64,000 bases of DNA, from positions 1 through 64,000 of the forward strand of contig JAHBTB010000012.1 of the NCBI GenBank assembly GCA_019638795.1, read 5' to 3'. Position numbers and translations under genes: made by a program. Below are positions 1 through 64,000 of this stretch, piece by piece. The notes under the pieces are model-generated. The model did not search any database. It was not told where the DNA came from and saw nothing but the letters and a program-made list of their open reading frames with translations. Numbering within the stretch: the first letter of the stretch is position 1; the number at the start of each line of letters is the position of its first letter. Source of the stretch: Fimbriimonadaceae bacterium (GTDB lineage: Bacteria; Armatimonadota; Fimbriimonadia; Fimbriimonadales; Fimbriimonadaceae).

Positions 1-420
1 GTCGTCAAACAGGCCCTTCAGGTCATCCTCGCTGGCGGTCCCGACCGCGGACGCCTCGATGTTATGGAACACCCGTTCTAACGTCTCGTTGAGGTTTTCG
101 TCGTCCTTGGCCCGCTTCCGGACATTTGAGAACAGTTCCGACGGCAGGATGTAGAAGCCCTTTTCCCTGACGGTCTCCCGGCGGGCCCCCTCGGCCTGAT
201 CGTCGCTGAGGGCGGCGTAGTCGAAGGGCTGTCCCGTGGCCTTGCGCTCCTGGGTGTCGATGTAGGCGGTCAGGTTTTCGGAGACGAACCGGTAGAAGAG
301 CATGCCGAGCACATAGGCTTTGAAGTCCCAGCCGTCGACCGCGCCGCGGAGGTCGTTGGCGATCCGCCAGATGGTCTTGTGGAGCTCGGCGCGTTGGGCC
401 TCGCTGGTGCTTGGGGGCAT
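1..420 (-). CDS. hsdM: Type I restriction-modification DNA methyltransferase subunit M, N-terminal part (runs off the left edge)
   Basis: Reading the minus strand from the ATG at 420 gives 140 open codons to the window edge. The protein opens with a helical N-domain typical of HsdM, including LHKTIWRIANDLRGAVDGW and KAYVLGMLFYRFVSENL. HsdM is the adenine methyltransferase subunit that acts with a specificity subunit and a restriction subunit. The SAM-binding and NPPY motifs would lie further left, outside the window, as would hsdS and hsdR. A 256 bp gap separates it from the next gene, which is on the same strand. The family call is firm; whether the system is complete cannot be seen. Confidence 0.9.
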   Translation of the reverse strand, partial: MPPSTSEAQRAELHKTIWRIANDLRGAVDGWDFKAYVLGMLFYRFVSENLTAYIDTQERKATGQPFDYAALSDDQAEGARRETVREKGFYILPSELFSNVRKRAKDDENLNETLERVFHNIEASAVGTASEDDLKGLFDD

Positions 421-540
421 CAGGCGACCCCTTTCCCGAAAGCTCGTCGTTTCATCCCGGTTCCCGCGGGGGCGGCGGCGCCCCCGGCAAGGATTCTGGC
501 AGACGAGGGGCGCGGTTCGTGCGCGGGGGGGTTGGGGGGG

Positions 541-587
541 ATAGGACGGATAGGACGGATAGGACGAGATAGGACGGATAGGGAGAG
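541..587. repeat. Short tandem repeat, 9-10 bp unit ATAGGACGG
   Basis: About five units: ATAGGACGG twice, then ATAGGACGAG, ATAGGACGG and a decayed ATAGGGAGA. It lies in the 421-675 gap, upstream of hsdM. A simple tandem repeat of this kind can vary in length between strains; no protein-coding role is seen. Confidence 0.8.
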
Positions 588-600
588 GGGAGGGAGAGCA

Positions 601-675
601 CCAGGGGCGGGAGAGCCCGGGGCGGGATGCCCCGGAAGGGGAGAGCCCCAGGGGCGGGAGGGCCCCCGGGGAGGG
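601..675. repeat. G/C-rich imperfect repeat block with hairpin potential
   Basis: The 13-mer CCAGGGGCGGGAG occurs at 601-613 and again at 648-660, 47 bp apart. The blocks contain short self-complementary C/G runs. The block sits just after the stop of the minus-strand gene ending at 676 and may help terminate it, but there is no T-run, so a classical intrinsic terminator is not claimed. Confidence 0.5.
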
Positions 676-1383
676 TCAGGCGGCCTTTTTCGGTGCTTTG
701 CCGAGGCCGGGTTGGACGGCGAGGGCGACGGTGACGACGACGGGCAGGGTCTGGAGGGGCGAGGCTTGTCCGGTGGCGGTCTTGACGAAGCGGTAGGCGG
801 CGGCGTAGTGGCCGGGGGGGACGGTGACGTTTTTGAGGCCGGTGTTGGTGAAGACGTGGAAGGCCTTGGTGCGGTAGCCCTTGGCGTTGGGGGTGCGGTT
901 GGGCGATTTGAGGGATTGGAGGAGGAGTTCGGTGGTCACGCCGGCGGCGTTGGGGCCGCTGGAGGCGAAGGTGACGGTGACGGCGGCGGAGCTGGTGGCG
1001 GTGACGGTGACGCTGTCGCCGAGGAAGGCCCCGGCGGGGGGGTCGAGGGGGACGGTGCCGTTGGGGCTGACCTGGAGGAACTTGGCGGCGAGGGCCATGA
1101 AGGCGGTGTTGGCGGTGGGGTGGTAGACGCGGCCGTCGACGGGGTTGGTCTTGACGACGGTCTGGGCGTAGGCCTGCCACTCGTCGACCTGGGCGGGGGT
1201 GAGGTTCCGGTAGTTTTGGGCGGCCTTGGCGAGGGCGTAGCGGACGGACTGTTGGGGGGCGGTGCGGGGGTTTTTGCCGCTGACGCGGGGTTTGACGACG
1301 AGGCCGCTGCGGCCCTTGGTGACGACGACGGAGCCGGCTTTGCCGCGCATGTCTTCGAACGCGATGGAGAGCGAGGTCTTCAT
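676..1383 (-). CDS. Conserved hypothetical protein (235 aa)
   Basis: Not assigned a function. Residues 10-70 contain a compact motif set: GKAGSVVVTKGRSG, then NPRTAPQQSVRYALAKAA, then LTPAQVDEWQAYA. I recall this arrangement from small proteins of Planctomycetes, Verrucomicrobia and Armatimonadota that are often annotated as hypothetical or phage-associated. The middle (about 105-150) is Thr/Val/Ala-rich and looks like a beta-sandwich. The C-terminus ends in a basic tail (GKAPKKAA). There is no signal peptide. A truncated copy of the first ~18 codons plus upstream DNA occurs at 5941-6047. Codon use is C-ending like most of the window. Confidence 0.6.
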   Translation of the reverse strand: MKTSLSIAFEDMRGKAGSVVVTKGRSGLVVKPRVSGKNPRTAPQQSVRYALAKAAQNYRNLTPAQVDEWQAYAQTVVKTNPVDGRVYHPTANTAFMALAAKFLQVSPNGTVPLDPPAGAFLGDSVTVTATSSAAVTVTFASSGPNAAGVTTELLLQSLKSPNRTPNAKGYRTKAFHVFTNTGLKNVTVPPGHYAAAYRFVKTATGQASPLQTLPVVVTVALAVQPGLGKAPKKAA

Positions 1384-1432
1384 ACCCCTAGTTTCGGGCC
1401 GTCGCGGGGGTTCCGCAGGGGGGTGTGAGCGA
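1331..1432. repeat. Direct repeat copy A (5' end and upstream region of the hypothetical gene)
   Basis: Aligns with 5941-6047 at roughly 80-85% identity. The first 27 bases are identical, as is a 12-base block spanning the start codon. The two copies are in the same orientation and bracket the DUF1501/PSCyt operon. Confidence 0.8.
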
Positions 1433-1460
1433 GGGGTGGGCGAACGGCTGGCCCGGGCTC

Positions 1461-2867
1461 TTAGGCGAGGATGCCTTTGACGACCTCGCCATGGACGTCC
1501 GTCAGACGGTAATTGCGGCCGTTGTGGAAATACGTCAGCTTGGTGTGGTCGACGCCGAGAAGATAGAGCATCGTGGCGTGGAGGTCGTGCACGTGGACCT
1601 TGTCTTGGACGGCGAAGAAGCCGTAGTCATCGGTGGCGCCGTGCTTGTGCCCGGCCTTGACGCCGCCACCGGCGAGGATTGTCGTGAAGCCGTGGGGGTT
1701 GTGGTCGCGCCCGTCGTCGCCCTGGGCGACGGGGGTCCGGCCGAACTCACCGCTGATCATGACGAGCGTGTCCTGCAGCATTCCGCGGGCCTTGAGGTCG
1801 GTGATGAGCCCGGCGATGGGTTTGTCGACCTCCATGGCGTTGCTGGCGTGGTCACGTCGGAGGTCGGTGTGCTGGTCCCACTTGTAGGAGTGGGTGACTT
1901 GGACGAACCGCACGCCTTTCTCGGAGAACCGGCGGGCGAGGAGGCACTGGTGGCCGAAGTTCTTGGTCTTGGGTTCGTCGATGCCGTAGAGCCTCTTGGT
2001 CTCTTCGCTCTCGCCGGTGATCTCTTGGAGTTCGGGGGCGGCCATCTGCATGCGGAAGGCGAGTTCGAAGGAAGTGAGGCGCCCTTCGAGGGCCGGGTCA
2101 GGCCCGAGGTGGCGGAGTTGTTCCTGGCTGAGTTTCTGGAGGAGTTCGATCTCGAGCTGCTGGGCGGCGCGGGGGGTCTCCTTGTTTTGGATGAAAGGGA
2201 TTTTGGCGTTGCCGGCGGGGATGCTGGCGTTGCCGACGGGGGTGCCCTGGGTGTAGGCGGGGAGGAAGGCGGAGCTCCAGTTGTTGACGCCGCCGTGGCT
2301 GAGGGTCGGGCAGATGGTGACGAACCCGGGCATGTCCTGGTTTTCGGTGCCGAGGCCGTAGGTGACCCATGACCCCATGGAGGGCCGGACAAAGGTGTCG
2401 CTGCCGGTGTGGAGTTCGAGGAGGGCTCCGCCGTGGCGGGAGTTGGAGGCGTGCATCGAGTTGATGAAGCACAGGTCGTCGACGCAGGCGCCGACGTGGG
2501 GGAAGAGGTCGCTGACCTGGATGCCGCTCTGGCCGTAGTGCTTGAACTCCCAGGGGCTGCGGAGGAGGTTGCCGGTGGGGCTACTGACGATGCGGGGCAT
2601 TTCGCCGGTGAAAGGTTTGCCGTGGTCGCGGGTGAGCAGGGGTTTTGGGTCGAAGGTGTCGACCTGGCTGGGGCCGCCGTGAAGGAAGACGAAGATGACG
2701 CGTTTGGCCCGGGCGGGGAACATGGGGGCCTTGGGGGCGAGGGGGTTGGTGGGGTCGGTCACGGCGAGGCCGCGTTCGGCCATCAGGCTGAGAAAGGCGA
2801 GGTTGCCGAAGCCCATGGCGCTGGCGCGAAGCAGGTCGCGGCGGGAGAGGAAGGAGCTATTCGACAT
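1461..2867 (-). CDS. DUF1501 family protein, Tat-exported
   Basis: A 468-residue protein of the DUF1501 family (alkaline-phosphatase-like fold, abundant in Planctomycetes). The N-terminus SRRDLLRASAMGFG is a twin-arginine signal, so it is exported folded. Family landmarks follow: FVFLHGGPSQVDTFDPKP near the mature N-terminus, SMHASNSRHGGALLELHTG in the middle, and SGEFGRTP with DGRDHNPHG near the C-terminus, where putative metal-binding His/Asp residues lie. The ATG at 2867 is chosen because it gives a standard-length Tat leader; the ATG at 2879 and a TTG at 2888 are alternatives. The start overlaps the end of the upstream cytochrome gene, so the two are co-translated. The exact enzymatic activity of DUF1501 is unknown. 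Confidence 0.88.
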   Translation of the reverse strand: MSNSSFLSRRDLLRASAMGFGNLAFLSLMAERGLAVTDPTNPLAPKAPMFPARAKRVIFVFLHGGPSQVDTFDPKPLLTRDHGKPFTGEMPRIVSSPTGNLLRSPWEFKHYGQSGIQVSDLFPHVGACVDDLCFINSMHASNSRHGGALLELHTGSDTFVRPSMGSWVTYGLGTENQDMPGFVTICPTLSHGGVNNWSSAFLPAYTQGTPVGNASIPAGNAKIPFIQNKETPRAAQQLEIELLQKLSQEQLRHLGPDPALEGRLTSFELAFRMQMAAPELQEITGESEETKRLYGIDEPKTKNFGHQCLLARRFSEKGVRFVQVTHSYKWDQHTDLRRDHASNAMEVDKPIAGLITDLKARGMLQDTLVMISGEFGRTPVAQGDDGRDHNPHGFTTILAGGGVKAGHKHGATDDYGFFAVQDKVHVHDLHATMLYLLGVDHTKLTYFHNGRNYRLTDVHGEVVKGILA

Positions 2868-5820
2868 AGATGAACTCATTGGCGGCAAGGAGGGCTTTGC
2901 AGAGACTCTGCCAAGCGCTGTGCCGGGGGTCGGGGGCCAGGGTGTAGGCGGCCTGGAACCGGGCGAGGTAGAGCTGGGCGTTGGAGACTTCCCAGTCGGT
3001 GGCGGGGCGTCCGTAACAGGTCAGGTAGAGGGAGCGGACGCGCTGGGCGTCGGTGGCGTCCTTTTCCGAAAGGGCGTGGGACGCGAGGGACTGGGCGGCT
3101 TTTGTGACGATGGGGCCGTTGAGCATGAAGAGGGCCTGGGGGGCGATCGTCGTGCTGGGGCGGTCGCCGTTCATGACGGTGGGGTCGCCAAAGTCGAAGG
3201 CCTGGTAGACGTCGTAGACGGCGGCCCTGACGACGGGCAGGTAGATGGCCCGGCGGGGGCTGTCGTATTTGATGGAGTCCGCGCTGTTGGTGTCGGTCAC
3301 GTAGGAGCGGGGTTTCAGGTTGAGCATCGTGCCGCCCATCGTGCGGTCGAGCAGGCCGGAGACGGCCATGATGCTGTCGCGGATCTCCTCCGCTTCGAGG
3401 CGTCGGCGGGGGAACCGCCAGAGGAGGCGGTTGTCGCCGTCGGCCTTGGCGGCAGGCTCGCTGTACCCGCCGGACATCTGGTAGGTCGCGCTCAACATCA
3501 TCCGGCGCTGCAGCTTCTTGAGGCTCCAGTGGTCGTCATCGACGAACGTCGTGGCGAGCCAGTCGAGCAACGCGGGGTTGCTCGGTTGTTCGCCCAGCAT
3601 GCCGAAATTGTCGACGGAGCCGACGATGCCGCGGCCGAACCGCCAGCGCCAGACGCGGTTGACGAAGACGCGGGCGGTCAGGGCGTTCTGCGGCGAGGTG
3701 ATCCAGCGGGCCAGCTCGAGGCGGCCGCTGTGGCCGGAGGGGATGGCCGGCAGTCCGGGCCCCGAGACGCAGGTCGGGAACCGCCGGGGGGCCGGCTCAC
3801 CAAGGGTCAGATAGTTGCCGCGGACGCTGACCCTGAGGTCGGTCGGCGTCCCCTCCTCGACCGCCATCGCGAGGGGGAGGTCGGGCTTTTCCTTGGCGAG
3901 GGCGGCCATCTCGTCACCCAGCCGCTTCAGCCGGTCGGCGACCGGTTTGGGGAGCAACCGGTCGGGGTTCTCGGGGAGTCCGATGCTCACGGGGGCCTTG
4001 GCCTTGACCTGGTCGGCCACGGCGCGCAGGACATCGGGAAGGAGCTGGTGCCGGGCGGCGACCGCCCCAAGGCTCTCGGTCGGGGCGGCGCCGGGGCGCG
4101 GGACGAGCAAGAACTTGTCGATGTGGGGGAAGTAGGAGTCCCTTTCGAACTGGACGGTGTTGCTCCCGGCCCGGAGGACGACGACACCTTCGGCCGACCA
4201 CCGTTGCTGGGCGGGATAGAACCCACCGGTGACCTGGCCGGCGGCGCTGGACAAGGCGAGTCCGCCGTTCACGAGGACCCGCACCGGCCGGGGGTCGCCG
4301 GAGGCGTAGCGGACGTCGAGCTGGTAGGGGCCTGCCGTCGGTACGGTGACGGAGTACTCCGCTTGGTTCGGAAAGGTGCCGACGTTGTAGACGACGCCGA
4401 CGCCCTTGCCGTAGCCGGTCGTGTCCTTGCCGACGTTGCCGCGGACAAAGTCCTCCGCCTCGCTGACGACAGCGTCCTTCGGGGCCGCGCCGTCCGGTGT
4501 GGCGACCACGGGGTGAAGGACGGGCCGGGCCGCGTCGGCGGCCAGCAGTTCTCGGGCGGCGGCCTCGTAGGCCGCGGTCTTGGGCTTCAGTTCAGCGAGG
4601 AGCTTGTCGCCGGCTTCCTTCCGGAGGTCGTCGGCCTCTTTCTTCTTGGCGACCAGGGCCTTCTGGACCGCGGCCAACTTGGCCTTCTGTCCGGGCGTGC
4701 CCATGGGCCGCTCGTTCCACTCGGCGACGACCTTAAAGTTCTCCATCGTCTTGGTCGACTTGAAGATGCCGGCCATGGCGTAGTAGTCCTTCGTCGGGAC
4801 CGGGTCGAACTTGTGGTCGTGGCACCGGGCGCAACCGACGGTCAGACCAAGGAAAGCCTTGCTGACCACGTCGACCTGCTCGTCGATGATGTCCATCTCC
4901 TGCTTGACGGGGTCGTCTTCGGCCAGCGTCTTGCCGCCGAGGGCGAGGAACCCGGTGGCGACCATGCCGTCGTCGCCGGCCCCGGGCAAGATGTCGCCGG
5001 CGAGCTGCTCCTGGATAAACCGGTCGACCGGCATGTCGGCGTTGAACGCCCCGACCACCCAGTCGCGGTAGCGCCAGGCGTTGGGAAAGACAAGGTTCTC
5101 ATCAAGGCCGTTCGAGTCGGCGTACCGCGCCACGTCCAGCCAATGCCGACCCCACCGCTCACCATAGGCGGGCGAGGCGAGCAGGCGGTCGACGACCTTT
5201 TCGAAGGCACCGGGGCCCTTGTCATTGACGAAGTCTTCGACCTCTCGGGCGGTCGGCGGCAGCCCGGTGAGGTCGAACGTCGCCCGCCTGACCAGGGTGC
5301 GCCGGTCGGCCGGCGGTGCGGGCCGCAAGCCTTCTGCTTCGAGCCCGGCCAAGACAAAGAGGTCGAGCGGACCCTTGGCCCAAGCCTTGTCCTTGACTTC
5401 TGGAAGCGGCGGGCGCCGCGGCGCGACGAAGGCCCACCACTTGCCCTTTGGCTTGGCCGGCGCAGCCGCCGGCCACGGCGCACCGGCCTTGGCCCAGGCG
5501 GTCAGGGCGGCGACTTGGTCGGCGGGAAGCTTCCCCGAGGGCGGCATCTTCAGGTCGGTCTCGTAGGAGACCGCCTCGGCGAGCAACTTGGCCTGCACCG
5601 CCGTGATCGGTCTGTCCAGACGCAGGTCGCCGGACTGGAGTCGGGGTCCGTGGCAACCCACGCAGGTCGTCTCAAAGACCGGCCGCACCTTGGACTCGAA
5701 CAGGGCCACCTGTCCGGGTGACGCCGTTTGCGTCTGGCCCTGGACCGGCGCGGCCTGCGCGCCGAAGACAACCAGGCCCAATCCGACGGTGAACAGGGCC
5801 GCGGTGACACGGGCTTTCAC
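2857..5820 (-). CDS. Planctomycete-type cytochrome with DUF1549 and DUF1553 (PSCyt1-PSCyt2-PSD1)
   Basis: Secreted 987-residue multidomain protein. A signal peptide (about residues 2-22, ending AQA) precedes a PSCyt1-type heme motif CVGCH (about 53-57) and a KMPP methionine loop. A DUF1549 domain with a second CARCHDH motif follows. The middle (about 440-580) is a CBM-like beta-sandwich containing SEAEDF and FERDSYFP. The C-terminus is DUF1553 (RVFVNRVWRWRFGRGIV). The GTG at 5820 is preferred over upstream codons: it has GGAGG six bases upstream and begins the signal peptide. Such proteins pair with DUF1501 genes, as here (stop overlaps the next start), and are thought to act in polysaccharide or redox processes in the periplasm; substrate unknown. 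Confidence 0.88.
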   Translation of the reverse strand: MKARVTAALFTVGLGLVVFGAQAAPVQGQTQTASPGQVALFESKVRPVFETTCVGCHGPRLQSGDLRLDRPITAVQAKLLAEAVSYETDLKMPPSGKLPADQVAALTAWAKAGAPWPAAAPAKPKGKWWAFVAPRRPPLPEVKDKAWAKGPLDLFVLAGLEAEGLRPAPPADRRTLVRRATFDLTGLPPTAREVEDFVNDKGPGAFEKVVDRLLASPAYGERWGRHWLDVARYADSNGLDENLVFPNAWRYRDWVVGAFNADMPVDRFIQEQLAGDILPGAGDDGMVATGFLALGGKTLAEDDPVKQEMDIIDEQVDVVSKAFLGLTVGCARCHDHKFDPVPTKDYYAMAGIFKSTKTMENFKVVAEWNERPMGTPGQKAKLAAVQKALVAKKKEADDLRKEAGDKLLAELKPKTAAYEAAARELLAADAARPVLHPVVATPDGAAPKDAVVSEAEDFVRGNVGKDTTGYGKGVGVVYNVGTFPNQAEYSVTVPTAGPYQLDVRYASGDPRPVRVLVNGGLALSSAAGQVTGGFYPAQQRWSAEGVVVLRAGSNTVQFERDSYFPHIDKFLLVPRPGAAPTESLGAVAARHQLLPDVLRAVADQVKAKAPVSIGLPENPDRLLPKPVADRLKRLGDEMAALAKEKPDLPLAMAVEEGTPTDLRVSVRGNYLTLGEPAPRRFPTCVSGPGLPAIPSGHSGRLELARWITSPQNALTARVFVNRVWRWRFGRGIVGSVDNFGMLGEQPSNPALLDWLATTFVDDDHWSLKKLQRRMMLSATYQMSGGYSEPAAKADGDNRLLWRFPRRRLEAEEIRDSIMAVSGLLDRTMGGTMLNLKPRSYVTDTNSADSIKYDSPRRAIYLPVVRAAVYDVYQAFDFGDPTVMNGDRPSTTIAPQALFMLNGPIVTKAAQSLASHALSEKDATDAQRVRSLYLTCYGRPATDWEVSNAQLYLARFQAAYTLAPDPRHSAWQSLCKALLAANEFIYVE

Positions 5821-5860
5821 CCCGTTCCTCCGGGTCGGCGACCAGACAGACATCCCCAAG

Positions 5861-5866
5861 AGTATA
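5861..5866 (-). promoter_or_regulatory. -10 element for the PSCyt/DUF1501 operon
   Basis: TATACT on the minus strand, preceded by TTTG. A start about 7 nt downstream gives a ~35 nt leader with a GGAGG ribosome site before GTG 5820. This is one of the few leadered starts in the window. Confidence 0.45.
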
Positions 5867-5940
5867 CAAAGGAACTCGGCTTCAAACATCCCCTGCTCAC
5901 GGGGATTGGCGACCCATCCGCCGCATGGGTGCGGCGCACG

Positions 5941-5993
5941 GAGCCGGCTTTGCCGCGCATGTCTTCGGGCGCGACGTAAATCGAGGTCTTCAT
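5941..5993 (-). pseudogene. Truncated duplicate of the hypothetical gene at 676-1383
   Basis: From the ATG at 5993 the minus strand encodes MKTSIYVAPEDMRGKAGSV, close to MKTSLSIAFEDMRGKAGSV of the intact gene. After 18 codons homology stops abruptly and an unrelated tail runs to a stop near 5817, overlapping the promoter and start of the PSCyt gene. The upstream ~50 bp are also duplicated, so this is a DNA-level duplication and not a shared motif. Confidence 0.75.
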
Positions 5994-6036
5994 GCCCCTT
6001 GTTTTGATGGGCCGCGGGGGGTCCCGCAGGGGGGGT

Positions 6037-6069
6037 GTGAGCGAAAGGTGAGCGAAAGGTAAGCGAAAG
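6037..6069. repeat. Three tandem copies of an 11 bp unit GTGAGCGAAAG
   Basis: Copies at 6037, 6048 and 6059 (the third reads GTAAGCGAAAG). The equivalent place in repeat copy A (about 1425) has only one unit, so this array expanded after the duplication. Confidence 0.75.
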
Positions 6070-6348
6070 GGTGGCATGGGTGGGCCGGGGGGCGGTTTTT
6101 GGCCGGTCGAAAGGCGGGGAAAACGGGTGGTGTCCGCGGGGGCCGGGGGAAACCTGTCAGAATGGGGGGACCATGCGCCTTCTCTGACCCTGTCGCCTCC
6201 CCACCGAGGGGGCGAGCCTGGACCGACCAGGCAGACGACCACCCGTCCCGCGCGGGGCCGTCAGGTCAGACCGTTGCTGTCCGCAGCACTTTCTCTCCCT
6301 TGGCCCGCGGGCACCCCGACGAACTGGAGAAACATCAAGGAAGGCTGT
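6070..6348 (+). other. Gene-free region upstream of hflX
   Basis: No convincing gene. It holds a hairpin around 6189-6210 (CGCCTCCCC / GGGGGCG) and G/C-rich self-complementary DNA near 6255. A CAGAAT hexamer near 6159-6164 could be a -10. If so, hflX would have a leader of about 180 nt, unlike most genes here. An AAGGAAGG ribosome site lies just before ATG 6349. Confidence 0.35.
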
Positions 6349-7614
6349 ATGGCCGCACAAATCAACAACGAGACACCGAAAGAGAGGCTTTTCCTCGTGT
6401 ATGTGAACGAGGACGAGTCGGAAGACCTGTATTGCGAGCAAGAGTTGGAGGGCCTGGTGGAGGCGGCGGGGGGCGAGGTGGCGGGCTCGACCCGGCAGCG
6501 TCTGGGCCGTCCGCACAAGGCGACGTGCGTGGGGAGCGGCAAGGTGGAGGAGGTGAAGGCCTACGCGGCGGAGACGCAGGCGGACGTCGTGGTCTTTGAC
6601 TGCGAGCTGACGGGCATCCACATCCGGAACCTGGAGGAGCGTCTGGAGCGTCGGGTGATCGACCGGACGCAGTTGATCCTGGACATCTTCGCCCGCCGGG
6701 CGCGGACTCGGGAGGGCATGTTGCAGGTTGAGCTGGCGCAGTTGAGTTATTCGCTGCCTCGGCTGATGAGCGTCTACACGAAGTTCGAGCGTCAGCGGGG
6801 CGGCATCGGCATGCGGGGCCCGGGCGAGACGAAGCTGGAGAGCGACCGCCGTCTGGTGCGTGACAAGATCGCGAAGCTGAACGTGGAGATCGACGAGGTG
6901 CAGAAGCACCGCGAGCTTCAGCGGGCGGGGCGCCGGGACCAGCCGTACGCCTCGGTGGCGATCGTCGGCTACACGAGCGCGGGCAAATCGACGTTGATGA
7001 ACCGGTTGTGCGACACCGACCTGCTGGCGGACGCGATGCCCTTTGCGACGTTGGACCCGACGACGCGGAAGGTGCAGCTGGCGGACGGGCACTCGTTCTT
7101 CCTGAGCGACACGGTCGGGTTCATCCGGAAGCTGCCGACAATGCTGGTGGCGGCGTTCCGGGCGACGTTGGAGGAGTTGTTGCACGCGGACTTGCTGTTG
7201 CATGTCGTGGACGTGAGCCACCCGGAGTGGGAGACGCAGATGGACGCGGTGACGGAGACGGTGGCGGCGTTGGGCGGGGCGGACATCCCGGTGCTGACGG
7301 TGTTCAACAAGGTGGACGCCCTGGCGGACGCGGGGGTGGCGACGGGACTGGTGGCGCAGTGGCCGGACTCGGTGGCGATCAGCGCCCTGACGGGTCTGGG
7401 TATGGCGGACCTGGCCGACGCGGTGGTGCGGATGGTGCGCGACCGGTTCGGTCTGGTGCGGGCGCTGGTGCCCTACGACCAGGCCCAGTTGGCGGAGAGC
7501 GCGTACCGGTTCGGGCGGGTGGTGCACAAGGAGTACCGTGACGACGGTATCTACCTGGAGGCCGAGGTCGTGGCGGAGATGCGGGGGAGACTGGCCCCTT
7601 ACGCGGTGACATGA
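6349..7614 (+). CDS. hflX: Ribosome-associated GTPase HflX
   Basis: 421-residue HflX of the TRAFAC GTPase superfamily, which splits or rescues stalled 70S ribosomes. The N-terminal HflX domain (about 1-180) contains the glycine-rich RGGIGMRGPGETKLE segment before the G domain. The G domain has G1 GYTSAGKST, G3 DTVGF and G4 NKVD. The ATG at 6349 is chosen for its AAGGAAGG ribosome site; longer in-frame extensions are not HflX-like. It overlaps prmC by ATGA. Codons are strikingly G-ending (GCG, GTG, TTG, ACG), unlike the C-ending habit of def, fmt and most genes to the right. Confidence 0.96.
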   Translation: MAAQINNETPKERLFLVYVNEDESEDLYCEQELEGLVEAAGGEVAGSTRQRLGRPHKATCVGSGKVEEVKAYAAETQADVVVFDCELTGIHIRNLEERLERRVIDRTQLILDIFARRARTREGMLQVELAQLSYSLPRLMSVYTKFERQRGGIGMRGPGETKLESDRRLVRDKIAKLNVEIDEVQKHRELQRAGRRDQPYASVAIVGYTSAGKSTLMNRLCDTDLLADAMPFATLDPTTRKVQLADGHSFFLSDTVGFIRKLPTMLVAAFRATLEELLHADLLLHVVDVSHPEWETQMDAVTETVAALGGADIPVLTVFNKVDALADAGVATGLVAQWPDSVAISALTGLGMADLADAVVRMVRDRFGLVRALVPYDQAQLAESAYRFGRVVHKEYRDDGIYLEAEVVAEMRGRLAPYAVT

Positions 7615-8501
7615 CGGAGGGCCGGGTCTCTCTGGGCGCTTGGCTGACGAAGGCCGAGTACCGTCTGGCCCAGGCGGGGGTGGAGAGCCCCCGTCTGGAA
7701 GCCCAGGTGCTGGCCGCTCACGCGCTGGGGGAGAGCCGGTCGTGGGTGGTCACCCACACCGAGGAGCTCGTCGACCCGTGGGTGTTCGGGTGGTCGCTGT
7801 GGCGGAGGGCGGGCCGGGAGCCGCTGGCGTACATTGTCGGCGAGCGGGAGTTCTACGGGCGTCCGTTCGCGGTGGACCGGAACACTTTGGTCCCCCGGGC
7901 GGACACGGAGGTGGTCTTGGAGGAGGCGGTCGACGTCGCCGACACCATCGCCACGGGGCAGGGCGACTTGGCGGTCGACGTGCTCGACGTCGGCACGGGT
8001 AGCGGTGTGCTGGCGGTGTCGCTGAAGCTGGAGCGGCCGTGGCTCCAGGTCACGGGTTGCGACGTGTCGGCGGGCGCCCTCACGGTGGCGTGGGTGAACG
8101 GCGAGCTACTCGGGGCCGAGGTGGCCTGGGTCGAGTCGGACATGTTCGCGAACATCGACGGGGAGTTCGACCTGATCGTCTCCAACCCGCCCTACGTCGC
8201 CACCGCGTCGGCGCTTGAGCCCGAGGTCGCGCTGCACGAGCCGGCTTCCGCCCTGTTCGCGAAGGAGGAGGGGATGGAGTTCTATCGGCGGCTTGCGAAG
8301 GAGTCGCTCGGCCATATCCGCCCGGGCGGACAGATGGTGGTCGAGCTGGGGGATTTCATGCTCGGCCCTGCCCAACTGCTCTTCGAGGACCACGGGTGGG
8401 AGGTCGTGGCCTTCCGCAAAGACCTGACGGGGATGCCGCGGGCATTGACGCTCGCTCCGCCCGCGGGGGGCCCGCTCCACAGCTCCGGGCCAGGGAACTG
8501 A
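7611..8501 (+). CDS. prmC: Peptide chain release factor N5-glutamine methyltransferase
   Basis: 296-residue SAM-dependent methyltransferase that methylates the GGQ glutamine of RF1/RF2. An N-terminal helical domain (about 1-75, with REPLAYIVGEREFYGRPF) is followed by the SAM-binding loop DVGTGSGVLAVSL and the catalytic SNPPY motif. The downstream EPEVALHEPASALF segment is typical of PrmC. It starts within the hflX stop (ATGA), so the two are translationally coupled. Normal length for the family. Confidence 0.95.
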   Translation: MTEGRVSLGAWLTKAEYRLAQAGVESPRLEAQVLAAHALGESRSWVVTHTEELVDPWVFGWSLWRRAGREPLAYIVGEREFYGRPFAVDRNTLVPRADTEVVLEEAVDVADTIATGQGDLAVDVLDVGTGSGVLAVSLKLERPWLQVTGCDVSAGALTVAWVNGELLGAEVAWVESDMFANIDGEFDLIVSNPPYVATASALEPEVALHEPASALFAKEEGMEFYRRLAKESLGHIRPGGQMVVELGDFMLGPAQLLFEDHGWEVVAFRKDLTGMPRALTLAPPAGGPLHSSGPGN

Positions 8502-8514
8502 CCTCGGCATCTGC

Positions 8515-8520
8515 CATAAT
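8515..8520 (+). promoter_or_regulatory. -10-like element before def
   Basis: CATAAT ending 10 nt before ATG 8531, with no Shine-Dalgarno. It would give a leader of only a few nucleotides for def-fmt. Confidence 0.45.
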
Positions 8521-8530
8521 TGAACCTTCC

Positions 8531-9058
8531 ATGGACGTTGTCGTCCCGCCTGAGTACCAGCGGCTTTTCGTGACCGACGCGGAACATCCCATCGTCAAAG
8601 TTCCGGCCCCGGTCCTGCGTCAAGTCGCCGCGCCGATCACCAAGCTCACCGACCGCCATCGGCTCTTGGGCGACAATATGGTCCGCATCATGAAAGACGC
8701 CAACGGCGTCGGGCTCGCCGGGCCCCAGGTCAACGTCCTCGAAAGGGTGATCGTCATCAACCCGACGGGAAAGCCCATGGTGCTCTTTAACCCCGTCATC
8801 ACCAAAGCCGAAGGCGAGCAAATCGGCGAGGAAGGGTGCCTGAGCATCCCTGGCCTCTATGGAGACGTCAAGCGGGCCGCGATCATCGAGGTCGAGGCGG
8901 TCGACCGCAAGGGGAAGGAAGTCGTCTACGAGATGGAGGGGTTCGCCGCCCGCGTCGTCCAGCACGAAGTCGACCACCTCGACGGGCGCCTCTTCATCGA
9001 CACGGTCGATGTCACCACCCTCTACTGGAAGGACCCCGCCGCGCGAGACGCGGAATGA
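8531..9058 (+). CDS. def: Peptide deformylase
   Basis: 175-residue metalloenzyme that removes the formyl group from nascent proteins. All three signature motifs are present: GVGLAGPQV (motif 1, GxGLAAPQ type), EGCLSIPG (motif 2, with the metal-binding Cys) and QHEVDHLDG (motif 3, HExxH type). The ATG at 8531 follows a CATAAT hexamer and lacks an obvious ribosome site. It overlaps fmt by ATGA, so the formylation and deformylation genes form one unit, a common arrangement. Confidence 0.97.
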   Translation: MDVVVPPEYQRLFVTDAEHPIVKVPAPVLRQVAAPITKLTDRHRLLGDNMVRIMKDANGVGLAGPQVNVLERVIVINPTGKPMVLFNPVITKAEGEQIGEEGCLSIPGLYGDVKRAAIIEVEAVDRKGKEVVYEMEGFAARVVQHEVDHLDGRLFIDTVDVTTLYWKDPAARDAE

Positions 9059-9987
9059 GGGTCGTTTACTTCGGTACCGCACCCTTCGCCGTGCCCGCGC
9101 TGGAGCGGCTGGCCCCCCATGTCGTCGCCGTCGTCGCCCAGCCGGACAGGCCGGCGGGCCGCGGGCTCGGGGAGCAGGTCACCCCTGTCCGTGCCAAGGC
9201 CCTGGAACTCGGCCTACCCGTGCTGACCCCGGCCAAGGCCCGTGCCCCAGAGTTTGTCGAGGCGTTCCGCGCCATGGCGCCGGACGTCGCCGTCGTCGCG
9301 GCCTACGGCCAGATCTTGTCGCAACGCCTCCTCGACGTCCCCTCCCAAGGTTGCTTTAACCTCCACGGGTCCGTCCTCCCACGTTGGCGAGGGGCCGCCC
9401 CGGTGCACCGTGCGGTCGAGGCGGGCGACCGGGAGTCGGGCGTGACCCTGATGAAAATGGACGCGGGCATGGACACGGGGGACATGGTGGCCGTCGAGCG
9501 CACCCCCGTCGGGCCAGACGAGACCGCCGGGGAACTTTACGCCCGCCTCGCGACGTTGGCGGGAGAGATGGCGGCACAGTGGATCGAAAGGCTTGCCCTC
9601 GGTGAGTTCACCCTCAGCCCCCAGGACGACAGCCTGGCCACCCACGCCCGCAAGGTCACCCGGGAGGACGCGTTCCTCGACCCGGGCTTGGACGGGAGGA
9701 CTGCCTACAACCGCTTTCGGGGCATGACTCCTACTCCAGGTGCCTGGGCGCTCACGCCACGCGGTGTGCTCAAGGTCACGCAGGCCAGGTGGTCGGAGTC
9801 GTCCGGGGCACCAGGGACGGTCTTGGCGACGAGACCGCACGTCACCGTCGCCTTCGCCACCGGGTCACTGGAACTACACCAAGTCCAACCTGAAGGCAAG
9901 CCGCGCATGTCGGGCCTGGACTATGCCAATGGCGCGAGACTCGCCGTCGGTGACAAACTCTTGGAGGCCGGGCCGTCGGCCGTGTGA
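9055..9987 (+). CDS. fmt: Methionyl-tRNA formyltransferase
   Basis: 310 residues. It transfers a formyl group from 10-formyl-THF to initiator Met-tRNA. The N-terminal Rossmann domain starts RVVYFGTAPFAVPAL. The catalytic HGSVLPRWRGAAP segment and the downstream DAGMDTGDM motif are intact. The C-terminal OB-type domain covers about 205-310. Start codon overlaps the def stop. Normal length, with no oddities. Confidence 0.97.
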   Translation: MRVVYFGTAPFAVPALERLAPHVVAVVAQPDRPAGRGLGEQVTPVRAKALELGLPVLTPAKARAPEFVEAFRAMAPDVAVVAAYGQILSQRLLDVPSQGCFNLHGSVLPRWRGAAPVHRAVEAGDRESGVTLMKMDAGMDTGDMVAVERTPVGPDETAGELYARLATLAGEMAAQWIERLALGEFTLSPQDDSLATHARKVTREDAFLDPGLDGRTAYNRFRGMTPTPGAWALTPRGVLKVTQARWSESSGAPGTVLATRPHVTVAFATGSLELHQVQPEGKPRMSGLDYANGARLAVGDKLLEAGPSAV

Positions 9988-9990
9988 CCC

Positions 9991-11241
9991 ATGCAGAAGA
10001 AAATCGCCATCCGCCTGATCGTCGGACTGATCGTCCTGGCCGGCCTGTTCGTCGGGTTCCGGGTGCTCAAAGACCTTGAGACCGACCCCCTGAAAGTCGA
10101 GACCATGGACTCGGTGGGCTGGGTCGCCGCCACCGAGACCGAGGGTGACGGCTCGCGCGCCGTCGTCTTTGACACGACGGGCAAGAAGTACGTCGACAAG
10201 CAGTGGCAACCGAAGAACACGGAAGACAGCATCTCGTGGATGCCCGACGGCAACCGCCTCGTCTTCAGCAGCGACCGGGGCGGCCGTTCGCAGAACCTCT
10301 TCTACTGGATCCCCACCAAAGAGATCGTCGAGAAGTTCAAAGACCAGTCGAGGAGCATGTCGGCCCCGTGGTTCGCCCCGAACGACCCCACCCAGCAGTC
10401 CGGGCTCATGATGTCGGGAGGCAACGTGTGGGAGTTCATCCCGCGCAACAAGATCATCCGCCAGGTCTTGCCTCCGCTCTTGCGGGCTTCTTCGGGGTCA
10501 GAGGAGGGAGCGGGGGCGACCAGCTCGATGGAGGCCCTGTACAAGAACTTCGGTTCCAGCTTCAAGAGTGCGGTCTATGTCGGTGACCGGGCCGGCATCA
10601 TGACCGTGATGCGGCGGGACGAGGGTGAGGTCGTGATCCAGAACTACACGGAGCCCGACATCTCTGGAAAGCCCCGGCTCCCCGTCCCCATCGTCGCGGG
10701 CACGCGGGTCGAGATCACCTCGAACGGCGGCGACGCCGCGGTCATCGCCATCCACGGCTACCAATGGATCGACCCCGAAAAGGTTCCCGAAGAGTTCCAT
10801 AAGGACGGGCACATCACCCGTCCTTACAAGAACGCCGTCATTCTCATCCAAAACGCCGCGTCGGCGGAGCCCAAGGCCGTCATGATGGTCGCGACCCGCG
10901 AAGACTCCGTCGAAGACTTTGGCTATCCGGCGGTCTCTCCCGACGGCACCCAGTTGGTCGTCGTCGTCAGCCGGCAGACCGGCGAGAACAAGACCGAGCC
11001 GCTGGGGCTCGTGCTTGTCCCCGTGGAAGACAACGGCGGGTCCAAGGCCAGGCCGCTTGTCCAAGGCGACATCAGCCAGCCGAGTTGGTCGCCAGACGGC
11101 AAGAAGATCGTCTACATCAAGCGCGAGAACGGCAAGGGCAACTTGTACATCGTGAACGCGGACGGTTCGGGAGAGACCCGGCTGGCCGAAGGCGACTTCA
11201 GCAACCCGGTGTTCAGCCCGCAACGACCCAAGTCTTCATGA
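9991..11241 (+). CDS. Membrane-anchored TolB-like propeller protein (PD40 repeats)
   Basis: 416 residues. A single N-terminal membrane segment (about 7-25, IRLIVGLIVLAGLFVGF) is followed by a soluble region on the far side of the membrane with PD40/TolB-type beta-propeller repeats: SWMPDGNRLVFSSDRG (about 76), YPAVSPDGTQLVVVVS (about 311) and PSWSPDGKKIVYIKREN (about 367). Such propellers are usually protein-interaction or sensing modules. It begins 3 bp after fmt stops, so it is probably co-transcribed with def-fmt, although no functional link is evident. Its 3' end overlaps the convergent glycosyltransferase by 6 bp. No TolB partners are nearby, so it is not called tolB. Confidence 0.75.
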   Translation: MQKKIAIRLIVGLIVLAGLFVGFRVLKDLETDPLKVETMDSVGWVAATETEGDGSRAVVFDTTGKKYVDKQWQPKNTEDSISWMPDGNRLVFSSDRGGRSQNLFYWIPTKEIVEKFKDQSRSMSAPWFAPNDPTQQSGLMMSGGNVWEFIPRNKIIRQVLPPLLRASSGSEEGAGATSSMEALYKNFGSSFKSAVYVGDRAGIMTVMRRDEGEVVIQNYTEPDISGKPRLPVPIVAGTRVEITSNGGDAAVIAIHGYQWIDPEKVPEEFHKDGHITRPYKNAVILIQNAASAEPKAVMMVATREDSVEDFGYPAVSPDGTQLVVVVSRQTGENKTEPLGLVLVPVEDNGGSKARPLVQGDISQPSWSPDGKKIVYIKRENGKGNLYIVNADGSGETRLAEGDFSNPVFSPQRPKSS

Positions 11242-12132
11242 CACCAGGCCGACGGCGAGGGCGGCGACCTCGTCTGGCTCAAGGGTCTGGCAATGGCTGA
11301 TCTGCCGGTACGGGCAACTCCGTTCCGGCCGGGTGACCATGTAGAGCCCGACGCAGGGGGTGCCGAGGGCCGCCGCAATATGCGTGGTGCCCGTGTCGCC
11401 GCCCAGATGCAGCTTTGCCCCCGACATGAGACCGACCAAGTCACCGACCCCGGTCTTTCCGTGCAAGCTGGTGAGGGGGCAAGACGCCTCTGCCGCCACT
11501 TGGGCGAAGACCTCGGACTCTGCCGCCGAACCGATGTAGACCGAGGCGATCCCCTGTCTGTACAACGCTTCCGACACCCGGGCAAAGGCTCGGGGCGGCC
11601 ACCGTTTCGTCGCCCAAGCACCCCCGGCGTTCACCACCGCATAGGGCATGGCGAGGCCAGAAAGCAACTCTGACGTCCTTGCCCGGTCTTCGTCCGTCGG
11701 TGCCAACGCAAAGTCCGACGAGGCCGTACCTCCGGCCGCCCGGGCGACGTCGACGTACTGGTCGACCACATGGACCGAAGTCGGGTCCGGACGGACCGGA
11801 GCCGCAAACCAGCCAGCGAACTCACGTTGCCGATGGTAGGCCAGTTTCAGGGCGGCCTTTGCCGCCCCGACGATCCTCCCGGACTTGAAGAGCCCCTGGA
11901 GGTCGATGGCGATGTCGAACTCACCGAGCCCGACGACCTTTGCCCGCCAATCCTTGTCCCGCTTGTCCAGGCCGACAGTCTGGTGGATGTTGGCGCACCT
12001 CTGCGGCAGGGCGGCGAAGCGGCTGTCGACGACCCAGGTGACCTCATGGCCGGCCTCGGCCAAGCTGGACGCGGCGGGCAGCCCACAGACGACGTCGCCC
12101 ATCGCGCTCAGGCGGACGATCAGCGCGCGCAC
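11236..12132 (-). CDS. Glycosyltransferase family 9 (heptosyltransferase-like), last gene of LPS operon
   Basis: 298-residue GT-B fold transferase resembling LPS heptosyltransferases. The N-terminus RALIVRLSAMGDVVCGLPA matches the family's first strand and loop. The C-terminal half has NAGGAWATKRW (about 177) and the nucleotide-sugar site GGDTGTTHIAAALGTPCVGLY. The GTG at 12132 is chosen because upstream residues have no family similarity and this start overlaps the preceding gene by 13 bp. It probably adds a core sugar to lipid A on the cytoplasmic face; the donor sugar cannot be read from sequence. Confidence 0.87.
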   Translation of the reverse strand: MRALIVRLSAMGDVVCGLPAASSLAEAGHEVTWVVDSRFAALPQRCANIHQTVGLDKRDKDWRAKVVGLGEFDIAIDLQGLFKSGRIVGAAKAALKLAYHRQREFAGWFAAPVRPDPTSVHVVDQYVDVARAAGGTASSDFALAPTDEDRARTSELLSGLAMPYAVVNAGGAWATKRWPPRAFARVSEALYRQGIASVYIGSAAESEVFAQVAAEASCPLTSLHGKTGVGDLVGLMSGAKLHLGGDTGTTHIAAALGTPCVGLYMVTRPERSCPYRQISHCQTLEPDEVAALAVGLVS

Positions 12133-13061
12133 GCGGCCTTCTCCAGCGCGGTGACCGCGGCCTCGACGACCGTCTTCGGTGAGACCAGGCCCGCGCTCGC
12201 CCCGGCCTGGAGGACCGTGCCTTGGGTAGACCAAGGGCGGTAGACGCCGGGGTTGGTCGGGCCGAAGACCGACACGACCGGCACGCCGTAGGCGGCGGCG
12301 ATGTGTCCGGTGCCGGTGTCGGCGGCGACATGCAGGGCGCTGGCGCGCACGACCTGCATCGTCTCGGTGAGCCCGAGCCGGCCGACCAGGTTTTCGACGC
12401 CAGGGACATCAAGGCCGGGGTCGCGGGCACCTCCCACGGCGACGACGCGGCACCCGGACTTGACCAGGCCCTCGGCGACGCGCCGCCATTGCTCGACCGG
12501 GTACGTCTTGTCCCGGCTCCCCGCCCCGGTCTGGATCGAGACGAACCCGCCGTCGTGCCAGGCGGGGAGCTCGGGCATGGTCGGGAGGTCCGGCAGGGTC
12601 ATCGGCCAGATCTGGTTGAGAAACGCAAAGTTCGCCTCGACCTCGTGCAAGCCGTGGGCGACGGGGGAGACCGGGTTCAGCTTGCGGGCGAGGGCGTCGG
12701 TCGCCCGCCGGGCGTGCCGCTCGCGTGCCCCGGCCAAGCGGAGGCAGAGGGCCGTCTTCGAGTGGCCCTGGAGGTCAAATCCGAACTCAAAGGCGTGCCG
12801 ACGCAAGGACGTGAAACGCCGGGTCTGGTTCCACCAAGTCGCTGGCGACCACCTTGTCTTCTTCCACGCGTCCCGGTCGGCGACCACCGTCTGGTCGACC
12901 ATCGCCCCGTCGGCGACGACCGCGGCGCAACGCTCCTGGGCCGCCCACACGATATGCCCTTCAGGAAACGCGCGGCGGAGGGCCGTCACCGCCCACGCCG
13001 CCATGACGCAGTCGCCGATGGCGGAAAAGCGGACGACCAAGACCCGCGGCATTTCACTCAT
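12120..13061 (-). CDS. Glycosyltransferase family 9 (heptosyltransferase-like)
   Basis: 313-residue paralogue of the next gene. It starts SEMPRVLVVRFSAIGDCVMA and carries the C-terminal AADTGTGHIAAAYGVPVVSV followed by FGPTN, the GT9 nucleotide-sugar-binding signature. The ATG at 13061 overlaps the acyltransferase stop by ATGA, which fixes the start; an ATG at 13052 is the alternative. With two GT9 enzymes in series the operon likely builds two inner-core linkages. The waaA/kdtA gene that would act before them is not in the window. Confidence 0.9.
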   Translation of the reverse strand: MSEMPRVLVVRFSAIGDCVMAAWAVTALRRAFPEGHIVWAAQERCAAVVADGAMVDQTVVADRDAWKKTRWSPATWWNQTRRFTSLRRHAFEFGFDLQGHSKTALCLRLAGARERHARRATDALARKLNPVSPVAHGLHEVEANFAFLNQIWPMTLPDLPTMPELPAWHDGGFVSIQTGAGSRDKTYPVEQWRRVAEGLVKSGCRVVAVGGARDPGLDVPGVENLVGRLGLTETMQVVRASALHVAADTGTGHIAAAYGVPVVSVFGPTNPGVYRPWSTQGTVLQAGASAGLVSPKTVVEAAVTALEKAACAR

Positions 13062-13957
13062 TGCACGAGACCCCTCTGCTTGGCCGCCCGCCACCGGTCG
13101 TGCATCCACAGCCATTGCTCGGGATGCTCCCGGATCGCACTCTCCAACCAGCGGTTCACGGCCAACATCAGCCCTTCCCCCTTTTTGCCTTCCGGCAAGT
13201 CGACCGGTTGCAAGAGCGGATAAAACTTGATGACGAACTTGCCCTCGCCCAGGTGGAAACATGCGGCGGGAAGCACCGCCGCACCGGTCCGGTCCCGGAT
13301 CACCCCGGGGCCGAGGACCGTGCCCGCGGGCTGGCCGAAGAAGGGGACGAAGACTTCCTCAGAGTTCTGGTCGGGCAAGATGCCGATCATCCCGTTCTTG
13401 CGGAGGGTCGTGATGATCGGCCGGGCCGCGTCGCCCCGCGGAAGCACCTTGGTGCCACTGGCCCGCCGCATGTCGTTGACCATCTCGTTCACCCCTTCCT
13501 GGTTCGCGTCTCGGATGATCACGGTCAGGTCCACGCCCGAAAGAGACAGGTAGGCCGCCATCCGTTCCCAGTTCCCCAGGTGACCGGTGATGAGGAGCAC
13601 GCCCTTACCCCCCGCGAACGCCTCGTCCAGATGCTCCTTCCCTTCGACCGTCGCGTCGGCCAAAAGAGACTCAAGCGTCCACCCGGCCGCGCACATGAAG
13701 TCGACGACCGACCCACCGAAGTGCATGGCCGACCGCCGGGCGATCTCCGTCCGCTCTGCTTCCGACTTTTCGGGAAAGGCGTAACCCAGGTTCGCCACCG
13801 CGACATGGCGGCGTCGCTTCCCTGCCGCCCACATCAGCCGGCCCACCATGCGCGCCCACCGGGCACGCCCCGACGGCGACGCGGCGACGACCCGCCGCTG
13901 GACAGCCCGGGCCAAGGCGACGACCACGTCGTCAGTCCAACGCTTACCCGCGGGCAT
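13058..13957 (-). CDS. Lipid A acyltransferase, LpxL/HtrB family
   Basis: 299 residues. Lysophospholipid acyltransferase fold with the catalytic HX4E box in GHLGNWE, preceded by the typical SAMHFGGSVVDF segment and followed by PDQNSEEVFVPFFGQPAGT, close to LpxL/LpxM. It probably adds a secondary acyl chain to lipid A at the inner membrane. The ATG at 13957 gives a 14 bp overlap with lpxK; an upstream in-frame extension is only an lpxK shadow. Which acyl chain or position it serves cannot be told. Confidence 0.9.
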   Translation of the reverse strand: MPAGKRWTDDVVVALARAVQRRVVAASPSGRARWARMVGRLMWAAGKRRRHVAVANLGYAFPEKSEAERTEIARRSAMHFGGSVVDFMCAAGWTLESLLADATVEGKEHLDEAFAGGKGVLLITGHLGNWERMAAYLSLSGVDLTVIIRDANQEGVNEMVNDMRRASGTKVLPRGDAARPIITTLRKNGMIGILPDQNSEEVFVPFFGQPAGTVLGPGVIRDRTGAAVLPAACFHLGEGKFVIKFYPLLQPVDLPEGKKGEGLMLAVNRWLESAIREHPEQWLWMHDRWRAAKQRGLVQ

Positions 13958-14909
13958 CGGCCACCTTGGCCAGGAGCCAGGCACGAAAAGCGGGGGCCGG
14001 CTCCACGAAGGCCTCGTAGTCGGCGACAAAGACGTCGCGGTCGACCGGACGACGGCGGAGTTTGACCCAGTCTTTGGAGGTGGTGACGAGGGGCATGTCG
14101 GGGGGTAAGGAGGCGAAAAGCGTACCTTCGTCGAGTCGGTCGTGGTCGGGGAGCAGCCGGGTCTCGGCGACGTCTACGCCCAGTCTCTTGACGTCGGCCA
14201 CGAACTGGCCTGGTTCGGCAAGGGCGCAGACGACGCAACAGGGGCCCTCGGGCTGGGCAGGCGTGCCGTCGGGCCGGGCCAACGACGTCGAAGCGCGACG
14301 CCACGTGAAGTCTGGCGGGACCACCGCGTCGGCCCGGCGCCTCCCGGACGACCGGGGTTCGCGGTAGGGCCCGACCGGCAAACAAAGGGTGTTCGCCCTC
14401 GGCGGGTCCAGCAGGATGCGGACGTCGGGGTCTACCCTCAGGTGCTGGTAGCCGTCGTCCATCAGCATCACCGAGTCCGGGTAGTGCTTGGCGACGACCT
14501 CTGCCGCGCGGACTCGGTCACGACCGACGACCAGGGGCACGTCAGGTCGCTTGAGCCGGAACAGGGCTGGCTCGTCGCCCCATACGGCAGGGTCGATCTC
14601 GCCCGGCGGGGCCAGTTCCGCGCCGTCCTGGTGTGGTGAACCGTAGCCCGACGCCGAGACGACCACATGGTGTCCCGCGCCCATGAGGACGTCCAGCACA
14701 TGGAGCGTGGTCGGCGTCTTGCCCGCCCCGCCCGCCACCAGGTTGCCCACGCACACGATAGGGCGGTGAGGCTTCGCCGCCCTCTTGAGCCCTAGGGCAT
14801 AGACCGCCTGGTACGACCACCAACCAAGGGCGTAGAGGCCCGACAGCGGCGACAGGGCCCAGGCGACGGGCCCCATGCCCGACCAAAGCCTCCGCCGCAC
14901 GTCGTCCAT
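13944..14909 (-). CDS. lpxK: Tetraacyldisaccharide 4'-kinase
   Basis: 321-residue LpxK, the kinase that makes lipid IVA. An N-terminal membrane-associated helix (about 10-40) precedes PIVCVGNLVAGGAGKTPTT, which contains the P-loop GGAGKTPT. LMDDGYQHL is the family's conserved Asp-Asp-Gly motif (about 153-161). The C-terminal domain ends LVTTSKDWVKL and then a short tail. First gene of a tightly overlapping operon lpxK, acyltransferase, GT9, GT9. The ATG at 14909 lies only 21 bp from the divergent start at 14931, with AATAAT nine bases upstream and no room for a ribosome site. Confidence 0.95.
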   Translation of the reverse strand: MDDVRRRLWSGMGPVAWALSPLSGLYALGWWSYQAVYALGLKRAAKPHRPIVCVGNLVAGGAGKTPTTLHVLDVLMGAGHHVVVSASGYGSPHQDGAELAPPGEIDPAVWGDEPALFRLKRPDVPLVVGRDRVRAAEVVAKHYPDSVMLMDDGYQHLRVDPDVRILLDPPRANTLCLPVGPYREPRSSGRRRADAVVPPDFTWRRASTSLARPDGTPAQPEGPCCVVCALAEPGQFVADVKRLGVDVAETRLLPDHDRLDEGTLFASLPPDMPLVTTSKDWVKLRRRPVDRDVFVADYEAFVEPAPAFRAWLLAKVADARG

Positions 14910-14930
14910 GTCTGCCGTATTATTGCGAAG
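14910..14930. promoter_or_regulatory. Shared 21 bp divergent promoter between lpxK and the 14931 gene
   Basis: The whole gap between the two start codons is 21 nt. Plus strand: TATTAT (14918-14923) ends 7 nt before ATG 14931. Minus strand: AATAAT (14919-14924) ends 9 nt before ATG 14909. Both transcripts would start at or within a few bases of their start codons. Confidence 0.6.
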
Positions 14931-15566
14931 ATGCCGAGCCCAGCCGAGACTTTGCTGGCCCAAGGGGACGTCGCCGCCGTCATCGCCTTGCTTGAAGCGA
15001 TGCCGCTGGCCGAGGGTGTCGAGGCCGCCTTTGAGCTTCAGAAGCTTGCCTACAACGAGCACAAAAACGCCGCCACCAACGTCGCGGTCGGCGAGTGGAT
15101 CATATCGAAGGACTCTCCGGACGCCGACCGTGACCTTCGCGGCCGCGTGAAGGGAGCGGCTTACAACCTTGCCTCTGCCGTCTGGCGGGGATGGGACGAG
15201 CCGGGCGTGACCTTGACCCCGGACCTGGAAGCAAAGGGGTTGCCGATGGCCAGGCTCAACCTCAAGTTGGCATACGAGCTGGACAAGCCGACCATCGCCA
15301 AGTCTCGCGGACACTGGTTGGTCGGGGCCCACCACTGGTCGGCGGGTGACACCGACTCTGCCGTCACCGAGTTCAACATCGCGGCGCGGCTCGCAAGGGA
15401 GGCCGACTCGCCGGACGAAGCCCGGCTCAGCGAAGCCTACGCCCTGCTGGCCCAGAGAGACCCGGCCTGGCGGCAGGCGGCTGAATCCCTGGGGAGCGTC
15501 GAGTACGGCGAGTTCTTTGTCGGCCAGTTGGAGACGGCGGCCCGCGTCTTCGGCGTGGCTTCATAA
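14931..15566 (+). CDS. Hypothetical helical protein, TPR-like (211 aa)
   Basis: No family recognised with confidence. The sequence is Ala/Leu/Glu-rich, soluble and without a signal peptide. It has helix-turn-helix hairpins of TPR character, for example LGSVEYGEFFVGQLETAARV near the C-terminus and HHWSAGDTDSAVTEFNIAARL (about 140-160), where a load/unload pattern resembles TPR repeats. It starts opposite lpxK from a 21 bp divergent promoter and ends 11 bp before mtaB. Confidence 0.65.
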   Translation: MPSPAETLLAQGDVAAVIALLEAMPLAEGVEAAFELQKLAYNEHKNAATNVAVGEWIISKDSPDADRDLRGRVKGAAYNLASAVWRGWDEPGVTLTPDLEAKGLPMARLNLKLAYELDKPTIAKSRGHWLVGAHHWSAGDTDSAVTEFNIAARLAREADSPDEARLSEAYALLAQRDPAWRQAAESLGSVEYGEFFVGQLETAARVFGVAS

Positions 15567-15577
15567 TCACGACCAGA

Positions 15578-16885
15578 TTGCCAAAGGCCGCGTTCACGAC
15601 CCTGGGTTGCAAAGTCAACCAATACGAAACCCAACGCATCCTCGAGAGCTTCGAGGCGGCCGGGTTTGAGGTCGTGCCGTTTGACGCACCGTCCGACGTC
15701 TATGTCGTCAACACGTGCTCGGTGACCAGCCAGGCCGGGGCCAAGAGCCGCTATGCCGTGCGCAAGGCGGCCCGCACCAACCCGGGGGCGAAGGTCGTCG
15801 TGACCGGTTGCGAAGCCCAGATGTCCTTGATCAAAGGCGACGGGCTCGACGGTGCGGACGTGGTCGTCCCCAACCCCCAGAAGCTCGCCACCCTTGACCA
15901 CCTCCTTGCCGCGTTCCCGTCCCTGCGGCCATCCCGCACCGCCGCCCCTCCCCCGCCGCCCCCGGGCCGGACACGGGCGACTCTCAAGGTCCAGGACGGC
16001 TGCGACGTCTTCTGCTCCTATTGCTCGATCCCCTACACCCGACCGGGCATGGTTTCCCGCCACGCCGACGAGGTCTTGGCCGAGGCCAGGGGCATGGCGG
16101 AAGCCGGATACCACGAGGCGGTGCTGACCGGGGTCCTCATCGGGGCGTACGGCCCCGGTTCAGGTTCCGGTGGGGCGACGTTCGAAGACTTGGTCACTCG
16201 CCTGGCCGAGGAGTCTGGCCTCGCCCGCTTACGCATCAGCAGCATCGAGATGCACCAGGTGACCCGGCCGATCATCGACCTGGCCCGGTCGGGACAGGTG
16301 GTCCCCCACTTCCACATCCCCTTGCAGAGCGGTAGCGACCGGGTGCTGGCCGACATGGGGCGCCGCTACCGACGGGCTGAGTTCATCGACCTGTGCCACC
16401 GTCTGCGCGGCGAGGTGCCCGACCTTACCGTCACGACCGACATCATGGTCGGCTTCCCGACGGAGGGCGACGAGGATTTCGACGCCACCCTGGCCCTGTG
16501 TGAAGAGGTGCGGTTCCTCAAGGCCCACGTCTTCCGGTTCAGCCCCCGCCACGGCACGCCGGCCGACGCGTGGGGCGACCCGGTGCCACCAGAAGACAAG
16601 CAGCGACGGGCCGTGGCCTTGGCCCAGCGGTGCGACGCCCTCGGCCGGGCGGAGGCACGCCGGTTCCTGGGCCGGACGATGCGTGTCCTGGTCGAGTCGA
16701 AGACCCATCGCGACGGTGCCCTGGAGGGGCTCACCGACAACTGGCTGACGGTCAGGTTCTACGGCCCAGAGCACCTCAAACGGTCTCTTCAGGCCGTCCG
16801 GATCGACGAAGAGGCCGACGGGACGCTCTACGGCGAATGGGTGTCGTCCGTCCCCACGGGCGGCCTACGCCTCACCTCGGCCTAA
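15578..16885 (+). CDS. mtaB: tRNA t6A37 methylthiotransferase
   Basis: 435-residue radical-SAM methylthiotransferase that makes ms2t6A at position 37 of tRNAs. The N-terminal UPF0004 domain has TLGCKVNQYETQ, the MtaB form (MiaB has a different context), plus VVNTCSVTSQAG and VVVTGCEAQ, supplying the three cluster cysteines. The radical-SAM motif CDVFCSYCSIP (CxxxCxxC) follows at about 145. A C-terminal TRAM-like domain covers about 370-430. A proline run (about 124-131) separates the domains. The start is a TTG at 15578, ten bases after CATAAT. Confidence 0.93.
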   Translation: MPKAAFTTLGCKVNQYETQRILESFEAAGFEVVPFDAPSDVYVVNTCSVTSQAGAKSRYAVRKAARTNPGAKVVVTGCEAQMSLIKGDGLDGADVVVPNPQKLATLDHLLAAFPSLRPSRTAAPPPPPPGRTRATLKVQDGCDVFCSYCSIPYTRPGMVSRHADEVLAEARGMAEAGYHEAVLTGVLIGAYGPGSGSGGATFEDLVTRLAEESGLARLRISSIEMHQVTRPIIDLARSGQVVPHFHIPLQSGSDRVLADMGRRYRRAEFIDLCHRLRGEVPDLTVTTDIMVGFPTEGDEDFDATLALCEEVRFLKAHVFRFSPRHGTPADAWGDPVPPEDKQRRAVALAQRCDALGRAEARRFLGRTMRVLVESKTHRDGALEGLTDNWLTVRFYGPEHLKRSLQAVRIDEEADGTLYGEWVSSVPTGGLRLTSA

Positions 16886-16920
16886 GCGCCGGTGACGTTG
16901 AGAAACGGGTATCCCTGGGC

Positions 16921-17250
16921 ATGCCCACGCTTTTCACGCGGATCATTAACCGGGAAATCCCGGGCGATATCGTTTACGAGGACGAGCATGTCGTCGCCTT
17001 CCGCGACATCGCCCCTCAAGCTCCCCAGCACATCGTGGTCGTGACCCGCGAGGAGACCCCCGGACTCAACGATTTGCCTGCTTCAGGAGACCACCAACAC
17101 CTCCTCGACGCCGTGGCCAAAGTCGCCAAGGCCGTCGGCCTGACCAGCTACCGGCTCGTCATCAACACCGGAGAGGACGCGGGGCAGACGGTGCCGCACT
17201 TGCACGCCCACGTGATCGGAGGAAGGAGTCTCGGCTGGCCGCCAGGCTAG
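16921..17250 (+). CDS. HIT family nucleotide-binding protein (HinT-like)
   Basis: 109-residue histidine-triad protein, likely a purine nucleoside phosphoramidase. It starts PTLFTRIINREIPGDIVYED and carries the active-site HLHAHVIGG (H-x-H-x-H) near the C-terminus, plus INTGEDAGQTVPHL. Normal length for HinT. A TATCCC hexamer six bases before the ATG may be its -10. It converges on the tRNA-Thr gene 7 bp downstream. Confidence 0.93.
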   Translation: MPTLFTRIINREIPGDIVYEDEHVVAFRDIAPQAPQHIVVVTREETPGLNDLPASGDHQHLLDAVAKVAKAVGLTSYRLVINTGEDAGQTVPHLHAHVIGGRSLGWPPG

Positions 17251-17257
17251 GGACTGG

Positions 17258-17329
17258 AGCCCCCGACGAGAATTGAACTCGTGACCTCTCCCTTACCAAG
17301 GGAACGCTCTGCCGCTGAGCTACGGGGGC
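17258..17329 (-). tRNA. tRNA-Thr (anticodon GGT)
   Basis: Minus-strand cloverleaf: acceptor GCCCCCG pairs with CGGGGGC. The D-arm contains GCTCAGCGGCAGAGC. The anticodon stem-loop TTCCC TTGGTAA GGGAG gives GGT, and the T-arm is ACGAG TTCAATT CTCGT. About 72 nt; CCA is not encoded directly after the acceptor. Confidence 0.95.
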
Positions 17330-17351
17330 CAGATTTTATGGTCCAGGGTGG

Positions 17352-17434
17352 TGGGGAGTGCAGGATTCGAACCTGCGAAGGCGTTCGCCGACAGATTTAC
17401 AGTCTGTTCCCATTGGCCACTCGGGCAACTCCCC
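17352..17434 (-). tRNA. tRNA-Tyr (anticodon GTA)
   Basis: Minus-strand cloverleaf with acceptor GGGGAGT/ACTCCCC, anticodon stem-loop ACAGA CTGTAAA TCTGT (GTA), a long class II variable arm, and T-arm GCAGG TTCGAAT CCTGC. It is transcribed ahead of tRNA-Thr 22 bp away. A Tyr/Thr pair is often found near tuf genes, but no tuf is in this window. Confidence 0.95.
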
Positions 17435-17498
17435 AAGACCAGAGGCGGAATATACCCGTTGGGCCCTGGCCTTGCCGGGGTCCCGTACCTCCAAACGG

Positions 17499-17504
17499 TA
17501 CATT
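17499..17504 (+). promoter_or_regulatory. -10-like element before leuC
   Basis: TACATT ends 10 nt before ATG 17515. There is no Shine-Dalgarno. Confidence 0.4.
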
Positions 17505-17514
17505 CCACACACCG

Positions 17515-18900
17515 ATGGCCAGGACACTCTTCGACAAGGTGTGGGACGCCCACAAAGTCACCGACCTTCCCGGTGGCGCAGAGTTGCTCTACATCGACCG
17601 CCACCTTGTCCACGAGGTCACATCGCCCCAGGCCTTTGACGGCCTGCGCGAGGCAGGGCGGAAGGTCCGTCGGCCCGACCTGACCTTTGCGACCGTCGAC
17701 CACAACGTGCCCACCGACGGACGCCCCATCGACGAGGAGTCGTTGAGCGGCAAGCAACTGGCCGCGCTCGACCGCAACTGCCGGGAGTTCGGTGTCCCCT
17801 TGTTCGGTTACAACGACCCCCGCCAGGGCATCGTCCACGTCATCGGCCCCCAACTTGGCCTGACGCTCCCGGGCCTGACGATCGTCTGTGGCGACAGCCA
17901 CACCTCGACACACGGTGCGTTCGGCGCGCTTGCGTTCGGCATCGGCACCACCGAGGTTGAGCATGTCCTCGCGACCCAGACCCTGCGCGCCGCCCGACGT
18001 CCCCGGACCCTCGGGGTCCGTTGCGACGGCGCCTTTGGCCCCGGTGTCACCGCCAAGGACCTGATCCTCGCCGTCATCCGCAAGCTTGGCGCCGGAGGCG
18101 GTACCGGCTATGGCGTCGAGTACTTTGGCGAAGCCGTCCGCACCATGGGCATGAGCGGGCGCATGACGGTCTGCAACATGTCCATCGAAATGGGGGCGCG
18201 CGCCGGCATGGTCGCCCCGGACGCGACGACGATGGACTACATCGCCCAAGGCGACCGTCCTTTCGCCCCCAAGGGAGAGGACTTCACCCGGTTGGCCGAC
18301 TACGCCCTGAGCTTGGCCACCGACGACCCGGCCGCCTTCGACCGGACAGAGAGCGTCGAAGTGGACTCCCTCTCCCCACAAGTGAGTTGGGGCACCACGC
18401 CCGCCATGACGATCGACGTAGGGGGCCGCGTCCCCGAGCCGCGCGACCACGCCGAGGAACGGGCTCAGACGTACATGGGCCTGAAGCCCGGCACCTCCAC
18501 CGAGGAGATGGTCGTCGACACCGTGTTCATCGGTTCGTGCACCAACGCAAGGATCGAGGACCTGCGCGAGGCGGCCCGGCTGGCCAAGGGGCGCAAGGTC
18601 AAAGAAGGCGTCCGGGCCATGGTCGTCCCCGGGTCTGCCGCCGTGCGCGGTCTGGCCGAGCAAGAAGGGCTCGACACCGTCTTCATGGAGGCCGGGTTCG
18701 AGTGGCACCGCGCGGGATGCTCCATGTGCCTGGGCATGAACGGCGACATCATGCGCCCGGGCCAACGCTCGGCCTCGACGTCAAACCGGCCGTATGAGGG
18801 TCGCCAGGGTCCAGGTGCCAGGACGCATTTGGTGAGCCCGCTGACCGCGGTCGCCACCGCCGTCGCCGGTCACATCGCCGACCCACGCCCCCTACTGTGA
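17515..18900 (+). CDS. leuC: 3-isopropylmalate dehydratase large subunit
   Basis: 461-residue aconitase-family enzyme that isomerises 2- to 3-isopropylmalate in leucine biosynthesis. It opens [14 protein letters not shown]. The 4Fe-4S cysteines lie in [14 protein letters not shown] and [12 protein letters not shown]. The length matches bacterial two-subunit LeuC. The small subunit gene leuD, usually adjacent, is absent; rpmH follows instead, so leuD must be elsewhere. The late motif reads QRSASTSNR where RCASTSNR is usual; that Cys is not a cluster ligand. The ATG at 17515 is the only start giving a family-like N-terminus. Confidence 0.94.
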
Positions 18901-18993
18901 CCGGGGGCAGTCCGGGACTCCCTACCGGGCTGGGGACAGAAGACCGAGGACACGTGGGGGACCTGGTACCATCACTCCCCTTGATTGCCCTAT

Positions 18994-19000
18994 TTGGAGG
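18994..19000 (+). promoter_or_regulatory. Ribosome binding site of rpmH
   Basis: TTGGAGG, 9 nt before ATG 19010. A TACCAT hexamer at about 18967-18972 would give a ~30 nt leader, so rpmH is a conventional leadered gene, in contrast to many others here. Confidence 0.6.
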
Positions 19001-19009
19001 CCAGACGTC

Positions 19010-19144
19010 ATGAAAAGGACTTTCCAACCCAACAACCGCAAGCGCAGCAAGACGCACGGCTTCATGATCCGCATGAGGGACGGCGACGGCCGTAACGTGC
19101 TGAAGCGCCGCCGCCTCCGAGGCCGCAAACGTCTGGCCGCCTAA
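19010..19144 (+). CDS. rpmH: 50S ribosomal protein L34
   Basis: 44 residues, the highly conserved L34: [17 protein letters not shown], then a basic C-terminal half ending RGRKRLAA. The usual L34 length is 44-46. It opens the block rpmH-rnpA-yidD-yidC-jag, normally near the replication origin, although neither dnaA nor DnaA boxes are visible beside it here. Confidence 0.98.
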
Positions 19145-19194
19145 GGGGCCCGAGCAAAGCGAGGTTCGACGAACTGTTTGACCACGGCCTCCGC

Positions 19195-19470
19195 GTGTCG
19201 GGCCCGCTGCTCACCATCAACCTCCTACCCGGTTCAGGGCTGGTCGGGGTCGCCACATCGCGCTCGATCGGGTGCCACGCACGACGCAACCGCAACCGGC
19301 GCCGTGTCCGCGAGGCTGTGCGCCTCACGACAAGCCAAGACCCGGCCTTTGACATGGCGCTCGTCGCCAAGTCGACCGTCGACGGGTGCGATTTCCAAGC
19401 TTTGCGTGACGAGGTCGTCCGCCTGACCGCCGAGGCCAAACGGAGATGGGCCGCAAGTTCGGCGTCATGA
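19195..19470 (+). CDS. rnpA: Ribonuclease P protein component
   Basis: RnpA binds the RNase P RNA (encoded at 31157-31481) to mature tRNA 5' ends. The signature arginine-rich helix is present: [15 protein letters not shown], with [15 protein letters not shown] before it. From the GTG at 19195 the product is 91 aa, shorter than usual. Homology appears to extend upstream in frame ([13 protein letters not shown]), but that stretch, back to a stop at 19093, has no ATG, GTG or TTG. Either GTG 19195 is the true start and the protein is short, or a rare codon is used. Overlaps yidD. Confidence 0.88.
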
Positions 19471-19685
19471 TGATCAGGGCCTACCAGCGGTCGACGCGGT
19501 GGATGCCGCCGACCTGCCGCTTCACGCCGTCCTGTTCGGCCTACACGCTTCGGGCCATCGAGGTCTACGGCCTGGTCAAAGGGTCCTGGATGGGACTTAA
19601 GCGCATCGCGCGGTGCCATCCTTTCAACCCAGGCGGCCACGACCCCGTACCTCTTCCGGCCGACCACCACGAAACACGACCATGA
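19446..19685 (+). CDS. yidD: Membrane protein insertion efficiency factor YidD
   Basis: 79 residues from ATG 19446. The core [20 protein letters not shown] followed by [20 protein letters not shown] and [17 protein letters not shown] is diagnostic of YidD (CxxxP-x-CS and RCHPFxxGGxDPVP). An ATG at 19467, overlapping the rnpA stop, gives a more typical N-terminus and is the alternative start. A peripheral membrane protein assisting YidC; it overlaps yidC by ATGA. Confidence 0.93.
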
Positions 19686-21040
19686 GCCAACCCACCAAGC
19701 CGCGCGGCAACTTCATGCAGTCGTTGCTCTTCATGATGGTCCTCTTCATGTGCTATCAGGTCTTTATCGGCCAGCGCCAAGGCGGCATGGCCAATGACAC
19801 GCGCACGTCGCAGCAGGTCTGGGCCGAGATGGAGAAGCTCAACTCCGAAGCCAAGGACCTCTCCATCGCGAAGCTCCTGCCTGTCTACGAGCAGAAGTAC
19901 AAGGACGAGGCGGCCAAGGCCAAGACCCCGCAAAAGCAGGTCGACGAGCAGTTATGGAAGGCGATGGTCCTCGTCGCCGACACCGAGGCCCGGAGCGCCC
20001 ACGAACACCCCGAGCACGCGATCACCAAAGAGTCTCGCGCCTTCCAGACCCTCAAGGGCAAGTTCGAACAGAACCACGCGACGCCCATGTGGGACGTCAC
20101 CGTCAAGGTCGCGCCGTACAAGGACGGGTGGCCGGTCCAGCAGTCGGCAGGCACCCTCTACCAGCAACTGGTCACCGACCTGAGCCTCCGCCACAAGACC
20201 GACTTGGTCTGGGGCCTCGTGCCGGGTTACAAACTGGTGGACTTCCTTGTCGGCATCACCGGAAAGGTCCCCGGGTTCAGCTATTGGTTCGCGGCGTTGT
20301 TGCTCGCCGTCGTTGTGCGCGGCACGGTCTGGCCCCTGACTCAAAAGCAGTACAAGTGGGGCCGCCAAATGCAACAACTCCAGCCCTACATGAAGGAACT
20401 GGAGGCCAAGCACAAAGACAAGAACGGCCATGTGACCGACCAAGCGGCCTACCAGGCGGACGTCATGAAGCTCTACAAGGAGTACGGGGTGAACCCGTTC
20501 TCCGGCTGCGCCCCCATGGCGGTCCAGTTGCCGTTCTTCTTCTTGGTCTACGCGTGCATGCTGCACTACCAGTTCGAGTTCACCAAGGGCACCTTCCTCT
20601 GGATCAACCCGGGGACCACGGGCAAGCTGTTCGGCCTTGTCCCGATCGCCCCGAACCTCGGCGAGCGCGACTACATCCTGATCGTCCTCTACGGCATCTC
20701 CATGGTGGTCAGCCAGATGCTCACGCCGGTCAGCGACATCAGCAACGCCAAACAGCAACGGATCATGGGGCTGGTGGCCGCCCTCTTCGCCGCCGGATAC
20801 ATGTTCTTCATCCCCCTGCCGTCGGCGTTCGTCCTCTACTGGTTCTTCACCAACCTGATGGCCACCGGCCAGTCTCTCCTCGTCAACCGCATGCACTTGC
20901 CCCCTCTCCAAAAGAAGGTCACCGTCTCCGGCGGGGTGGTCCCCGTCGACGCGGCGGCGGTGGGGCAAAACGGCATCGACCCCGGATTCTTCAGCAAGAC
21001 GGGCACGACCAAGTCACATAAGCCCAAGAAGAAGAAGTAA
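19682..21040 (+). CDS. yidC: Membrane protein insertase YidC
   Basis: 452 residues. An N-terminal membrane segment (about 15-30, [14 protein letters not shown]) is followed by a periplasmic helical region (about 35-190) and a C-terminal 60KD_IMP insertase core. The hydrophilic-groove arginine sits in [16 protein letters not shown]. The core continues through [16 protein letters not shown] and [15 protein letters not shown]. The tail KSHKPKKKK is a basic ribosome-contact extension. The periplasmic domain is smaller than in gammaproteobacteria. Start overlaps yidD. Confidence 0.95.
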
Positions 21041-21068
21041 CCTGACCCTCTTGATTTGAGTTAACGAT

Positions 21069-21878
21069 ATGGACGCCATCGAAATCATCGCGACCAGTGA
21101 AGAAGACGCCCTGACCCAGGCCGCCACCGCCCTCGGCGTGGCCGCCGACGCGGTCAAACTGACCAAGCTCGAAGAGACCAAGGGTCTGTTCGGCAAGCCG
21201 GGGAAGATCAAGTACTCGGCCTCTGCGGCGAAGGCCAAGGCGACAAAGACCAAGGCCGCCAAGGCAGAGCCCGTCGTCGCCGAGGCACCCGCCGAGGCCG
21301 CCCCGGTCGAAGCGGAAAAGCCCGCCAAGCCGGCCCGCGGACGAGCCAAGAAGGCCGAAGAGGCTCCGAAGGCCGCGGCCGCCGAAGCGGCTCCCGAAGC
21401 CGAGCGTCCTGAAGTCGTCGCCACCCAGGAAGACGCCGACAACCTGATCGCGATCCTGAACGAGTTGATGGAAAAGGCCAACCTAAAGGCCGAGGCGACC
21501 CTGACCTCTCTGAACGGCCGCTACGTCAACTTGGACATCGACGGTAAGGACGTGTCGTATGTCGTCGGTCGCCGGGGTGAGGTCCTCAACGCCCTCCAGT
21601 ACCTGCTCAACGTCATTGTCAGCCGCAAGATGCAAAACGGCGTCCGGGTCGTCCTTGAGGGCGACAACTACCGGCAACGCCGCGAGGCGATCCTGACCCA
21701 GATGGCCCTCGACATCGCCGCCGAAGTCAAGAAGCGGGGCGAGGAAGCCGTCCTGGACGCGCTTCCCGCCTTCGAGCGCCGGGTCATCCACCAAGCTTTG
21801 GTCGAGATGGACGGCATCTCCACCTACAGCGAGGGCGAAGAGCCCGAGCGCCGCGTCGTCATCGCCCCCGCCGTCTGA
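21069..21878 (+). CDS. jag: Jag/KhpB RNA-binding protein
   Basis: 269 residues with three parts. An N-terminal Jag_N domain (about 1-50, with ETKGLFGKPGKIKY) is followed by a long low-complexity Ala/Lys/Glu linker (about 52-118), then a KH domain (about 120-195, YVVGRRGEVLNALQYLLN) and an R3H domain (RQRREAILTQMALDIA, then PAFERRVIHQALVEMDGIST). In other bacteria KhpB partners KhpA and binds many RNAs that affect cell division and envelope. Its place after yidC is conserved. The linker is longer than in Firmicutes. Confidence 0.93.
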   Translation: MDAIEIIATSEEDALTQAATALGVAADAVKLTKLEETKGLFGKPGKIKYSASAAKAKATKTKAAKAEPVVAEAPAEAAPVEAEKPAKPARGRAKKAEEAPKAAAAEAAPEAERPEVVATQEDADNLIAILNELMEKANLKAEATLTSLNGRYVNLDIDGKDVSYVVGRRGEVLNALQYLLNVIVSRKMQNGVRVVLEGDNYRQRREAILTQMALDIAAEVKKRGEEAVLDALPAFERRVIHQALVEMDGISTYSEGEEPERRVVIAPAV

Positions 21879-21900
21879 ACGCCGCTCTGCCCTGGCCTTC

Positions 21901-21943
21901 AGTCCCCGCCTTGTCATGGTCGGAGGACGGAAGGCCGGGGACT
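21901..21943. terminator. Inverted repeat between jag and ldcA (possible terminator without T-run)
   Basis: AGTCCCCGCCTT (21901-21912) pairs with AAGGCCGGGGACT (21931-21943) with one bulged C and an 18 nt loop. There is no T-run, so it may end the rpmH-jag transcript in a factor-dependent way or serve ldcA regulation. Confidence 0.4.
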
Positions 21944-21947
21944 CCAG

Positions 21948-21953
21948 TAAACT
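21948..21953 (+). promoter_or_regulatory. -10-like element before ldcA
   Basis: TAAACT ends 8 nt before ATG 21962, the same hexamer and spacing as the minus-strand element at 53381-53386. Confidence 0.45.
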
Positions 21954-21961
21954 CCCCGGCC

Positions 21962-22888
21962 ATGCCGATGACGAAGCCGAGGGCCTTGAGGCCAGGCGCG
22001 CATGTCCGAGTCGTCTCCCCGTCTTCTGGGCTGAACCCCGACCAAGTCGAACTGGGCGTCGAGACCCTTCGCGACATGGGGTACGTGGTCAGTTTCGGCG
22101 AGCACGTCTTTGACCGGCACTACTACCTCGCCGGCGCCGACGCCGACCGCGCCAAAGACCTCCAGGAAGCCTTCGCGGACCCGACCGTCGACTGCGTGAT
22201 GTGCGCGCGGGGCGGCTATGGCGCGGCCCGGATCCTGAGCATGCTCGACCTGGACGCCATGGCAGCCAGTGGCAAGGCGTTTTGCGGTTTCAGCGACATC
22301 ACCACTTTCCATCTGGCCCTAAACCGCCGGGGTCTGGCGACCTTTCACACCCCGATGATGATCACCCTCAGCGTCCCTCGCGAGCCGTGGGTCGTCGAGT
22401 CCCTCGCCCGGCTCCTTCGCGGTGAAGACCCCTTCGGGGTCGACTATCCGCGGGCCCAGACGCTCACCCCGGGACAGGCCGAAGGTGAGGTCACCGGTGG
22501 ATGCCTGTGCCTGTTGGCCGACAGCCTGTCGACGCCCGACCCGCTGGAGACCGAGGGCAAAATCTTCGTCATCGAAGACGTCGACGAAAACCCTCACCGG
22601 GTGGACGCGCTCTTCACCCACATGCGCAACGCCGGGCTGCTCCAGCGTGCCGCCGGCATCGTGATCGGCGAGATGACGCGGACTGACGATCGGTCAGACC
22701 CTTCGATCGGGAGCTGGCCCTGGCGCGAGATCGTCGCCGACCGGGTGGCCGACCTGGGCGTCCCCGCCGTCGTCGGCTTTCCCTTCGGTCATATGCCCAA
22801 CATGCTGTCTGTCCCCCTGGGCGTCCGGGCCCGCCTCGACGCTGACGCGGGTACGCTCACCCTTCTGGAGAACCCATGCGCCGACTAG
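21962..22888 (+). CDS. ldcA: LD-carboxypeptidase (peptidase family S66)
   Basis: 308-residue cytoplasmic serine peptidase that trims the terminal D-Ala of muramoyl-tetrapeptides during peptidoglycan recycling. CARGGYGAARIL and CGFSDITTFHLAL (nucleophile Ser about 111) form the N-terminal half. FVIEDVDENPHRVD supplies the Glu and GFPFGHMPN the His of the triad. It starts eight bases after TAAACT. It overlaps the next gene by 13 bp, suggesting joint translation with a secreted glycosidase. Confidence 0.92.
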   Translation: MPMTKPRALRPGAHVRVVSPSSGLNPDQVELGVETLRDMGYVVSFGEHVFDRHYYLAGADADRAKDLQEAFADPTVDCVMCARGGYGAARILSMLDLDAMAASGKAFCGFSDITTFHLALNRRGLATFHTPMMITLSVPREPWVVESLARLLRGEDPFGVDYPRAQTLTPGQAEGEVTGGCLCLLADSLSTPDPLETEGKIFVIEDVDENPHRVDALFTHMRNAGLLQRAAGIVIGEMTRTDDRSDPSIGSWPWREIVADRVADLGVPAVVGFPFGHMPNMLSVPLGVRARLDADAGTLTLLENPCAD

Positions 22889-24240
22889 CCGTCCTCATCG
22901 CCCTCCTGCCGCTCCCGGCGTGGGCCCAGATTCAGAAGTGGGAGAAGTTGGTCGTCCCCGGCCTCACGTACCGGATGGAGATCGATTACGCCGCGCCCCG
23001 CGTCGTCCACATCCTCCGCTGGTCGCCCAGCGCCGCCAAAACGTCGGCTAGGGCCGAGACGGCCGGAAAGCCAATGCTCGCCCCCAAGGCGGTCGACGCC
23101 AGCCAGGGACGGGCGAAGGTGTCGGCCATGGTCGCACGCGACAACGCTTTGGCCGGCATCAACGGTGACTTCTTCCCGTGGCAGGGCAACCCGCTCGGTT
23201 GCATGGTGCGCGACGGAGAGTTGGTCGCGCCGCCCCACCCGGCCCGGTCTTGCTTCGGCTGGGGGCCCGGCGGCACGTTTGTCAGCGACCTCACCTTCCG
23301 TGGGCTCGTCCAGTTGCCGAGCGGCGACACGATGAGCCTGGACGGGCTGAACAGCGAGGCTGGGGACAATTCCATGGTCCTGCAGACCGCCACCGCGGGC
23401 TACGCCTTGTCCAAGGGACCGGCCACCCACATCCTCTTCGAAGCGCCCCAAAAACTTGGCCCGATCGGTCTCCTCAAGGGCAAAGTGGTGGGCGTCGTCC
23501 ACGACAAGCCCTACGTGGTCATCGGCCCGGGCCAGGCGGTTTTGACCGTGACCGGTTCAAAGGTCGCCAAGGCGACGACGGCCAAGGTCGGCGATGAAAT
23601 CACCGTCAGCGTCGGCGTCGAGGGATTCGACTGGAACAAGGTCGACAATGTCATCGGCGGCGGGCCGCTTCTCGTCAAGGGCGGTCGGCCCAGCGTCGAC
23701 CCGCTGAAGGAAAAGTTCGGCGAACAGTTCTCCACCGTGCGACACCCCCGGACGGCAGTGGGCTCGAATAAAGACGGTGACATCTTTTTTGTCGTCGTTG
23801 ACGGTAGGCAGGCAATGAGCCGCGGCGCGACCCTGGCGGAGATGGCCGACCTCATGGTCCAGATCGGCTGCGACCAAGCCATCAACCTGGACGGCGGCGG
23901 CAGCTCGACGATGGTCGTCGGCGGGGTTGTGATGAACCGACCCAGCGACGGCAATGAGCGCGCGGTGGCCAACGGGATCGTCGTGGGCACGGCCGTGGCC
24001 GCAACCGACGTCCAGATGGTCTTGAAGGGCACGCGCTCGCTCGAAAACGGCAAGTCCAGCGTCTACACCGTCATCGACGAGTCGGGGCAGACCGTCCCCG
24101 ACGGCGAGGTCCTCTGGTCCGCCCAGGGAGCCGGGTGGATCGACCAAAGTGGCACCCTGCGTGGGTTCAAACCCGGTCGGTGCACCATCCGGGCCTACGT
24201 GCGCGGCAAGATCGTGACCGGCGAAGTGACCATCGAGTGA
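22876..24240 (+). CDS. Secreted phosphodiester glycosidase family protein (NAGPA-like)
   Basis: 454 residues. A signal peptide (RRLAVLIALLPLPAWAQ) is followed by a NAGPA/DUF2233 catalytic domain. Landmarks are ALAGINGDFF (about 92), HPRTAVGSNKDGDIFFVVVD (about 290) and QAINLDGGGSSTMVVGG (about 335), where Asp/Gly residues are catalytic in the family. A C-terminal ~90-residue Ig/BIG-like domain (about 370-454) probably binds cell wall or glycans. Relatives uncap phosphodiester-linked sugars or teichoic-acid-like polymers; the substrate here is unknown. Its coupling with ldcA points to envelope turnover. Confidence 0.85.
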   Translation: MRRLAVLIALLPLPAWAQIQKWEKLVVPGLTYRMEIDYAAPRVVHILRWSPSAAKTSARAETAGKPMLAPKAVDASQGRAKVSAMVARDNALAGINGDFFPWQGNPLGCMVRDGELVAPPHPARSCFGWGPGGTFVSDLTFRGLVQLPSGDTMSLDGLNSEAGDNSMVLQTATAGYALSKGPATHILFEAPQKLGPIGLLKGKVVGVVHDKPYVVIGPGQAVLTVTGSKVAKATTAKVGDEITVSVGVEGFDWNKVDNVIGGGPLLVKGGRPSVDPLKEKFGEQFSTVRHPRTAVGSNKDGDIFFVVVDGRQAMSRGATLAEMADLMVQIGCDQAINLDGGGSSTMVVGGVVMNRPSDGNERAVANGIVVGTAVAATDVQMVLKGTRSLENGKSSVYTVIDESGQTVPDGEVLWSAQGAGWIDQSGTLRGFKPGRCTIRAYVRGKIVTGEVTIE

Positions 24241-24280
24241 ACCGGCCGGGCCCCCGTCCCGTAGGTAAGTAGAATTCACT

Positions 24281-24304
24281 GGCGCGCCCCCCTCGGGGCG
24301 CGCC
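24281..24304 (+). promoter_or_regulatory. Perfect hairpin at the 5' end of the Tricorn-like gene's transcript
   Basis: GGCGCGCCCC and GGGGCGCGCC form a 10 bp stem with a 4 nt loop, 11 bp before ATG 24316. A TAGAAT hexamer at 24270-24275 places the transcription start at the base of the stem, so the mRNA would begin with this hairpin. Confidence 0.55.
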
Positions 24305-24315
24305 CGGACTCGCCT

Positions 24316-27300
24316 ATGCTCATCACATCTATCTGCTTCGCCGCAGCGTTGCAACCAGGCGGAACTGAAGTGCGCCTGGCCCGATACCCGTCGGTCAGCG
24401 GCGACCATGTCGTCTTCGCCTACGCCTCCGACATTTGGCTCGCCGACCGGCGCGGTGGCCCCGCCCGGCGCCTGACTGCCCACCCGGGCTCCGAAGGACT
24501 TCCCAAGCTGTCGCCCGACGGCCGGCAGATCGCGTTCCTGGGGCAGTACGACGGCGGTCAGGACGTCTATGTCATGCCTGCCGAGGGCGGCGCGCCCAAG
24601 CGGCTGACCTACGACCCGAACAGCAAGATTTTGTTAGGCTGGACCCCCGACGGCAAAATCGCCTACAGCTCGACCGACGGCAGCCTGACCAACCGGATGC
24701 TGCGCCTGTGGCTCGTCTCTCCCGAGGGAGGCATGCCCGAATGGACACCGGTCCCCGAAGTCGCCAACGCCAGCTTTTCGCCCGACGGCACCAAGCTGGC
24801 CTACAACCGCGCCCTGTCTTTCAACTACAACTGGCGGCGTTACCGGGGCGGCACCCAGGGCCGCATCTCCTTCTGGGACTTCAAGACCGGGAGCTATTCC
24901 GAGATTCCTGCGGGCCGGGAGCAGAACTACTTCCCCATGTGGATCGGGGACTCGGTCTACTTCATCAGTGACAAGACCCAACAGAACCTGAACCTCTACC
25001 GGTACGACACCAAGAGCAAGCGGGTCGAGCAGGTCACCCGGTTCAGTGACGGCGACATCAAGTGGCCGTCCACCGACGGAAAGACGATCGTCTGGGAGCG
25101 CAACGGCCGGATCGAGAGCTTCGACGTGGCCAGCAAGACCGTTTCCGGGTTCACGCCGACCGTCCTCAGCGACGAGACCGCCTTACGGCCCCGCTATATG
25201 TCCGTCGGCGACCAAGTCGACAGCATGGCCCTCTCCCCCAGCGCCAAGCGGTTCCTCGTCACGGCACGCGGCGAGGCCTTCTCGGTGCCCGCCCGGAACG
25301 GCGAGACCCGCAACCTCTCGAACACCCAGGGCGCCCGCGAGACAAACGTCGATTGGTCACCCGACGGAGAGACCGTCGCCTACATCAGCGACCGGAGCGG
25401 TGAGGACAGGATCTATACCGAACCTCAGATGGGCGGCAAGGCCGAGGAACTCGCGATCCCCGCGGGGCACAGTGTCCGCAGGTTCAGCTTCTCGCCGAAG
25501 GGAGACTCGATCATCTACGTCGAGCGCAACAACGGCGTCTTCGTCCACAACCTGAAGTCGGGGGCAAACGAGCAGGTCATCCCCGACGAGGCCGAGGTCG
25601 CCAGCTTCGACATGTCGCCGGACGAGAAGTGGGTCGTCTACACCAAGACTGGCCCGAACCTCCTCGCCGACGTTTACTTCTACGAGGTCGCCACCAAGAA
25701 GACGACCAAGGTCTTCTCTGGTGACTTCAACTCGACACCGGTCACGTTCGACCTGAGCGGAAAGTACCTCTACCTGGTCTCTAGCCGCACCTTCGGCTAC
25801 TTCCCGACGGACCTCGAAGTGACCCTGGCCCAAAAGAACACGGCCCGTGTCTACGCGGTGCCCCTGTCCGCCGACCAAACGAACCCGTTGGTGCCCGAAG
25901 GCGACGAGGAGCCCGGCAAGGAGAAGCCCGCCAAGGCCGAGCCGTCCGGCGATGTGAAGGTGGACCTCCAGGGCATGGAGCAGCGGATGTTCCCGTTGCC
26001 CTATCCGCCCGGAGAGTACGTCGGGTTGATCGGGATCAACAACGGCGTCCTCGTCTTCACCCCGTCGGGATCGACGATCTTCAACTTTGCCAGCCGCACG
26101 CCCCAACCGTTCATCCAGAACTTCCAGAACGTGACCGTGAACGCCAGCCGCACCAAGGCCCTCTACAGCCAAGGTGACAACGTGTTCCTCGTCGACGTCA
26201 AGCCCAACGTCCAGCCTGGCGAAGGCCGCACGAGCCTGGCCAACGTCGGCTATGTCGTCGACCCCGCCAAGGAATGGAAGCAGATCTTCTGGGAGACCTG
26301 GCGGTACGAGCGGGACGAGTTCTACGACAAGGACATGCTCGGCATTGACTGGGCTGCGATCGGCAAGAAGTACGCCGCCCTGCTGCCGTCCGTCGGACAT
26401 CGGTCGGACTTGCAGTACATCCTCGGCCTGCTGATCGGCGAACTGGGGACCGGCCACAGCTACCTGCAGAACCCGCCCGAACTTGGCGCAGACCTGCCGC
26501 GACAACCCATGCCGAGCATGCTCGGCGCCGACTACGAAGTCGTCAACGGCAAGATCCGGTTCAAGAAGATCCTCCGTGGGAACAACTACATGCCGTCGGC
26601 CTATGGCCCCCTCGGGGCGACCGGCGTCCATGTCGCCGACGGCGAGTACCTCCTTGCCATCGACGGCGAGCCTGTCGACGCCAAGACCGGCATCGGCCCC
26701 GCCCTGCTCGGCAAGGCGGGCAAGCAAGTGGTCCTTTCCATCGGCAAGACGACCGACCTCGGCGCGGCCCGCCAGGTGACGGTCCGCCCCATCCCGTCAG
26801 AGTCGTCCCTGCGCTACGAGACGTGGGTCGAGGAGCGCAAGGCGCTGGTCGCCAAGCTCTCCGGTGGTCGGATCGGCTATATGCACGTGCCTGACACCAA
26901 CCTGGCGGGGATCACCGGCTTTGTCCGCGGCATGACCTCGCAGGCCGGGAAGGAAGCCAACATCATTGACGAGCGCTACAACGGCGGCGGGTTCATCCCG
27001 ACGTTCTTTGTCGAGTACCTTCAGCGGAGGGCGACCAACATCGTCGCTCCGCGCCACGGCAACCTCGCTCCCCTCCCGAACAGCCTCGAAGGGCCCATGG
27101 TGATGCTGATCAACCAGCACGCCGGCTCAGGTGGCGACCTGTTCCCCTACCTCTTCAAGAAGGCTGGGCTCGGCCCCCTTGTCGGCAAGCGGACATGGGG
27201 TGGACTCGTCGGCATCAACGGTTATCACGGCCTTGTCGACGGCGGCGGTGTCACGGCGCCCGGGTTCGGCATCTTCGACCCGGACACCAAGCAGTGGATC

Positions 27301-27477
27301 GCGGAGAACCGCGGTGTCGACCCTGACGTGGACATCGACGACCGGCCCGACCTCTTGGCCAAGGGTGAGGACCCGCAGTTGGAGAAGGCGGTAGAGATTC
27401 TGATGAAGAAGCTACCCGCCACACCGAAGAAGGCCGAACGCCCGCCGTTCCCCACGGTGGGTAAAGGCGGAAACTGA
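24316..27477 (+). CDS. Tricorn-like S41 protease
   Basis: 1053 residues, the size of Tricorn proteases. An N-terminal hydrophobic segment may be a weak signal. Two beta-propeller regions follow (about 20-310 and 315-600) with PD40 repeats such as SPDGRQIAFLGQYDG and WSPDGETVAYISDRSG. The C1 helical domain contains WEQIFWETWRYERDEFYDKDM-type sequence (about 655). Then come a PDZ domain (about 755-830) and the S41 core, with nucleophile Ser about 938 in NQHAGSGGDLFPY and GKRTWGGLVGI after it. Tricorn degrades peptides released by other proteases. A Lys/Glu/Pro-rich insert (about 530-545) separates propeller from core. It ends with a strong terminator. Confidence 0.92.
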   Translation: MLITSICFAAALQPGGTEVRLARYPSVSGDHVVFAYASDIWLADRRGGPARRLTAHPGSEGLPKLSPDGRQIAFLGQYDGGQDVYVMPAEGGAPKRLTYDPNSKILLGWTPDGKIAYSSTDGSLTNRMLRLWLVSPEGGMPEWTPVPEVANASFSPDGTKLAYNRALSFNYNWRRYRGGTQGRISFWDFKTGSYSEIPAGREQNYFPMWIGDSVYFISDKTQQNLNLYRYDTKSKRVEQVTRFSDGDIKWPSTDGKTIVWERNGRIESFDVASKTVSGFTPTVLSDETALRPRYMSVGDQVDSMALSPSAKRFLVTARGEAFSVPARNGETRNLSNTQGARETNVDWSPDGETVAYISDRSGEDRIYTEPQMGGKAEELAIPAGHSVRRFSFSPKGDSIIYVERNNGVFVHNLKSGANEQVIPDEAEVASFDMSPDEKWVVYTKTGPNLLADVYFYEVATKKTTKVFSGDFNSTPVTFDLSGKYLYLVSSRTFGYFPTDLEVTLAQKNTARVYAVPLSADQTNPLVPEGDEEPGKEKPAKAEPSGDVKVDLQGMEQRMFPLPYPPGEYVGLIGINNGVLVFTPSGSTIFNFASRTPQPFIQNFQNVTVNASRTKALYSQGDNVFLVDVKPNVQPGEGRTSLANVGYVVDPAKEWKQIFWETWRYERDEFYDKDMLGIDWAAIGKKYAALLPSVGHRSDLQYILGLLIGELGTGHSYLQNPPELGADLPRQPMPSMLGADYEVVNGKIRFKKILRGNNYMPSAYGPLGATGVHVADGEYLLAIDGEPVDAKTGIGPALLGKAGKQVVLSIGKTTDLGAARQVTVRPIPSESSLRYETWVEERKALVAKLSGGRIGYMHVPDTNLAGITGFVRGMTSQAGKEANIIDERYNGGGFIPTFFVEYLQRRATNIVAPRHGNLAPLPNSLEGPMVMLINQHAGSGGDLFPYLFKKAGLGPLVGKRTWGGLVGINGYHGLVDGGGVTAPGFGIFDPDTKQWIAENRGVDPDVDIDDRPDLLAKGEDPQLEKAVEILMKKLPATPKKAERPPFPTVGKGGN

Positions 27478-27486
27478 ATCTGCCCA

Positions 27487-27521
27487 GGCGGGAATCGTCC
27501 TCAGGCGATTCCCGCCTTTTT
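27487..27521 (+). terminator. Intrinsic terminator after the Tricorn-like gene
   Basis: An 11 bp perfect stem GGCGGGAATCG / CGATTCCCGCC with an 8 nt loop, followed directly by TTTTT. It starts 9 bp after the stop codon. Confidence 0.9.
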
Positions 27522-27568
27522 ACGAGGCTGACCCTGCCTTGGGACGCCGACAATCACACGGGGTCTCC

Positions 27569-30382
27569 ATGGCGGAACAGTTTGATTGGTCAGCAGTGCT
27601 GGAGCGGATAAAGGGGGACGGCGAACCAGTCCCCGCCGTCAAACCAGTGGCGAGCAACGGGGTCGGTAAGGTCGACCCGGTGGTCGCTCCGCCAGCTCCG
27701 CCAGCCCCGCCGGCCACAACCGCCCCACCGGCACCGCCGGTTCCGATGCCGCCGGTGGCCGAGACACCGCCGCCGCCCGTGGCCGTGGAGCCGTCTCTAG
27801 AGGCCGGCCCCCTCGCTTGGGACGAGGACGACATCCCCGCGCCGGTCGAGGTCCAGCCGGAACGGCCGAGGGAGTTCGCCCCGGACCCTGTGATCGCCCT
27901 GGACTGGGACGACGAGACACCTGCCACCCCGGAGCCACTGGGCACCGCCACCGTCGCCGACGTACCGCCAATGGAAGTCGTGGAGGGCCCGCCGATGCCG
28001 CCGGTCCCGGCCACGTCGGTCGAAAACCCGTCCTCTGACGAGACACCCGCCGCACCGGAACCATTGGGCACCGCCACCGTCGCCGACGTGCCGCCGATGG
28101 AAGTCGTGGAGGCCCCGCCGATGCCGCCAGTACTAGCCACGTCAGTAGATGAACAGTCCTCCGTGGTGGTCGAGGCACCTCCGGCCCCGGTATGCCCGCC
28201 CGAGGCTGCCCTTGAGGCCGAGCCGGTCATGGCCCCGCCGGCCCAGCCCGCCGACGAACGGCCCGCGATCAAGCTGTTGCCCACGGCCTTTGACCGGGAA
28301 CTCGGCACCGAAGCGGAGGCTGAGCCGGTGGCGGACGACGCCCCGACAGCCCCGGCCACTTTTTCGATGTCCGACCTTGACGCGCTGAAGTCCGGGCCGG
28401 CCCCAGCGGTCGAGCCGGGGCCCGCAGTCGTGGCGGAGTGCTTGGAAGCGGCCTCCGATCTGGACGAAACCAGCACCGTGCCTGTCGAGGAAGCCTTGCC
28501 GGACTCGGCGGAGCCGGCCGTCGCCGAAGTCAAGGCCGAGACAAAGCCGACGCCCAAGAAGCCCGCCAAGGCCAAGGCCGAAGACGCTCCCAAGGCTCCC
28601 GAACTCAAGCTGGTCAAGCGAGACGGCCCGACGAGCTTCGGGTTGTCGGACAAGCGGCTGGGCGCCGCCTTGCTCGACGTCAAGGCAGTGACGCGCAAGC
28701 AACTCGAGGAGGCCCTCGCCCAACAGGTCGAGACCGCCGAGCCTCTGGGCAAGATCCTCGTCAGGAAGGGTTTGGTCACCGTCGCCAAGGTCCTCCAGGT
28801 CGTCGCGATGCAGCGTGGGCTCGACGCCTGGGACTTGGAACTTGACCCGCCGAAGCCAGATGCGACGGGGCTGGTCCAAGGCGAGACGTGTCAGCGGCTC
28901 GGCGTCCTTCCCGTCGCCGTCCGTGGCGACCTCCTCGTCCTCGCAATGGTCGACCCGGACGACACCGCCGCCGTCGACGAGGTCAGGAAGGAGGCCGGGT
29001 TACGGGTCCAGCCGGTGCTGGCCGACCCCGAACGTCTCGCCGCCCTCGTCCAACGGAACTATCACCTCGACGCACGCTCGTCGTCGGTCATGGACACCTT
29101 GGTCGACCAAGCCTTGAAGACAGCGAAGGAGAGCGGCCATGCCAACACCAAGGAGCGGGCCACCGTCACCGAGGAAGAGACCCGGCCCGTCGTCGGGTTT
29201 GTCAACCAGATCATCCACGACGCGATCCGGATGCACGCGAGCGACATCCATATCGAACCGCGGTTCGACCGCGCGGAGATCCGCTACCGGCTCGACGGCC
29301 AGCTGATGACGATGCGCGAAGTGCCCCAGGCCCTGGTCCCCATGGTCACGACCCGGCTCAAGATCATGGCCGAGCTTGACATTGTCGAATACCGTGTCCC
29401 GCAGGACGGACGCATCTCGTTGCAACTTGGCAAGAACACGATCGACCTGCGTGTCAGTTGCCTGCCCTCGCTGCACGGACAACGCATCGTCATGCGTGTC
29501 TTGGACAAGAGCATCGGCCTGCGCCGACTGGACGAACTCGGGTTCGACGCCGAGAACCTGACCATTCTCCGCTCTCTGGTGGAGAAGCCCTACGGCCTTC
29601 TCTTTGCCACCGGGCCCACGGGCAGCGGCAAAACGACGACGCTCTACGCCGCCATCCAGGAAATGCGCCGCGACGGGCAGAACGTGATGACGTGCGAAGA
29701 CCCCGTCGAATACGACCTCGAAGGGGTCAACCAGTCTCAGGTGAACGAGCGGGTGGGCCTGACTTTTGCCGAGCAGTTGCGCGCGATCCTCCGACAAGAC
29801 CCGGACATCGTCCTCGTCGGCGAGGTGCGCGACCACGAGACCGCCGAGACCGCCGTCCGCGCCGCGATGACCGGACACATGGTCCTCAGCACCCTGCACT
29901 GCAACGACGCGCCCAGCGCCATCGCCCGGCTCCTCGACCTCGGCGTGGACCCGTTCCTGCTCAGCACGTCGCTGATCGGCTCGATGTCACAGCGGCTGGT
30001 CCGGCGTCTTTGTGCCGTGTGCCGGCGTGAAGAGGCCCCCACCGACGAGGAGTCGGACATGATGGAACGCCACTTTGGCGTCCAAGGGGTGGACAGCATC
30101 TGGCACGCGGTCGGCTGCGACAAATGCCACAACACCGGCTACAAGGGCCGGGTGGCGGTCAGCGAGATCATGCCGGTGGTCGAAGAGATCGCCGCCCTCA
30201 TCGCCGCCCGCGCCTCCCTGGAGCAGATCCGGGCGTCCGCGGCACTGTATGGCTACCTGCCCATGCAGAGTGACGCCATGGTCCGTGTCGCCCGGGGCGA
30301 GACGTCTCTGGAGGAGGCGCGACGCACCGTGTTCTTCGACACGATCCAGAGGAGGGACAAGCCGCGGAGCATCGCGGTCTGA
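27569..30382 (+). CDS. pilB: Type IV pilus / type II secretion assembly ATPase
   Basis: 937 residues, about 350 longer than typical PilB. Residues 1-345 are a disordered Pro/Ala/Glu/Val-rich extension containing a 42-residue tandem duplication. An MshEN-type N-domain (about 360-505) follows, with two LGKILVRKG-like repeats. The ATPase core has Walker A GPTGSGKTT (682-690), Asp box, Walker B ILRQDPDIVLVGEVRD and His box STLHCNDA. A zinc tetracysteine motif lies at C815/C818 and C850/C853. It powers pilus extension with the platform protein PilC (36094-37296), 5.7 kb away. The ATG at 27569 is preceded by GACAAT 14 bases upstream. Confidence 0.93.
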   Translation: MAEQFDWSAVLERIKGDGEPVPAVKPVASNGVGKVDPVVAPPAPPAPPATTAPPAPPVPMPPVAETPPPPVAVEPSLEAGPLAWDEDDIPAPVEVQPERPREFAPDPVIALDWDDETPATPEPLGTATVADVPPMEVVEGPPMPPVPATSVENPSSDETPAAPEPLGTATVADVPPMEVVEAPPMPPVLATSVDEQSSVVVEAPPAPVCPPEAALEAEPVMAPPAQPADERPAIKLLPTAFDRELGTEAEAEPVADDAPTAPATFSMSDLDALKSGPAPAVEPGPAVVAECLEAASDLDETSTVPVEEALPDSAEPAVAEVKAETKPTPKKPAKAKAEDAPKAPELKLVKRDGPTSFGLSDKRLGAALLDVKAVTRKQLEEALAQQVETAEPLGKILVRKGLVTVAKVLQVVAMQRGLDAWDLELDPPKPDATGLVQGETCQRLGVLPVAVRGDLLVLAMVDPDDTAAVDEVRKEAGLRVQPVLADPERLAALVQRNYHLDARSSSVMDTLVDQALKTAKESGHANTKERATVTEEETRPVVGFVNQIIHDAIRMHASDIHIEPRFDRAEIRYRLDGQLMTMREVPQALVPMVTTRLKIMAELDIVEYRVPQDGRISLQLGKNTIDLRVSCLPSLHGQRIVMRVLDKSIGLRRLDELGFDAENLTILRSLVEKPYGLLFATGPTGSGKTTTLYAAIQEMRRDGQNVMTCEDPVEYDLEGVNQSQVNERVGLTFAEQLRAILRQDPDIVLVGEVRDHETAETAVRAAMTGHMVLSTLHCNDAPSAIARLLDLGVDPFLLSTSLIGSMSQRLVRRLCAVCRREEAPTDEESDMMERHFGVQGVDSIWHAVGCDKCHNTGYKGRVAVSEIMPVVEEIAALIAARASLEQIRASAALYGYLPMQSDAMVRVARGETSLEEARRTVFFDTIQRRDKPRSIAV
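27911..28162 (+). repeat. 126 bp tandem duplication inside pilB
   Basis: Two units start with GACGAGACAC at 27911 and GACGAGACAC at 28037. Both encode TPA-x-PEPLGTATVADVPPMEV followed by VE-x-PPMPPV-x-ATSV. Unit 1 and unit 2 differ mostly at synonymous sites, so the duplication is old enough to have diverged yet the peptide is kept. Confidence 0.85.
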
Positions 30383-30408
30383 GGCAGTCGGCGACCGGAG
30401 CCACCTGC

Positions 30409-30414
30409 TACCAT
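30409..30414 (+). promoter_or_regulatory. -10-like element before the DUF899 gene
   Basis: TACCAT ends 9 nt before ATG 30424; no ribosome site. Confidence 0.4.
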
Positions 30415-30423
30415 TGAGAGACC

Positions 30424-31125
30424 ATGGCCGAAGAGCCCGTCGCCCACCCGCCAGTTGTCAGCCGTGACGAGTGGCTGGCCCTGCGGCGCGAGCACCTCGT
30501 GAAAGAAAAGAACTTGACCCGGGCCGCCGACCGGCTCCGCGCGGAGCGACGCCGCATGCCTATGGTCGAGGTCGCCAAGGCATATGAGTTCGACGGTGCG
30601 GAGGGCAAGGTCGACTTGCTGGGGCTGTTCCAAGGCAACCGCCAACTGATCGTCCAACACTTCATGTTTGGGCCGGACTGGGAGAAAGGGTGCCCCGCGT
30701 GCACCGGACACGTCGACCAACTGGGCGACCTTTCCGACCTCGGCCAACGAAGCACCCGCTACGTCATCGTCGCCCGGGCGCCACTTCCGAAACTCCAGGC
30801 CTATTGGGCCGAGCGAGCCTGGGACTGGCCCGTCTACTCCAGCTTTGGAAGCGACTTCAACTATGACTTCCAGGTGACCCTCGACCAAAAGCGAGGCCTG
30901 AGGACCTACAACTACCGGGAGTGGGACGACCTGGAAGGCGAGATGCCCGGGTTCAGCGTGTTCTTCCAAACGAACGGTGTCGTCTACCACACATACTCCA
31001 CCTTCCAGCGAGGGGTCGAGTCGCTCACCGACTCGTACGGGCTCCTCGACATCACACCGTACGGCAGGCAGGAAGACTTCGAAGACTCCCCGGCAGGCTG
31101 GCCCCAGCGGCCGACCTACGGATAG
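30424..31125 (+). CDS. DUF899 thioredoxin-like protein
   Basis: 233 residues of the DUF899 family, which has a thioredoxin fold. The family core is clear: LVKEKNLTRAADRLRAERRR at the N-terminus (about 20-40), GNRQLIVQHFMFGPDWEKGC (about 76-95) with a CPAC pair in the redox position, and FGSDFNYDF (about 140). The C-terminal third ends GLLDITPYGRQE. It is cytoplasmic, and no substrate is established for the family. The ATG at 30424 sits nine bases after TACCAT. It converges on rnpB. Confidence 0.9.
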   Translation: MAEEPVAHPPVVSRDEWLALRREHLVKEKNLTRAADRLRAERRRMPMVEVAKAYEFDGAEGKVDLLGLFQGNRQLIVQHFMFGPDWEKGCPACTGHVDQLGDLSDLGQRSTRYVIVARAPLPKLQAYWAERAWDWPVYSSFGSDFNYDFQVTLDQKRGLRTYNYREWDDLEGEMPGFSVFFQTNGVVYHTYSTFQRGVESLTDSYGLLDITPYGRQEDFEDSPAGWPQRPTYG

Positions 31126-31156
31126 CGGCGAACAACGGAAACGGGGCCGCGAGAGG

Positions 31157-31481
<325 letters not shown>

Positions 31482-31486
31482 GGCCC

Positions 31487-31506
31487 ATTAAACCCGCTGG
31501 TACCAT
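31487..31506. promoter_or_regulatory. Divergent -10 elements for rnpB and the GT41 gene
   Basis: Minus strand: TTTAAT (31487-31492) ends 6 nt before the rnpB 5' end at 31481, exactly the expected spacing. Plus strand: TACCAT (31501-31506) ends 9 nt before GTG 31516. The rnpB case acts as an internal check, since its RNA 5' end is set independently by helix P1. Confidence 0.6.
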
Positions 31507-31515
31507 GGCTCCGCA

Positions 31516-33237
31516 GTGATAGGCCCGGCGCAGATTGTCCGGCTGATCCAGGCAGGGCACCTGGACGAGGCGGTGCGCGCCGCCCGCCAATGGGCGGGGA
31601 CCGCCGCGGACGACCCGGCCGCCTGGCAACATCTTGGCGTCGCCCTCGCCCACGCTGACAAGACCGACGAGGCGCTTGAGGCCTTCGACAAGGGTCTCAC
31701 CGTCGCGCCGCACCATGCCGAACTCCATGCCGAGAAGGGCTTCGCCCTCGTCGCCGCCGGCCGCTTTGACGAGGCGGCGGACTGTTACCGGAGGGCCATG
31801 GAACTCGGCGACCATCCCGTCTTTCGCAACGGCCATGGCAACGCCCTGCTCCAGTCAGGAAAGCCGTTCGCCGCGGCACGCGAACTTGAAGTCGTTGTCC
31901 GCGAGCACCCCGACTTCCCTCCGGCCTGGTTCAACCTTGTCCAGGCCCGGCTCCAGGGCGGAGACAGCGCCGGCGCCCGGCGGACCGCCCAAGAGCTTGT
32001 CCGACGCGCCCCCCGCGACTACCACGTCCGAGACGCGGCGGTGTGGCCGCTCCTTTATAGCGACGACGTCACTCCCGAGGAACTTGCCGCGGGGCACCAG
32101 GTCTTCGCCGGCCTCCTTCCCCGACAACGTGACCCACGCCAGTTCCCCAACAACCGCGACCCCGAGCGCCGGCTCCGAGTGGGGTTCGTCTCCCCCGACT
32201 TCCGCGAACACTCGGTCTACCGCTTTGTCTGGCCCGTCTTCGAAGCGTTGGCCTCCCAACCGGTCGACGTCTATGCCTACGCATCGAGCTCGAACGAGGA
32301 CCGCGGCACCCAGCACATCGCGTCGTTGGCCAAGAAGTACGTCGATGTCACCGCGATGCGCCCGGAGCAACTCGCGCGGCAAGTGGCCGCAGACAAGATC
32401 GATATCCTGGTCGACCTCGCCGGGCACACGTTTCTCAACCGTTTGGTGGACATGTCGGTTCGTCTGGCCCCAGTGCAGGTGACGTGGGTCGGTTACCCGT
32501 GCTCGACCGGAGTGCCGGCCATCGACTTCCGCGTCGTCGACCACCTCACAGACCCGCCGGGCTCATGGATGACCGAGTCCCCGCTTGTCCTGAACCCATG
32601 CTTCCTGTGCTTCGGGCCACCGGCCGACGCACCTGAGCCTCGTGACGAGACCGAGGGCCCCACCTTCGCGTCGTTCAACGTCCTTGCGAAAGCGACGCCC
32701 ACAACCATCGACCTCTACGCCCGGTGCCTCCAGGCGTCGCCAGGATCTAAGCTGATCCTCAAGGCCCCCGTCCTCGGCGAAGAGGAGTGCCGGTCCAACC
32801 TTTTGGCCAAGTTCGCCGACCGCGGCGTCGACCCTCGCCGCGTCGAGTGCCTGGGCCGCCTTGAGCGCTATGCCGACCACCTCGCCTTGTACAACAAGGT
32901 CACCGTCGCCCTCGACCCCTTTCCCTACCACGGCACGACGACGACCTGCGAGGCGTACACGATGGGCGTACCGGTCGTCAGTCTGGTCGGCCAAACCCAT
33001 CATTCCCGTGTGGGGCTGAGCCTGGCCCACGCGGTCGGGCGGCCCGAATGGGCCTGCGCCGACGCTGACAGCTACGTGGCCACGGCGGTGCGCCTGGCGA
33101 CGACCTGGGGCGAAAGCGACCGCAAGAAACTCCGGGCCGACCTTGCCGAGTCTGTCCTGACCGACGCCGACGGCATGGCCGAGCGACTCATGACGGGCTT
33201 CCGTGCCGTCTGGCGCATGTGGTGTGGTCTCCGCTAG
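31516..33237 (+). CDS. TPR protein with SPINDLY-type O-GlcNAc transferase domain (GT41)
   Basis: 573 residues. Four to five TPR units (about 1-170, such as DPAAWQHLGVALAHADKTDE) are followed by a GT-B catalytic region: RLRVGFVSPDFREHSV (about 215), VDLAGHTFLNRL (about 297), PVQVTWVGYPCSTGVPAIDF (about 318) and PYHGTTTTCEAYTMGVPVVS (about 473). These match the bacterial O-GlcNAc transferase / SPINDLY family, which adds sugars to Ser/Thr of proteins. Possible targets are pilin, or flagellin if present elsewhere. Start GTG 31516 lies nine bases after TACCAT. It ends head-on with the YgiC-like gene (4 bp overlap). Confidence 0.9.
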   Translation: MIGPAQIVRLIQAGHLDEAVRAARQWAGTAADDPAAWQHLGVALAHADKTDEALEAFDKGLTVAPHHAELHAEKGFALVAAGRFDEAADCYRRAMELGDHPVFRNGHGNALLQSGKPFAAARELEVVVREHPDFPPAWFNLVQARLQGGDSAGARRTAQELVRRAPRDYHVRDAAVWPLLYSDDVTPEELAAGHQVFAGLLPRQRDPRQFPNNRDPERRLRVGFVSPDFREHSVYRFVWPVFEALASQPVDVYAYASSSNEDRGTQHIASLAKKYVDVTAMRPEQLARQVAADKIDILVDLAGHTFLNRLVDMSVRLAPVQVTWVGYPCSTGVPAIDFRVVDHLTDPPGSWMTESPLVLNPCFLCFGPPADAPEPRDETEGPTFASFNVLAKATPTTIDLYARCLQASPGSKLILKAPVLGEEECRSNLLAKFADRGVDPRRVECLGRLERYADHLALYNKVTVALDPFPYHGTTTTCEAYTMGVPVVSLVGQTHHSRVGLSLAHAVGRPEWACADADSYVATAVRLATTWGESDRKKLRADLAESVLTDADGMAERLMTGFRAVWRMWCGLR

Positions 33238-34379
33238 ACGATCCGATGGGGGACAAACGCCGAGAGGTTGTCGGTCACCAGAGTGGCCGACTCACGGAAC
33301 CCCAGACCACAGGCGGCATGGTCGACCACCCAACTGCCGACCACCGGCCGGAAGCCGTCAAATGCCGGCGTTTCAAAGTAGGCCTGGTACACAAACGGCC
33401 CTTCGTCATATTCGCCGCCCGTCTCGTGGACGACCTTGCCGCCTCGGACGACCTGCACGTTGGCCCCCTCCCGGCCCAGCATCGGCTTGCGGACGTAGTC
33501 CGTCATTCCGTTGGGATCGTCCAGATAGGCCGGCAACAGGTACTCATGGTACGGGAACATCTCCCACAGGACCGGAAGTAACCCTTTGGTGGAAAGGAGC
33601 ATCTTCCACACGGGCTCGATCCAGTCCATCGACCCGGCCAAGCGAAGGGCGTGCTGACCGAACTCCTCCCGCACCATCCACTCCCAGGGGTAGAGCTTGA
33701 AGATCGAGAGGATCGGCCTCTCCTCCATGTCGACGAACTGCCTCTTGCCGCTGTCCCAGCCGATGTCGGCCATCGTGATCATCTCGGTCCGGACACCGGC
33801 CTCCTCGGCGGTGTCCCGGAGCACCGTGATCGTCATGACGTCCTCGACCGAGTCTGCGCAAGCAAAGTAGACCGGACTTCCCTTGAGGGCACCGGGTTCG
33901 GCGGCCAAGGCCTTCCACTTGGCGACGAGGGCCTCCCATATCGAGTTGAACTGGTCGGCGCCGGGAGAGGTTTCCTGGAGCCAATGCCACTGGACCACCG
34001 CCGCCTCGAGTAGCGCGGTCGGCGTGTCGGCGTTGTATTCGAGGAGCTTGGCGCTATGCCCGTCGTATGCCAAGTCGAACCGGCCGTAGATCGAAGCAGG
34101 GTCCTTCTCCCAGGCGTAACGGACGGCGCCCTCCTCCAGAGGGCCGAGGCCCAGACGGCCAAAGAGGTTCTTCTCGATGATGTGGTCGACCGCCTTCAGG
34201 CACATCTGCGCCAGGGTGTTGGTCGCGTTCTCGAGGAGGGCGACGTCCCTGGACCCGATCTCATAACTGGCCGACTCCTTCCAGTAGGGATGGCCGTCCG
34301 GGGTGGTGTGGAAGACCAGGCCAAGCTCCTCCACCTTGGCGACCCAGTCCACCCGCGGCGGATGCTCGACGCGTCGCAT
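33234..34379 (-). CDS. Glutathionylspermidine synthase family protein (YgiC/YjfC-like)
   Basis: 381-residue ATP-grasp enzyme of the glutathionylspermidine-synthase family. Landmarks are WKESASYEIGSRDVALLENA (about 33), YGRFDLAYDG (about 94), KLLEYNADTPTALLEAA (about 108), RPILSIFKLYPWEWMVREEF (about 230) and RKPMLGREGANVQVV (about 306). The YgiC branch binds and ligates peptide-like substrates but need not make glutathionylspermidine. It starts at ATG 34379, overlapping the stop of the small upstream lipoprotein gene by one base, which resembles the ygiB-ygiC arrangement of E. coli. Confidence 0.9.
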   Translation of the reverse strand: MRRVEHPPRVDWVAKVEELGLVFHTTPDGHPYWKESASYEIGSRDVALLENATNTLAQMCLKAVDHIIEKNLFGRLGLGPLEEGAVRYAWEKDPASIYGRFDLAYDGHSAKLLEYNADTPTALLEAAVVQWHWLQETSPGADQFNSIWEALVAKWKALAAEPGALKGSPVYFACADSVEDVMTITVLRDTAEEAGVRTEMITMADIGWDSGKRQFVDMEERPILSIFKLYPWEWMVREEFGQHALRLAGSMDWIEPVWKMLLSTKGLLPVLWEMFPYHEYLLPAYLDDPNGMTDYVRKPMLGREGANVQVVRGGKVVHETGGEYDEGPFVYQAYFETPAFDGFRPVVGSWVVDHAACGLGFRESATLVTDNLSAFVPHRIV

Positions 34380-34741
34380 CAGCCGCCGAAGCCGCCCCAA
34401 CCTGAAGCTGAACCACCAAATCCTCCCCGGGTGACGCCGCCCGACCGGGGAGCAGAGGAGGGCGACGCGGACGGCGCGGTCGAAGGCCCCGCGCCGGCTG
34501 TGCCTCGGCTTCCGCCAAAGACGGGGAAGTACCCACCGACCCGGCTGGAGGACGACCGGTGGTAGACCCAATGAGGTTCGGCGGTCGGCCCCCCGCCGTT
34601 GGCGACGCACTCACTGTCAGGGCGGCGGACGCCGAGCCGCGACTCGCAGACCCGGGTAGACCCGGAACCACAGCCGGCGGCGAGCAGGGCCGCACCCATC
34701 GCCGCCACAAGTTTGGCGGGGACCTCACGAGAGCGTTTCAT
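34379..34741 (-). CDS. Small glycine/serine-rich lipoprotein (YgiB-like partner)
   Basis: 120 residues starting at ATG 34741. An N-terminal lipobox, LLAAGCGSGS, predicts lipidation at the Cys after about 22 residues. Two further cysteines (VCESRLGV and SECVANGG) are followed by a Ser/Pro-rich stretch and the C-terminus GGVTRGGFGGSASGWGGFGG. The C-x-C layout and the RGGFG-type tail recall YgiB/DUF1190 lipoproteins, which sit next to YgiC homologues. CACAAT ends 6 bases before the ATG, so the operon mRNA would be leaderless. Confidence 0.75.
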   Translation of the reverse strand: MKRSREVPAKLVAAMGAALLAAGCGSGSTRVCESRLGVRRPDSECVANGGGPTAEPHWVYHRSSSSRVGGYFPVFGGSRGTAGAGPSTAPSASPSSAPRSGGVTRGGFGGSASGWGGFGG

Positions 34742-34747
34742 AAGACT

Positions 34748-34753
34748 ATTGTG
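34748..34753 (-). promoter_or_regulatory. -10-like element before the YgiB-like gene
   Basis: CACAAT (minus strand) ends 6 nt before ATG 34741. Confidence 0.4.
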
Positions 34754-34854
34754 ATACACGTCGGCTGCGGTCACCACGTTGTGGCCTTCAATGTGCCCTT
34801 GGCCCGTCGCCGACCAAAGCCTCTCCTTGCGTGGTGGTTTCAGGATCGGAAAGG

Positions 34855-34860
34855 TATGGT
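34855..34860 (+). promoter_or_regulatory. -10-like element before the M29 aminopeptidase
   Basis: TATGGT ends 7 nt before ATG 34868; no ribosome site. Confidence 0.35.
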
Positions 34861-34867
34861 TCAACCC

Positions 34868-35995
34868 ATGCTTGACCCCCGCGTGACGCGGCTGGCGGAG
34901 AACATCTGCTCCCGCTCCACCCACCTCTCCTCAGCGGACAACGTCCTTGTCCATGCCGTCGACATTCCCGACGAAGTCGTCGCCGAGTTTGTCCGTGTCG
35001 CCCAAGCGACCGGCGCTAACGTCGTCGTCAGGCTGGAGAGCAACCGGATCAAGCGTCGGCTCCTCCTTGGAATGACCGAGCAAAACGCCAAACTGATCGC
35101 CGCCGCCGAACTCGCGGAGATGCAGAAGATGACCGCTTACATAGCACTGCGCGGAGGAGACAACACCAGCGAACTCGGCGACGTCCCCACCGAAACCCTG
35201 AACTTGTGGGAAAAGCATTACACCACCCCAGTCGTCTTGGAGTGCCGCGTCCCCAACACCAAGTGGGTCGCGATGCGGTGGCCGTCGCCCAGCATGGCGC
35301 AGCTCGCCAAGCTGCCTACCGACGCCTTTGAAGACTTCTACTTCGACGTCTGCACCCTGGACTACTCGAAGATGGCCAAGGCCGCCGAGCCGCTTGTCGA
35401 TTTGATGGACCGCACCGACCGCGTCCGGCTTGTGGGGCCCGGCACCGACTTTTCATTCAGCATCAAGGGCGTCGGAAGCAAGAGCTGCCACGGCGAGCGC
35501 AACATTCCGGACGGCGAGTGCTTCAGTTGCCCGGTCGCCGGCTCGGCCAACGGCACCGTCCAATACAACACGGTCAGCCTGTACCAGGGGACTGAGTTCA
35601 AGGACATCAGGTTTGTGGTCAAGGACGGGAGGATCATCGAGGCCGAGGCAGGCGAGCAGACCGCCAAGGTCAACGCCATCCTCGACACCGACGAGGGTGC
35701 CCGTTCGTTTGGTGAGTGGTCGCTCGGCTACAACCCCTACGTCCTGCATCCGATGAAGGACACCCTGTTCGACGAGAAGATCGCGGGTTCCTTCCACCTG
35801 ACTCCCGGCAACGCCTATGAAGGCAAGGGAGGCGGCCAAAACAAGAGCGCCGTCCACTGGGACATCGTCTGTATCCAACGCCCCGATTACGGCGGGGGTG
35901 AAGTGTGGTTTGACGACGTCCTCGTGCGCAAGGACGGTCTGTTCACCTTGCCTGAACTCCAAGGCCTCAACCCCGACCGACTCCGTGACGCGTAA
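34868..35995 (+). CDS. Aminopeptidase, family M29
   Basis: 375-residue metallo-aminopeptidase related to thermophilic AmpS/AmpT. Family features in order: NVLVHAVDIPDEVVAEFVRV (about 27), AYIALRGGDNTSELGDVP (about 92), NIPDGECFSCPVAGSANGTV (about 213), the metal-ligand Glu in that segment, and KSAVHWDIVCIQRPD (about 327), where His/Asp ligands lie. It is cytosolic and removes N-terminal residues from peptides, a plausible partner for the Tricorn-like protease. The start at 34868 replaces a longer in-frame extension that lacks similarity. Confidence 0.9.
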   Translation: MLDPRVTRLAENICSRSTHLSSADNVLVHAVDIPDEVVAEFVRVAQATGANVVVRLESNRIKRRLLLGMTEQNAKLIAAAELAEMQKMTAYIALRGGDNTSELGDVPTETLNLWEKHYTTPVVLECRVPNTKWVAMRWPSPSMAQLAKLPTDAFEDFYFDVCTLDYSKMAKAAEPLVDLMDRTDRVRLVGPGTDFSFSIKGVGSKSCHGERNIPDGECFSCPVAGSANGTVQYNTVSLYQGTEFKDIRFVVKDGRIIEAEAGEQTAKVNAILDTDEGARSFGEWSLGYNPYVLHPMKDTLFDEKIAGSFHLTPGNAYEGKGGGQNKSAVHWDIVCIQRPDYGGGEVWFDDVLVRKDGLFTLPELQGLNPDRLRDA

Positions 35996-36093
35996 AGAAG
36001 GCCCAGGAGATTTGACGGGCGACCCTAAGTAGGCCGGGGACGACCGTCCGACAATCCTTGTAGGGTCGGTCACCCTGCTAGGAGTACGCCAGG

Positions 36094-37296
36094 ATGCCTC
36101 AGTTTGCTTACGTCGCCGTTGACAACACCGGCAAGGAGATCAAATCGGTCCTCGACGCGGAGAACGAGTCGGCGGTCATCGGCCGTCTGCGCGAGCTCTC
36201 CCTGCAGGTCGTCGAGGTCAAGGAGACCAAGCGTAAGGTCCAGACGGGCAAAGCCCGGGGCAAGATGAAGCCCAAGGCGCTGGTCGTCTTCTCGCGGCAG
36301 TTCGCCACGATGATCGACGCGGGTATCCCCATCCTGCGCTGCCTGGAGATCCTGTCTTCGCAGACCAAGGACCCGTTCATGCGTCCGGCCCTCGAGCAGA
36401 TCACCGCCGACGTCAAGGGCGGTTCGACCCTCAACGAGGCGATGGCCAAGCACCCGGTGGTGTTTGGCAAACTCTACGTCAACATGGTGCGCGCCGCCGA
36501 GATCGGCGGCATCTTGGACGTCATCCTCGACCGCCTCAGCGGCTTTCTTGAGTACGAGAACGAGGTCCGGGCGAAGATCAAGTCGGCGATGATGTACCCG
36601 GTCTTGGTCATCTGCTTCAGCCAGTTGATGCTGTTCGTCCTCTTCAGTTTCGTCCTGCCGAAGTTTAAGGAGATCTTCAACGGCATGGACGTCAAGCTGC
36701 CGTTCGTCACCGCCATGCTCTTCGCGATGGGTGACTTCATGGCGGCGTATTGGTGGGTCATCCTGCTCGTCTTGGGCGCGATCTTCTTCGGCATCAAGTC
36801 GTACGCCAAGACACCCAAGGGCAAGCACCAGTTGGACTACATCAAGCTGAAGTTCCCGATCATCGGAGAACTAGCGCTCAAGATGAGCGTCGCCCGGTTC
36901 TGCCGCACGTTCGGCACCCTGATCAACAGCGGCGTGCCGATGATGCGGAGCCTCGAGATTGTCGGCGAGACCCTCAACAACGCCGTCCTCACCGAGGCGA
37001 TCGACCACACCCGCAACAGCATCCGCGAGGGTAGCAAACTCAGCGCCCCGCTAGCCCAGAGCGGCCTCTTCCCCAGCATGGTCACCCACATGATCGACGT
37101 CGGTGAAGAGTCGGGCCGCCTCAGCGAGATGATGGTCAAAGTGGGCGACTTCTACGACGCCGAAGTCGAGTCCACCGTGAAAGGTTTGACATCGATGATC
37201 GAGCCCTTGCTCATCATCTTTCTTGGCCTGGTCGTCGGTTTCATCGCCATCTCGGTCATGACTCCGGTCTTCACCCTGGTCAACGGCGTCAAGTGA
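36094..37296 (+). CDS. pilC: Type IV pilus inner-membrane platform protein PilC (GspF family)
   Basis: 400 residues. A short N-terminal GspF linker (QFAYVAVDNTGKEI) precedes two copies of the T2SSF domain: FSRQFATMIDAGIPILRCLE (about 68) and ARFCRTFGTLINSGVPMMRS (about 267). Membrane segments lie at about 170-195, 215-240 and 370-395. PilC couples the PilB ATPase to pilus assembly. Start fixed by a GGAG ribosome site ahead of ATG 36094. The gene is not linked to other pil genes except PilB at 27.6-30.4 kb. A sigma-GGDEF gene follows 151 bp downstream. Confidence 0.95.
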   Translation: MPQFAYVAVDNTGKEIKSVLDAENESAVIGRLRELSLQVVEVKETKRKVQTGKARGKMKPKALVVFSRQFATMIDAGIPILRCLEILSSQTKDPFMRPALEQITADVKGGSTLNEAMAKHPVVFGKLYVNMVRAAEIGGILDVILDRLSGFLEYENEVRAKIKSAMMYPVLVICFSQLMLFVLFSFVLPKFKEIFNGMDVKLPFVTAMLFAMGDFMAAYWWVILLVLGAIFFGIKSYAKTPKGKHQLDYIKLKFPIIGELALKMSVARFCRTFGTLINSGVPMMRSLEIVGETLNNAVLTEAIDHTRNSIREGSKLSAPLAQSGLFPSMVTHMIDVGEESGRLSEMMVKVGDFYDAEVESTVKGLTSMIEPLLIIFLGLVVGFIAISVMTPVFTLVNGVK

Positions 37297-37447
37297 CGCG
37301 AGCCTAGAGACAACTGCATAACAACTGAATATCAGGCCGGCGCCGCAGGATGCGGCGCAGGGCCAATCAAAGCCAAGGGTCACGGCAGGACGCCGGTCAG
37401 CCCTTGGGCGCGGGAAAGGATTTCCGCGTGACGGTCACGGAGCGAAC
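37297..37447 (+). other. pilC-sigma intergenic region with a short hairpin
   Basis: Contains GCGCCGC AGGAT GCGGCGC (37341-37359), a 7 bp stem without a T-run. A weak GGAG lies before ATG 37448. No other signal was recognised, so the sigma gene may be partly read through from pilC. Confidence 0.35.
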
Positions 37448-38716
37448 ATGTCGGAAGCATTGGCAAAGAGGAACGCAGACGCCGAACAGTTGATCCTTGA
37501 GTACCTGGCGGATCCCAGGCCAGACCTCAAGGACCTGGTGATCCTGCATTACGCGGGCATGGTGGAGCGCATCGCGAGAAGGTTCAGTGGGGTCGAGTCG
37601 GTCGACGACCTCGCCCAAGTCGGCTACATCGGCCTGCTCAACGCGCTCAGCAAGTTCGACCCCGCCGCCGGCGTCCGCTTCAACACGTACGCCACCCACC
37701 TGGTCGCCGGAGAGATCAAGCACTACCTGCGCGACCGGGCCCAGACGATCCGCCACCCAGCCTGGCTCCAAGAGCTCCGTCACAAAGTCAACCGCGCCAC
37801 CACCGTCCTCCAGGCCGAGTTGGGGCGGGTCCCGACCGACCGCGAGGTCGCCGAACGGATCGGCGTGAGCGAATCGGCCGTCCAAGAGGTCAACGCGACC
37901 CACGACATGCTCCGGGTCGCCAGCCTAGACGCCACGCCCAATGACGACGACGAGGCGGACAGCGACGTCGAGCGCTTGGACGGGAGCCTCGTCCAAGGCG
38001 CCCAGACCAGCGTCGAGGACCGCGTCGTGCTGGAGACGGCGATGCAACAACTCCGTGACCTTGAGCGCGAGGTCCTCGTTCTCTTCCACTTCGACGCCCT
38101 CAGCCAGACCGAGATTGCCGCCCGGCTGGGCATCTCCTGTAACTACGTCTCCCACATCCTGCGCCAGTCGCTCTCCAAGCTACGCCGCATTCTCACCGCC
38201 GAGGAAGACCAGGACCGCCTGCTCCGCCTCGCCCGCCCCGACCAGTCTGACCAGGTGATGGACCCTGAGACCAGCGCGTACACCGAGGCCTACTTCAAAT
38301 CACGCCTGACAGAGGAGCTACACCGGGTGTGCAGCCACAACGGGGTCGTCAGCATCGTCATGGTCGAGATCACCGGCGTCCAAAACATGCGCGGGTTCTT
38401 CGGCGAGCAGGGAGTCAAGGAGTTCGTCACAGACGCGGCCGAGTTCTTCCGGTCCAGCGTGCGCGCCCTCGACATAGTCTGCCGCCACGGGCAGCACGGG
38501 TTCGGCATCATCTTGCCGTCGACCGGTGACACTGCCGAGACGGTCTGCCAACGCCTCGAGACGAAGTTCGGCCGGTGGGCCGTCGGCCGCATCGCGCCGA
38601 ACAGCCCGATGAAGGTCCGCTTCGGGTTCGCCACGGGCCCGGACAGCGGCCGCTCGGTGGCCGACCTTGTCAAGGCCGCCCTGCCCGACGACGAGACCTT
38701 AGCCCAAGCCGCCTAA
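37448..38716 (+). CDS. Sigma-70 family factor fused to a degenerate GGDEF domain
   Basis: 422 residues. Residues about 25-265 are a group 3 sigma factor (SigB/SigF/WhiG-like). Region 2 contains DLAQVGYIGLLNALSKFDP and RFNTYATHLVAGEIKHYLRD; region 3 contains LGRVPTDREVAERIGVSESA; region 4 has the helix-turn-helix SQTEIAARLGISCNYVSHIL. Residues about 271-415 are a GGDEF-like domain: DPETSAYTEAYFKSRLTEEL at its start and GFGIILPSTGDTAETVCQRL after the signature position. The signature GGDEF is replaced by GQHGF (348-352), so cyclase activity is unlikely. RALD (339-342), five residues upstream, matches the RxxD inhibitory c-di-GMP site. I infer a sigma factor controlled by c-di-GMP. Confidence 0.9.
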   Translation: MSEALAKRNADAEQLILEYLADPRPDLKDLVILHYAGMVERIARRFSGVESVDDLAQVGYIGLLNALSKFDPAAGVRFNTYATHLVAGEIKHYLRDRAQTIRHPAWLQELRHKVNRATTVLQAELGRVPTDREVAERIGVSESAVQEVNATHDMLRVASLDATPNDDDEADSDVERLDGSLVQGAQTSVEDRVVLETAMQQLRDLEREVLVLFHFDALSQTEIAARLGISCNYVSHILRQSLSKLRRILTAEEDQDRLLRLARPDQSDQVMDPETSAYTEAYFKSRLTEELHRVCSHNGVVSIVMVEITGVQNMRGFFGEQGVKEFVTDAAEFFRSSVRALDIVCRHGQHGFGIILPSTGDTAETVCQRLETKFGRWAVGRIAPNSPMKVRFGFATGPDSGRSVADLVKAALPDDETLAQAA

Positions 38717-38726
38717 GCCGCGCCGC

Positions 38727-38732
38727 CACAAT
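38727..38732 (+). promoter_or_regulatory. -10-like element before the RibD-like gene
   Basis: CACAAT ends 7 nt before GTG 38740. Confidence 0.4.
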
Positions 38733-38739
38733 CGTCCAT

Positions 38740-39408
38740 GTGGCGGATGGTGTTTATCCCGGCCTGACCTTCGGGCCCGCGCCTTCGGACCGGCCTTACG
38801 TCGTCATCAACATGGTGGCGACGATCGACGGGAAGACGGTCAGCGGGCGGCGCGACGAGACCGTCGAGGACCTAGGCTCGGCCATCGACCACGCCACGAT
38901 GCGCCAGATCGAGGTCGCGGGCGACGCGGTGCTCGTGGGAGCCGGCCTCATGCGCGCCACTCCGGGTCTCTGGTACCCGCGGCAACTCAAGCGGTACGTC
39001 GCCACCCGCGGCGGCGCACTGGACTGGCAGTCCCGGTTCTTCACCGACGCACCCGACCAAGCCTGGGTCGTCGGCCCGGCGTCCGCTTTGCCTGCGGGCA
39101 CCCAATGCGTCGACACAGGTGGAGCGACCGACTGGTCGCGGGTCCTCGGCACGGTCCGGCGGGAGCATGGCATCGAACGGCTTGTGGTGGAAGGTGGCAG
39201 CGAACTGAACGCCGGGTTGCTCCAGGCAGGGCTCGTCGACGAACTGTTCCTTACCCTTGCCCCCAAGATCAAGCTCGGACGCGACGTCCCCACCTACGCT
39301 GGCGGCGAGCCCTTGCCTCGGTCGTCACTGCTCCGTTTCCGCCTCGTGAGTTGCCAACCAGTCGGCGACGAAGTCTTCCTCCGTTACCGACGGCCGGAGG
39401 CCGGGTAG
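38740..39408 (+). CDS. RibD C-terminal / dihydrofolate-reductase-like protein
   Basis: 222 residues of the RibD_C family. It opens with PYVVINMVATIDGKTVSGRR (about 22-41), typical of pyrimidine reductases. VGAGLMRATPGLWYP (about 72) and ERLVVEGGSELNAGLLQAGL (about 147-166) are the NADPH-binding landmarks. There is no deaminase domain. It could be the stand-alone reductase of riboflavin synthesis or a related NADPH reductase; no other rib genes are nearby. Start GTG 38740 is the first in-frame start after the sigma gene. Confidence 0.85.
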   Translation: MADGVYPGLTFGPAPSDRPYVVINMVATIDGKTVSGRRDETVEDLGSAIDHATMRQIEVAGDAVLVGAGLMRATPGLWYPRQLKRYVATRGGALDWQSRFFTDAPDQAWVVGPASALPAGTQCVDTGGATDWSRVLGTVRREHGIERLVVEGGSELNAGLLQAGLVDELFLTLAPKIKLGRDVPTYAGGEPLPRSSLLRFRLVSCQPVGDEVFLRYRRPEAG

Positions 39409-39412
39409 CGCC

Positions 39413-40561
39413 GTGCGGACGCGGGGGCCGCTGCGGTCGGCCACCTACCTCCTGCGGAACAAGGGCAAGTCCCTCCCGCTCGTCGGTGTCATCGTGCTCG
39501 CCGTCATGCTTGTCAGCGGCATCGTTTCGATGATGGACTCGATCCCCCTGAGCATCCGGACCATCTACAGCTACTCGCGCCACTACGCCGGCCTGACCCC
39601 GCGGGGCGACCCCACCCAGACCGAACGCATCAAAGAGACGGTGGAGCAGGAGAGCCCGGTCAAACCCGACCGGATCATGTACGTGAGGGGTCTGGACCTG
39701 AACGTCATGAGCATCGTCGGCAAATGGCCGTTCGTGATCATCGCCCTGAAACCGGAAGACTTCCCCTACTACATGGAGCATGTCGGTCCGGGAAAGCTCG
39801 ACGGGCGCCTGCCCAGGCCGGGTGAGGCCGCCGTCGTCTTGAGCGAACCGGTGATGCGCAACCTTCACGTCAAGCTTGGCGACATCATCCTCGGGCCGGA
39901 CAAGCCGGAGGCGTACTCGCCCAACGAGGTACGCGTCGTCGGCATGGTCCACTCGCCGGAATGGGTCGCGGCCATGCCTTACGACTACGTCGCCGAGAAC
40001 CACTTCCCCCCGGTCGACGCCCTTCTTGTCTTCGCCAAGGACGCCGACGAGCAACGCCAGTTTGACCACTGGGCCGAGAAGCGCTTCACCGGCGAGCGGG
40101 CGCGTGTCTTTGCCTACCACAAGCTGGAAAAGGACACGGCAGAGATGTTCAACATCCTGTACAAGATCCTCGACGTCGTCATCGGTCTGCTCGTCGTGGT
40201 CATCACGATCATGATGGGCATGCTCATCAGCATCTTCCTGGCCCAGCGTGTCCAAGAGTTCGGCCTGCTCCAGGCCCTCGGATACACGAAGAGGGCGATC
40301 TTGGGCCGGGTGATGGGAGAGATGACCGCCGTCGTGGTCGGCGGCTGGGTCGCCGGAGTGCTGGTGGCCTACGCGCTCCTCAACGTCGTCAAGGCGTCGC
40401 TCATGGATCCCCGGGCGTTCATGCTCGACCCGCTTGACCGTACCGCCTACATGTACACCCTTCCCGTGCCCGTCGCGATCTACACCGTCGCCTTGGCGAC
40501 GGTCTTGCACCGGTTCCGCACCTTTGACCCTGTCGCGGTGGTCGAAAGGAGGGTCGTGTGA
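39413..40561 (+). CDS. ABC transporter permease (FtsX/MacB-like)
   Basis: 382 residues. One N-terminal membrane helix (about 20-42) is followed by a ~200-residue extracytoplasmic MacB-PCD-type domain (about 45-235) and three C-terminal helices: LDVVIGLLVVVITIMMGMLI (about 252-275), about 300-325 and about 350-370. The loop AQRVQEFGLLQALGYTKRAI is the coupling motif of FtsX-domain permeases. The DevC/LolE/MacB class exports or mechanotransmits and does not import. Start GTG 39413. The stop overlaps the ATPase start (GTGA). Confidence 0.9.
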   Translation: MRTRGPLRSATYLLRNKGKSLPLVGVIVLAVMLVSGIVSMMDSIPLSIRTIYSYSRHYAGLTPRGDPTQTERIKETVEQESPVKPDRIMYVRGLDLNVMSIVGKWPFVIIALKPEDFPYYMEHVGPGKLDGRLPRPGEAAVVLSEPVMRNLHVKLGDIILGPDKPEAYSPNEVRVVGMVHSPEWVAAMPYDYVAENHFPPVDALLVFAKDADEQRQFDHWAEKRFTGERARVFAYHKLEKDTAEMFNILYKILDVVIGLLVVVITIMMGMLISIFLAQRVQEFGLLQALGYTKRAILGRVMGEMTAVVVGGWVAGVLVAYALLNVVKASLMDPRAFMLDPLDRTAYMYTLPVPVAIYTVALATVLHRFRTFDPVAVVERRVV

Positions 40562-41199
40562 CGGCCCTGGAGCAGGCGTCCCTGGTCTATCGCGACAAGG
40601 AGGGCGACGTCTACGCCTGTCGGGAGGTGGACCTGGAAGTCCGGCCGGGTGAGTTCCTGGGCATCTTGGGGCCAAGCGGCTCGGGAAAGTCGTCGCTCCT
40701 CTACATGCTCAGCGGCCTGAAGGTGCCGACTTCCGGCCGTGCCCTCTACCGTGGTCGTCGTCTCGACGAGCTTTCCGACGCGGAACGCAGCAACCTGCGC
40801 CTGAGGACCTTCGGGTTTGTCTTCCAGCACCCGTTCCTGGTCGGCTACCTCTCCGCGCTGGAGAACATCCTTGTGGCCCGCCCCGACGCCGACGCCCGGG
40901 ACGAAGCCGCCGAGCTTCTTCATGCCGTGGGCCTGTCAGAGAAATCGCACCGCCTACCCCACGAACTCAGCGGCGGCGAGAGGCAACGCGTGTGCGTGGC
41001 GCGGGCGCTCTTGGGGCGGCCCGAGGTCGTCTTCTGCGACGAACCGACCGCGGCGCTCGACCACGCGACGGGGGTGCGCGTCATGGACCTTCTCCGACGG
41101 CACCGTGGCGACGGCAGTTTGGTGGTGGTCACCCACGACCCCACGATGCTCGACGGGGTGGACCGGGCCGTCCATATGGCCGAAGGCAGGGTCCTTTAG
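40558..41199 (+). CDS. ABC transporter ATP-binding protein (LolD/MacB class)
   Basis: 213 residues with all ABC motifs: Walker A GPSGSGKSS (about 41), Q-loop FGFVFQHPFLVGY, signature LSGGERQRV, Walker B VVFCDEPTAALD and the H-loop VVTHD. It is the energising subunit for the permease directly upstream, with which it overlaps. The operon lacks a periplasmic adaptor gene, so substrate and direction beyond class-level export are unknown. Confidence 0.95.
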   Translation: MTALEQASLVYRDKEGDVYACREVDLEVRPGEFLGILGPSGSGKSSLLYMLSGLKVPTSGRALYRGRRLDELSDAERSNLRLRTFGFVFQHPFLVGYLSALENILVARPDADARDEAAELLHAVGLSEKSHRLPHELSGGERQRVCVARALLGRPEVVFCDEPTAALDHATGVRVMDLLRRHRGDGSLVVVTHDPTMLDGVDRAVHMAEGRVL

Positions 41200-41291
41200 C
41201 GACAGGGATCGTGTTTGGCCAGAAAAGTGCCGTCTAACAAACTGTGGTGCCGGGCGGTCAGTGACAACCTTCCCGTCATGGGCCCCATCGC

Positions 41292-41320
41292 TTGATTTCG
41301 AACCTAGCGTTTGGTATCAT
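41292..41320 (+). promoter_or_regulatory. Promoter of the speD leader
   Basis: TTGATT (41292-41297), a 17 bp spacer and TATCAT (41315-41320): a near-consensus housekeeping promoter. The predicted start is about 41327, some 230 nt before speD. Confidence 0.65.
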
Positions 41321-41326
41321 GCGTCC

Positions 41327-41555
41327 GCGCGGCAGACGTCGGGTGACCGGTAGCTGGCGCCGAAAGCTGAGGACCATCCTGTCTTAATCGAGGCGGGAAC
41401 AGGTCAGGAGGACAGGTGCTCTCAAAGCGGCGGTCCCCTGGTTTGTCGGGTTACGAACGGCCTGCAGGGCCTCAGTTTTGTCGTTCGGTCGGGTTTCTCC
41501 ACCGACCTCGCCCCACGGGGCGGAGTCGGTCGAGACCAACGTGAGGGAAACTTGA
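41327..41555 (+). promoter_or_regulatory. Long structured leader upstream of speD (candidate riboswitch or attenuator)
   Basis: About 229 nt lie between the predicted start site and TTG 41556. CCGACC (41502-41507) can pair either upstream with GGTCGG (41487-41492) or downstream with GTCGGT (41525-41530) in a hairpin that also contains CGCC...GGCG. These pairings exclude each other and sit just before the speD ribosome site GAGGG (41543-41547). Further potential stems involve CCTGTC and GACAGG around 41378-41417. No known riboswitch class was recognised. Confidence 0.5.
41416..41544 (+). CDS. Possible 42-codon Arg-rich leader peptide upstream of speD
   Basis: GTG 41416 is preceded by AGGAGG (41406-41411) with a 4 nt gap, the strongest ribosome site in the region. 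The frame runs 42 codons to TGA 41542-41544. The peptide is rich in arginine (10) and proline, for example SKRRSPG near the start and GRSRSRPT at the end. The stop overlaps the speD ribosome site GAGGG, which would couple termination to speD initiation. Leader peptides do regulate polyamine genes elsewhere (speF, AMD1), but homology is not claimed; chance remains possible. Confidence 0.35.
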   Translation: MLSKRRSPGLSGYERPAGPQFCRSVGFLHRPRPTGRSRSRPT

Positions 41556-42164
41556 TTGGCTACCACAGTACTGACTCCATTGTTCGCGGCCTGTGCCGCG
41601 GTCGTTGTTCCGTTGGCTAGCGCCCAACGCCAGGCCTGGTTCCGGCGCATGCTGGGCCGCAAAAACCGAAAGGACATGGTCGCGGCTCCGCCGCGGATCG
41701 AAAACGAGGCCGGTTGGCAGCTCGTGCACAGCGAGGACGCCGACGACTTCAACCACTGGCTCGGGCGAGACTCCCAAGGTCTGCCCCCCACCCAAGGGGA
41801 GGAGCCCTCACTCGGGTCCCATCTCCTGATCGAGTTGTTCGATTGCGACCACGAGGCGCTTGAGAAGGAGATGTCCGTCGGTGCCGCCATGCTGGACGCC
41901 GCCCGCGCCAGCGAGGCGACGATCGTCACGCATTCCTTCCACGAGTTCAAGCCGTTCGGCGTCTCGGGCGCGGTGATCATCCAGGAGTCGCACTACACCG
42001 TGCACACCTGGCCGGAACACGGCTACGCGGCGGTCGACCTCTTCTATTGCGGCGGCACGATCCATGTCGACCGGGCTATCGAAGTCCTACGCGACCGGTT
42101 CAAGCCGGGACGGATCAAGTTCCTTGTCGTCCGCCGCGGTATCCAGAGCGAAGTCGACCTCTGA
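41556..42164 (+). CDS. speD: S-adenosylmethionine decarboxylase proenzyme
   Basis: Pyruvoyl enzyme that supplies aminopropyl donor for spermidine. The core (about 87-200) matches bacterial class 1B SpeD: GSHLLIELFDCDHEALEKEM, THSFHEFKPFGVSGAVIIQE and ESHYTVHTWPEHGYAAVDLF. Self-cleavage is expected between Glu144 and Ser145. With the TTG start at 41556 (GAGGG eight bases upstream) the protein has an unusual ~85-residue N-terminal extension with a hydrophobic stretch (about 7-23, TPLFAACAAVVVPLA). Starts at ATG 41649 or 41676 would shorten it. speE follows 84 bp downstream. Confidence 0.92.
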   Translation: MATTVLTPLFAACAAVVVPLASAQRQAWFRRMLGRKNRKDMVAAPPRIENEAGWQLVHSEDADDFNHWLGRDSQGLPPTQGEEPSLGSHLLIELFDCDHEALEKEMSVGAAMLDAARASEATIVTHSFHEFKPFGVSGAVIIQESHYTVHTWPEHGYAAVDLFYCGGTIHVDRAIEVLRDRFKPGRIKFLVVRRGIQSEVDL

Positions 42165-42172
42165 TCCCAACC

Positions 42173-42226
42173 TTCGGTCCCCGACCAGACGTCGGGGACC
42201 GAAGTCTGCCGACCCCCGACGTCTGG
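42173..42226 (+). promoter_or_regulatory. Overlapping inverted repeats between speD and speE (operator or switch)
   Basis: Arm A TTCGGTCCCCGAC (42173-42185) pairs with GTCGGGGACCGAA (42191-42203): a perfect 13 bp stem with a 5 nt loop. The middle segment CCAGACGTCGGGG (42185-42197) also pairs with CCCCGACGTCTGG (42214-42226), another perfect 13 bp pairing. Both cannot form at once. The second repeat ends 3 bp before the speE -10. Confidence 0.75.
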
Positions 42227-42229
42227 TGC

Positions 42230-42235
42230 TATCCT
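42230..42235 (+). promoter_or_regulatory. -10-like element before speE
   Basis: TATCCT preceded by TGC, ending 13 nt before ATG 42249; no ribosome site is visible. Confidence 0.45.
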
Positions 42236-42248
42236 CTCGCGGACTTCC

Positions 42249-43190
42249 ATGAGTGAGAAGCTGTTCTCCCAAAGCACCGGCATGTTCATCGCCGAGACGC
42301 ACACCGAGGGCGTCACGTGGTTCTTCTCCATCGACCGCTTCCTTGTCGAAGGCAAATCGAAGTACCAGCAGTATCAAATCGTCGATGTGCCGGTTTGGGG
42401 CAAGACGCTGTTCCTAGACTACAAGATCCAGTCCAGCCTCCTTGACGAGTACGTCTACCACGAGTCCATGGTCCAGCCCGCCATGACCGTGCACCCCAAT
42501 CCCAAGAAGGTCCTTGTCGCGGGTGGTGGCGAAGGTGCCACCCTGTGGCAAGCCCTGCAGCACAACACGGTGGAGCACGCCGACATGGTGGACCTCGACG
42601 AGGAGTTGGTCCAGTGGGTGAAGGTCCACATGAAGGAGTGGCACCACGACTGCTTCGACGACCCGAGGGCCCACCTCTACCACCTTGACGCACGCAAATG
42701 GATCGAGGACCACAAAGGGTTCGGCTACGACGTCGTCCTCAGTGACCTGCCCGGTCCGCACGAGGGGAGCCCGGCCCGTATGCTGTACACCAAGGAGTAC
42801 TTCCAGCATGTCGCCGCGTCCCTGTCCGACGACGGCGTCTTCGTCCTCCAGTCCGGCGCGTGCAACGAGACCTACCCCTACCTCTTCAGCCAGATCTTCG
42901 CGACCCTGGACTCCATGAAAGACACGTTCGCCTACGTGCGCGGCTACTACGGGTTAGTGACGACGTTCCAAATGCCTTGGGGCTTCATCCTCGCCAGCAA
43001 GAAGCACGACCCGCTGGCTCTGAGCCAGGAAGAAATCGCCCGGCGCCACGCCGACCGGGGCGTCGCCAACCGCTACTACACCCCGCGTTTCCACCAGGCG
43101 ATGTTCACCCTGCCGGAGTACATGTTGCGGGCGATCGAGCAGCACGGAAAAGTGCTCACCGACGCCGAGCCGTTCCTGTGGACTGCGTGA
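42249..43190 (+). CDS. speE: Spermidine synthase
   Basis: 313-residue aminopropyltransferase. It carries KYQQYQIVDVPVWGKTLFLD (about 38), DEYVYHESMVQPAMTVHPNP (about 66), the SAM-type glycine loop VLVAGGGEGATL (about 88), MVDLDEELVQW and SDLPGPHEGSP (about 172), where the catalytic Asp lies. The C-terminal ~60 residues with GVANRYYTPRFHQAMFTLP are normal for the family. Works with SpeD upstream. Start ATG 42249. Confidence 0.94.
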   Translation: MSEKLFSQSTGMFIAETHTEGVTWFFSIDRFLVEGKSKYQQYQIVDVPVWGKTLFLDYKIQSSLLDEYVYHESMVQPAMTVHPNPKKVLVAGGGEGATLWQALQHNTVEHADMVDLDEELVQWVKVHMKEWHHDCFDDPRAHLYHLDARKWIEDHKGFGYDVVLSDLPGPHEGSPARMLYTKEYFQHVAASLSDDGVFVLQSGACNETYPYLFSQIFATLDSMKDTFAYVRGYYGLVTTFQMPWGFILASKKHDPLALSQEEIARRHADRGVANRYYTPRFHQAMFTLPEYMLRAIEQHGKVLTDAEPFLWTA

Positions 43191-43227
43191 TTTCGGTACA
43201 ATAATGACTCAGTAAGGGTTTGAAACG

Positions 43228-43545
43228 ATGAAGTTTCGTAAGCTGTACTGGGTCACCGAAGTTCTCGGCGACAACGGCCGTTCACAAGTGGGCGGCGTTT
43301 ACACTTCCATCCACGACCTCTTGGAACGCGGCCTCCATTGGACCGGCGACCAAGAATTGCAGGCAGGCTTCCGCGTGACCTTGGTCAAGCTGGACTCTGA
43401 CAAGGCCCCCCTGGGCCGCTGGGTCTCGCCCGACTTCGCCGGGATGCACGACGCCTTGCAGGAATACGTCGCCACCGACGAGTTCAACGCGCAGGACTGC
43501 GACCTCCTCCTGGAGAACCTCGCCAAGTTCGCTCAGGCGAGTTGA
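43228..43545 (+). CDS. Hypothetical protein (105 aa)
   Basis: No family recognised. Soluble, slightly acidic, without signal or membrane segment. It starts MKFRKLYWVTEVLGDNGRSQ and has YTSIHDLLERGLHWTGD (about 25-41), then an amphipathic C-terminal helix NAQDCDLLLENLAKFAQ. A TACAAT hexamer (about 43196-43201) lies 26 bases upstream, and AAGGG about 13 bases upstream may be the ribosome site. It ends with a strong terminator shared with the convergent chaperone gene. Codon use is native. Confidence 0.65.
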   Translation: MKFRKLYWVTEVLGDNGRSQVGGVYTSIHDLLERGLHWTGDQELQAGFRVTLVKLDSDKAPLGRWVSPDFAGMHDALQEYVATDEFNAQDCDLLLENLAKFAQAS

Positions 43546-43566
43546 CCTCGGCCCCGACACAAAGAC

Positions 43567-43605
43567 GCGGGCCCCGTCCGGTGTGGACGGGGCCCGCTTT
43601 TTTTT
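43567..43605 (+). terminator. Strong intrinsic terminator
   Basis: A 13 bp perfect stem GCGGGCCCCGTCC / GGACGGGGCCCGC, 5 nt loop, then eight T. It lies between convergent genes, 21 bp after the 105-aa gene. Confidence 0.95.
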
Positions 43606-43618
43606 CAGGGCGGCTGGA

Positions 43619-44782
43619 TCAGCCGCCGGTCGTCGTCGTCGGCTGGGGCCCACCGCTGCCCGAGGTGTTGGGCGGCGTGGGGGTGCCGGTGGTGTTACCC
43701 GTAGTCGTACCGGTCGTCGAACCCGTCGTCGGCAGCGGGGTCTCGCCAGAACCGCCGGTGGTCGTGGCGGGCAACTTGGTGTCCTTGGCCGATTCCTTGA
43801 GGCGCTCCTCAAACTTGGCCCACATATCCTTCAGCGACGGATCGGAGACTTCGATCTTGGCCGCCTTCAACTTGTCAGCCACGCGGCGGGTCAGGTCACT
43901 TGCCGCACTGCCGCGCTGGATGGCAAGGCGGCGCCGCAGGAGTTCCTTCTTCTCCTTGGTCATCTCGATCGGCTTCGCCGACGTCTTGGAGTTGACAAAG
44001 AACTTCACATAGCTCGTGCCGGCCTTGATCCAGTCGGTCGCCTTGCCCGTCTCGGTGCTTTCGATCGGGCCACGGATTTCCGGGCTCAGCTTGCTCAGGT
44101 CGGTGTCGCCGGTGGCGTTGGTCGCACCTTGAATAGCAAAGCGCCCTTCGTTCTCGGCGGCGTTCGGTGCCTCACTGAACTGGCGGGCCGCCATCTTGAA
44201 CAACATGCCGCTGTCCAAGGCCTTCTGCGCGGCGGCTTTCTTTTCCTCGCTCTTGGCAAAGATAAACGTCAGGTTCGCCTTGGCTGGTTCGATGAACTGC
44301 TTCGGGTTGTCCTTCATGTACTGGTCGACGTCGGCCTCGGTGACGGTGATGCCCTTCGTGATGATCTTCTCTTGGGCCAGCTCGGACATGATGTTCTGGC
44401 GGATACCTTGCAGGGTGAAACCGATGGCTTGGAGGTTCTTGATGAACGTGCCGTCCAGTTTCGTGCGGAAGGCGATTTCGTCATCGACCTCTTTTTCGGT
44501 CGGCGCGACGCCCTCGTCCTTGGCCAACTGCATGATGATCTTGCGCGTCACCAGTTCTTGCATGGCCTGAAAGGCGAGAGTATCGGCGACAGGCACCTCG
44601 GCGATGCGGCCGTTCACGTTCACGCGGACGGTCCGTTTCGTCTGAAGCTGTTCCATGAACTCGTCGCGGGTGACGGTGTCACCAGCGACATTGGCGACGC
44701 TGGAATTGTTGTTGCAGCCCGCGAGCAAGGTAAGGCCGGCGATCACCGCCAGTCCGGCAAAGGAGCGAGTCCTAGTCATCAT
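43619..44782 (-). CDS. SurA/PrsA-like lipoprotein chaperone (parvulin family)
   Basis: 387 residues from ATG 44782. Signal peptide with lipobox LLAGCNNN, so it is lipid-anchored outside the inner membrane. A SurA N-terminal chaperone domain follows (VAGDTVTRDEFMEQLQTKRT to about 170), then a parvulin-like region (about 175-290) that looks degenerate: the usual GGDLG is replaced by ENEGRFAIQG. The last ~55 residues are a Thr/Gly/Pro-rich tail (GSTTGTTTGNTTG). It probably escorts outer-membrane or secreted proteins. Confidence 0.85.
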   Translation of the reverse strand: MMTRTRSFAGLAVIAGLTLLAGCNNNSSVANVAGDTVTRDEFMEQLQTKRTVRVNVNGRIAEVPVADTLAFQAMQELVTRKIIMQLAKDEGVAPTEKEVDDEIAFRTKLDGTFIKNLQAIGFTLQGIRQNIMSELAQEKIITKGITVTEADVDQYMKDNPKQFIEPAKANLTFIFAKSEEKKAAAQKALDSGMLFKMAARQFSEAPNAAENEGRFAIQGATNATGDTDLSKLSPEIRGPIESTETGKATDWIKAGTSYVKFFVNSKTSAKPIEMTKEKKELLRRRLAIQRGSAASDLTRRVADKLKAAKIEVSDPSLKDMWAKFEERLKESAKDTKLPATTTGGSGETPLPTTGSTTGTTTGNTTGTPTPPNTSGSGGPQPTTTTGG

Positions 44783-44883
44783 GTCTATCCTAAGTATTCG
44801 GTCTCGAAAGCCCTCCAACTGAGGGTCGCGGGACGCCGACATTCCCTGTCGAACAACAAGGCCGCGTCAAGTGTGCCACAGCC

Positions 44884-45093
44884 CTAGGCCGAAATATCGA
44901 CGTCATGGTGTTCGGATGAGTCTTCTTGGGGCTCGATGTCAAGAACTTCCTCATGGATCTCGACAACGTCATGGTGGCTTTCTTTGGGTTCGTCCCGGCC
45001 TTGGCTGGGGCGCTCTTTTCGGTCGCGGTCCACGCCGTAGGTGTGGGCTGCTTGGTTAAGGTTGACTTGAACGATCCGGTTGATTTGGTCCAT
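44884..45093 (-). CDS. Small acidic hypothetical protein (69 aa) downstream of the FliA-type sigma
   Basis: Begins MDQINRIVQVNLNQAAHTYG, then turns strongly polar with KERPSQGRDEPKE and a Glu/Asp/His-rich tail (HHDVVEIHEEVLDIEPQE). It starts 8 bp after the sigma factor stop, so it is probably co-transcribed. The size and charge would suit a small sigma regulator, but there is no FlgM motif and this is only positional inference. Confidence 0.5.
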   Translation of the reverse strand: MDQINRIVQVNLNQAAHTYGVDRDRKERPSQGRDEPKESHHDVVEIHEEVLDIEPQEDSSEHHDVDISA

Positions 45094-45101
45094 GGCCGCC
45101 G

Positions 45102-45887
45102 CTAGGCGACGTGTGCCGCCCCCTCTTCGCGCATAAAGTTGCGCAACCGACCCATCGCTTGCGTGTGCAGTTGGTACACACGGCTCTCACTCACTCCCAA
45201 AACCTTGCCGATCTCTTTGAAGGTCAGCCCCTCGAAATAGTAGAGGGCGATGACCAGTCTTTCGCGTTCGGGCAGGCGGTCGACCCCGGCCGCCATGATG
45301 CGGCGCAGTTCTTTGCCCTCCACCTCGACGCCCGGGTTGGCCTCTTCGTCGACGATCATCTCGACAAAGTGGATGTGGTCGTCGCCGTCCTGACTGCCGC
45401 CACCGACCACGTCGTCCAAACTGTAGACGTTGGTGCGCCCCATGCGGACGAGGAGGTCGTTCACCTCTTGGTCGCTCAGGCTCAGGTAGTCGCCCAGTTC
45501 GCGCACTGTCGCCGGACGACCGAACTCGGTCTCCAGCTTCGTCTGGGCGCGGTCTAGGGCCTTGAGCTTCTCGCGGATCGACCGCGGCACCCAGTCTTCG
45601 TCGCGGAGCATCTCCAAGATCGCGCCGCGGATGAGGGCGATGGCGTAGGTTTCAAACTTGACGTCCCGGGTGGGGTCGTACTGGTCCACGCTCTTGATCA
45701 ACCCGATGACGCCGGCGCTCACCAGGTCGTCACGGTCGAGACCGCCCGGGACGCTGGTCACCAGGCGGCCGGACGTGATCTTGACAAGATACGAATAGTG
45801 GTTGATCAGGTCGACCCGTGCCGACGGGTTCTTGTAGACCTTGTAGTCGATCCAGGTCCTCTGGAGCAGGTCGGGTGACAATGGCAT
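45102..45887 (-). CDS. FliA/WhiG-type sigma factor
   Basis: 261-residue group 3 sigma. Region 2: GGLDRDDLVSAGVIGLIKSV and DQYDPTRDVKFETYAIALIR with GAILEMLRDEDWVPRSIREK after it, a hallmark of FliA/WhiG. Region 3: FGRPATVRELGDYLSLSDQE. Region 4: LTFKEIGKVLGVSESRVYQL. It could control motility or developmental genes, but no flagellar gene occurs in the window. Flanked by two small orphan genes on the same strand. A GGGAG precedes ATG 45887. Confidence 0.93.
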   Translation of the reverse strand: MPLSPDLLQRTWIDYKVYKNPSARVDLINHYSYLVKITSGRLVTSVPGGLDRDDLVSAGVIGLIKSVDQYDPTRDVKFETYAIALIRGAILEMLRDEDWVPRSIREKLKALDRAQTKLETEFGRPATVRELGDYLSLSDQEVNDLLVRMGRTNVYSLDDVVGGGSQDGDDHIHFVEMIVDEEANPGVEVEGKELRRIMAAGVDRLPERERLVIALYYFEGLTFKEIGKVLGVSESRVYQLHTQAMGRLRNFMREEGAAHVA

Positions 45888-45910
45888 TCTAAAAAGGGCT
45901 CCCAGATTGT

Positions 45911-46132
45911 TCAGGCGGCGATGTCCTCATAGTCATATTCCGCCTCTTTGTCTTCAGCCTGTTTGACGACCTGCGGGACCCGCTTGGCGAGCGCCTCCCA
46001 AAACGCTCCCGCGACGTGACCCACGACGTAGGCGATCCCGCCCCGGGCCAAGCATGTCCAGGTCTCTGCACCCGAAACCACACTCGCGCCCAAGGCGACC
46101 AAAGCCATCAAGCCGGCTATGACCTTCGCCAT
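45911..46132 (-). CDS. Small membrane protein upstream of the FliA-type sigma (73 aa)
   Basis: ATG 46132. An N-terminal hydrophobic segment (AKVIAGLMALVALGASVVSG) and a second weaker one (ARGGIAYVVGHVAGAFWEAL) are followed by a charged tail (KQAEDKEAEYDYED). It lies 23 bp before the sigma factor, likely the same operon. No family recognised; could be an anti-sigma anchor or holin-like, neither supported by motif. Confidence 0.6.
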   Translation of the reverse strand: MAKVIAGLMALVALGASVVSGAETWTCLARGGIAYVVGHVAGAFWEALAKRVPQVVKQAEDKEAEYDYEDIAA

Positions 46133-46233
46133 ACCCACGCCCAGTAGCTCTGATGACAGGCTGCCACGGTATGAATACTGGCAAAGTTCAGGACGCTCTG
46201 TAGGGCAAACTTGACGCGCCGTCTTAAGTATTT

Positions 46234-47013
46234 CTACCTGGACGTCTCAAGTGGAATATCAAGGCCGTCGTACGCCAACTTGATCTGAGCGGGGAGCCTC
46301 GCCTCCGTCTCCGCGTGGTCGTAGTCGTCGCACAAGTGGGTGAAATAGGTGGTGCGGGCGCCCAGTTCCAAGGCGACCTCGACGGCCCGGTCGAAATGAA
46401 AATGGTTAGGGTGCGGACGGAACCGCACGGCGTCGAGGACCAGGGTGTCCAAGCCGCGCAGGCGCCCCATCGACTCCTCCGGGATCCGGCTGACGTCGGT
46501 CAGGTACGCGAATCCGCCCACCTTGACGGCCAGGCACTCCAACGGCCCGTGTTCGACGGGAAAGACCTCGATGCGCATCCCGCCCGCCTCCAAGACGTCG
46601 GGGGCGTCACGCAACTCGAACCGCGGGACGAAGACCCCGTCGGGAAAGGCGGCGAAGGCGTACGGGAAGATCCGGCGGACGTCCTCTTGGGTCGCCTTGT
46701 TCGCGTAAACCGTCATCGGCTCTTGGTACTTCAGGCAAAACGCACGGAGGTCGTCCATCCCCATGATGTGGTCGGCATGGCCGTGGGTGACAAGGACGCA
46801 TTCCAAGTCAAGGCACCCGGCGCGCAGGAGTTGGGTGCGCAGGTCCGGCCCGCAGTCCACCAACACGTTTCCGGTCGGCCCGCGCAAAAGCAGCGAGGAC
46901 CGCAAGCGGTGGTTGCGCGGGTCGGCCAAGAACGCGGCGGGATACTCCTTGCCTAGGCTCGGGACGCCGTTACTGGTGCCGCTGCCCAACACCGTCGCGA
47001 CCGCCGCCGTCAT
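46234..47013 (-). CDS. MBL-fold metallo-hydrolase (PhnP/RNase Z-like)
   Basis: 259-residue beta-lactamase-fold hydrolase. The metal motif THGHADHIMGMDDLR (about 75) is intact. VDCGPDLRTQLLRAG precedes it; FPVEHGPLECLAVKVGGFAY (about 150), YLTDVSRIPEE and FTHLCDDYDH (about 225) complete the metal ligands. Closest in layout to PhnP-type phosphodiesterases. It starts at ATG 47013 inside the stop of the upstream gene (ATGA). Confidence 0.9.
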   Translation of the reverse strand: MTAAVATVLGSGTSNGVPSLGKEYPAAFLADPRNHRLRSSLLLRGPTGNVLVDCGPDLRTQLLRAGCLDLECVLVTHGHADHIMGMDDLRAFCLKYQEPMTVYANKATQEDVRRIFPYAFAAFPDGVFVPRFELRDAPDVLEAGGMRIEVFPVEHGPLECLAVKVGGFAYLTDVSRIPEESMGRLRGLDTLVLDAVRFRPHPNHFHFDRAVEVALELGARTTYFTHLCDDYDHAETEARLPAQIKLAYDGLDIPLETSR

Positions 47014-47627
47014 CCGCTGAAGGTCTTCTCAAGGACCAGCATGGCGACCATCGTGCTGGGCACTTCGCTGTACTGGGCGATCCGCTCCAGACACCGCGCG
47101 TAGTTCCGTTCCGCCAGCTCGTCGTTCACCGGTGTCTCCGTCAAGGCGTCGGCGACGATGGCGATCGCAGACTGCAGGAACTTGGCCCGGTTTTGGGGCA
47201 GGCTCCGGTTCGGCGTCGCTGAATACTCCCGGCTCAACTGCTCGTAGATCTGTTCCCAACTCTTGCCCGCGAGGACTTCGGCACGGCTCCGGGCCAGGGC
47301 CGCCTCTTGCAACCGACGCTTCTCCGCGTCGCGCTTCTTCTCGAGCTCCCAGTCGTGGGCCGTGGTTCCGGCAATGACCCGGAGGACCACCGCACTCCCC
47401 AGCTTTTGGCTGACGGTGTCCTCGACCTTCTTGCGCGGGGCGGCGAGGCGCAGGTGGCCGGCCAGCTCGTTGGAGCCGTCGTCAAGGCCAAGGATGAGGA
47501 CGCCGTCCTCGACGGCGATCGGGGTCGCCGCTTTGAGCGCGGTCCACACGCCGACGCCCGTCACGCCGCCCATGATCTCGGGCAACGCCTCGTGCCATAC
47601 CGCAGCAATGTCGGCCATCCAGGTCAT
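47010..47627 (-). CDS. Protein with a DnaA domain-I-like N-terminus (205 aa)
   Basis: No exact family assigned. The first ~90 residues (AVWHEALPEIMGGVTG, then WTALKAATPIAVEDGVLILG, then HLRLAAPRKKVEDTVSQ) follow the pattern of DnaA domain I: a Trp-containing helix, a second helix with WL-x-x-(T/A)-x-P, a beta hairpin and a final helix. No AAA+ or DNA-binding domain follows. Residues 105-205 are charged and helical, without motif. Such a stand-alone domain might compete for DnaA or DnaB partners. The ATG at 47627 has AGGA nearby; an in-frame ATG lies at 47618. Confidence 0.65.
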   Translation of the reverse strand: MTWMADIAAVWHEALPEIMGGVTGVGVWTALKAATPIAVEDGVLILGLDDGSNELAGHLRLAAPRKKVEDTVSQKLGSAVVLRVIAGTTAHDWELEKKRDAEKRRLQEAALARSRAEVLAGKSWEQIYEQLSREYSATPNRSLPQNRAKFLQSAIAIVADALTETPVNDELAERNYARCLERIAQYSEVPSTMVAMLVLEKTFSG

Positions 47628-47688
47628 TATGGTTCCTGGACCGGCGGTCAGGCTAGGTTCCGCGGACGAAGCCTGACCCGCCCCGGCG

Positions 47689-49488
47689 TTAGCCCTGGCG
47701 CTTCGAACCCGACACGATGACGTCGGCGACGGCATATGACCGTCGGATGTCCTGCAGGACGATCTTCGCCCGTTGGCCGATCAAGTCGCGGCCGTCCAGG
47801 AGTTCGACATAGAAGCCTTGGTCGGTCCATCCGATCGCCTTGTCCGTGCCCTCGACCGCCGACCGGCGGATGTTCGCTTCCAGCACTTGGGCCCGTCGAT
47901 AGCCCATGTGGGTGGAGTCCATCTCTTCGATGCTGCCGCCGATGATCTCGAACTCGTCGATCTCGAAATCCACGTTGGCGCGGATGTAGAGCCCTCGCTT
48001 GAGGTCGTGCTCCAACTCCTCGATGAACTCTCCGTCGCCTCCGATCAGGGCCTCGACGACGGCCGGATGGCATTCGACGTAGAAGGCGTTGCCCGGCTCG
48101 CGCAGACGACGGCGCATCTCGCGCTCGATCCAGACGCTGACCGTGTCGGTGCTGGGGATGCGGCCCCGGCCTTCGCACGTCGGGCAGGTGTGGGTGATCG
48201 CCTCGGTGACGCTTTCACCGGTGCGTTTGCGGGTGATCTCGACCAGGCCCAGCGACGAGATGCGCCCCACGCGGGTCCGGGCGCGGTCTTTGGCAAGCAC
48301 TTTCTCGAAGTGGTCGAGGACCTTCTTCTTGTCGTCGGCACTCTCCATGTCGATGAAGTCGACGACGATGATGCCGCCCATGTCGCGCAGCCGGAGCTGG
48401 CGGGCCGCCTCGTCGGCCGCCTCCATGTTGGCCTTGAGGATCGTGTCGCTCAGCGAAGTCGAGCCGACCTGCTTGCCCGTGTTGACGTCGATCGCGGTCA
48501 GCGCTTCGGTCTCGTCGATGATCAAGTACCCGCCGCTGCGGAGCCAAACCTTGTGCTCCAGCAGTTGGTCCAGGTCCTTCTCGATGTTGTAGTGGTCAAA
48601 GATCGGTTGCTCCTTGTCGTAGAGCGCGATCTTGTCAAGCAGTTTGGGGGCGACCATGCCGGCGACCAAGCTGACCTTCTCGTACTCCTCGGGGTCGTCG
48701 ATGACCAGCTTGTCGATCTCCTCGCCAAAGATGTCGCGGATCGTGCGGTAGAGCAAGGTCTGGTCGCGGTGGACCACCGCGGGCGCCCGAAGGCGCTTGG
48801 CCTGCTCCAGCACTTGGCTCCACAACTGCTGGAGGAACTGGATGTCGGCCCGAAGTTCCGCCTCGGTGCGCTGCTCGCACTCGGTGCGCAGGATCAGCCC
48901 GAAGCCGTCGGGGATCAGCGCGTCGCCGAGCTTCTTCAGCCGGTCGCGTTCACGTCTGTCCTCGATCTTGCGGCTGACCCCGACGTGGTTGCCCTCGGGC
49001 ATCAGCACGACGTAACGGCCCGGCAGGCTGATGCGGGTGGTGACACGCGCGCCCTTGGTGCCGCGCGGCCCCTTGGTCACCTGGACCATCAGTTCCTGGC
49101 CCGGGCGGATCAACTCCTTGATCTTCCGGCGGCGCAACTCAGACCGGCGCACGCTCGCCGGGCTGTTGTCCGTGTTGTCCTCGGGGATGATGTCGCCGAC
49201 GTACAGGAAGGCGTTGCGCTCCAGGCCGATGTCGACGAAGGCGGCGTCCATCCCCGGGAGGACGTTCTGGACGATGCCCTTGAAGATGCTGCCGACCACG
49301 CGTTCTTCCCGCTCGACCCGGTACTCCATGAGCTGGCGGTCCTCAAGGACGGCGATGCGGGTCTCGCGGGAACTGCAGTTGACGAGGATTTCGATCTCGT
49401 CGGGTCGCTTGGAGGCGTCGCGCTTCGCCGCGACGGTCTTGGATGTGCGCACGGAGGGCTTCTTGGCCCTCGACGATGGTTTTCTCAT
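47689..49488 (-). CDS. rng: Ribonuclease E/G
   Basis: 599 residues. A basic N-terminal tail (RKPSSRAKKPSVRTSKT) precedes the catalytic core. The S1 domain region contains GSIFKGIVQNVLPGMDAAFV followed by DIGLERNAFLY. The 5' sensor and DNase-I-like region holds GGYLIIDETEALTAIDVNTG with catalytic Asp residues and GGIIVVDFIDM. The zinc link is CPTCEGRGR. The last ~50 residues (GFYVELLDGRDLIGQRAKI) resemble an extra TRAM/OB-like RNA-binding domain. It acts in rRNA processing and mRNA decay. The ATG at 49488 is preferred to upstream starts that lack similarity. A TACACT on the minus strand around 49595-49600 may be the promoter. Confidence 0.94.
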   Translation of the reverse strand: MRKPSSRAKKPSVRTSKTVAAKRDASKRPDEIEILVNCSSRETRIAVLEDRQLMEYRVEREERVVGSIFKGIVQNVLPGMDAAFVDIGLERNAFLYVGDIIPEDNTDNSPASVRRSELRRRKIKELIRPGQELMVQVTKGPRGTKGARVTTRISLPGRYVVLMPEGNHVGVSRKIEDRRERDRLKKLGDALIPDGFGLILRTECEQRTEAELRADIQFLQQLWSQVLEQAKRLRAPAVVHRDQTLLYRTIRDIFGEEIDKLVIDDPEEYEKVSLVAGMVAPKLLDKIALYDKEQPIFDHYNIEKDLDQLLEHKVWLRSGGYLIIDETEALTAIDVNTGKQVGSTSLSDTILKANMEAADEAARQLRLRDMGGIIVVDFIDMESADDKKKVLDHFEKVLAKDRARTRVGRISSLGLVEITRKRTGESVTEAITHTCPTCEGRGRIPSTDTVSVWIEREMRRRLREPGNAFYVECHPAVVEALIGGDGEFIEELEHDLKRGLYIRANVDFEIDEFEIIGGSIEEMDSTHMGYRRAQVLEANIRRSAVEGTDKAIGWTDQGFYVELLDGRDLIGQRAKIVLQDIRRSYAVADVIVSGSKRQG

Positions 49489-49650
49489 TTTCGGTTGGGA
49501 ATCCTTGCTGTAATTCACCCGGCGGGCCAGCGGGTTTGGCGGACGGTCAGTTCGACGCGACTCCCCACGGCTCTCGACAACCAGGTCTGCCCAGTGTACC
49601 AAGCCTGGCCCCTGGGTCCCTTTCCGGCCCAGAGAGGGGAAACTAGCGGC

Positions 49651-50400
49651 ATGTTCGCCGCGCTCGTCCTTCATCAAGTGTCAACCCTGCTCCAAGCCCA
49701 CGCCCACAACGACTACATGCACGCCAAGCCCCTGGCCACGGCGATGAGCTACGGATACGGGAGCGTCGAGGCCGACTTCTACCTCGTGGACGGCGAACTA
49801 CTCGTCGCCCACGACCGTGACCAAGTCAAGGCGGGCCGGACTCTCGACGCCCTCTACCTGAAGCCGCTGGCCGAGGCCGTCCACCGCCACAAGGGTTCGG
49901 TGTACGGCGACGGCAAGCCGGTAGTCCTCCTGCTCGACGTCAAAGCCGACGGCAGCGCGGTCGTCCCGGTGCTCAAGCGGCAGCTGAAGCGGTACCCGGA
50001 CGTCTTCGGCCGGGGAAAGCCCGTCCTCCCCGTCGTCAGCGGCGACCGCGACATCCCGGCCATCACCAAGGACCCGGAAAAGGTTCTGGCCCTGGACGGG
50101 CGGCTCGAGAACATCGGGGACGCGGCCGACGAGGTGCCCCTGGTCAGTGCGGACTGGGGTCGTGTGTTCACCTGGTCCGGCCGAGGCGACATGCCCGCGG
50201 ACGAGACGGCCCGGCTCAAGGACATTGCCGACCGATGCCACAAGGCGGGCCAGAAACTGCGGTTCTGGGGCGCACCCGACATGGAGAAATCGTGGGGTTA
50301 CCAACTCGCCGCCGGATGCGACTTGGTCGGCACCGACCGGCTCGAAAGCCTGGCGACGTACCTGCGGCACCGAAAGACGGGAACGCCGGACGGTCGTTGA
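49651..50400 (+). CDS. Glycerophosphodiester phosphodiesterase-like protein (AIM6 type)
   Basis: 249 residues. TIM-barrel PI-PLC/GDPD superfamily: AHAHNDYMHAKPLATAMSYG (about 15-34), SVEADFYLVDGELLVAHDR (about 38-56) with the metal/acid Glu, Asp and His, and GKPVVLLLDVKADGSAVVPV (about 89-108). The HNDY start matches the AIM6-like subgroup. The first 14 residues are hydrophobic and may be a signal. It overlaps the next gene by one base (TGATG). Confidence 0.85.
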   Translation: MFAALVLHQVSTLLQAHAHNDYMHAKPLATAMSYGYGSVEADFYLVDGELLVAHDRDQVKAGRTLDALYLKPLAEAVHRHKGSVYGDGKPVVLLLDVKADGSAVVPVLKRQLKRYPDVFGRGKPVLPVVSGDRDIPAITKDPEKVLALDGRLENIGDAADEVPLVSADWGRVFTWSGRGDMPADETARLKDIADRCHKAGQKLRFWGAPDMEKSWGYQLAAGCDLVGTDRLESLATYLRHRKTGTPDGR

Positions 50401-51158
50401 TGGCCCCGTCCGTGGACTTGAGCCTGCGGTCTCGGCCACCGCGACCGGTCGGCGAGGCTCCCGTCATGTTCCAACGGTGGGTCGATCTGACGTTCCTCCA
50501 TTGGGAAGTCCCGGCGGACGACCTCCGCCGCGTGCTCCCGCCCGGGCTTGACGTCGACACCTTTGAGGGCAAAGCCTACATCGGGGTCGTGCCGTTCCGG
50601 ATGGTGGACGTGAGGCCCCGTCTCTGTCCTGCGGTCCCTGGCCTGAGCCACTTCTTGGAGACTAACGTCCGCACCTACGTCCATCGGGCGGGCCAGGCGC
50701 CCGGCGTGTGGTTCTTCAGCCTCGACGCCGCCAACCGCGTCGGGGCGTGGCTGGGTCGCCAATGGTTCAAGCTGCCGTACCATTACGCCCGTCTGTCCAT
50801 GGAAAGCGTCTCCGACGGTGGTCTGGTCTACCGTGGCAGGCGGGCTGCCGCGCCCTCGGCCCGTTACGAGGTGCATGTCTCCGGCGACGGGCCGGTGCGG
50901 CCAGCCCAGGTGGGGACACTGGAGCAGTTTCTCGTCGAGCGCTACCTCCTTTACACCCACCAAGCGGGCCGGCTGGTGTCCGGCCAGGTGTGGCACGAGC
51001 CGTACCGCGTCCGGCAAGTGTCGGCGGACCTGGTCAGCGAGACCCTGGTGCAATCAGCCGGCCTGGCCCATCCCGAGACGACACCCCTGGCCCACTACTC
51101 TCCCGGGGTCGACGTGGAGGTCTTCCGTCTGAGACAGGACGGCCCCACGGCCAGGTGA
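50400..51158 (+). CDS. DUF2071 family protein (YqjF-like)
   Basis: 252 residues. Typical DUF2071 layout: MFQRWVDLTFLHWEVPADDL (about 23-42), PPGLDVDTFEGKAYIGVVPF (about 47-66), MVDVRPRLCPAVPG, ETNVRTYV (about 87) and GVWFFSLDAANRVGAWLGRQ (about 101-120). The family folds like acetoacetate decarboxylase, but no activity is proven. Coupled to the phosphodiesterase gene by a one-base overlap; a functional link is not obvious. Confidence 0.88.
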   Translation: MAPSVDLSLRSRPPRPVGEAPVMFQRWVDLTFLHWEVPADDLRRVLPPGLDVDTFEGKAYIGVVPFRMVDVRPRLCPAVPGLSHFLETNVRTYVHRAGQAPGVWFFSLDAANRVGAWLGRQWFKLPYHYARLSMESVSDGGLVYRGRRAAAPSARYEVHVSGDGPVRPAQVGTLEQFLVERYLLYTHQAGRLVSGQVWHEPYRVRQVSADLVSETLVQSAGLAHPETTPLAHYSPGVDVEVFRLRQDGPTAR

Positions 51159-51163
51159 ACGGG

Positions 51164-52144
51164 CTAGACGATGGACGTCGACAAGGCGCTGACCAACTCA
51201 GGGACGAAGTCGGGCCCGCCGTAGACCCAGCCGGTGTAAACCTGCACCAGGGACGCGCCAAGCTCCAGCTTCCGGCGGGCATCCGCCGGGCCCATGACGC
51301 CACCGACCCCCATGAGGACGGCGTCCGGCAACAAGTTTGCGAAGCGGGCCAGGGCGTCGTCGGCAAGCGGCCGCAACGGCTCCCCGCTCAGCCCTCCTTC
51401 GGTCGGACATTCCGGCGGCATCCCCGGCCGGGCCACCGTGGTGTTGGAGACGACGAGGCCGGTCAACCCGAAGTCGTGGACCACTTCGGCGATGTCGTCA
51501 TAGGCGCCGTCGCCCAGGTCCGGGGCGACCTTGACAAAAAGCGGCTTCGCCCCGTCGATCTCGCGGAGCCGCCACAATATCCGGGTCAGGGGCTGCTTGT
51601 CCTGCAGTCCGCGCAGGCCCGGCGTGTTGGGAGAACTGACATTGACCACGACGTACGCGGCAAAGTCTTTGAGGCGGCGGAACGAGAACGCGTAGTCCTC
51701 GGCCGCCTCGTCAGCCGGCGTCACCTTGGACTTGCCGATGTTGATGCCCAGAGGGATCCGGGGGTCCGCCCGCTCCAGCCGGTTGGCCATCGCGTCCGCC
51801 CCCTCGTTGTTGAACCCCATCCGGTTCACGAGGGCCCGCTGTCCGGGGAACCGCCACAGGCGCGGCTTCGGGTTCCCCGGTTGGGCATGGCGTGTGACCG
51901 ACCCGACTTCGACAAAGCCAAACCCGAGCTTGTGCCAATGGTCGACGGCCCGGGCGTCCTTGTCAAACCCGGCGGCCAGACCGACGACGTTGGGGAAGTC
52001 AACGCCGAACAGGCGGCGCGGGGACGCAGGGGCCTGGGGGGCACGCACCAGCCCCGACTCGACCGCCCGCACCGCCAGGTTGTGGGCGGTCTCGGGGTCA
52101 AGCCGGAACAGCAAGGGGCGCAACAGACCCTGATAAAGCGACAT
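51164..52144 (-). CDS. pyrD: Dihydroorotate dehydrogenase (quinone), class 2
   Basis: 326 residues. The N-terminal membrane-associated helices (LYQGLLRPLLFRLDPETAHN) are diagnostic of class 2. The FMN barrel follows: NVVGLAAGFDKDARAV (about 52), GSVTRHAQPGNPKPRLWRFP (about 80-99), VNVSSPNTPGLRGLQD with the catalytic Ser, and GVGGVMGPADA near the phosphate site. Fourth step of pyrimidine synthesis, linked to the quinone pool. GATAAT on the minus strand ends 11 bases before ATG 52144. Confidence 0.96.
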   Translation of the reverse strand: MSLYQGLLRPLLFRLDPETAHNLAVRAVESGLVRAPQAPASPRRLFGVDFPNVVGLAAGFDKDARAVDHWHKLGFGFVEVGSVTRHAQPGNPKPRLWRFPGQRALVNRMGFNNEGADAMANRLERADPRIPLGINIGKSKVTPADEAAEDYAFSFRRLKDFAAYVVVNVSSPNTPGLRGLQDKQPLTRILWRLREIDGAKPLFVKVAPDLGDGAYDDIAEVVHDFGLTGLVVSNTTVARPGMPPECPTEGGLSGEPLRPLADDALARFANLLPDAVLMGVGGVMGPADARRKLELGASLVQVYTGWVYGGPDFVPELVSALSTSIV

Positions 52145-52155
52145 CGGCGGTCGGG

Positions 52156-52161
52156 ATTATC
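52156..52161 (-). promoter_or_regulatory. -10-like element before pyrD
   Basis: GATAAT (minus strand) ends 11 nt before ATG 52144; it is also the centre of the palindrome GGGATAATCCC. Confidence 0.45.
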
Positions 52162-52182
52162 CCACTTGACGGATTTTCGGAC

Positions 52183-53241
52183 CTAGCTCTTGTTGCGGAT
52201 ATGGAGCAGGTCACCGTCCTGGATGACGTACTCCTTGCCTTCCAGATGCATCTTGTTGGCCTTGTACGCGGCATCCAGAGAGCCCGCCTCCACATAGTCG
52301 GCGTAGTGCACGACCTCGGCGCGGATGAAGCCCTTGGCGATGTCGTTGTGGATCGTGCCTGCCGCCTTCAGGGCGTTCGAGCCACGTTTGAGCGGCCATG
52401 CGCGGGTGTCGTTCTCACCCGCGGTGAAGAACGTGAGGAGGCCCAAGGCGTCGTACACCGCTTGGACGACGCGGTGGCTGGCCGGCTCCTCCAGGCCGAG
52501 GCTCTCCAGGAACTCAGGTTGGTCGGCGGCGTCGAGTTGGGCGATCTCCTCCTCAATGGTCGCGGACACGGCAAACGCCTGCGTCCCCTTGGCCATTTGC
52601 TCGGCGATCAGCTTGGCGACTGCCGGGCCCGGCGTGGCCGCCTCGTCTTCCCCCACGTTGAAGGCGAGGACCGTCGGTTTGGCGGAGAGGAACTGGTAGT
52701 TGCGGACGATCTTCAGTTCCTCCTCGTCGAACTCCATGTCCCGCATGGGGGTGCCGTTCTCCAGGGGCTCTTTGATCCGGCTGAAGAGCACCTGCTCCTG
52801 CATGTCCGGATGCCCCGAGGTCTTCACGTTTTGCGACTTCTTGAGCCGCTCCAAGCGGTTCTCGACGACGCCGAGGTCGGTGACGATCATCTCGACGTCC
52901 ACCGCCTCTAAGTCTCGCTGGGGGTTGACGTCGTCGTGGTAGGCCGAGGTGGGCGACTCGAACGCCCGGACCACGTGCAGGTACACGTCCGCCTTTCGCG
53001 CCTCGTCCAAGAAGCGCTGGCTGAACATCTTCTGCGCTCCGCCCTGCACCGGATCCAAGTCGTCGTGAAGGATCACCGTGGCCGGGGTCTGCTTCTTTGG
53101 CTTCACCTGGGCGACGATCGTGTCGAACCGTGGGTCGGGCACCGGGACGGCGGTCACGTCACCCTTGGCCTGGCCTCGGCTGGCGGCGCGGTAGAGCGTC
53201 GTCTTCCCCGACTGGCTGAATCCGATCACCGCGACTTTCAC
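52183..53241 (-). CDS. ychF: YchF/OLA1-type nucleotide-binding protein
   Basis: 352 residues, Obg-related and ATP-preferring. P-loop GFSQSGKTT (8-16) differs from the common NVGKST form, and the recognition loop reads FNVGEDE where NxxE is usual for YchF. A coiled-coil insert (about 120-170) precedes the C-terminal TGS-like domain (AWPLKRGSNALKAAGTIHND, then IAKGFIRAEVVHYADYVEAG and GKEYVIQDGDLLHIRNKS). It binds ribosomes and is linked to redox stress. Start GTG 53241 overlaps the stop of a 44-codon membrane ORF by 4 bp. A divergent member of the family. Confidence 0.92.
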   Translation of the reverse strand: MKVAVIGFSQSGKTTLYRAASRGQAKGDVTAVPVPDPRFDTIVAQVKPKKQTPATVILHDDLDPVQGGAQKMFSQRFLDEARKADVYLHVVRAFESPTSAYHDDVNPQRDLEAVDVEMIVTDLGVVENRLERLKKSQNVKTSGHPDMQEQVLFSRIKEPLENGTPMRDMEFDEEELKIVRNYQFLSAKPTVLAFNVGEDEAATPGPAVAKLIAEQMAKGTQAFAVSATIEEEIAQLDAADQPEFLESLGLEEPASHRVVQAVYDALGLLTFFTAGENDTRAWPLKRGSNALKAAGTIHNDIAKGFIRAEVVHYADYVEAGSLDAAYKANKMHLEGKEYVIQDGDLLHIRNKS

Positions 53242-53372
53242 TTGGCCTGCTCCTCAAAGACGACGCCCACACCGCCTTCGGGCAGGAGGCGGGGGACTCC
53301 CCAGAACGCACCCAACGACAAGACCAGGAGCGCCAGCGCGAGCCATGGGAACGGGGGTGCGGTGCGCTTCAC
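53238..53372 (-). CDS. Small single-span membrane protein upstream of ychF (44 aa)
   Basis: GTG 53372 opens a 44-codon frame: a basic N-terminus (KRTAPPFP), one membrane helix (WLALALLVLSLGAFWGVP) and a short polar tail (FEEQAK). The stop overlaps the ychF start (GTGA), suggesting translational coupling. TAAACT ends 8 bases before the GTG, the same promoter spacing as ldcA. No family recognised. The positively charged start followed by a clean helix argues that it is real. Confidence 0.55.
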   Translation of the reverse strand: MKRTAPPFPWLALALLVLSLGAFWGVPRLLPEGGVGVVFEEQAK

Positions 53373-53380
53373 GGGCAGGG

Positions 53381-53386
53381 AGTTTA
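53381..53386 (-). promoter_or_regulatory. -10-like element for the small membrane ORF and ychF
   Basis: TAAACT (minus strand) ends 8 nt before GTG 53372. Confidence 0.4.
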
Positions 53387-53421
53387 GCAGAGGGACGGCG
53401 GCGTCAACGGGCCCGCGCTGG

Positions 53422-53427
53422 TAATCT
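53422..53427 (+). promoter_or_regulatory. -10-like element before mlaE
   Basis: TAATCT ends 13 nt before ATG 53441. Confidence 0.35.
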
Positions 53428-53440
53428 CCCCGGCGTCCCG

Positions 53441-54208
53441 ATGGCCCTCGCGCCCGCCAACCCGGTTATGTCCGCGCTGACCTTCGTCGGCGAGTGCGCC
53501 ATCATGCTCGGCGACGTCGCGGCCAGACTCTTCCGCCGTCCGTTCGAAGTCGGAGAGACATTCAACCAAATGGCCTTTGTCGGGGTCCGCAGTGTGCCCA
53601 TCGTCGCCCTGACCTCGATGTCCAGCGGCGCGGTCATCGCCCTCTACTCCGCCCAACTCCTCGTCCGCTACGGGGCGAGCAGCCTGGCCGGGGGCACCGT
53701 CGCCCTCGCCGTCATCCGCGAGCTGGCGCCCGTCCTCGCGGGGATCATGGTCGCCGCCCGGTGCGGCTCAGCAATGGCGGCCCAGATCGGCACGATGGCG
53801 GTCACCGAGCAGGTCGACGCCCTCCGAAGCCTTAACGTCCACCCCACCAACTACCTCGTCATCCCGCGGATCGTCGCAGCGGTGACGATGCTTCCCGTCT
53901 TGGCCGTCGTCGGCATGTACGCCGGGGTCGCGGGCGGCTACCTGGTCGCCGTCCCCCTCGGTCAAGTCGCCGACGGGGCGTTCTGGTCGTCGGTCCGCCA
54001 GTTCACCGAGGTCAGCGACATCACCGGCGGCATGCTCAAGACGGTCGTGTTCGGGTTCATCGTCGCGGTCGTCGCCTGCCAGCAAGGCTTGCGCACGTCG
54101 GGCGGAGCCGTCGGCGTAGGCAAGGCGACCACCAACACCGTCGTCATCACGATGGTCCTGATCTACGTCGCCAACTACTTCCTGACCGCGGCCCTGTTCA
54201 CCCGGTGA
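53441..54208 (+). CDS. mlaE: MlaE-type ABC permease
   Basis: 255 residues, the MlaE/Ttg2B permease that moves phospholipids between membranes with an MlaF ATPase and an MCE-domain MlaD. N-terminal amphipathic helix, then five membrane segments. Family motifs: VGVRSVPIVALTSMSSGAVI (about 48), RELAPVLAGIMVAARCGSAM (about 96), IGTMAVTEQVDALRSL (about 120), and the C-terminal GGAVGVGKATTNTVV. The usual mlaF and mlaD genes are not beside it. Confidence 0.92.
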   Translation: MALAPANPVMSALTFVGECAIMLGDVAARLFRRPFEVGETFNQMAFVGVRSVPIVALTSMSSGAVIALYSAQLLVRYGASSLAGGTVALAVIRELAPVLAGIMVAARCGSAMAAQIGTMAVTEQVDALRSLNVHPTNYLVIPRIVAAVTMLPVLAVVGMYAGVAGGYLVAVPLGQVADGAFWSSVRQFTEVSDITGGMLKTVVFGFIVAVVACQQGLRTSGGAVGVGKATTNTVVITMVLIYVANYFLTAALFTR

Positions 54209-54214
54209 GCCGGT

Positions 54215-54220
54215 CATAAT
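54215..54220 (+). promoter_or_regulatory. -10-like element before the GH57 gene
   Basis: CATAAT ends 6 nt before ATG 54227; transcription would start at the start codon. Confidence 0.5.
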
Positions 54221-54226
54221 CCCCCC

Positions 54227-55942
54227 ATGCCAGTCGGCAGGTTCATGCTCGTCCTCCACTCGCACATGCCCTATGTGCTGAGCCACGGCAAGAGCCCCCA
54301 CGGCACGGACTGGTTGAACGAGAGCGCGGTCGAGTGCTACCTGCCCATCCTTGACGCCCTCGACCGCCTGCGAAACCAAGGGGTCAAGCCCCGATGGACG
54401 ATCAATGTCACGCCGATCTTGGCCGAGCAGTTGGACGACGAGGCGTTCAAGGCCGGTTTCGAGGAGTACTGCGAGGAGAAGATCCAGTACGCCATCCGCG
54501 ACCAGGAAGACTTCCGCGCCAAGAACGAGCTCTGGATGGAGGGTCTTGCCGCGATGTGGCAGCGCCTGTTCACCAAGGCCCTGGTCGCGTTCAAGCACCA
54601 GTGGTTCAGGAGCATCACCGGGGCCTTCCAGAGTTTCGAGGAGGACGGTTGCGTCGAGCTCATCACCTGTGGCGCGACCCACGGCTACTTTCCCTTGCTC
54701 GGCACCGACGAGAGCGTCCAAGCCCAGGTCAAGCTGGCGGTCGCCTCACACGAGAAACGGTTTGGCAAAAAGCCTCGCGGCATCTGGCTGCCTGAATGCG
54801 CATACCGCCCGGGATACGCCTGGAAAGCTCCGGCGGGGACGGACGAGTCGGTCTGGGACCGCAAGGACGTCAGTGAGTTCCTGAAAGAGAACGGGATCGA
54901 GTACTTCTTCGTCGACAGCCACATGATCCGGGGCGGCGAGCCCCTGGGGACGTACTGGCAGAAATTCCCCCAGCTCGCCGAGTTGTTCGCCCGCAGCAAG
55001 CAGCTGTTCACCCCACCCGCCGAGTACCGCAGCGAATACGAACACTACGCGCTGCCCAACGGGACGGTGTGCTTCAGCCGCGACCCCGAATCGACGGTCA
55101 AGGTCTGGTCAGGCGACGTCGGTTACCCGGGCGACGAACATTATCTGGAGTTTCACAAGCAGCTCTATCCGGGAAGGCACCGCTATTGGCGTATCAGTCC
55201 GGAGAAGGGCGACCTCGGCAAAAAGCAGCCGTACGACCCGTGGGCGGCGTTCGAGAACATCGGCGACCATGCCGCCGACTTTGTGAACATCGTCAAGGGC
55301 ACGCTTGGCCATTACCGAGGCCAATCGGGGCGCCCGGGGACCCTGGTGGCGATGTACGACACGGAACTCTTCGGCCACTGGTGGTGGGAAGGGCCGGAGT
55401 TCCTCTACGAGATGGGCCGCCGGATGGCCGCCGACCCCGACATCCAACAGGCTAGCGGGGGCGACGTGCTCGACGAGGAACCGGCCCGGCATATGATCCA
55501 CCTTCCCGAGGGCAGTTGGGGCGAAGGGGGTTACCACTCGGTGTGGCTGAACCCCGACAACCACTGGACGTGGGACAAGCTCTATCCGGCCCAAAAGACG
55601 ATGCGGACGATGGCCCAGACCATGGCCCACGGGCCGGCCAAGGAGATCGTCACCCAGGCGGCACGCGAGCTCCTGCTCGCCGAGGCTTCGGACTGGCAGT
55701 TCCTCATTTCGACCTGGGCCGCACGTGACTACGCCGAAGTCCGCTTTGACGACCACATCGAACGGTTCACTCGGCTCGCCGGCATGGCCGAACGTGTCCA
55801 TAAGGGCGGCGTGTTGACCGGCGAGGAAGATGCTTTCCTTGCCGATTGCCAGCACAAAGACGCCCCGTTCCCCGACCTGGACCTCTCGTACTGGGCCAGG
55901 CTTGACCACCCGCTACCGGCGACGACCGTCCCGTTCTCATGA
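54227..55942 (+). CDS. Glycoside hydrolase family 57 enzyme (alpha-glucan branching enzyme type)
   Basis: 571 residues, the size of GH57 branching enzymes. Conserved regions in order: MLVLHSHMPYVLSHG (about 7), WTINVTPILAEQLDD (about 59), VELITCGATHGYFPLLGTDE (about 143-162), GIWLPECAYRPGY with catalytic Glu (about 190) and MYDTELFGHWWWEGPEFLYE with catalytic Asp (about 375-394). A DUF1957-type C-terminal helical domain follows (WNPDNHWTWDKLY-like WLNPDNHWTWDKLYPAQKTM, about 440). Likely cytoplasmic glycogen branching. It overlaps the lipoprotein gene by ATGA. Confidence 0.92.
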   Translation: MPVGRFMLVLHSHMPYVLSHGKSPHGTDWLNESAVECYLPILDALDRLRNQGVKPRWTINVTPILAEQLDDEAFKAGFEEYCEEKIQYAIRDQEDFRAKNELWMEGLAAMWQRLFTKALVAFKHQWFRSITGAFQSFEEDGCVELITCGATHGYFPLLGTDESVQAQVKLAVASHEKRFGKKPRGIWLPECAYRPGYAWKAPAGTDESVWDRKDVSEFLKENGIEYFFVDSHMIRGGEPLGTYWQKFPQLAELFARSKQLFTPPAEYRSEYEHYALPNGTVCFSRDPESTVKVWSGDVGYPGDEHYLEFHKQLYPGRHRYWRISPEKGDLGKKQPYDPWAAFENIGDHAADFVNIVKGTLGHYRGQSGRPGTLVAMYDTELFGHWWWEGPEFLYEMGRRMAADPDIQQASGGDVLDEEPARHMIHLPEGSWGEGGYHSVWLNPDNHWTWDKLYPAQKTMRTMAQTMAHGPAKEIVTQAARELLLAEASDWQFLISTWAARDYAEVRFDDHIERFTRLAGMAERVHKGGVLTGEEDAFLADCQHKDAPFPDLDLSYWARLDHPLPATTVPFS

Positions 55943-56862
55943 CCGTCCCGAACGTCCGCCCGGCCCAATCCGTCTGGGCATTGATGTCGCGCGTCACCCT
56001 CTCCGCCGTGGCCCTGGCCCTGTTGGCCCTGACCGGATGCCAAGGCAACAAGGAACTGACGCCCAACCCGGAACCACCGAAGCCGTCCTCCAACGCGACG
56101 AACTCGACGGACCCGCCTAAGCCGGCCAACCTGCCGCCCGTCACCGGTCCGGTCACCAACCCCGACGTCTTCAAGGTCAAACCCGGTAAGGACCTCGGCT
56201 ACAGCCCGTCGAAAATGGGCTTCGCCGATCTCGGCGCGAAAACAGACGCGGGGATCCAGCAGCTCAAGAACGGCAAGGGCGTCGTGGTCATGGAGTACGA
56301 GAGCCCCAAGGGCAAGTCCCATGGCAACATCGACATCTTTGTCCGTGACAAGTCGACCTACAAGGTCGAGTACCTCCTACCCAAGACCGAGGGGACGCCC
56401 AACCGGCTTGCGGGGGACGGGAAGCGGAACATGGTCTACGAAGGCTATGTGTGGACTAAGCCGACGCCCCGCAAGACGAGCGGCCCGATGTCACGGGCTG
56501 ACGTCGACGCCTGGATCGCCCGGTTCCCCGCCGAGATCATGTCGGGCCTGCAGGACGGCGCCCCGGTGTGGCGGCGACTTCTCGACGCCCTGTCGTCCGA
56601 CCCGGGACGCACCACGACGATGGAAGAACAGGAAGTCACGGTCAGCAAAGTCAAGCGTCCGATCTTCCGGATCGTCTCCAGGAAGAAGGGTGTCGAGGGC
56701 GACAGCCTGGAGATCGTCATCGACGGCCACCGGTGGCTCCCGCTCACGGTCAAGGCGTCCTTCCATGACGAGAACAAAGCCCCGGTGCACATGTTCTGGA
56801 CGACAAACTGGATGTTTGGCGGCACCTTCCCGGACAGCGACTTCGTGATCCCGGTCAAATGA
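55939..56862 (+). CDS. LolA-like outer-membrane lipoprotein
   Basis: 307 residues from ATG 55939; an ATG at 55984 is the alternative and gives a cleaner signal. Lipobox LLALTGCQGN. A Pro/Asn/Ser-rich linker (about 40-75) is followed by a LolA/LolB-like half-barrel: MEYESPKGKSHGNIDIFVRD (about 118-137), DKSTYKVEYL, and KASFHDENKAPVHMFWTTNW near the C-terminus. Probably anchored in the envelope, binding lipid or lipoprotein-like ligands. Overlap with the GH57 gene is likely only organisational. Confidence 0.75.
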   Translation: MTVPNVRPAQSVWALMSRVTLSAVALALLALTGCQGNKELTPNPEPPKPSSNATNSTDPPKPANLPPVTGPVTNPDVFKVKPGKDLGYSPSKMGFADLGAKTDAGIQQLKNGKGVVVMEYESPKGKSHGNIDIFVRDKSTYKVEYLLPKTEGTPNRLAGDGKRNMVYEGYVWTKPTPRKTSGPMSRADVDAWIARFPAEIMSGLQDGAPVWRRLLDALSSDPGRTTTMEEQEVTVSKVKRPIFRIVSRKKGVEGDSLEIVIDGHRWLPLTVKASFHDENKAPVHMFWTTNWMFGGTFPDSDFVIPVK

Positions 56863-56905
56863 CCGTGACAATGCTGGGGTTGACACGTCAAAACACACTG
56901 GAACC

Positions 56906-57856
56906 ATGTTGACAACCCTTGCACTGGCCTCGACCCTCGCCATGGGGCAGGTCTCCGTTTCGGTCAGCCTCTACGCGAGTTATGACAACCTCAAACTGAC
57001 CTCCGTCTCTCCCGGCAACTCGGGCGGGTCGTTCATTGCCGGTCTGGAGAACGGTGAAGTCAAGGTGATGGACTCGGCCAAGAAAGAGTCCATTGCGACG
57101 GTGACCGCGTTCGAGAGCTCCGTCCAGGCGGCGGCGATCAGTCCGGACGGCGGCACGGTGGTCATCGGCGACGACCTCGGCCGGATCTACCTGGTCAAGG
57201 TGCGCGGGGGTCAAAAGCTGATCACCTACCCGAGGGAAAAGGGTCATGGCCGTGGCATCCAGTCCATTGCGTTCTCGCCCGGAGGGACGCAGTTCGCCAC
57301 CATCGCCCGCGACGACACCCTTCGCGTCTGGAACAAGAAGGGTGGCGATCCCGTCGCCATCGTCAACGGCGACGGAGCCAACTTCTACGGTCTGGCCTAT
57401 AGCCCCGCCGGCTCGATCTACGTCGGTACCCTGAGCGAGGGCATCCGGATCTACACCGCCAAGGGTGATTTGGCCGCGACGCTCACCAACCCCACCGGCG
57501 AAGGTTCCAACTTCTTTGCGATGAACAAGTCGGCCCGGGTCGGGCTGTCCTGCAGCCGCAGCGGCCGCGTTTATGTCTGGGACCTCGCGCGGCGGAAATA
57601 TCGGGGAGTCCTCGAAGGCCACCAGGACTACGTGAAGGGAGCCTCGGTCTCACCTAACGGCAAGATCGGCGCGACCAGTTCTAGCGACGGGACGGTCAAG
57701 GTATGGGACCTGACCACGCTCAAGTGTCTGGGCACCTACAACGACATGGCGTCACCTTGCCCCCTTGCCTTCACGCCGGACGGCAAGTACCTGGCCGCCG
57801 CGAACGCAGGCGACTCGATGCAGATCTTTTCAGTCCGGCCCGGACAAGGCCGATAG
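56906..57856 (+). CDS. Secreted WD40-repeat protein
   Basis: 316 residues. Signal peptide (LTTLALASTLAMGQ), then six to seven WD40 blades. Clear ones are AAISPDGGTVVIGDDLGRIY (about 80), FSPGGTQFATIARDDTLRVW (about 122), GLSCSRSGRVYVWDLARRKY (about 213) and VSPNGKIGATSSSDGTVKVW (about 250). A beta-propeller for protein or ligand contacts outside the cytoplasm, with no enzymatic motif. Confidence 0.85.
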   Translation: MLTTLALASTLAMGQVSVSVSLYASYDNLKLTSVSPGNSGGSFIAGLENGEVKVMDSAKKESIATVTAFESSVQAAAISPDGGTVVIGDDLGRIYLVKVRGGQKLITYPREKGHGRGIQSIAFSPGGTQFATIARDDTLRVWNKKGGDPVAIVNGDGANFYGLAYSPAGSIYVGTLSEGIRIYTAKGDLAATLTNPTGEGSNFFAMNKSARVGLSCSRSGRVYVWDLARRKYRGVLEGHQDYVKGASVSPNGKIGATSSSDGTVKVWDLTTLKCLGTYNDMASPCPLAFTPDGKYLAAANAGDSMQIFSVRPGQGR

Positions 57857-58013
57857 CGCTCCTCCTGCCGGGCCGCCCCTTGGGACCTTGAAAGGGACCG
57901 GGAACGGGGCCGGCCTGGCGGTTGTTACTCCCATCAAGCAGTCGTCGCAGAACCGGAGTCTCTCCCCAGGTCCGCGACGCGCCAACGACAGAGAAGAGCG
58001 AAGCAAGAGAGTC
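57857..58013 (+). other. Gene-free stretch before a strong terminator
   Basis: 157 bp without a credible ORF. It holds repeated GGGACC-like words and ends at the terminator 58014-58052. It may be the 3' UTR of the WD40 gene or a small RNA; no known RNA family was recognised. Confidence 0.3.
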
Positions 58014-58052
58014 GACCGGGCCGCCCCATCGCAACGGCCCGGTCTTTTTTTT
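58014..58052 (+). terminator. Strong intrinsic terminator
   Basis: Stem GACCGGGCCG / CGGCCCGGTC (10 bp, 11 nt loop) followed by eight T. It separates the GH57-WD40 region from the GNAT gene. Confidence 0.95.
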
Positions 58053-58062
58053 GTCACTTTTG

Positions 58063-58068
58063 TACACT
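58063..58068 (+). promoter_or_regulatory. -10-like element before the GNAT gene
   Basis: TACACT ends 6 nt before ATG 58075. Confidence 0.45.
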
Positions 58069-58074
58069 CTTTCG

Positions 58075-58623
58075 ATGGTCAAGGGTTACGAAGGCAAGTT
58101 GGTGCGTCTGGTCCCACTTGACCGGGAGCGCCACTTCGAGAACTGTTACCGGTGGATCAACGACCCCGAGGTGTGCGAAAACCTCCTTCTTGACCCACCG
58201 ACCACCCGCGCCCAGGAGGAAGCCTGGTTCGCGTCTGCCTGCGCGGGCGACCGCCAGACCGTCTTTGCCATCGAGACCCTGGAGGGCGTCCACGTCGGCA
58301 CCTCTGGAATCCATAACATCGACTTCAGGAACGGCCGCGCTAACACGGGCAGTTACATCGCCGAGCCACGCGAGAGGGGCAAGGGCTACGGCACCGACGC
58401 GGCGCGGGTCCGTGCCATGTACTGCTTTGACATCCTGGGCCTGCGTCTCCTGACCAGCAGCTATATGGACCACAACGCCGGTTCCAAACGCATGCAGGAG
58501 AAGTCGGGCTATGTCGAGCATGGCCGGTTGCCGTCCGGCTGCTGGAAGCGTGGACGCTACGTCGACGAAGTGCTGACCCACCTCACCCGCGAAAGGTACT
58601 TGGAACTACGCGGCCAGTGGTAG
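58075..58623 (+). CDS. GNAT-family N-acetyltransferase (RimJ/RimL-like)
   Basis: 182 residues. The acetyl-CoA loop is EPRERGKGYGTDAAR (motif A, R/Q-x-x-G-x-G), preceded by HVGTSGIHNIDFRNGRANTG. The closing part MDHNAGSKRMQEKSGYVEHG has the N-x-x-S-x-x-x-x-E-K-x-G-F/Y pattern of the RimJ/RimL group, which acetylates protein N-termini or small amines. Substrate unknown. It ends 4 bp before uvrC. Confidence 0.9.
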   Translation: MVKGYEGKLVRLVPLDRERHFENCYRWINDPEVCENLLLDPPTTRAQEEAWFASACAGDRQTVFAIETLEGVHVGTSGIHNIDFRNGRANTGSYIAEPRERGKGYGTDAARVRAMYCFDILGLRLLTSSYMDHNAGSKRMQEKSGYVEHGRLPSGCWKRGRYVDEVLTHLTRERYLELRGQW

Positions 58624-58627
58624 TTTA

Positions 58628-60541
58628 ATGTCTACCGTGCCGGCGCGCACCACCCGCCTTAAACCGCTTAACGAGCATGTGGACGACCAGCTGAAGCTGG
58701 TCCCCACCAAGCCGGGCTGTTACATCTACCACGACGAGGAGGACGCCGTCCTCTACGTCGGCAAGGCGGTCAACCTCCGCTCGCGGGTGCGCTCATACTT
58801 CCGGCCCAGCGCGGTCTTGGGCGACCGCATCAGCCGGATGGTGCGCAAGATCAGGCGCATCGAGACGATCGTCGTCGACAGCGAACTCGAGGCGCTGGTA
58901 CTGGAATGCAACCTCATCAAGCAGCACCGGCCACCCTACAACGTCCGCCTGCGCGACGACAAGAGCTACCCGTTCATCGTCATCACCAAGGAGGCGTTCC
59001 CCCGCGTGCTCTTCACCCGAAACCCGCGCAAGGGTTTCGGGAAGACGTTTGGGCCGTACACTTCGGCCTACGCTGTCCGCGAGACCCTGCAACTCCTCCA
59101 CAAGACCTTCCCCTTAATCCCGTGCGGCAAGTCTTGGACGGGGGCGGCCGTGCAGAAGCCTTGCCTGTATTACCACCTCAAGCAGTGCCTCGCCCCTTGC
59201 GCCGGCCTGGCCGACCGAGGGGAGTACGGCGACGTGCTCGGCCAAGTGCAACGGTTTCTGGAGGGCAAGGAGGACGGCGTCGTGGCAGAGCTGAGGGCTC
59301 AGATGACCCGCGCCGCCGACGACCTGGACTTTGAGAAGGCGGCCCTCATCCGCGACCGGGTGGCGTCCCTCGAAAGCGTCCTCGAACGCCAAAAGGTGCT
59401 CAGCGACGACCAGGGCGACCGCGACGTCGTCGCCGTCGTCAAGGACGACCGAGGCGCCGCCATCCAGATGCTCTACATCCGCGGTGGGCGGTTGATCGGC
59501 CAGCAACAGTTCATCCTCGACGGCAGTAGCGAAGCGGCGCCGACCGACGCCGTCCAGGAGTTTGTCAAGCAGTACTACTCGGCCGCGCCGGAGATCCCGC
59601 GCGAGATCCTCTTGCCTGTCGAGATCGCCGAAAAGGGCATTGTCCAGCAGTGGTTGCGCCAACGCAAAGGCGGCGCCGTCACCATCGACGTGCCCCAGGG
59701 CGGCGAAGGGATGCGCCTGGTCGACCTCGCCGCTCAAAACGCGGAACAGGCCCTGAAGACCTTCGCCCTCGAGATGGAGCAGAAGGAGGCCTGGGCCGAG
59801 CAAGCGGTGGAGCAACTGTCGGAGGCCCTCGGGCTGCCGACCCCGGCCGTGCGGGTGGAAGGCTACGACATCTCGAACACGCAGGGCACCGCCCCGGTCG
59901 CTTCGATGGTCGTCACCGAAAACGGCGAGGCGGCCAAGGCGGAGTACCGCCGGTTCAAGATCCGTTGGCACCCCGAAAGCCCGGACGACTTCGCGATGAT
60001 GAACGAGGTCATCACCCGACGGCTCCGCAACTACCTGGACGGAGACGAGAAGTTCGCCAAGCTCCCCGACCTCATGATGATCGACGGGGGCAAGGGACAA
60101 CTCGGTGCCGCCCTCAAGGCCCGTGACTCTCTCGGCCTCACCGTGCCGATGGTCGGCCTGGCCAAGCGCCACGAGGTCGTCTATGTGCCGGTCGACGCCC
60201 CCCGACTCGTGGACGGGACCGAACTCGGCGACAAGTACACCTTTCGCGAAGTCGTCCTACCCCTCACTTCACCAGGCCTCATGTTGCTGAGAAAGCTGCG
60301 CGACGAGGCCCACCGGTTCGCCCTGACCTTCCACCGCAAGGTGCGGGACAAGCGGCTCCATGGCAGCGTGCTCGACGAGATACCCGGGGTCGGCCCACGC
60401 CGGCGGCGGCTGTTGCTGAGGACATTCGGCTCGATCGAAGGGATACGACGGGCCAGCACCGAGGAGATCGCGGCGGTGCCGACCTTCACGTCCAGGTTGG
60501 CCGAAGAGATCCTGGAGTTCCTCCGCGGCGAATCTGAGTGA
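58628..60541 (+). CDS. uvrC: Excinuclease ABC subunit C
   Basis: 637 residues. GIY-YIG nuclease at the N-terminus (KPGCYIYHDEEDAVLYVGKA, about 29-48), a UVR domain (DDLDFEKAALIRDRVASLES, about 230), the RNase H-like C-terminal nuclease (GYDISNTQGTAPVASMVV, about 415; MMIDGGKGQLGAAL, about 485) and a C-terminal helix-hairpin-helix (IPGVGPRRRRLLLRTFGS, about 585). Makes both incisions in nucleotide excision repair. Start ATG 58628 without a clear ribosome site. Confidence 0.97.
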   Translation: MSTVPARTTRLKPLNEHVDDQLKLVPTKPGCYIYHDEEDAVLYVGKAVNLRSRVRSYFRPSAVLGDRISRMVRKIRRIETIVVDSELEALVLECNLIKQHRPPYNVRLRDDKSYPFIVITKEAFPRVLFTRNPRKGFGKTFGPYTSAYAVRETLQLLHKTFPLIPCGKSWTGAAVQKPCLYYHLKQCLAPCAGLADRGEYGDVLGQVQRFLEGKEDGVVAELRAQMTRAADDLDFEKAALIRDRVASLESVLERQKVLSDDQGDRDVVAVVKDDRGAAIQMLYIRGGRLIGQQQFILDGSSEAAPTDAVQEFVKQYYSAAPEIPREILLPVEIAEKGIVQQWLRQRKGGAVTIDVPQGGEGMRLVDLAAQNAEQALKTFALEMEQKEAWAEQAVEQLSEALGLPTPAVRVEGYDISNTQGTAPVASMVVTENGEAAKAEYRRFKIRWHPESPDDFAMMNEVITRRLRNYLDGDEKFAKLPDLMMIDGGKGQLGAALKARDSLGLTVPMVGLAKRHEVVYVPVDAPRLVDGTELGDKYTFREVVLPLTSPGLMLLRKLRDEAHRFALTFHRKVRDKRLHGSVLDEIPGVGPRRRRLLLRTFGSIEGIRRASTEEIAAVPTFTSRLAEEILEFLRGESE

Positions 60542-60545
60542 GTAT

Positions 60546-60585
60546 CCCAGTAGAGCGTGATATGAGAAAACCAAGTTCTACTGGG
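60546..60585. repeat. Left boundary repeat of the GHKL/STAS-like module
   Basis: CCAGTAGAGCGTGAT (60547-60561) is identical to 61889-61903. Here CCCAGTAGA (60546-60554) also pairs with TCTACTGGG (60577-60585), a 9 bp inverted repeat with a 22 nt loop. Begins 4 bp after the uvrC stop. Confidence 0.8.
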
Positions 60586-60604
60586 GAATTTGAACCTAGA
60601 CTCG

Positions 60605-60895
60605 TCAGCTTTCGAGCATGTAGTCGGCGACCGTGCGGACGACCTCTTGAACGACAGGCGCGCAGTTCTTGAAGAGGAGGCGGTCGAAGACGTCGTCGCC
60701 AAATCTTCTGATCGGTTCGCTGATCAGGGCGTGGACGAACGACTGCGTGGCCCCGGTGACCCCTTGAAAGTCCAGAACGACCTCCTCGCCTGCCTCCAAG
60801 GCAGGCTCGACTTGGACAATCCGGATGGACCGGGCAATGTCCTTGTTCTCTGCGAAAGACCCGGCCAGTTCAGCCATGAAAACCGTCTTGCACAT
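60605..60895 (-). CDS. STAS-like protein (DUF4325 type)
   Basis: 96 residues. EEVVLDFQGVTGATQSFVHA (about 37-56) followed by LISEPIRRFGDDVFDRLLFK matches the DUF4325 STAS-like family. STAS folds usually act in partner-switching, being controlled by GHKL kinases. The GHKL ATPase lies 11 bp upstream on the same strand, so the two probably form an operon and a regulatory pair. ATG 60895. Base composition is lower in GC than neighbouring genes. Confidence 0.8.
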   Translation of the reverse strand: MCKTVFMAELAGSFAENKDIARSIRIVQVEPALEAGEEVVLDFQGVTGATQSFVHALISEPIRRFGDDVFDRLLFKNCAPVVQEVVRTVADYMLES

Positions 60896-60906
60896 GTGTT
60901 AGCCCA

Positions 60907-61875
60907 CTAGATGAACTTAGGTGACTTGTACCGCTCCTTCTTTCGCTCGCGTATCGCAGACATGTATGCAGTCCTAATTGCCGCCAAGAGAGCCTGGAAC
61001 TCTTGGGTCTGGTCAAGCGACATGTCGATGCCGACGACGGTGCCCGGGAACCGCGGTGCGATGTTCGTCTCAGCGTGCCTGTCGAGCCGCGGGTCGGCAT
61101 GGAGCCGGGGGAACCCCTTGTAGCGTTTGTCTCGCTTGGTCAGCTTGTACAGACCAGTACCGCTATAGAGGATAAAGTAGTCGCGCGCCACCATCGCCAT
61201 GGACTTGACAAAGAAAAGCCCCGCTCCGGCGTTGGTCTCGGTGCCTCCCTCGCGGGTCGTCGTTCCGGTGATCCCTGGAGTCAGCGCAAGCGCAATTGCG
61301 TCGATCTCGTTCTTCACCGGCCAGGCATTTGAGATCGAGGCGCGGACGCCCACGCCCACATCCGCGATACCCAAACGGACCGTGTTGGTCTTTGGGTAGT
61401 ACTGCGCCGCAACAAACGCACCCGTCGGGGACGCCGAGTGTTCCAGGACGTTGCGCACGAGCTCCCCGACTACGTACTTGATCGGATCGGCCTGTTGTGG
61501 CGCCAGGTGCAGCAGGGGGATCATGTCCGTAATAAAGCGCGTCTGTTCCGCGGAAGTGCTGATCTGTGTGACTGGGATGAACCTCCCGGCTGCTTCGTGC
61601 TTTTTGATCGTGAAAGGGGAGGCCTTGCCCAAGATTTCGAACAACCCCATGCGATCCAGATAGTGCCCAGATGTCGCGGTGATCGTATCAATGTGGACGT
61701 CCTGGGGACGGAGTCTGCTACCCAATGCCGCGATCATCGCGAGGACGACAGGGTGCACGCTCACCCACCTGTCGTGGGTGGTGACCGTCAGACGCCCAGG
61801 CTCACCAAGGTCGAAACCCCTCAGAAAGTGCTCGAAATTGCGAAGGTAGTCCGAGTTCGAGAGATAAACCTTCAC
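60907..61875 (-). CDS. GHKL-type ATPase, partner of the STAS-like protein
   Basis: 322 residues. An N-terminal ~125-residue region without a known motif is followed by a GHKL (HATPase) fold. N-box ELVRNVLEHS (138-147), G1 DVGVG (172-176) and G2 GAGLFFVKS (217-225) are intact, so ATP binding is expected. No histidine-kinase phosphoacceptor domain and no membrane segment. A very basic C-terminus (RERKKERYKSPKF). With the STAS-like protein it resembles a partner-switch module. GTG 61875 lies 7 bases after TAGAAT, which abuts a palindrome. Lower GC than flanks suggests acquisition by transfer. Confidence 0.82.
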   Translation of the reverse strand: MKVYLSNSDYLRNFEHFLRGFDLGEPGRLTVTTHDRWVSVHPVVLAMIAALGSRLRPQDVHIDTITATSGHYLDRMGLFEILGKASPFTIKKHEAAGRFIPVTQISTSAEQTRFITDMIPLLHLAPQQADPIKYVVGELVRNVLEHSASPTGAFVAAQYYPKTNTVRLGIADVGVGVRASISNAWPVKNEIDAIALALTPGITGTTTREGGTETNAGAGLFFVKSMAMVARDYFILYSGTGLYKLTKRDKRYKGFPRLHADPRLDRHAETNIAPRFPGTVVGIDMSLDQTQEFQALLAAIRTAYMSAIRERKKERYKSPKFI

Positions 61876-61882
61876 AGCTTGG

Positions 61883-61888
61883 ATTCTA
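61883..61888 (-). promoter_or_regulatory. -10-like element of the GHKL/STAS-like operon
   Basis: TAGAAT (minus strand) ends 7 nt before GTG 61875. Confidence 0.45.
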
Positions 61889-61923
61889 CCAGTAGAGCGT
61901 GATTATCCAAAATCACGCTCTAC
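61889..61923. promoter_or_regulatory. Palindrome at the module promoter, doubling as right boundary repeat
   Basis: GTAGAGCGTGATT (61892-61904) and AATCACGCTCTAC (61911-61923) are perfect 13 bp arms with a 6 nt loop. The palindrome overlaps the expected -35 region of the GHKL promoter. Its left arm contains the 15 bp sequence repeated at 60547. It fits an operator, an attachment-like site, or both. Confidence 0.75.
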
Positions 61924-61937
61924 CGGAAAGCCTCACT

Positions 61938-62108
61938 TCAAAACGACGCTTGCTCGGCCGGCTCGCTGGAGTACACGAGGGCGCAAACGGTGCCGGGGAC
62001 CCAGCCGAGGACGGTGAGGACCAGGGTGAGCAGCAATGGCTTCACCCCTCGGTCGATCACGGCGAGAGGCGGGCAGACGACGCTGAGGACGACGCGGTAC
62101 CAGGGCAC
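61938..62108 (-). CDS. Pmp3/YqaE family small membrane protein
   Basis: 56 residues from GTG 62108. Two membrane helices with the family signature: VVLSVVCPPLAVIDRGVKP, then LLLTLVLTVLGWVPGTVCAL and VYS. Pmp3-like proteolipids influence membrane potential under stress. A TACAAC hexamer six bases before the GTG may be its -10. A longer reading from ATG 62165 would overlap the ileS start on the other strand and adds no similarity. Confidence 0.85.
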   Translation of the reverse strand: MPWYRVVLSVVCPPLAVIDRGVKPLLLTLVLTVLGWVPGTVCALVYSSEPAEQASF

Positions 62109-62146
62109 GTCGCGGTTGTACCCGCGTCGGCACCCCGGCCCCCCAG

Positions 62147-62152
62147 TACAAT
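62147..62152 (+). promoter_or_regulatory. -10-like element before ileS
   Basis: TACAAT ends 11 nt before ATG 62164; no ribosome site. Confidence 0.45.
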
Positions 62153-62163
62153 CCTGAACTTCC

Positions 62164-64000
62164 ATGGACTTTAAAGCCACTCTGAACTTGCCAGACCCAA
62201 GTTCGGCCATCCCCATGAAGGCCGACTTGGCCAAACGTGAGCCTGACCTGCAGGCCCGCTGGGACGAAGAGGGGCTCTATCGTTCGATCATCGCGGCACG
62301 GCGCGAGGCCGGCGCCCCGTCCTTCGTGCTCCACGACGGCCCGCCCTACACCAACGGGCCGATCCACTTGGGCACCGCCCTCAACAAGATCCTGAAGGAC
62401 TTCGTCGTCAAGTCGCGCTCCCTGATGGGGTACCGCGCCCCCTACGTGCCCGGCTTTGACAACCACGGCCTGCCGATCGAGCAGGCGGTGATGAAGACCT
62501 TCAATGAAAAGAAGGTGGTGCCGACCACCGTCGAACTGCGCCGGGCCTGTCGCCAGCACGCCGAGCACTACATCGGGGTCCAGTCCGAGCAGTTCCGACG
62601 CCTTGGCGTCTTCGGCCTCTGGGACAAGCCGTACACGTCGATGGCGTACAAATACGAGGCGGAGATCATCCGCGTGTTCAAGCGCCTGGTCGAGGGCGGC
62701 TACGTCTACCGAGGCCTGCGGCCCGTCCTGTGGTCGCCGACCTCCCAGACCGCCTTGGCCGACACGGAGATCGTCTACAAGGACCATGTCTCTGTCTCGA
62801 TCTACGTCAAGTTCCCCCTGATCGAAGACGTGAACGGCGTCTTCGACGGGCTGGACAACGTCTCGACCGTCATCTGGACCACGACCCCGTGGACGATCCC
62901 GGCCAACTTGGCCGTCGCCTTCCATCCCAGCCTAGACTATGTCGTGGTCAAGTCCGGCGACGCCCACCTGGTGATGGCCGAATCGCTCTATGAGCACGTC
63001 ATGCACAAGGTCGGCCTCGACATTGACCAAGTGGTTGACCGGATCAAGGGAAGCGCCCTAGAAGGCACAAGGTTCAAGCACCCGGTGTTCGACCGCGACT
63101 CGGTCGCCGTGCTCGCCGACTATGTCACCACCGAAGACGGCACGGGTGTCGTCCACACCGCGCCGGGCCACGGGCGAGACGACTTCTACACCGGTCAGAA
63201 GTACAACCTGCCTGCCTTCTGCCCGGTGGACGGACGCGGCGTGCTGACCGAGGAGGCCGGCGAGTTCGCCGGAGTCTTCTACCGGAAGTGCGACACCGTG
63301 GTGGTGGAACGGCTCCGCGAACTCGGCATGCTGCTTCTGGCCGAGGAGTACCAACACAGCTACCCACACGCCGAGCGCGACGACCAGCCCGTCATTTTCC
63401 GGGCCACCGAGCAATGGTTCGTCGGCATCGACGCGCCCTTTCATCTCGACCCGACCAAGACCCTGCGCCAGAAGATGTTGGAAGAGATCGACAGGGTCGA
63501 GTGGTTTCCACCATCTGGTTATGAACGTATCAAGGGAATGGTCGCGGGCCGACCCGACTGGTGTGTCTCGCGCCAGCGTCCCTGGGGCGTCGGGCTCCCG
63601 GTGTTCTACGGGGCCGACAGCGGCACCCCCGTGCTCGACCCCGTCGCCATCGAGGCGGTCGCCTGCCTCGTCGAGGAGAAGGGCTCGGACGCCTGGTACG
63701 AGGTGGAGGCGGCCGACATCCTGCCCCAGGGATACCGACACCCGACGACGGGCGAGACGAGCTTCCGCAAGGAGGTCGACGTCTTTGACGTCTGGTTTGA
63801 CTCGGGATGCACCGCGCTCTGCGTCATGCCGGGCGAAGTCGAACCGGAGTGGCAGGACGAACTCCCTGTCGACATCTACCTGGAAGGCTCCGACCAGCAC
63901 CGGGGCTGGTTCAACGTCTCCTTGATCCTTTGCACCGCCACGCGAGGGCACGCCCCCTACCGCCAGGTCGTCACCCACGGCTTTGTCACCGACGAGCACG
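62164..64000 (+). CDS. ileS: Isoleucyl-tRNA synthetase, 5' part (runs off the right edge)
   Basis: 612 codons of an expected ~920-950. Class I synthetase: the HIGH motif appears as HLGT in [12 protein letters not shown] (about 64-75), after [12 protein letters not shown]. The CP1 editing domain contains [20 protein letters not shown] (about 237-256) and [11 protein letters not shown] with the editing Asp. [11 protein letters not shown] and DVWFDSGCT lead towards the active site, and [14 protein letters not shown] is just before the edge. KMSKS lies outside. Charges tRNA-Ile and edits Val-tRNA. Confidence 0.97.

Follow-up and report, generated by a model that had tools for sequence, protein, structure and literature searches.

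The gene at positions 37448-38716 (+) of the 64,000-nt stretch of Fimbriimonadaceae DNA analysed here (the window) most probably encodes an alternative sigma factor with a c-di-GMP receptor of its own, namely a GGDEF domain that has lost catalysis and retained the I-site. Through this fused sigma factor, the surface-attachment signal of the cell would probably reach the transcription machinery directly. The evidence is drawn from sequence and comparison (architecture, predicted fold, constraint, gene order, co-loss, a leader motif and a terminal motif); c-di-GMP binding, the direction of control, CsrA binding, degradation and the regulon are steps that we infer. If true, a sigma factor with a built-in receptor would be the shortest path from c-di-GMP to RNA polymerase, and it would help to explain the control of surface attachment in a phylum whose regulatory biology is little known (the Armatimonadota; the host genome is 2.7 Mb in size).

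The gene consists of a single intact open frame of 422 codons followed by TAA (features are on the + strand unless stated otherwise). Pfam analysis identified sigma-70 regions 2, 3 and 4 (37541..38185, residues 32-246), with region 2 at residues 32-98 (1.2e-14), region 3 at residues 109-169 (1.1e-11) and region 4 at residues 198-246 (3.1e-12). Behind these lies a GGDEF-fold domain whose catalytic signature is lost (38258..38680, residues 271-411; PF00990, 1.8e-13, 51 bits against a cut-off of 23.8). One 422-codon frame joining sigma regions 2-3-4 to a GGDEF-like domain, as described in the first-pass annotation of this DNA, was thereby confirmed. Regions 2-4 are complete and conserved, and the protein is a group-3-type sigma factor. 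Its nearest models are those of SigB/SigF/SigG; the best-scoring curated model, TIGR02980, gave 180.9 bits, below the cut-off of 234.35, and this family is its best relative rather than one of which it is a curated member. The FliA/WhiG model TIGR02479 gave 121.1 bits, below its cut-off of 189.6.

Full-length or nearly full-length orthologues were found in 58/61 genomes of the order (with the genome of the window counted in), sharing 41-84% identity, and a search for the same domain order, which the first-pass annotation had proposed, thus found it throughout most of the order. Since the two domains recur in this order at such identities, the fusion is not a product of chance. Among 201 genomes sampled across the Armatimonadota, near full-length matches, defined as those reaching query residue 360 or further, occur in about 114. 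A search of plasmids for the fusion returned no record covering 80% of the protein. Scanning of contigs with family-specific peptides yielded 80 listed matches, which belong to Armatimonadota, to generically titled bins and to one evident mislabel. A public record titled Methanoregulaceae archaeon contains a Fimbriimonadaceae-like contig with the fused sigma gene and is evidently a mislabelled bin.

AlphaFold2 prediction with 48 orthologues (mean pLDDT 85) gave two well-formed domains, with the mutual placement of sigma and GGDEF not fixed by the model (pTM 0.43); confidence was low at the C-terminal tail. The top structural match of the second domain is PleD with c-di-GMP (Z 19.4, 153 residues, 2.6 A), with other GGDEF structures coming next at tied or close Z, so the structure prediction that had been called for earlier did return a GGDEF fold. 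The place of the GGDEF signature is taken by GQHGF (38489..38503, residues 348-352), which is fast-evolving, and the RxxD motif of the primary I-site is present as RALD (38462..38473, residues 339-342, with R339 and D342). Exactly five residues (IVCRH) separate the two motifs, in keeping with the spacing first annotated. In the alignment with PleD, the aligned ranges begin with a 20-residue offset, which we take to put R293, R339 and D342 on PleD R313, R359 and D362; R369 presumably corresponds to PleD R390, with one gap between. In the alignment with DgcR-c-di-GMP (6zxm), RALD stands opposite RKSD and R369 opposite an Arg.

Conservation of the I-site among homologues was one of the points on which the first-pass annotation had staked its reading. 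RxxD is kept in 98/98 aligned homologues and a GGDEF-like signature in 0/98, while R293 (38324..38326, secondary I-site position) is kept in 97/98 and R369 (38552..38554, primary I-site position) in 94/98. Maximum-likelihood rates over 58 closer orthologues showed R339 and D342 to be the slowest sites of the GGDEF domain, with the dead-signature positions 349 and 350 evolving at 3.5x and 1.6x the average. Canonical GGDEF proteins are encoded in the same genome, and as only 3/7 of its other GGDEF proteins whose GGDEF/GGEEF signature is wholly or almost intact carry RxxD, the motif is dispensable for the fold. RxxD has been kept in all 98 homologues with the signature lost, and no sites of the domain evolve more slowly than R339 and D342; selection has therefore preserved the I-site. 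The domain would be a clean example of an enzyme domain that has become a receptor, the ligand site having been retained, and the catalytic site lost, across 98 sequences.

Evolution of the domain as a whole is faster than that of the sigma part (mean rate 1.33 vs 0.40-0.80, same 58 orthologues), as would be expected were the GGDEF part a functionless relic, but its frame is open and full-length across the phylum and RxxD is invariant (98/98); a relic was rejected on this conservation and is considered highly improbable. Residues E289, E290 and R286 are likewise highly conserved, and none of them is a known ligand contact. They would suit a protein-protein module for an anti-sigma factor, an adaptor or the pilus motor, in which RxxD is retained as part of a docking surface and not for c-di-GMP. 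The conserved set nevertheless holds all four of the PleD I-site residues compared, and we regard a docking module as unlikely.

The direct upstream neighbour of the fused sigma gene is pilC (36094..37296; T2SSF, 8.7e-64), which lies on the same strand and ends at 37296, 151 nt ahead of it. Where a Fimbriimonadia locus reaches far enough upstream, the gene preceding the fused sigma gene on its strand is almost always pilC. Other lineages show the gene orders pilB (MshEN)-pilT-pilC-sigma, pilT-pilT-pilC-sigma or pilT-pilC-sigma, and in several distant lineages no pilC match adjoining the fused sigma gene was found. Five genomes of one genus (completeness 98-99%) lack both the fused sigma gene and its pilC, their remaining pilC paralogues having at most 40-42% identity, and four other genomes of that genus have both. 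Because the two are absent together and present together, they seem to behave as one unit in both inheritance and loss. The first-pass annotation had noted that a position after pilC fits a surface-attachment switch; with pilC found order-wide, the rows with pilT and pilB and the co-loss, the link is stronger than was claimed. These rows and the co-loss go beyond that annotation, as do the CsrA-type leader, the conserved terminal -AA and the WhiG-like pilC promoter described below. Elsewhere in the window, 27539-30379 (+) encodes a PilB-type ATPase of 947 aa with an MshEN domain behind a long N-terminal extension; MshEN is a c-di-GMP-binding module.

A FliA/WhiG-like promoter, TAAGT-N17-CCGACAAT, was identified at 36026..36055 (+), 39 nt ahead of the pilC start. 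Similar sites precede pilC in about 30 relatives, some of them closely related to one another, mostly at 45-70 nt from the start codon; the CCGACAAT motif was first spotted by eye and then counted, which makes this a post hoc count. A single pattern search of the genome, the one probe made of the regulon, gave six occurrences against none for the reversed control. Four of the six stand 29-45 nt ahead of an ORF, namely pilC, an ORF of at least 490 codons (by position, the membrane GGDEF protein L222) and two proteins of 116 and 217 aa. The 116-aa protein ends in -DIAA and starts 45 nt downstream of its WhiG-like promoter motif. Upstream of pilC, a SigB-type promoter (GTTT-N-GGGTA) was looked for and not found, and a de novo dyad count, in which related genomes were mixed, exceeded the shuffles but gave no single clean dyad. 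A FliA/WhiG-family sigma factor is encoded at 45105-45887 (-), 6.4 kb from the fused sigma gene (TIGR02479, 228.1 bits against a cut-off of 189.6), and it may read the pilC promoter. As the -10 element of this promoter resembles that of FliA/WhiG and a genuine FliA/WhiG sigma is present, the pilC-sigma operon may be driven by WhiG, with the targets of the fused sigma perhaps lying elsewhere.

The 151-nt leader of the fused sigma gene (37297..37447) has the appearance of a CsrA target. It contains a hairpin with GGA in its loop (37340..37358), two further hairpins with AGGA in their loops (37383..37395 and 37409..37428) and a Shine-Dalgarno sequence that includes GGA (ACGGAG, 37437..37442), and its fold has z = -3.0. 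Over 56 sigma leaders, GGA in hairpin loops was counted 89 times vs 13.7 expected from dinucleotide shuffles, ranking first among all 64 trinucleotides, and AGGA 51 times vs 3.3; TCC, the reverse complement of GGA, was at chance (10 vs 8.7). For 210 other leaders from the same loci, used as control, the level was that of chance (0.219 vs 0.223 per leader). The Shine-Dalgarno GGA lies inside a short hairpin loop (stem of at least 3) in 36/56 leaders, a count made without shuffle control, and in the window's own leader it lies outside any such loop. csrA was identified in 59/61 genomes of the order, among them that of the window. Leaders repressed by CsrA carry GGA in hairpin loops, often at the Shine-Dalgarno sequence too, in sequences near RUACARGGAUGU (PMC7652899). 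The sigma leader has the same GGA-loop form and is probably a target of CsrA. It differs from those described in that the target would be a sigma factor with a putative c-di-GMP receptor of its own, in Armatimonadota, for which no Csr study was found in the open literature. Outside the order, leaders gave a weak signal (14 GGA vs 6 TCC in 40 leaders). An orthologue in a genome of 1.5 Mb has a leader without GGA, and its protein ends in -NF and not in -AA.

The fused sigma ends in Ala-Ala (38708..38713), and this ending is probably a degron of the ClpXP/ssrA type. Its tail is hypervariable until the final two residues, which rank with the best-conserved positions in the C-terminal half (-AA in 53/58 orthologues, -VA in 4/58), whereas the synonymous codons and the stop codons at this end vary freely. 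Among other genes at the same loci, taken as a crude longest-ORF set, -AA ends 12/308 (4%), which corresponds to a Fisher p of about 5e-46 with kinship ignored. ClpX is present, and the tmRNA tag of the genome, ANNTFAYAA, has the same -AA end. The endings of WhiG orthologues were considered as a second degron of -VA type and rejected, as they are mixed (-VA, -VR and others) and show no conservation. Four of the nine GGDEF proteins of the genome also end in -AA (L218, L221, L222 and L224), and proteolysis of several c-di-GMP proteins may be signalled by such ends.

From these features it could be argued that c-di-GMP works mainly on stability, with a ligand at the I-site exposing or hiding -AA for destruction of the sigma factor by ClpXP, as if the receptor PopA and the substrate CtrA had been merged in one molecule. 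The conserved final residues behind a hypervariable tail, the excess of -AA over other genes (53/58 vs 12/308), the presence of ClpX and a tmRNA tag ending in YAA, the low AlphaFold2 confidence at the tail, which fits an exposed end, and the precedent of PopA (PMC12564702) are all consistent with it. However, about half of 40 distant homologues have the I-site without -AA, and the I-site thus has a job that is independent of -AA; several other GGDEF proteins of the genome also end in -AA. Action chiefly on stability is for these reasons considered improbable, if a fair contender.

In the reading preferred here, of a sigma factor with its own receptor, c-di-GMP would be read at the I-site of the fused domain, probably as an intercalated dimer bridging the I-sites of two GGDEF domains or, alternatively, the I-site and another surface of the fused sigma. 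Binding would alter the C-terminal domain's state and thereby decide whether the sigma joins RNA polymerase, and genes for type IV pili and surface life would be transcribed in step with the level of c-di-GMP, the output probably including type IV pilus functions. Inhibition of the fused sigma by high c-di-GMP is slightly favoured over activation on account of the RsiG-WhiG analogy. The amount of sigma would probably be lowered by CsrA acting on the hairpin leader and by ClpXP-type proteolysis through -AA. These two layers are not universal, because -AA is lacking in about half of the distant homologues, and leaders from outside the order show a weak CsrA signal. The wider proposal, that one-component sigma factors reading c-di-GMP through an I-site-only GGDEF domain occur phylum-wide and that in one order CsrA and ClpXP set their level, is put forward tentatively, at a little less than an even chance. 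If true, one pilus-linked sigma factor would have its translation, its activity and its turnover each governed by a lifestyle signal.

Control of a sigma factor by c-di-GMP has been described for RsiG-(c-di-GMP)-WhiG of Streptomyces and Rubrobacter, which is termed the sole sigma-anti-sigma complex known to be a target of c-di-GMP, and in Rubrobacter its output is type IV pili (PMC8325347). The fused sigma shares with it the theme of c-di-GMP and sigma and the link to type IV pili. In RsiG-WhiG the receptor is a separate anti-sigma factor, as the first-pass annotation had stated, with a helix motif of its own, whereas in the fusion a GGDEF domain within the sigma is the putative receptor; the c-di-GMP motif of RsiG was not found in the ORFs of the window. 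PopA and PelD, also cited in that annotation, are degenerate GGDEF receptors of c-di-GMP, and PopA acts with ClpXP (PMC12564702). Like them, the fused domain has a GGDEF fold, a dead catalytic site and a retained RxxD I-site, and the ClpXP-like -AA end of the protein recalls the partnership of PopA, but none of the described receptors of this kind that were found has a sigma factor as its effector. Cyanobacterial group-3 SigF controls pilA and motility (PMC6495340). The sigma part of the fusion scores high with a SigF model, though cyanobacterial SigF has no described receptor domain and the fused sigma has its GGDEF domain. Regulatory domains fused at the C-terminus are also present in some ECF sigma factors, ECF41 being an example. 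In these the regulatory domain lies behind sigma region 4, as in the fused sigma, which differs in being of group-3 type with regions 2-3-4 and a putative second-messenger receptor. No paper on a GGDEF-bearing or c-di-GMP-binding sigma factor was found in the open-access literature, and the earlier statement that no such fusion has been characterised stands to that extent; as far as this literature shows, a known type of receptor is joined here to an effector with which it is undescribed.

Other genes of the window include one for a TPR protein with a glycosyltransferase family 41 (OGT-like) domain at 31516-33237 (+) and one for a glutathionylspermidine synthase-like protein at 33237-34610 (-; PF03738, 472 bits). 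Apparent speD (41556) and speE (42249) genes, named by eye, are located in the same window.

What the first reader, a model, noticed from the sequence alone, without database searches (positions are those of the whole stretch)
60546..61923. GHKL ATPase plus STAS-like pair as a small transferable module bounded by repeats
Seen: two minus-strand genes 11 bp apart, with lower GC than the flanking uvrC and ileS. CCAGTAGAGCGTGAT occurs identically at both edges (60547-60561, 61889-61903). GHKL boxes are intact but there is no phosphoacceptor domain. Known: STAS proteins are classic partners of GHKL kinases in partner switching (SpoIIAA/SpoIIAB, RsbV/RsbW). Inference: a compact cytoplasmic regulatory or defence-like module, possibly carried as a cassette. 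No sigma factor is adjacent, so the target is unknown; the two sigma factors in this window are candidates only by proximity.
Basis: partly seen in the sequence, partly recalled or inferred. Interest (0 to 1): 0.78.

Follow-up and report, generated by a model that had tools for sequence, protein, structure and literature searches.

The report
Minimal kinase-STAS switch with paired palindromes
A bacterium of the family Fimbriimonadaceae carries a small accessory two-gene switch, a protein kinase and its likely target, of the family recently shown to turn on bacterial immune genes after DNA damage, but stripped of both known outputs and framed by two matching palindromes that look like its control sites.

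Summary
Two minus-strand genes, a GHKL ATPase (60907-61875) and a DUF4325 STAS-like protein (60605-60895), sit between uvrC and pmp3/ileS. The 15-bp repeat is half of two 38-bp palindromes, R1 (60547-60584) and R2 (61889-61926). The sister species has another gene in this slot and no palindromes, so the pair is an accessory insert whose edges nearly coincide with R1 and R2.

The pair belongs to the CapK/CapS-VapK/VapS kinase-substrate group (EMBO J 2026, PMC13373217). The ATPase domain is closest to SpoIIAB, a profile of the STAS family hits the VapS structure 9z7o, and the expected phospho-serine (Ser52) is present. True vapKSC and CapKS-like loci exist in the same phylum.

R2 abuts a -10 box 7 nt from the start codon, and a family relative carries the pair at an unrelated place with an equivalent palindrome there. 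The palindromes are best read as operators, not transposon ends. Neither is found elsewhere in the genome.

Best explanation: a DNA-damage/ssDNA-activated kinase-STAS switch with an operator-controlled promoter, acting on an unlinked partner. The output is unknown. New variant of a known kind.

The parts
60907..61875 (-). GHKL (HATPase) kinase gene, 322 aa, GTG start: degenerate N-terminal STAS-like region (about 1-95), SpoIIAB-like kinase domain (about 96-289), basic C-terminal helix (291-313)
60605..60895 (-). DUF4325 STAS-like gene, 96 aa; predicted phospho-acceptor Ser52 in TQSFVHAL; no wHTH, no C-terminal tail
61889..61926 (-). R2: 38-bp palindrome (16-bp arms, 6-bp spacer) upstream of the kinase gene, abutting the -10 box; proposed operator
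61883..61888 (-). TAGAAT, -10 type hexamer 7 nt before the GTG start (nearly leaderless promoter); TAAGAT at the same place in the G022 copy
60547..60584 (-). R1: second palindrome, in register with R2, one arm exact and one degenerate, downstream of the STAS gene and 5 bp past the uvrC stop; proposed second operator or relic of a second promoter
58628..60541 (+). uvrC, left neighbour (native flank)
61938..62234 (-). Pmp3-family small membrane protein ORF (longest frame; the true start is probably near 62166), right neighbour (native flank), shared with sister G001
62164..63999 (+). ileS (runs beyond the window)

Best explanation
A minimal member of the CapK/CapS-VapK/VapS group of kinase-substrate switches. 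The 322-aa kinase most likely phosphorylates Ser52 of the 96-aa STAS protein when it is activated, by analogy through single-stranded DNA from damage or phage attack. Phosphorylation changes what the STAS protein binds. The pair's own promoter is controlled through the palindrome R2 at its -35/-10 region, and R1 is a second site for the same DNA-binding factor. Steps supported by sequence or structure: the kinase fold and boxes, STAS fold and serine, gene pairing across distant loci, and palindrome plus -10 in two unrelated contexts. Inferred: phosphorylation, the ssDNA trigger, operator function and the identity of the binder. Unknown: the output partner. It is not encoded in the module and must be elsewhere in the genome or lost.
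For: The kinase domain is closest to SpoIIAB in SpoIIAA or sigma-F complexes (Z 13.3-13.9 over 125-134 residues), with intact N/G1/G2 boxes. The STAS model (pLDDT 96.8) matches RsbS, RsbV and SpoIIAA (Z 6-7). PF14213 matches at 6e-13, and a profile of the family hits 9z7o Escherichia VapS at E 1e-14. Ser52 begins the second helix and aligns with the serine of CapS-like proteins. The kinase-DUF4325 order recurs in phages, plasmids and chromosomes, and fused forms exist (G035 417 aa, phrog_5816). vapKSC (G109, and G213 by reading) and CapKS-like loci (G075, G081, G112) occur in the same phylum. The G022 copy (68%/64% identity) lies between tRNA-Ile and a pyrophosphatase-like gene, yet keeps a palindrome with the same GCGTG/CACGC core 12 nt from the start and a TAAGAT -10. 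Published CapS binds two palindromes sharing one half-site, one on each side of capS (PMC13373217).
Against: The STAS protein has no DNA-binding domain, so it cannot be the repressor in the way CapS is. The kinase lacks an aligned aromatic at the position where relatives mostly have one (Ser39; Trp37 lies two residues away). A tree of distant kinases does not place the window pair firmly with any class. No immune operon or toxin is adjacent. The palindrome upstream of the kinase is strong only in the two Fimbriimonadaceae copies among pairs of the family.
Confidence: 0.6

Rival explanations
1. Orphaned immune regulator: the module once drove an effector operon from a promoter at R1, as in CapKS loci, and the effector was lost when the module came to lie against uvrC. 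R1 is the relic.
For: R1 aligns in register with R2, with its gene-distal arm order kept, one arm intact and a degraded -10 (GATACT) behind it, pointing into antisense uvrC. Sister G001 has nothing like it after uvrC. CapKS loci have a second palindrome in the promoter of the downstream operon.
Against: The G022 copy also has no downstream gene in the same direction and no second palindrome of this kind, only a different hairpin, so a two-gene state is older than this locus. No effector remnant lies between R1 and uvrC.
Confidence: 0.2
2. Classical partner switch: the kinase is an anti-sigma factor and the STAS protein its antagonist, acting on one of the genome's sigma factors, such as the sigma-70 family gene at 45102-45887.
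For: Best structural matches are SpoIIAB, UsfX and RsbW with their antagonists; a sigma factor with regions 2, 3 and 4 lies 15 kb away; a sigma-like HTH gene precedes the pair on pAACI02.
Against: The kinase carries an N-terminal STAS-like region and a C-terminal helix beyond the SpoIIAB-matched part; the closest family with data (VapS by profile) does not act on sigma factors; no sigma gene adjoins either Fimbriimonadaceae copy.
Confidence: 0.15
3. Mobile cassette: R1 and R2 are the terminal repeats or hairpins of a small element moved by an enzyme in trans.
For: The insert edges coincide with R1/R2 within about 5-30 bp when compared with G001; composition is low; the pair is sporadic and sits elsewhere in G022 next to a tRNA.
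Against: No other copies of the palindrome in the genome; G022 has only one matching palindrome; no transposase, recombinase or obvious target duplication; the palindrome position relative to a -10 box and start codon fits an operator better.
Confidence: 0.12
4. The palindromes are merely transcription terminators of pmp3 and uvrC/STAS.
For: They lie 12 nt and 5 nt beyond the stop codons of pmp3 and uvrC; other stop-proximal hairpins exist in the window (27486, 42172).
Against: No T tract on either side (one search lists neither); sister G001 uvrC has no such hairpin; R2 and the G022 palindrome share the core, the distance to start and the adjoining -10, although the upstream genes differ.
Confidence: 0.15

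Closest known systems
VapK/VapS of VapKSC (Chambers et al. 2026, PMC13373217; VapS structure 9z7o)
   Same: STAS-GHKL kinase without HTH followed by a DUF4325 STAS protein; family profile hits VapS at E 1e-14
   Different: No vapC gene; the STAS protein ends at 96 aa and lacks the C-terminal segment (VapS 94-116) needed to inhibit VapC; its serine lies in TQSF rather than one residue earlier as in the vapKSC-type relatives (TSAF, TSVF)
CapK/CapS (same paper)
   Same: Kinase then STAS gene; conserved serine before Phe on the second helix; two palindromes with one shared half-site, at the promoter and beyond the STAS gene
   Different: No wHTH on the STAS protein, no HTH on the kinase, no downstream immune operon; different half-site (GTAGAGCGTG against TTAA), and the first palindrome is upstream of the kinase rather than between the genes
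SpoIIAB/SpoIIAA and RsbW/RsbV partner switches
   Same: Kinase fold (Z up to 13.9) and STAS fold (Z 6-7)
   Different: Extra N-terminal region and C-terminal helix on the kinase, no adjacent sigma factor
phrog_3364 and phrog_5816 (phage families of unknown function), and PADLOC model PDLC02567 named DrmA
   Same: Both window proteins match phrog_5816 and positions 76-386 of PDLC02567 in order
   Different: These are fused kinase-STAS architectures; the DrmA name comes from the rest of a 1750-position model and says nothing about this pair

Membership tests
VapKSC | STAS-GHKL kinase without N-terminal HTH | tested here: inconclusive
   Kinase domain certain; N-terminal region 1-95 resembles STAS by alignment, but the model there is of low to mixed confidence
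VapKSC | DUF4325/VapS STAS partner next to the kinase | tested here: met
   PF14213 6e-13; family profile to 9z7o VapS 1e-14
VapKSC | VapS C-terminal inhibitory segment | tested here: not met
   Protein ends at residue 96, within the STAS fold
VapKSC | adjacent VapC PIN toxin | tested here: not met
   None between uvrC and ileS; the only PIN match in the genome is a PIN-TRAM protein of about 486 aa
CapKS | CapS with C-terminal wHTH | tested here: not met
   96 aa, STAS only; compare the 185-240 aa partners in G081, G112, G075
CapKS | conserved phospho-serine at the start of the second STAS helix | tested here: met
   Ser52
CapKS | two palindromic operators sharing a half-site | tested here: inconclusive
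   R1 and R2 have the form, but binding is untested and the half-site differs
CapKS | downstream immune operon | tested here: not met
   Convergent uvrC follows
CapKS and VapKSC | kinase activated by ssDNA through an aromatic at the STAS/GHKL groove | tested here: inconclusive
   Published CapK/VapK sequences were not at hand; at the position where most relatives have an aromatic the window has Ser39, with conserved Trp37 two residues upstream
SpoIIAB/RsbW anti-sigma module | cognate sigma factor linked to the module | tested here: not met
   None adjacent in window or G022
Transposable cassette | further copies with the same ends in the genome | tested here: not met

The most novel reading that the evidence does not exclude
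A third output class of the CapK/VapK group: a stand-alone kinase-STAS pair with neither DNA-binding domain nor toxin, kept as a two-gene unit under its own palindromic operator and signalling DNA damage to an unlinked partner. Similar short-STAS pairs on phages and plasmids may belong to it.
Probability: 0.35. Interest if true: 0.6.

Novelty: new variant of a known kind. Interest (0 to 1): 0.45.

Why it matters
The CapKS/VapKSC switches were described only in 2026, with two outputs: a DNA-binding repressor and a toxin. A pair that keeps the kinase and its substrate but has neither output suggests that the sensor half may travel alone, and poses a clear question: what does the STAS protein bind? 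It also links many unannotated GHKL-DUF4325 pairs in phages and plasmids, often beside integrase or repressor genes, to a tested mechanism. The module is small and easy to test in E. coli.

Tried and rejected
Dispersed repeat family: the 15-mer and the palindrome are not repeated elsewhere in the genome. General palindrome upstream of all kinase genes of the family: strong only in window and G022; G061 has a different one and the Clostridioides phage a weak one. Close relatives in viral contigs: none with the window kinase. Genome contigs: only the G022 locus. Alignment A3 was too diverse for a contig scan. NCBIfam: no match. Phmmer of single window proteins against PDB: nothing useful. The DrmA label in PADLOC was rejected as a function for this pair: the match is to the N-terminal 400 of 1750 positions, and the fused kinase-STAS protein of G035 covers the same part. 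Consensus promoter scan: no full sigma-70 site at R2, so the -35 is weak; the -10 claim rests on position (0.9% background) and on recurrence in G022. The YprA helicase paper has no mention of STAS or GHKL. The 15-mer repeat alone as proof of a cassette: rejected, chance gives about 1.4 such pairs in the window. Foldseek on the kinase was submitted but not collected; the VIA second look was used.

Full report
Observation. The two genes are at the stated coordinates on the minus strand, 11 bp apart. The kinase gene starts with GTG at 61875 and ends at 60907 (322 aa); the STAS-like gene runs 60895-60605 (96 aa). Their right-hand neighbour is a small Pmp3-family gene (stop at 61938), with ileS beyond; the left-hand neighbour is uvrC, convergent. 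GC and GC3 are lower (0.59, 0.76-0.78) than in uvrC (0.655, 0.87) and in ileS (GC3 0.87). CCAGTAGAGCGTGAT is exact at both edges. Alone, such a 15-mer repeat is not significant in a 64-kb window (about 1.4 expected), but each copy is one arm of a 38-bp palindrome, the two palindromes align without gaps over 45 nt at 73%, and R2 is among the three strongest palindromes of the window.

Accessory status. The host is a Fimbriimonadaceae bacterium (its family member G022 is recorded as such). The sister species G001 (uvrC 95% identical) lacks the kinase. Its uvrC-pmp3 interval holds a different gene, which from its translation I read as VOC/glyoxalase-like (own judgement), and no palindrome. DNA similarity between the two species stops at 60531 and resumes at 61959, so the insert edges nearly coincide with R1 and R2. 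In 61 related genomes only G022 has a close homologue (68% identity), and DUF4325 is found in 9 of 291 genomes of the phylum. In G022 (72% complete) the pair lies between tRNA-Ile and a pyrophosphatase-like gene. For the STAS gene dN is 0.28 and dS 1.3, close to uvrC between the same two genomes (0.23 and 1.04; dN/dS about 0.22 in both; dS of the kinase is saturated). The pair is thus old and under purifying selection, with loss, relocation or transfer within the family.

Proteins. The STAS protein matches PF14213 (6e-13). Its model is confident (pLDDT 96.8) and has the STAS fold: RsbS, RsbV and SpoIIAA rank high (Z 6-7), and these Z values alone would be modest. The sequence link is stronger: a profile of nine family members hits Escherichia VapS, 9z7o, at E 1e-14. 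Ser52 begins the second helix, where SpoIIAA and CapS are phosphorylated (PMC13373217). The kinase domain (96-289) is closest to SpoIIAB (Z 13.9, 134 residues, 2.6 A), and its N, G1 and G2 boxes are intact across 18 relatives. The first 95 residues align with a region that in relatives reads as a STAS motif (for example YVDPLGMA in the Pseudomonas plasmid copy), but the model is uncertain there.

Family context. The pairing of kinase and DUF4325 gene recurs in Bacteroides, Clostridioides, Gordonia and Marinitoga phages, on plasmids of Alicyclobacillus and Pseudomonas, and in a Francisella prophage. In the phages it often lies near integrase and repressor genes. Fused forms occur (G035; phrog_5816). 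Within the same phylum, G109 carries kinase, 116-aa STAS and a PIN gene, i.e. vapKSC (PF01850 3e-5), and G213 shows the same order by reading of the frames. G075, G081 and G112 carry partners of 185-240 aa with a C-terminal segment that looks like a winged helix (not confirmed by Pfam). The window pair has neither extension nor toxin. The only PIN protein of the genome is a PIN-TRAM protein.

Published mechanism. Chambers et al. (EMBO J 2026, PMC13373217) show that CapK, activated by ssDNA, phosphorylates a serine of CapS; CapS, a STAS-wHTH dimer, then leaves two palindromic operators that share a half-site, one between capK and capS and one beyond capS. In VapKSC the STAS protein instead holds a VapC toxin through a C-terminal segment, and phosphomimic mutation frees the toxin.

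The palindromes. R2 lies 13 nt before the GTG and directly abuts TAGAAT, 7 nt before the GTG; in G022 a palindrome lies 12 nt before the GTG and abuts TAAGAT, 6 nt before it. Such a hexamer 5-9 nt before a start-like codon has a background of 0.9%. The G022 palindrome shares the core AGCGTG...CACGCT, while other arm positions differ symmetrically. It therefore travels with the module and not with the flanking genes. This argues against a terminator of the upstream gene and for an operator over the -35 region. R1 aligns in register with R2, has one intact arm, and is followed by GATACT. It may be a second operator or the relic of a second promoter. Only R1 and R2 in the genome fit the palindrome well. 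Since the STAS protein has no DNA-binding domain, the factor that binds them is unknown.

Verdict. It is not a member of CapKS or VapKSC as defined, because the wHTH, the VapS tail and VapC were tested and are missing. It very likely works like them in its kinase-substrate half. The output is unknown.

Noticed in passing
L046 (G001:C69), about 2050-2500: The sister species carries a different small gene (VOC/glyoxalase-like by my reading) in the same uvrC-pmp3 interval, so this interval is a variable slot.
   Followed up: partly
L081 6758-8228 (Pseudomonas plasmid pBYT1-1): A short-STAS kinase pair next to genes annotated as 8-oxoguanine glycosylase, DNA adenine methylase and 7-cyano-7-deazaguanine synthase on a conjugative plasmid; possibly a defence island.
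   Followed up: no
L099 1632-3415 (G109): A complete vapKSC operon in the same phylum as the window.
   Followed up: partly
PADLOC model PDLC02567 (DrmA), matched by window 60605-61875: The first 400 of its 1750 positions match kinase-STAS proteins in order, so the model may label such pairs as DISARM by mistake or stem from a fused gene.
   Followed up: partly
L070 79-1748 (plasmid pAACI02): A sigma-factor-like HTH gene directly precedes a kinase-STAS pair.
   Followed up: no
L104-L106 (G061, G062, G063): Kinases of the same family without an adjacent DUF4325 gene; the G061 gene has strong hairpins on both sides.
   Followed up: no
window 45102-45887: Sigma-70 family factor with regions 2, 3 and 4, 15 kb from the pair; no evidence links them.
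   Followed up: no
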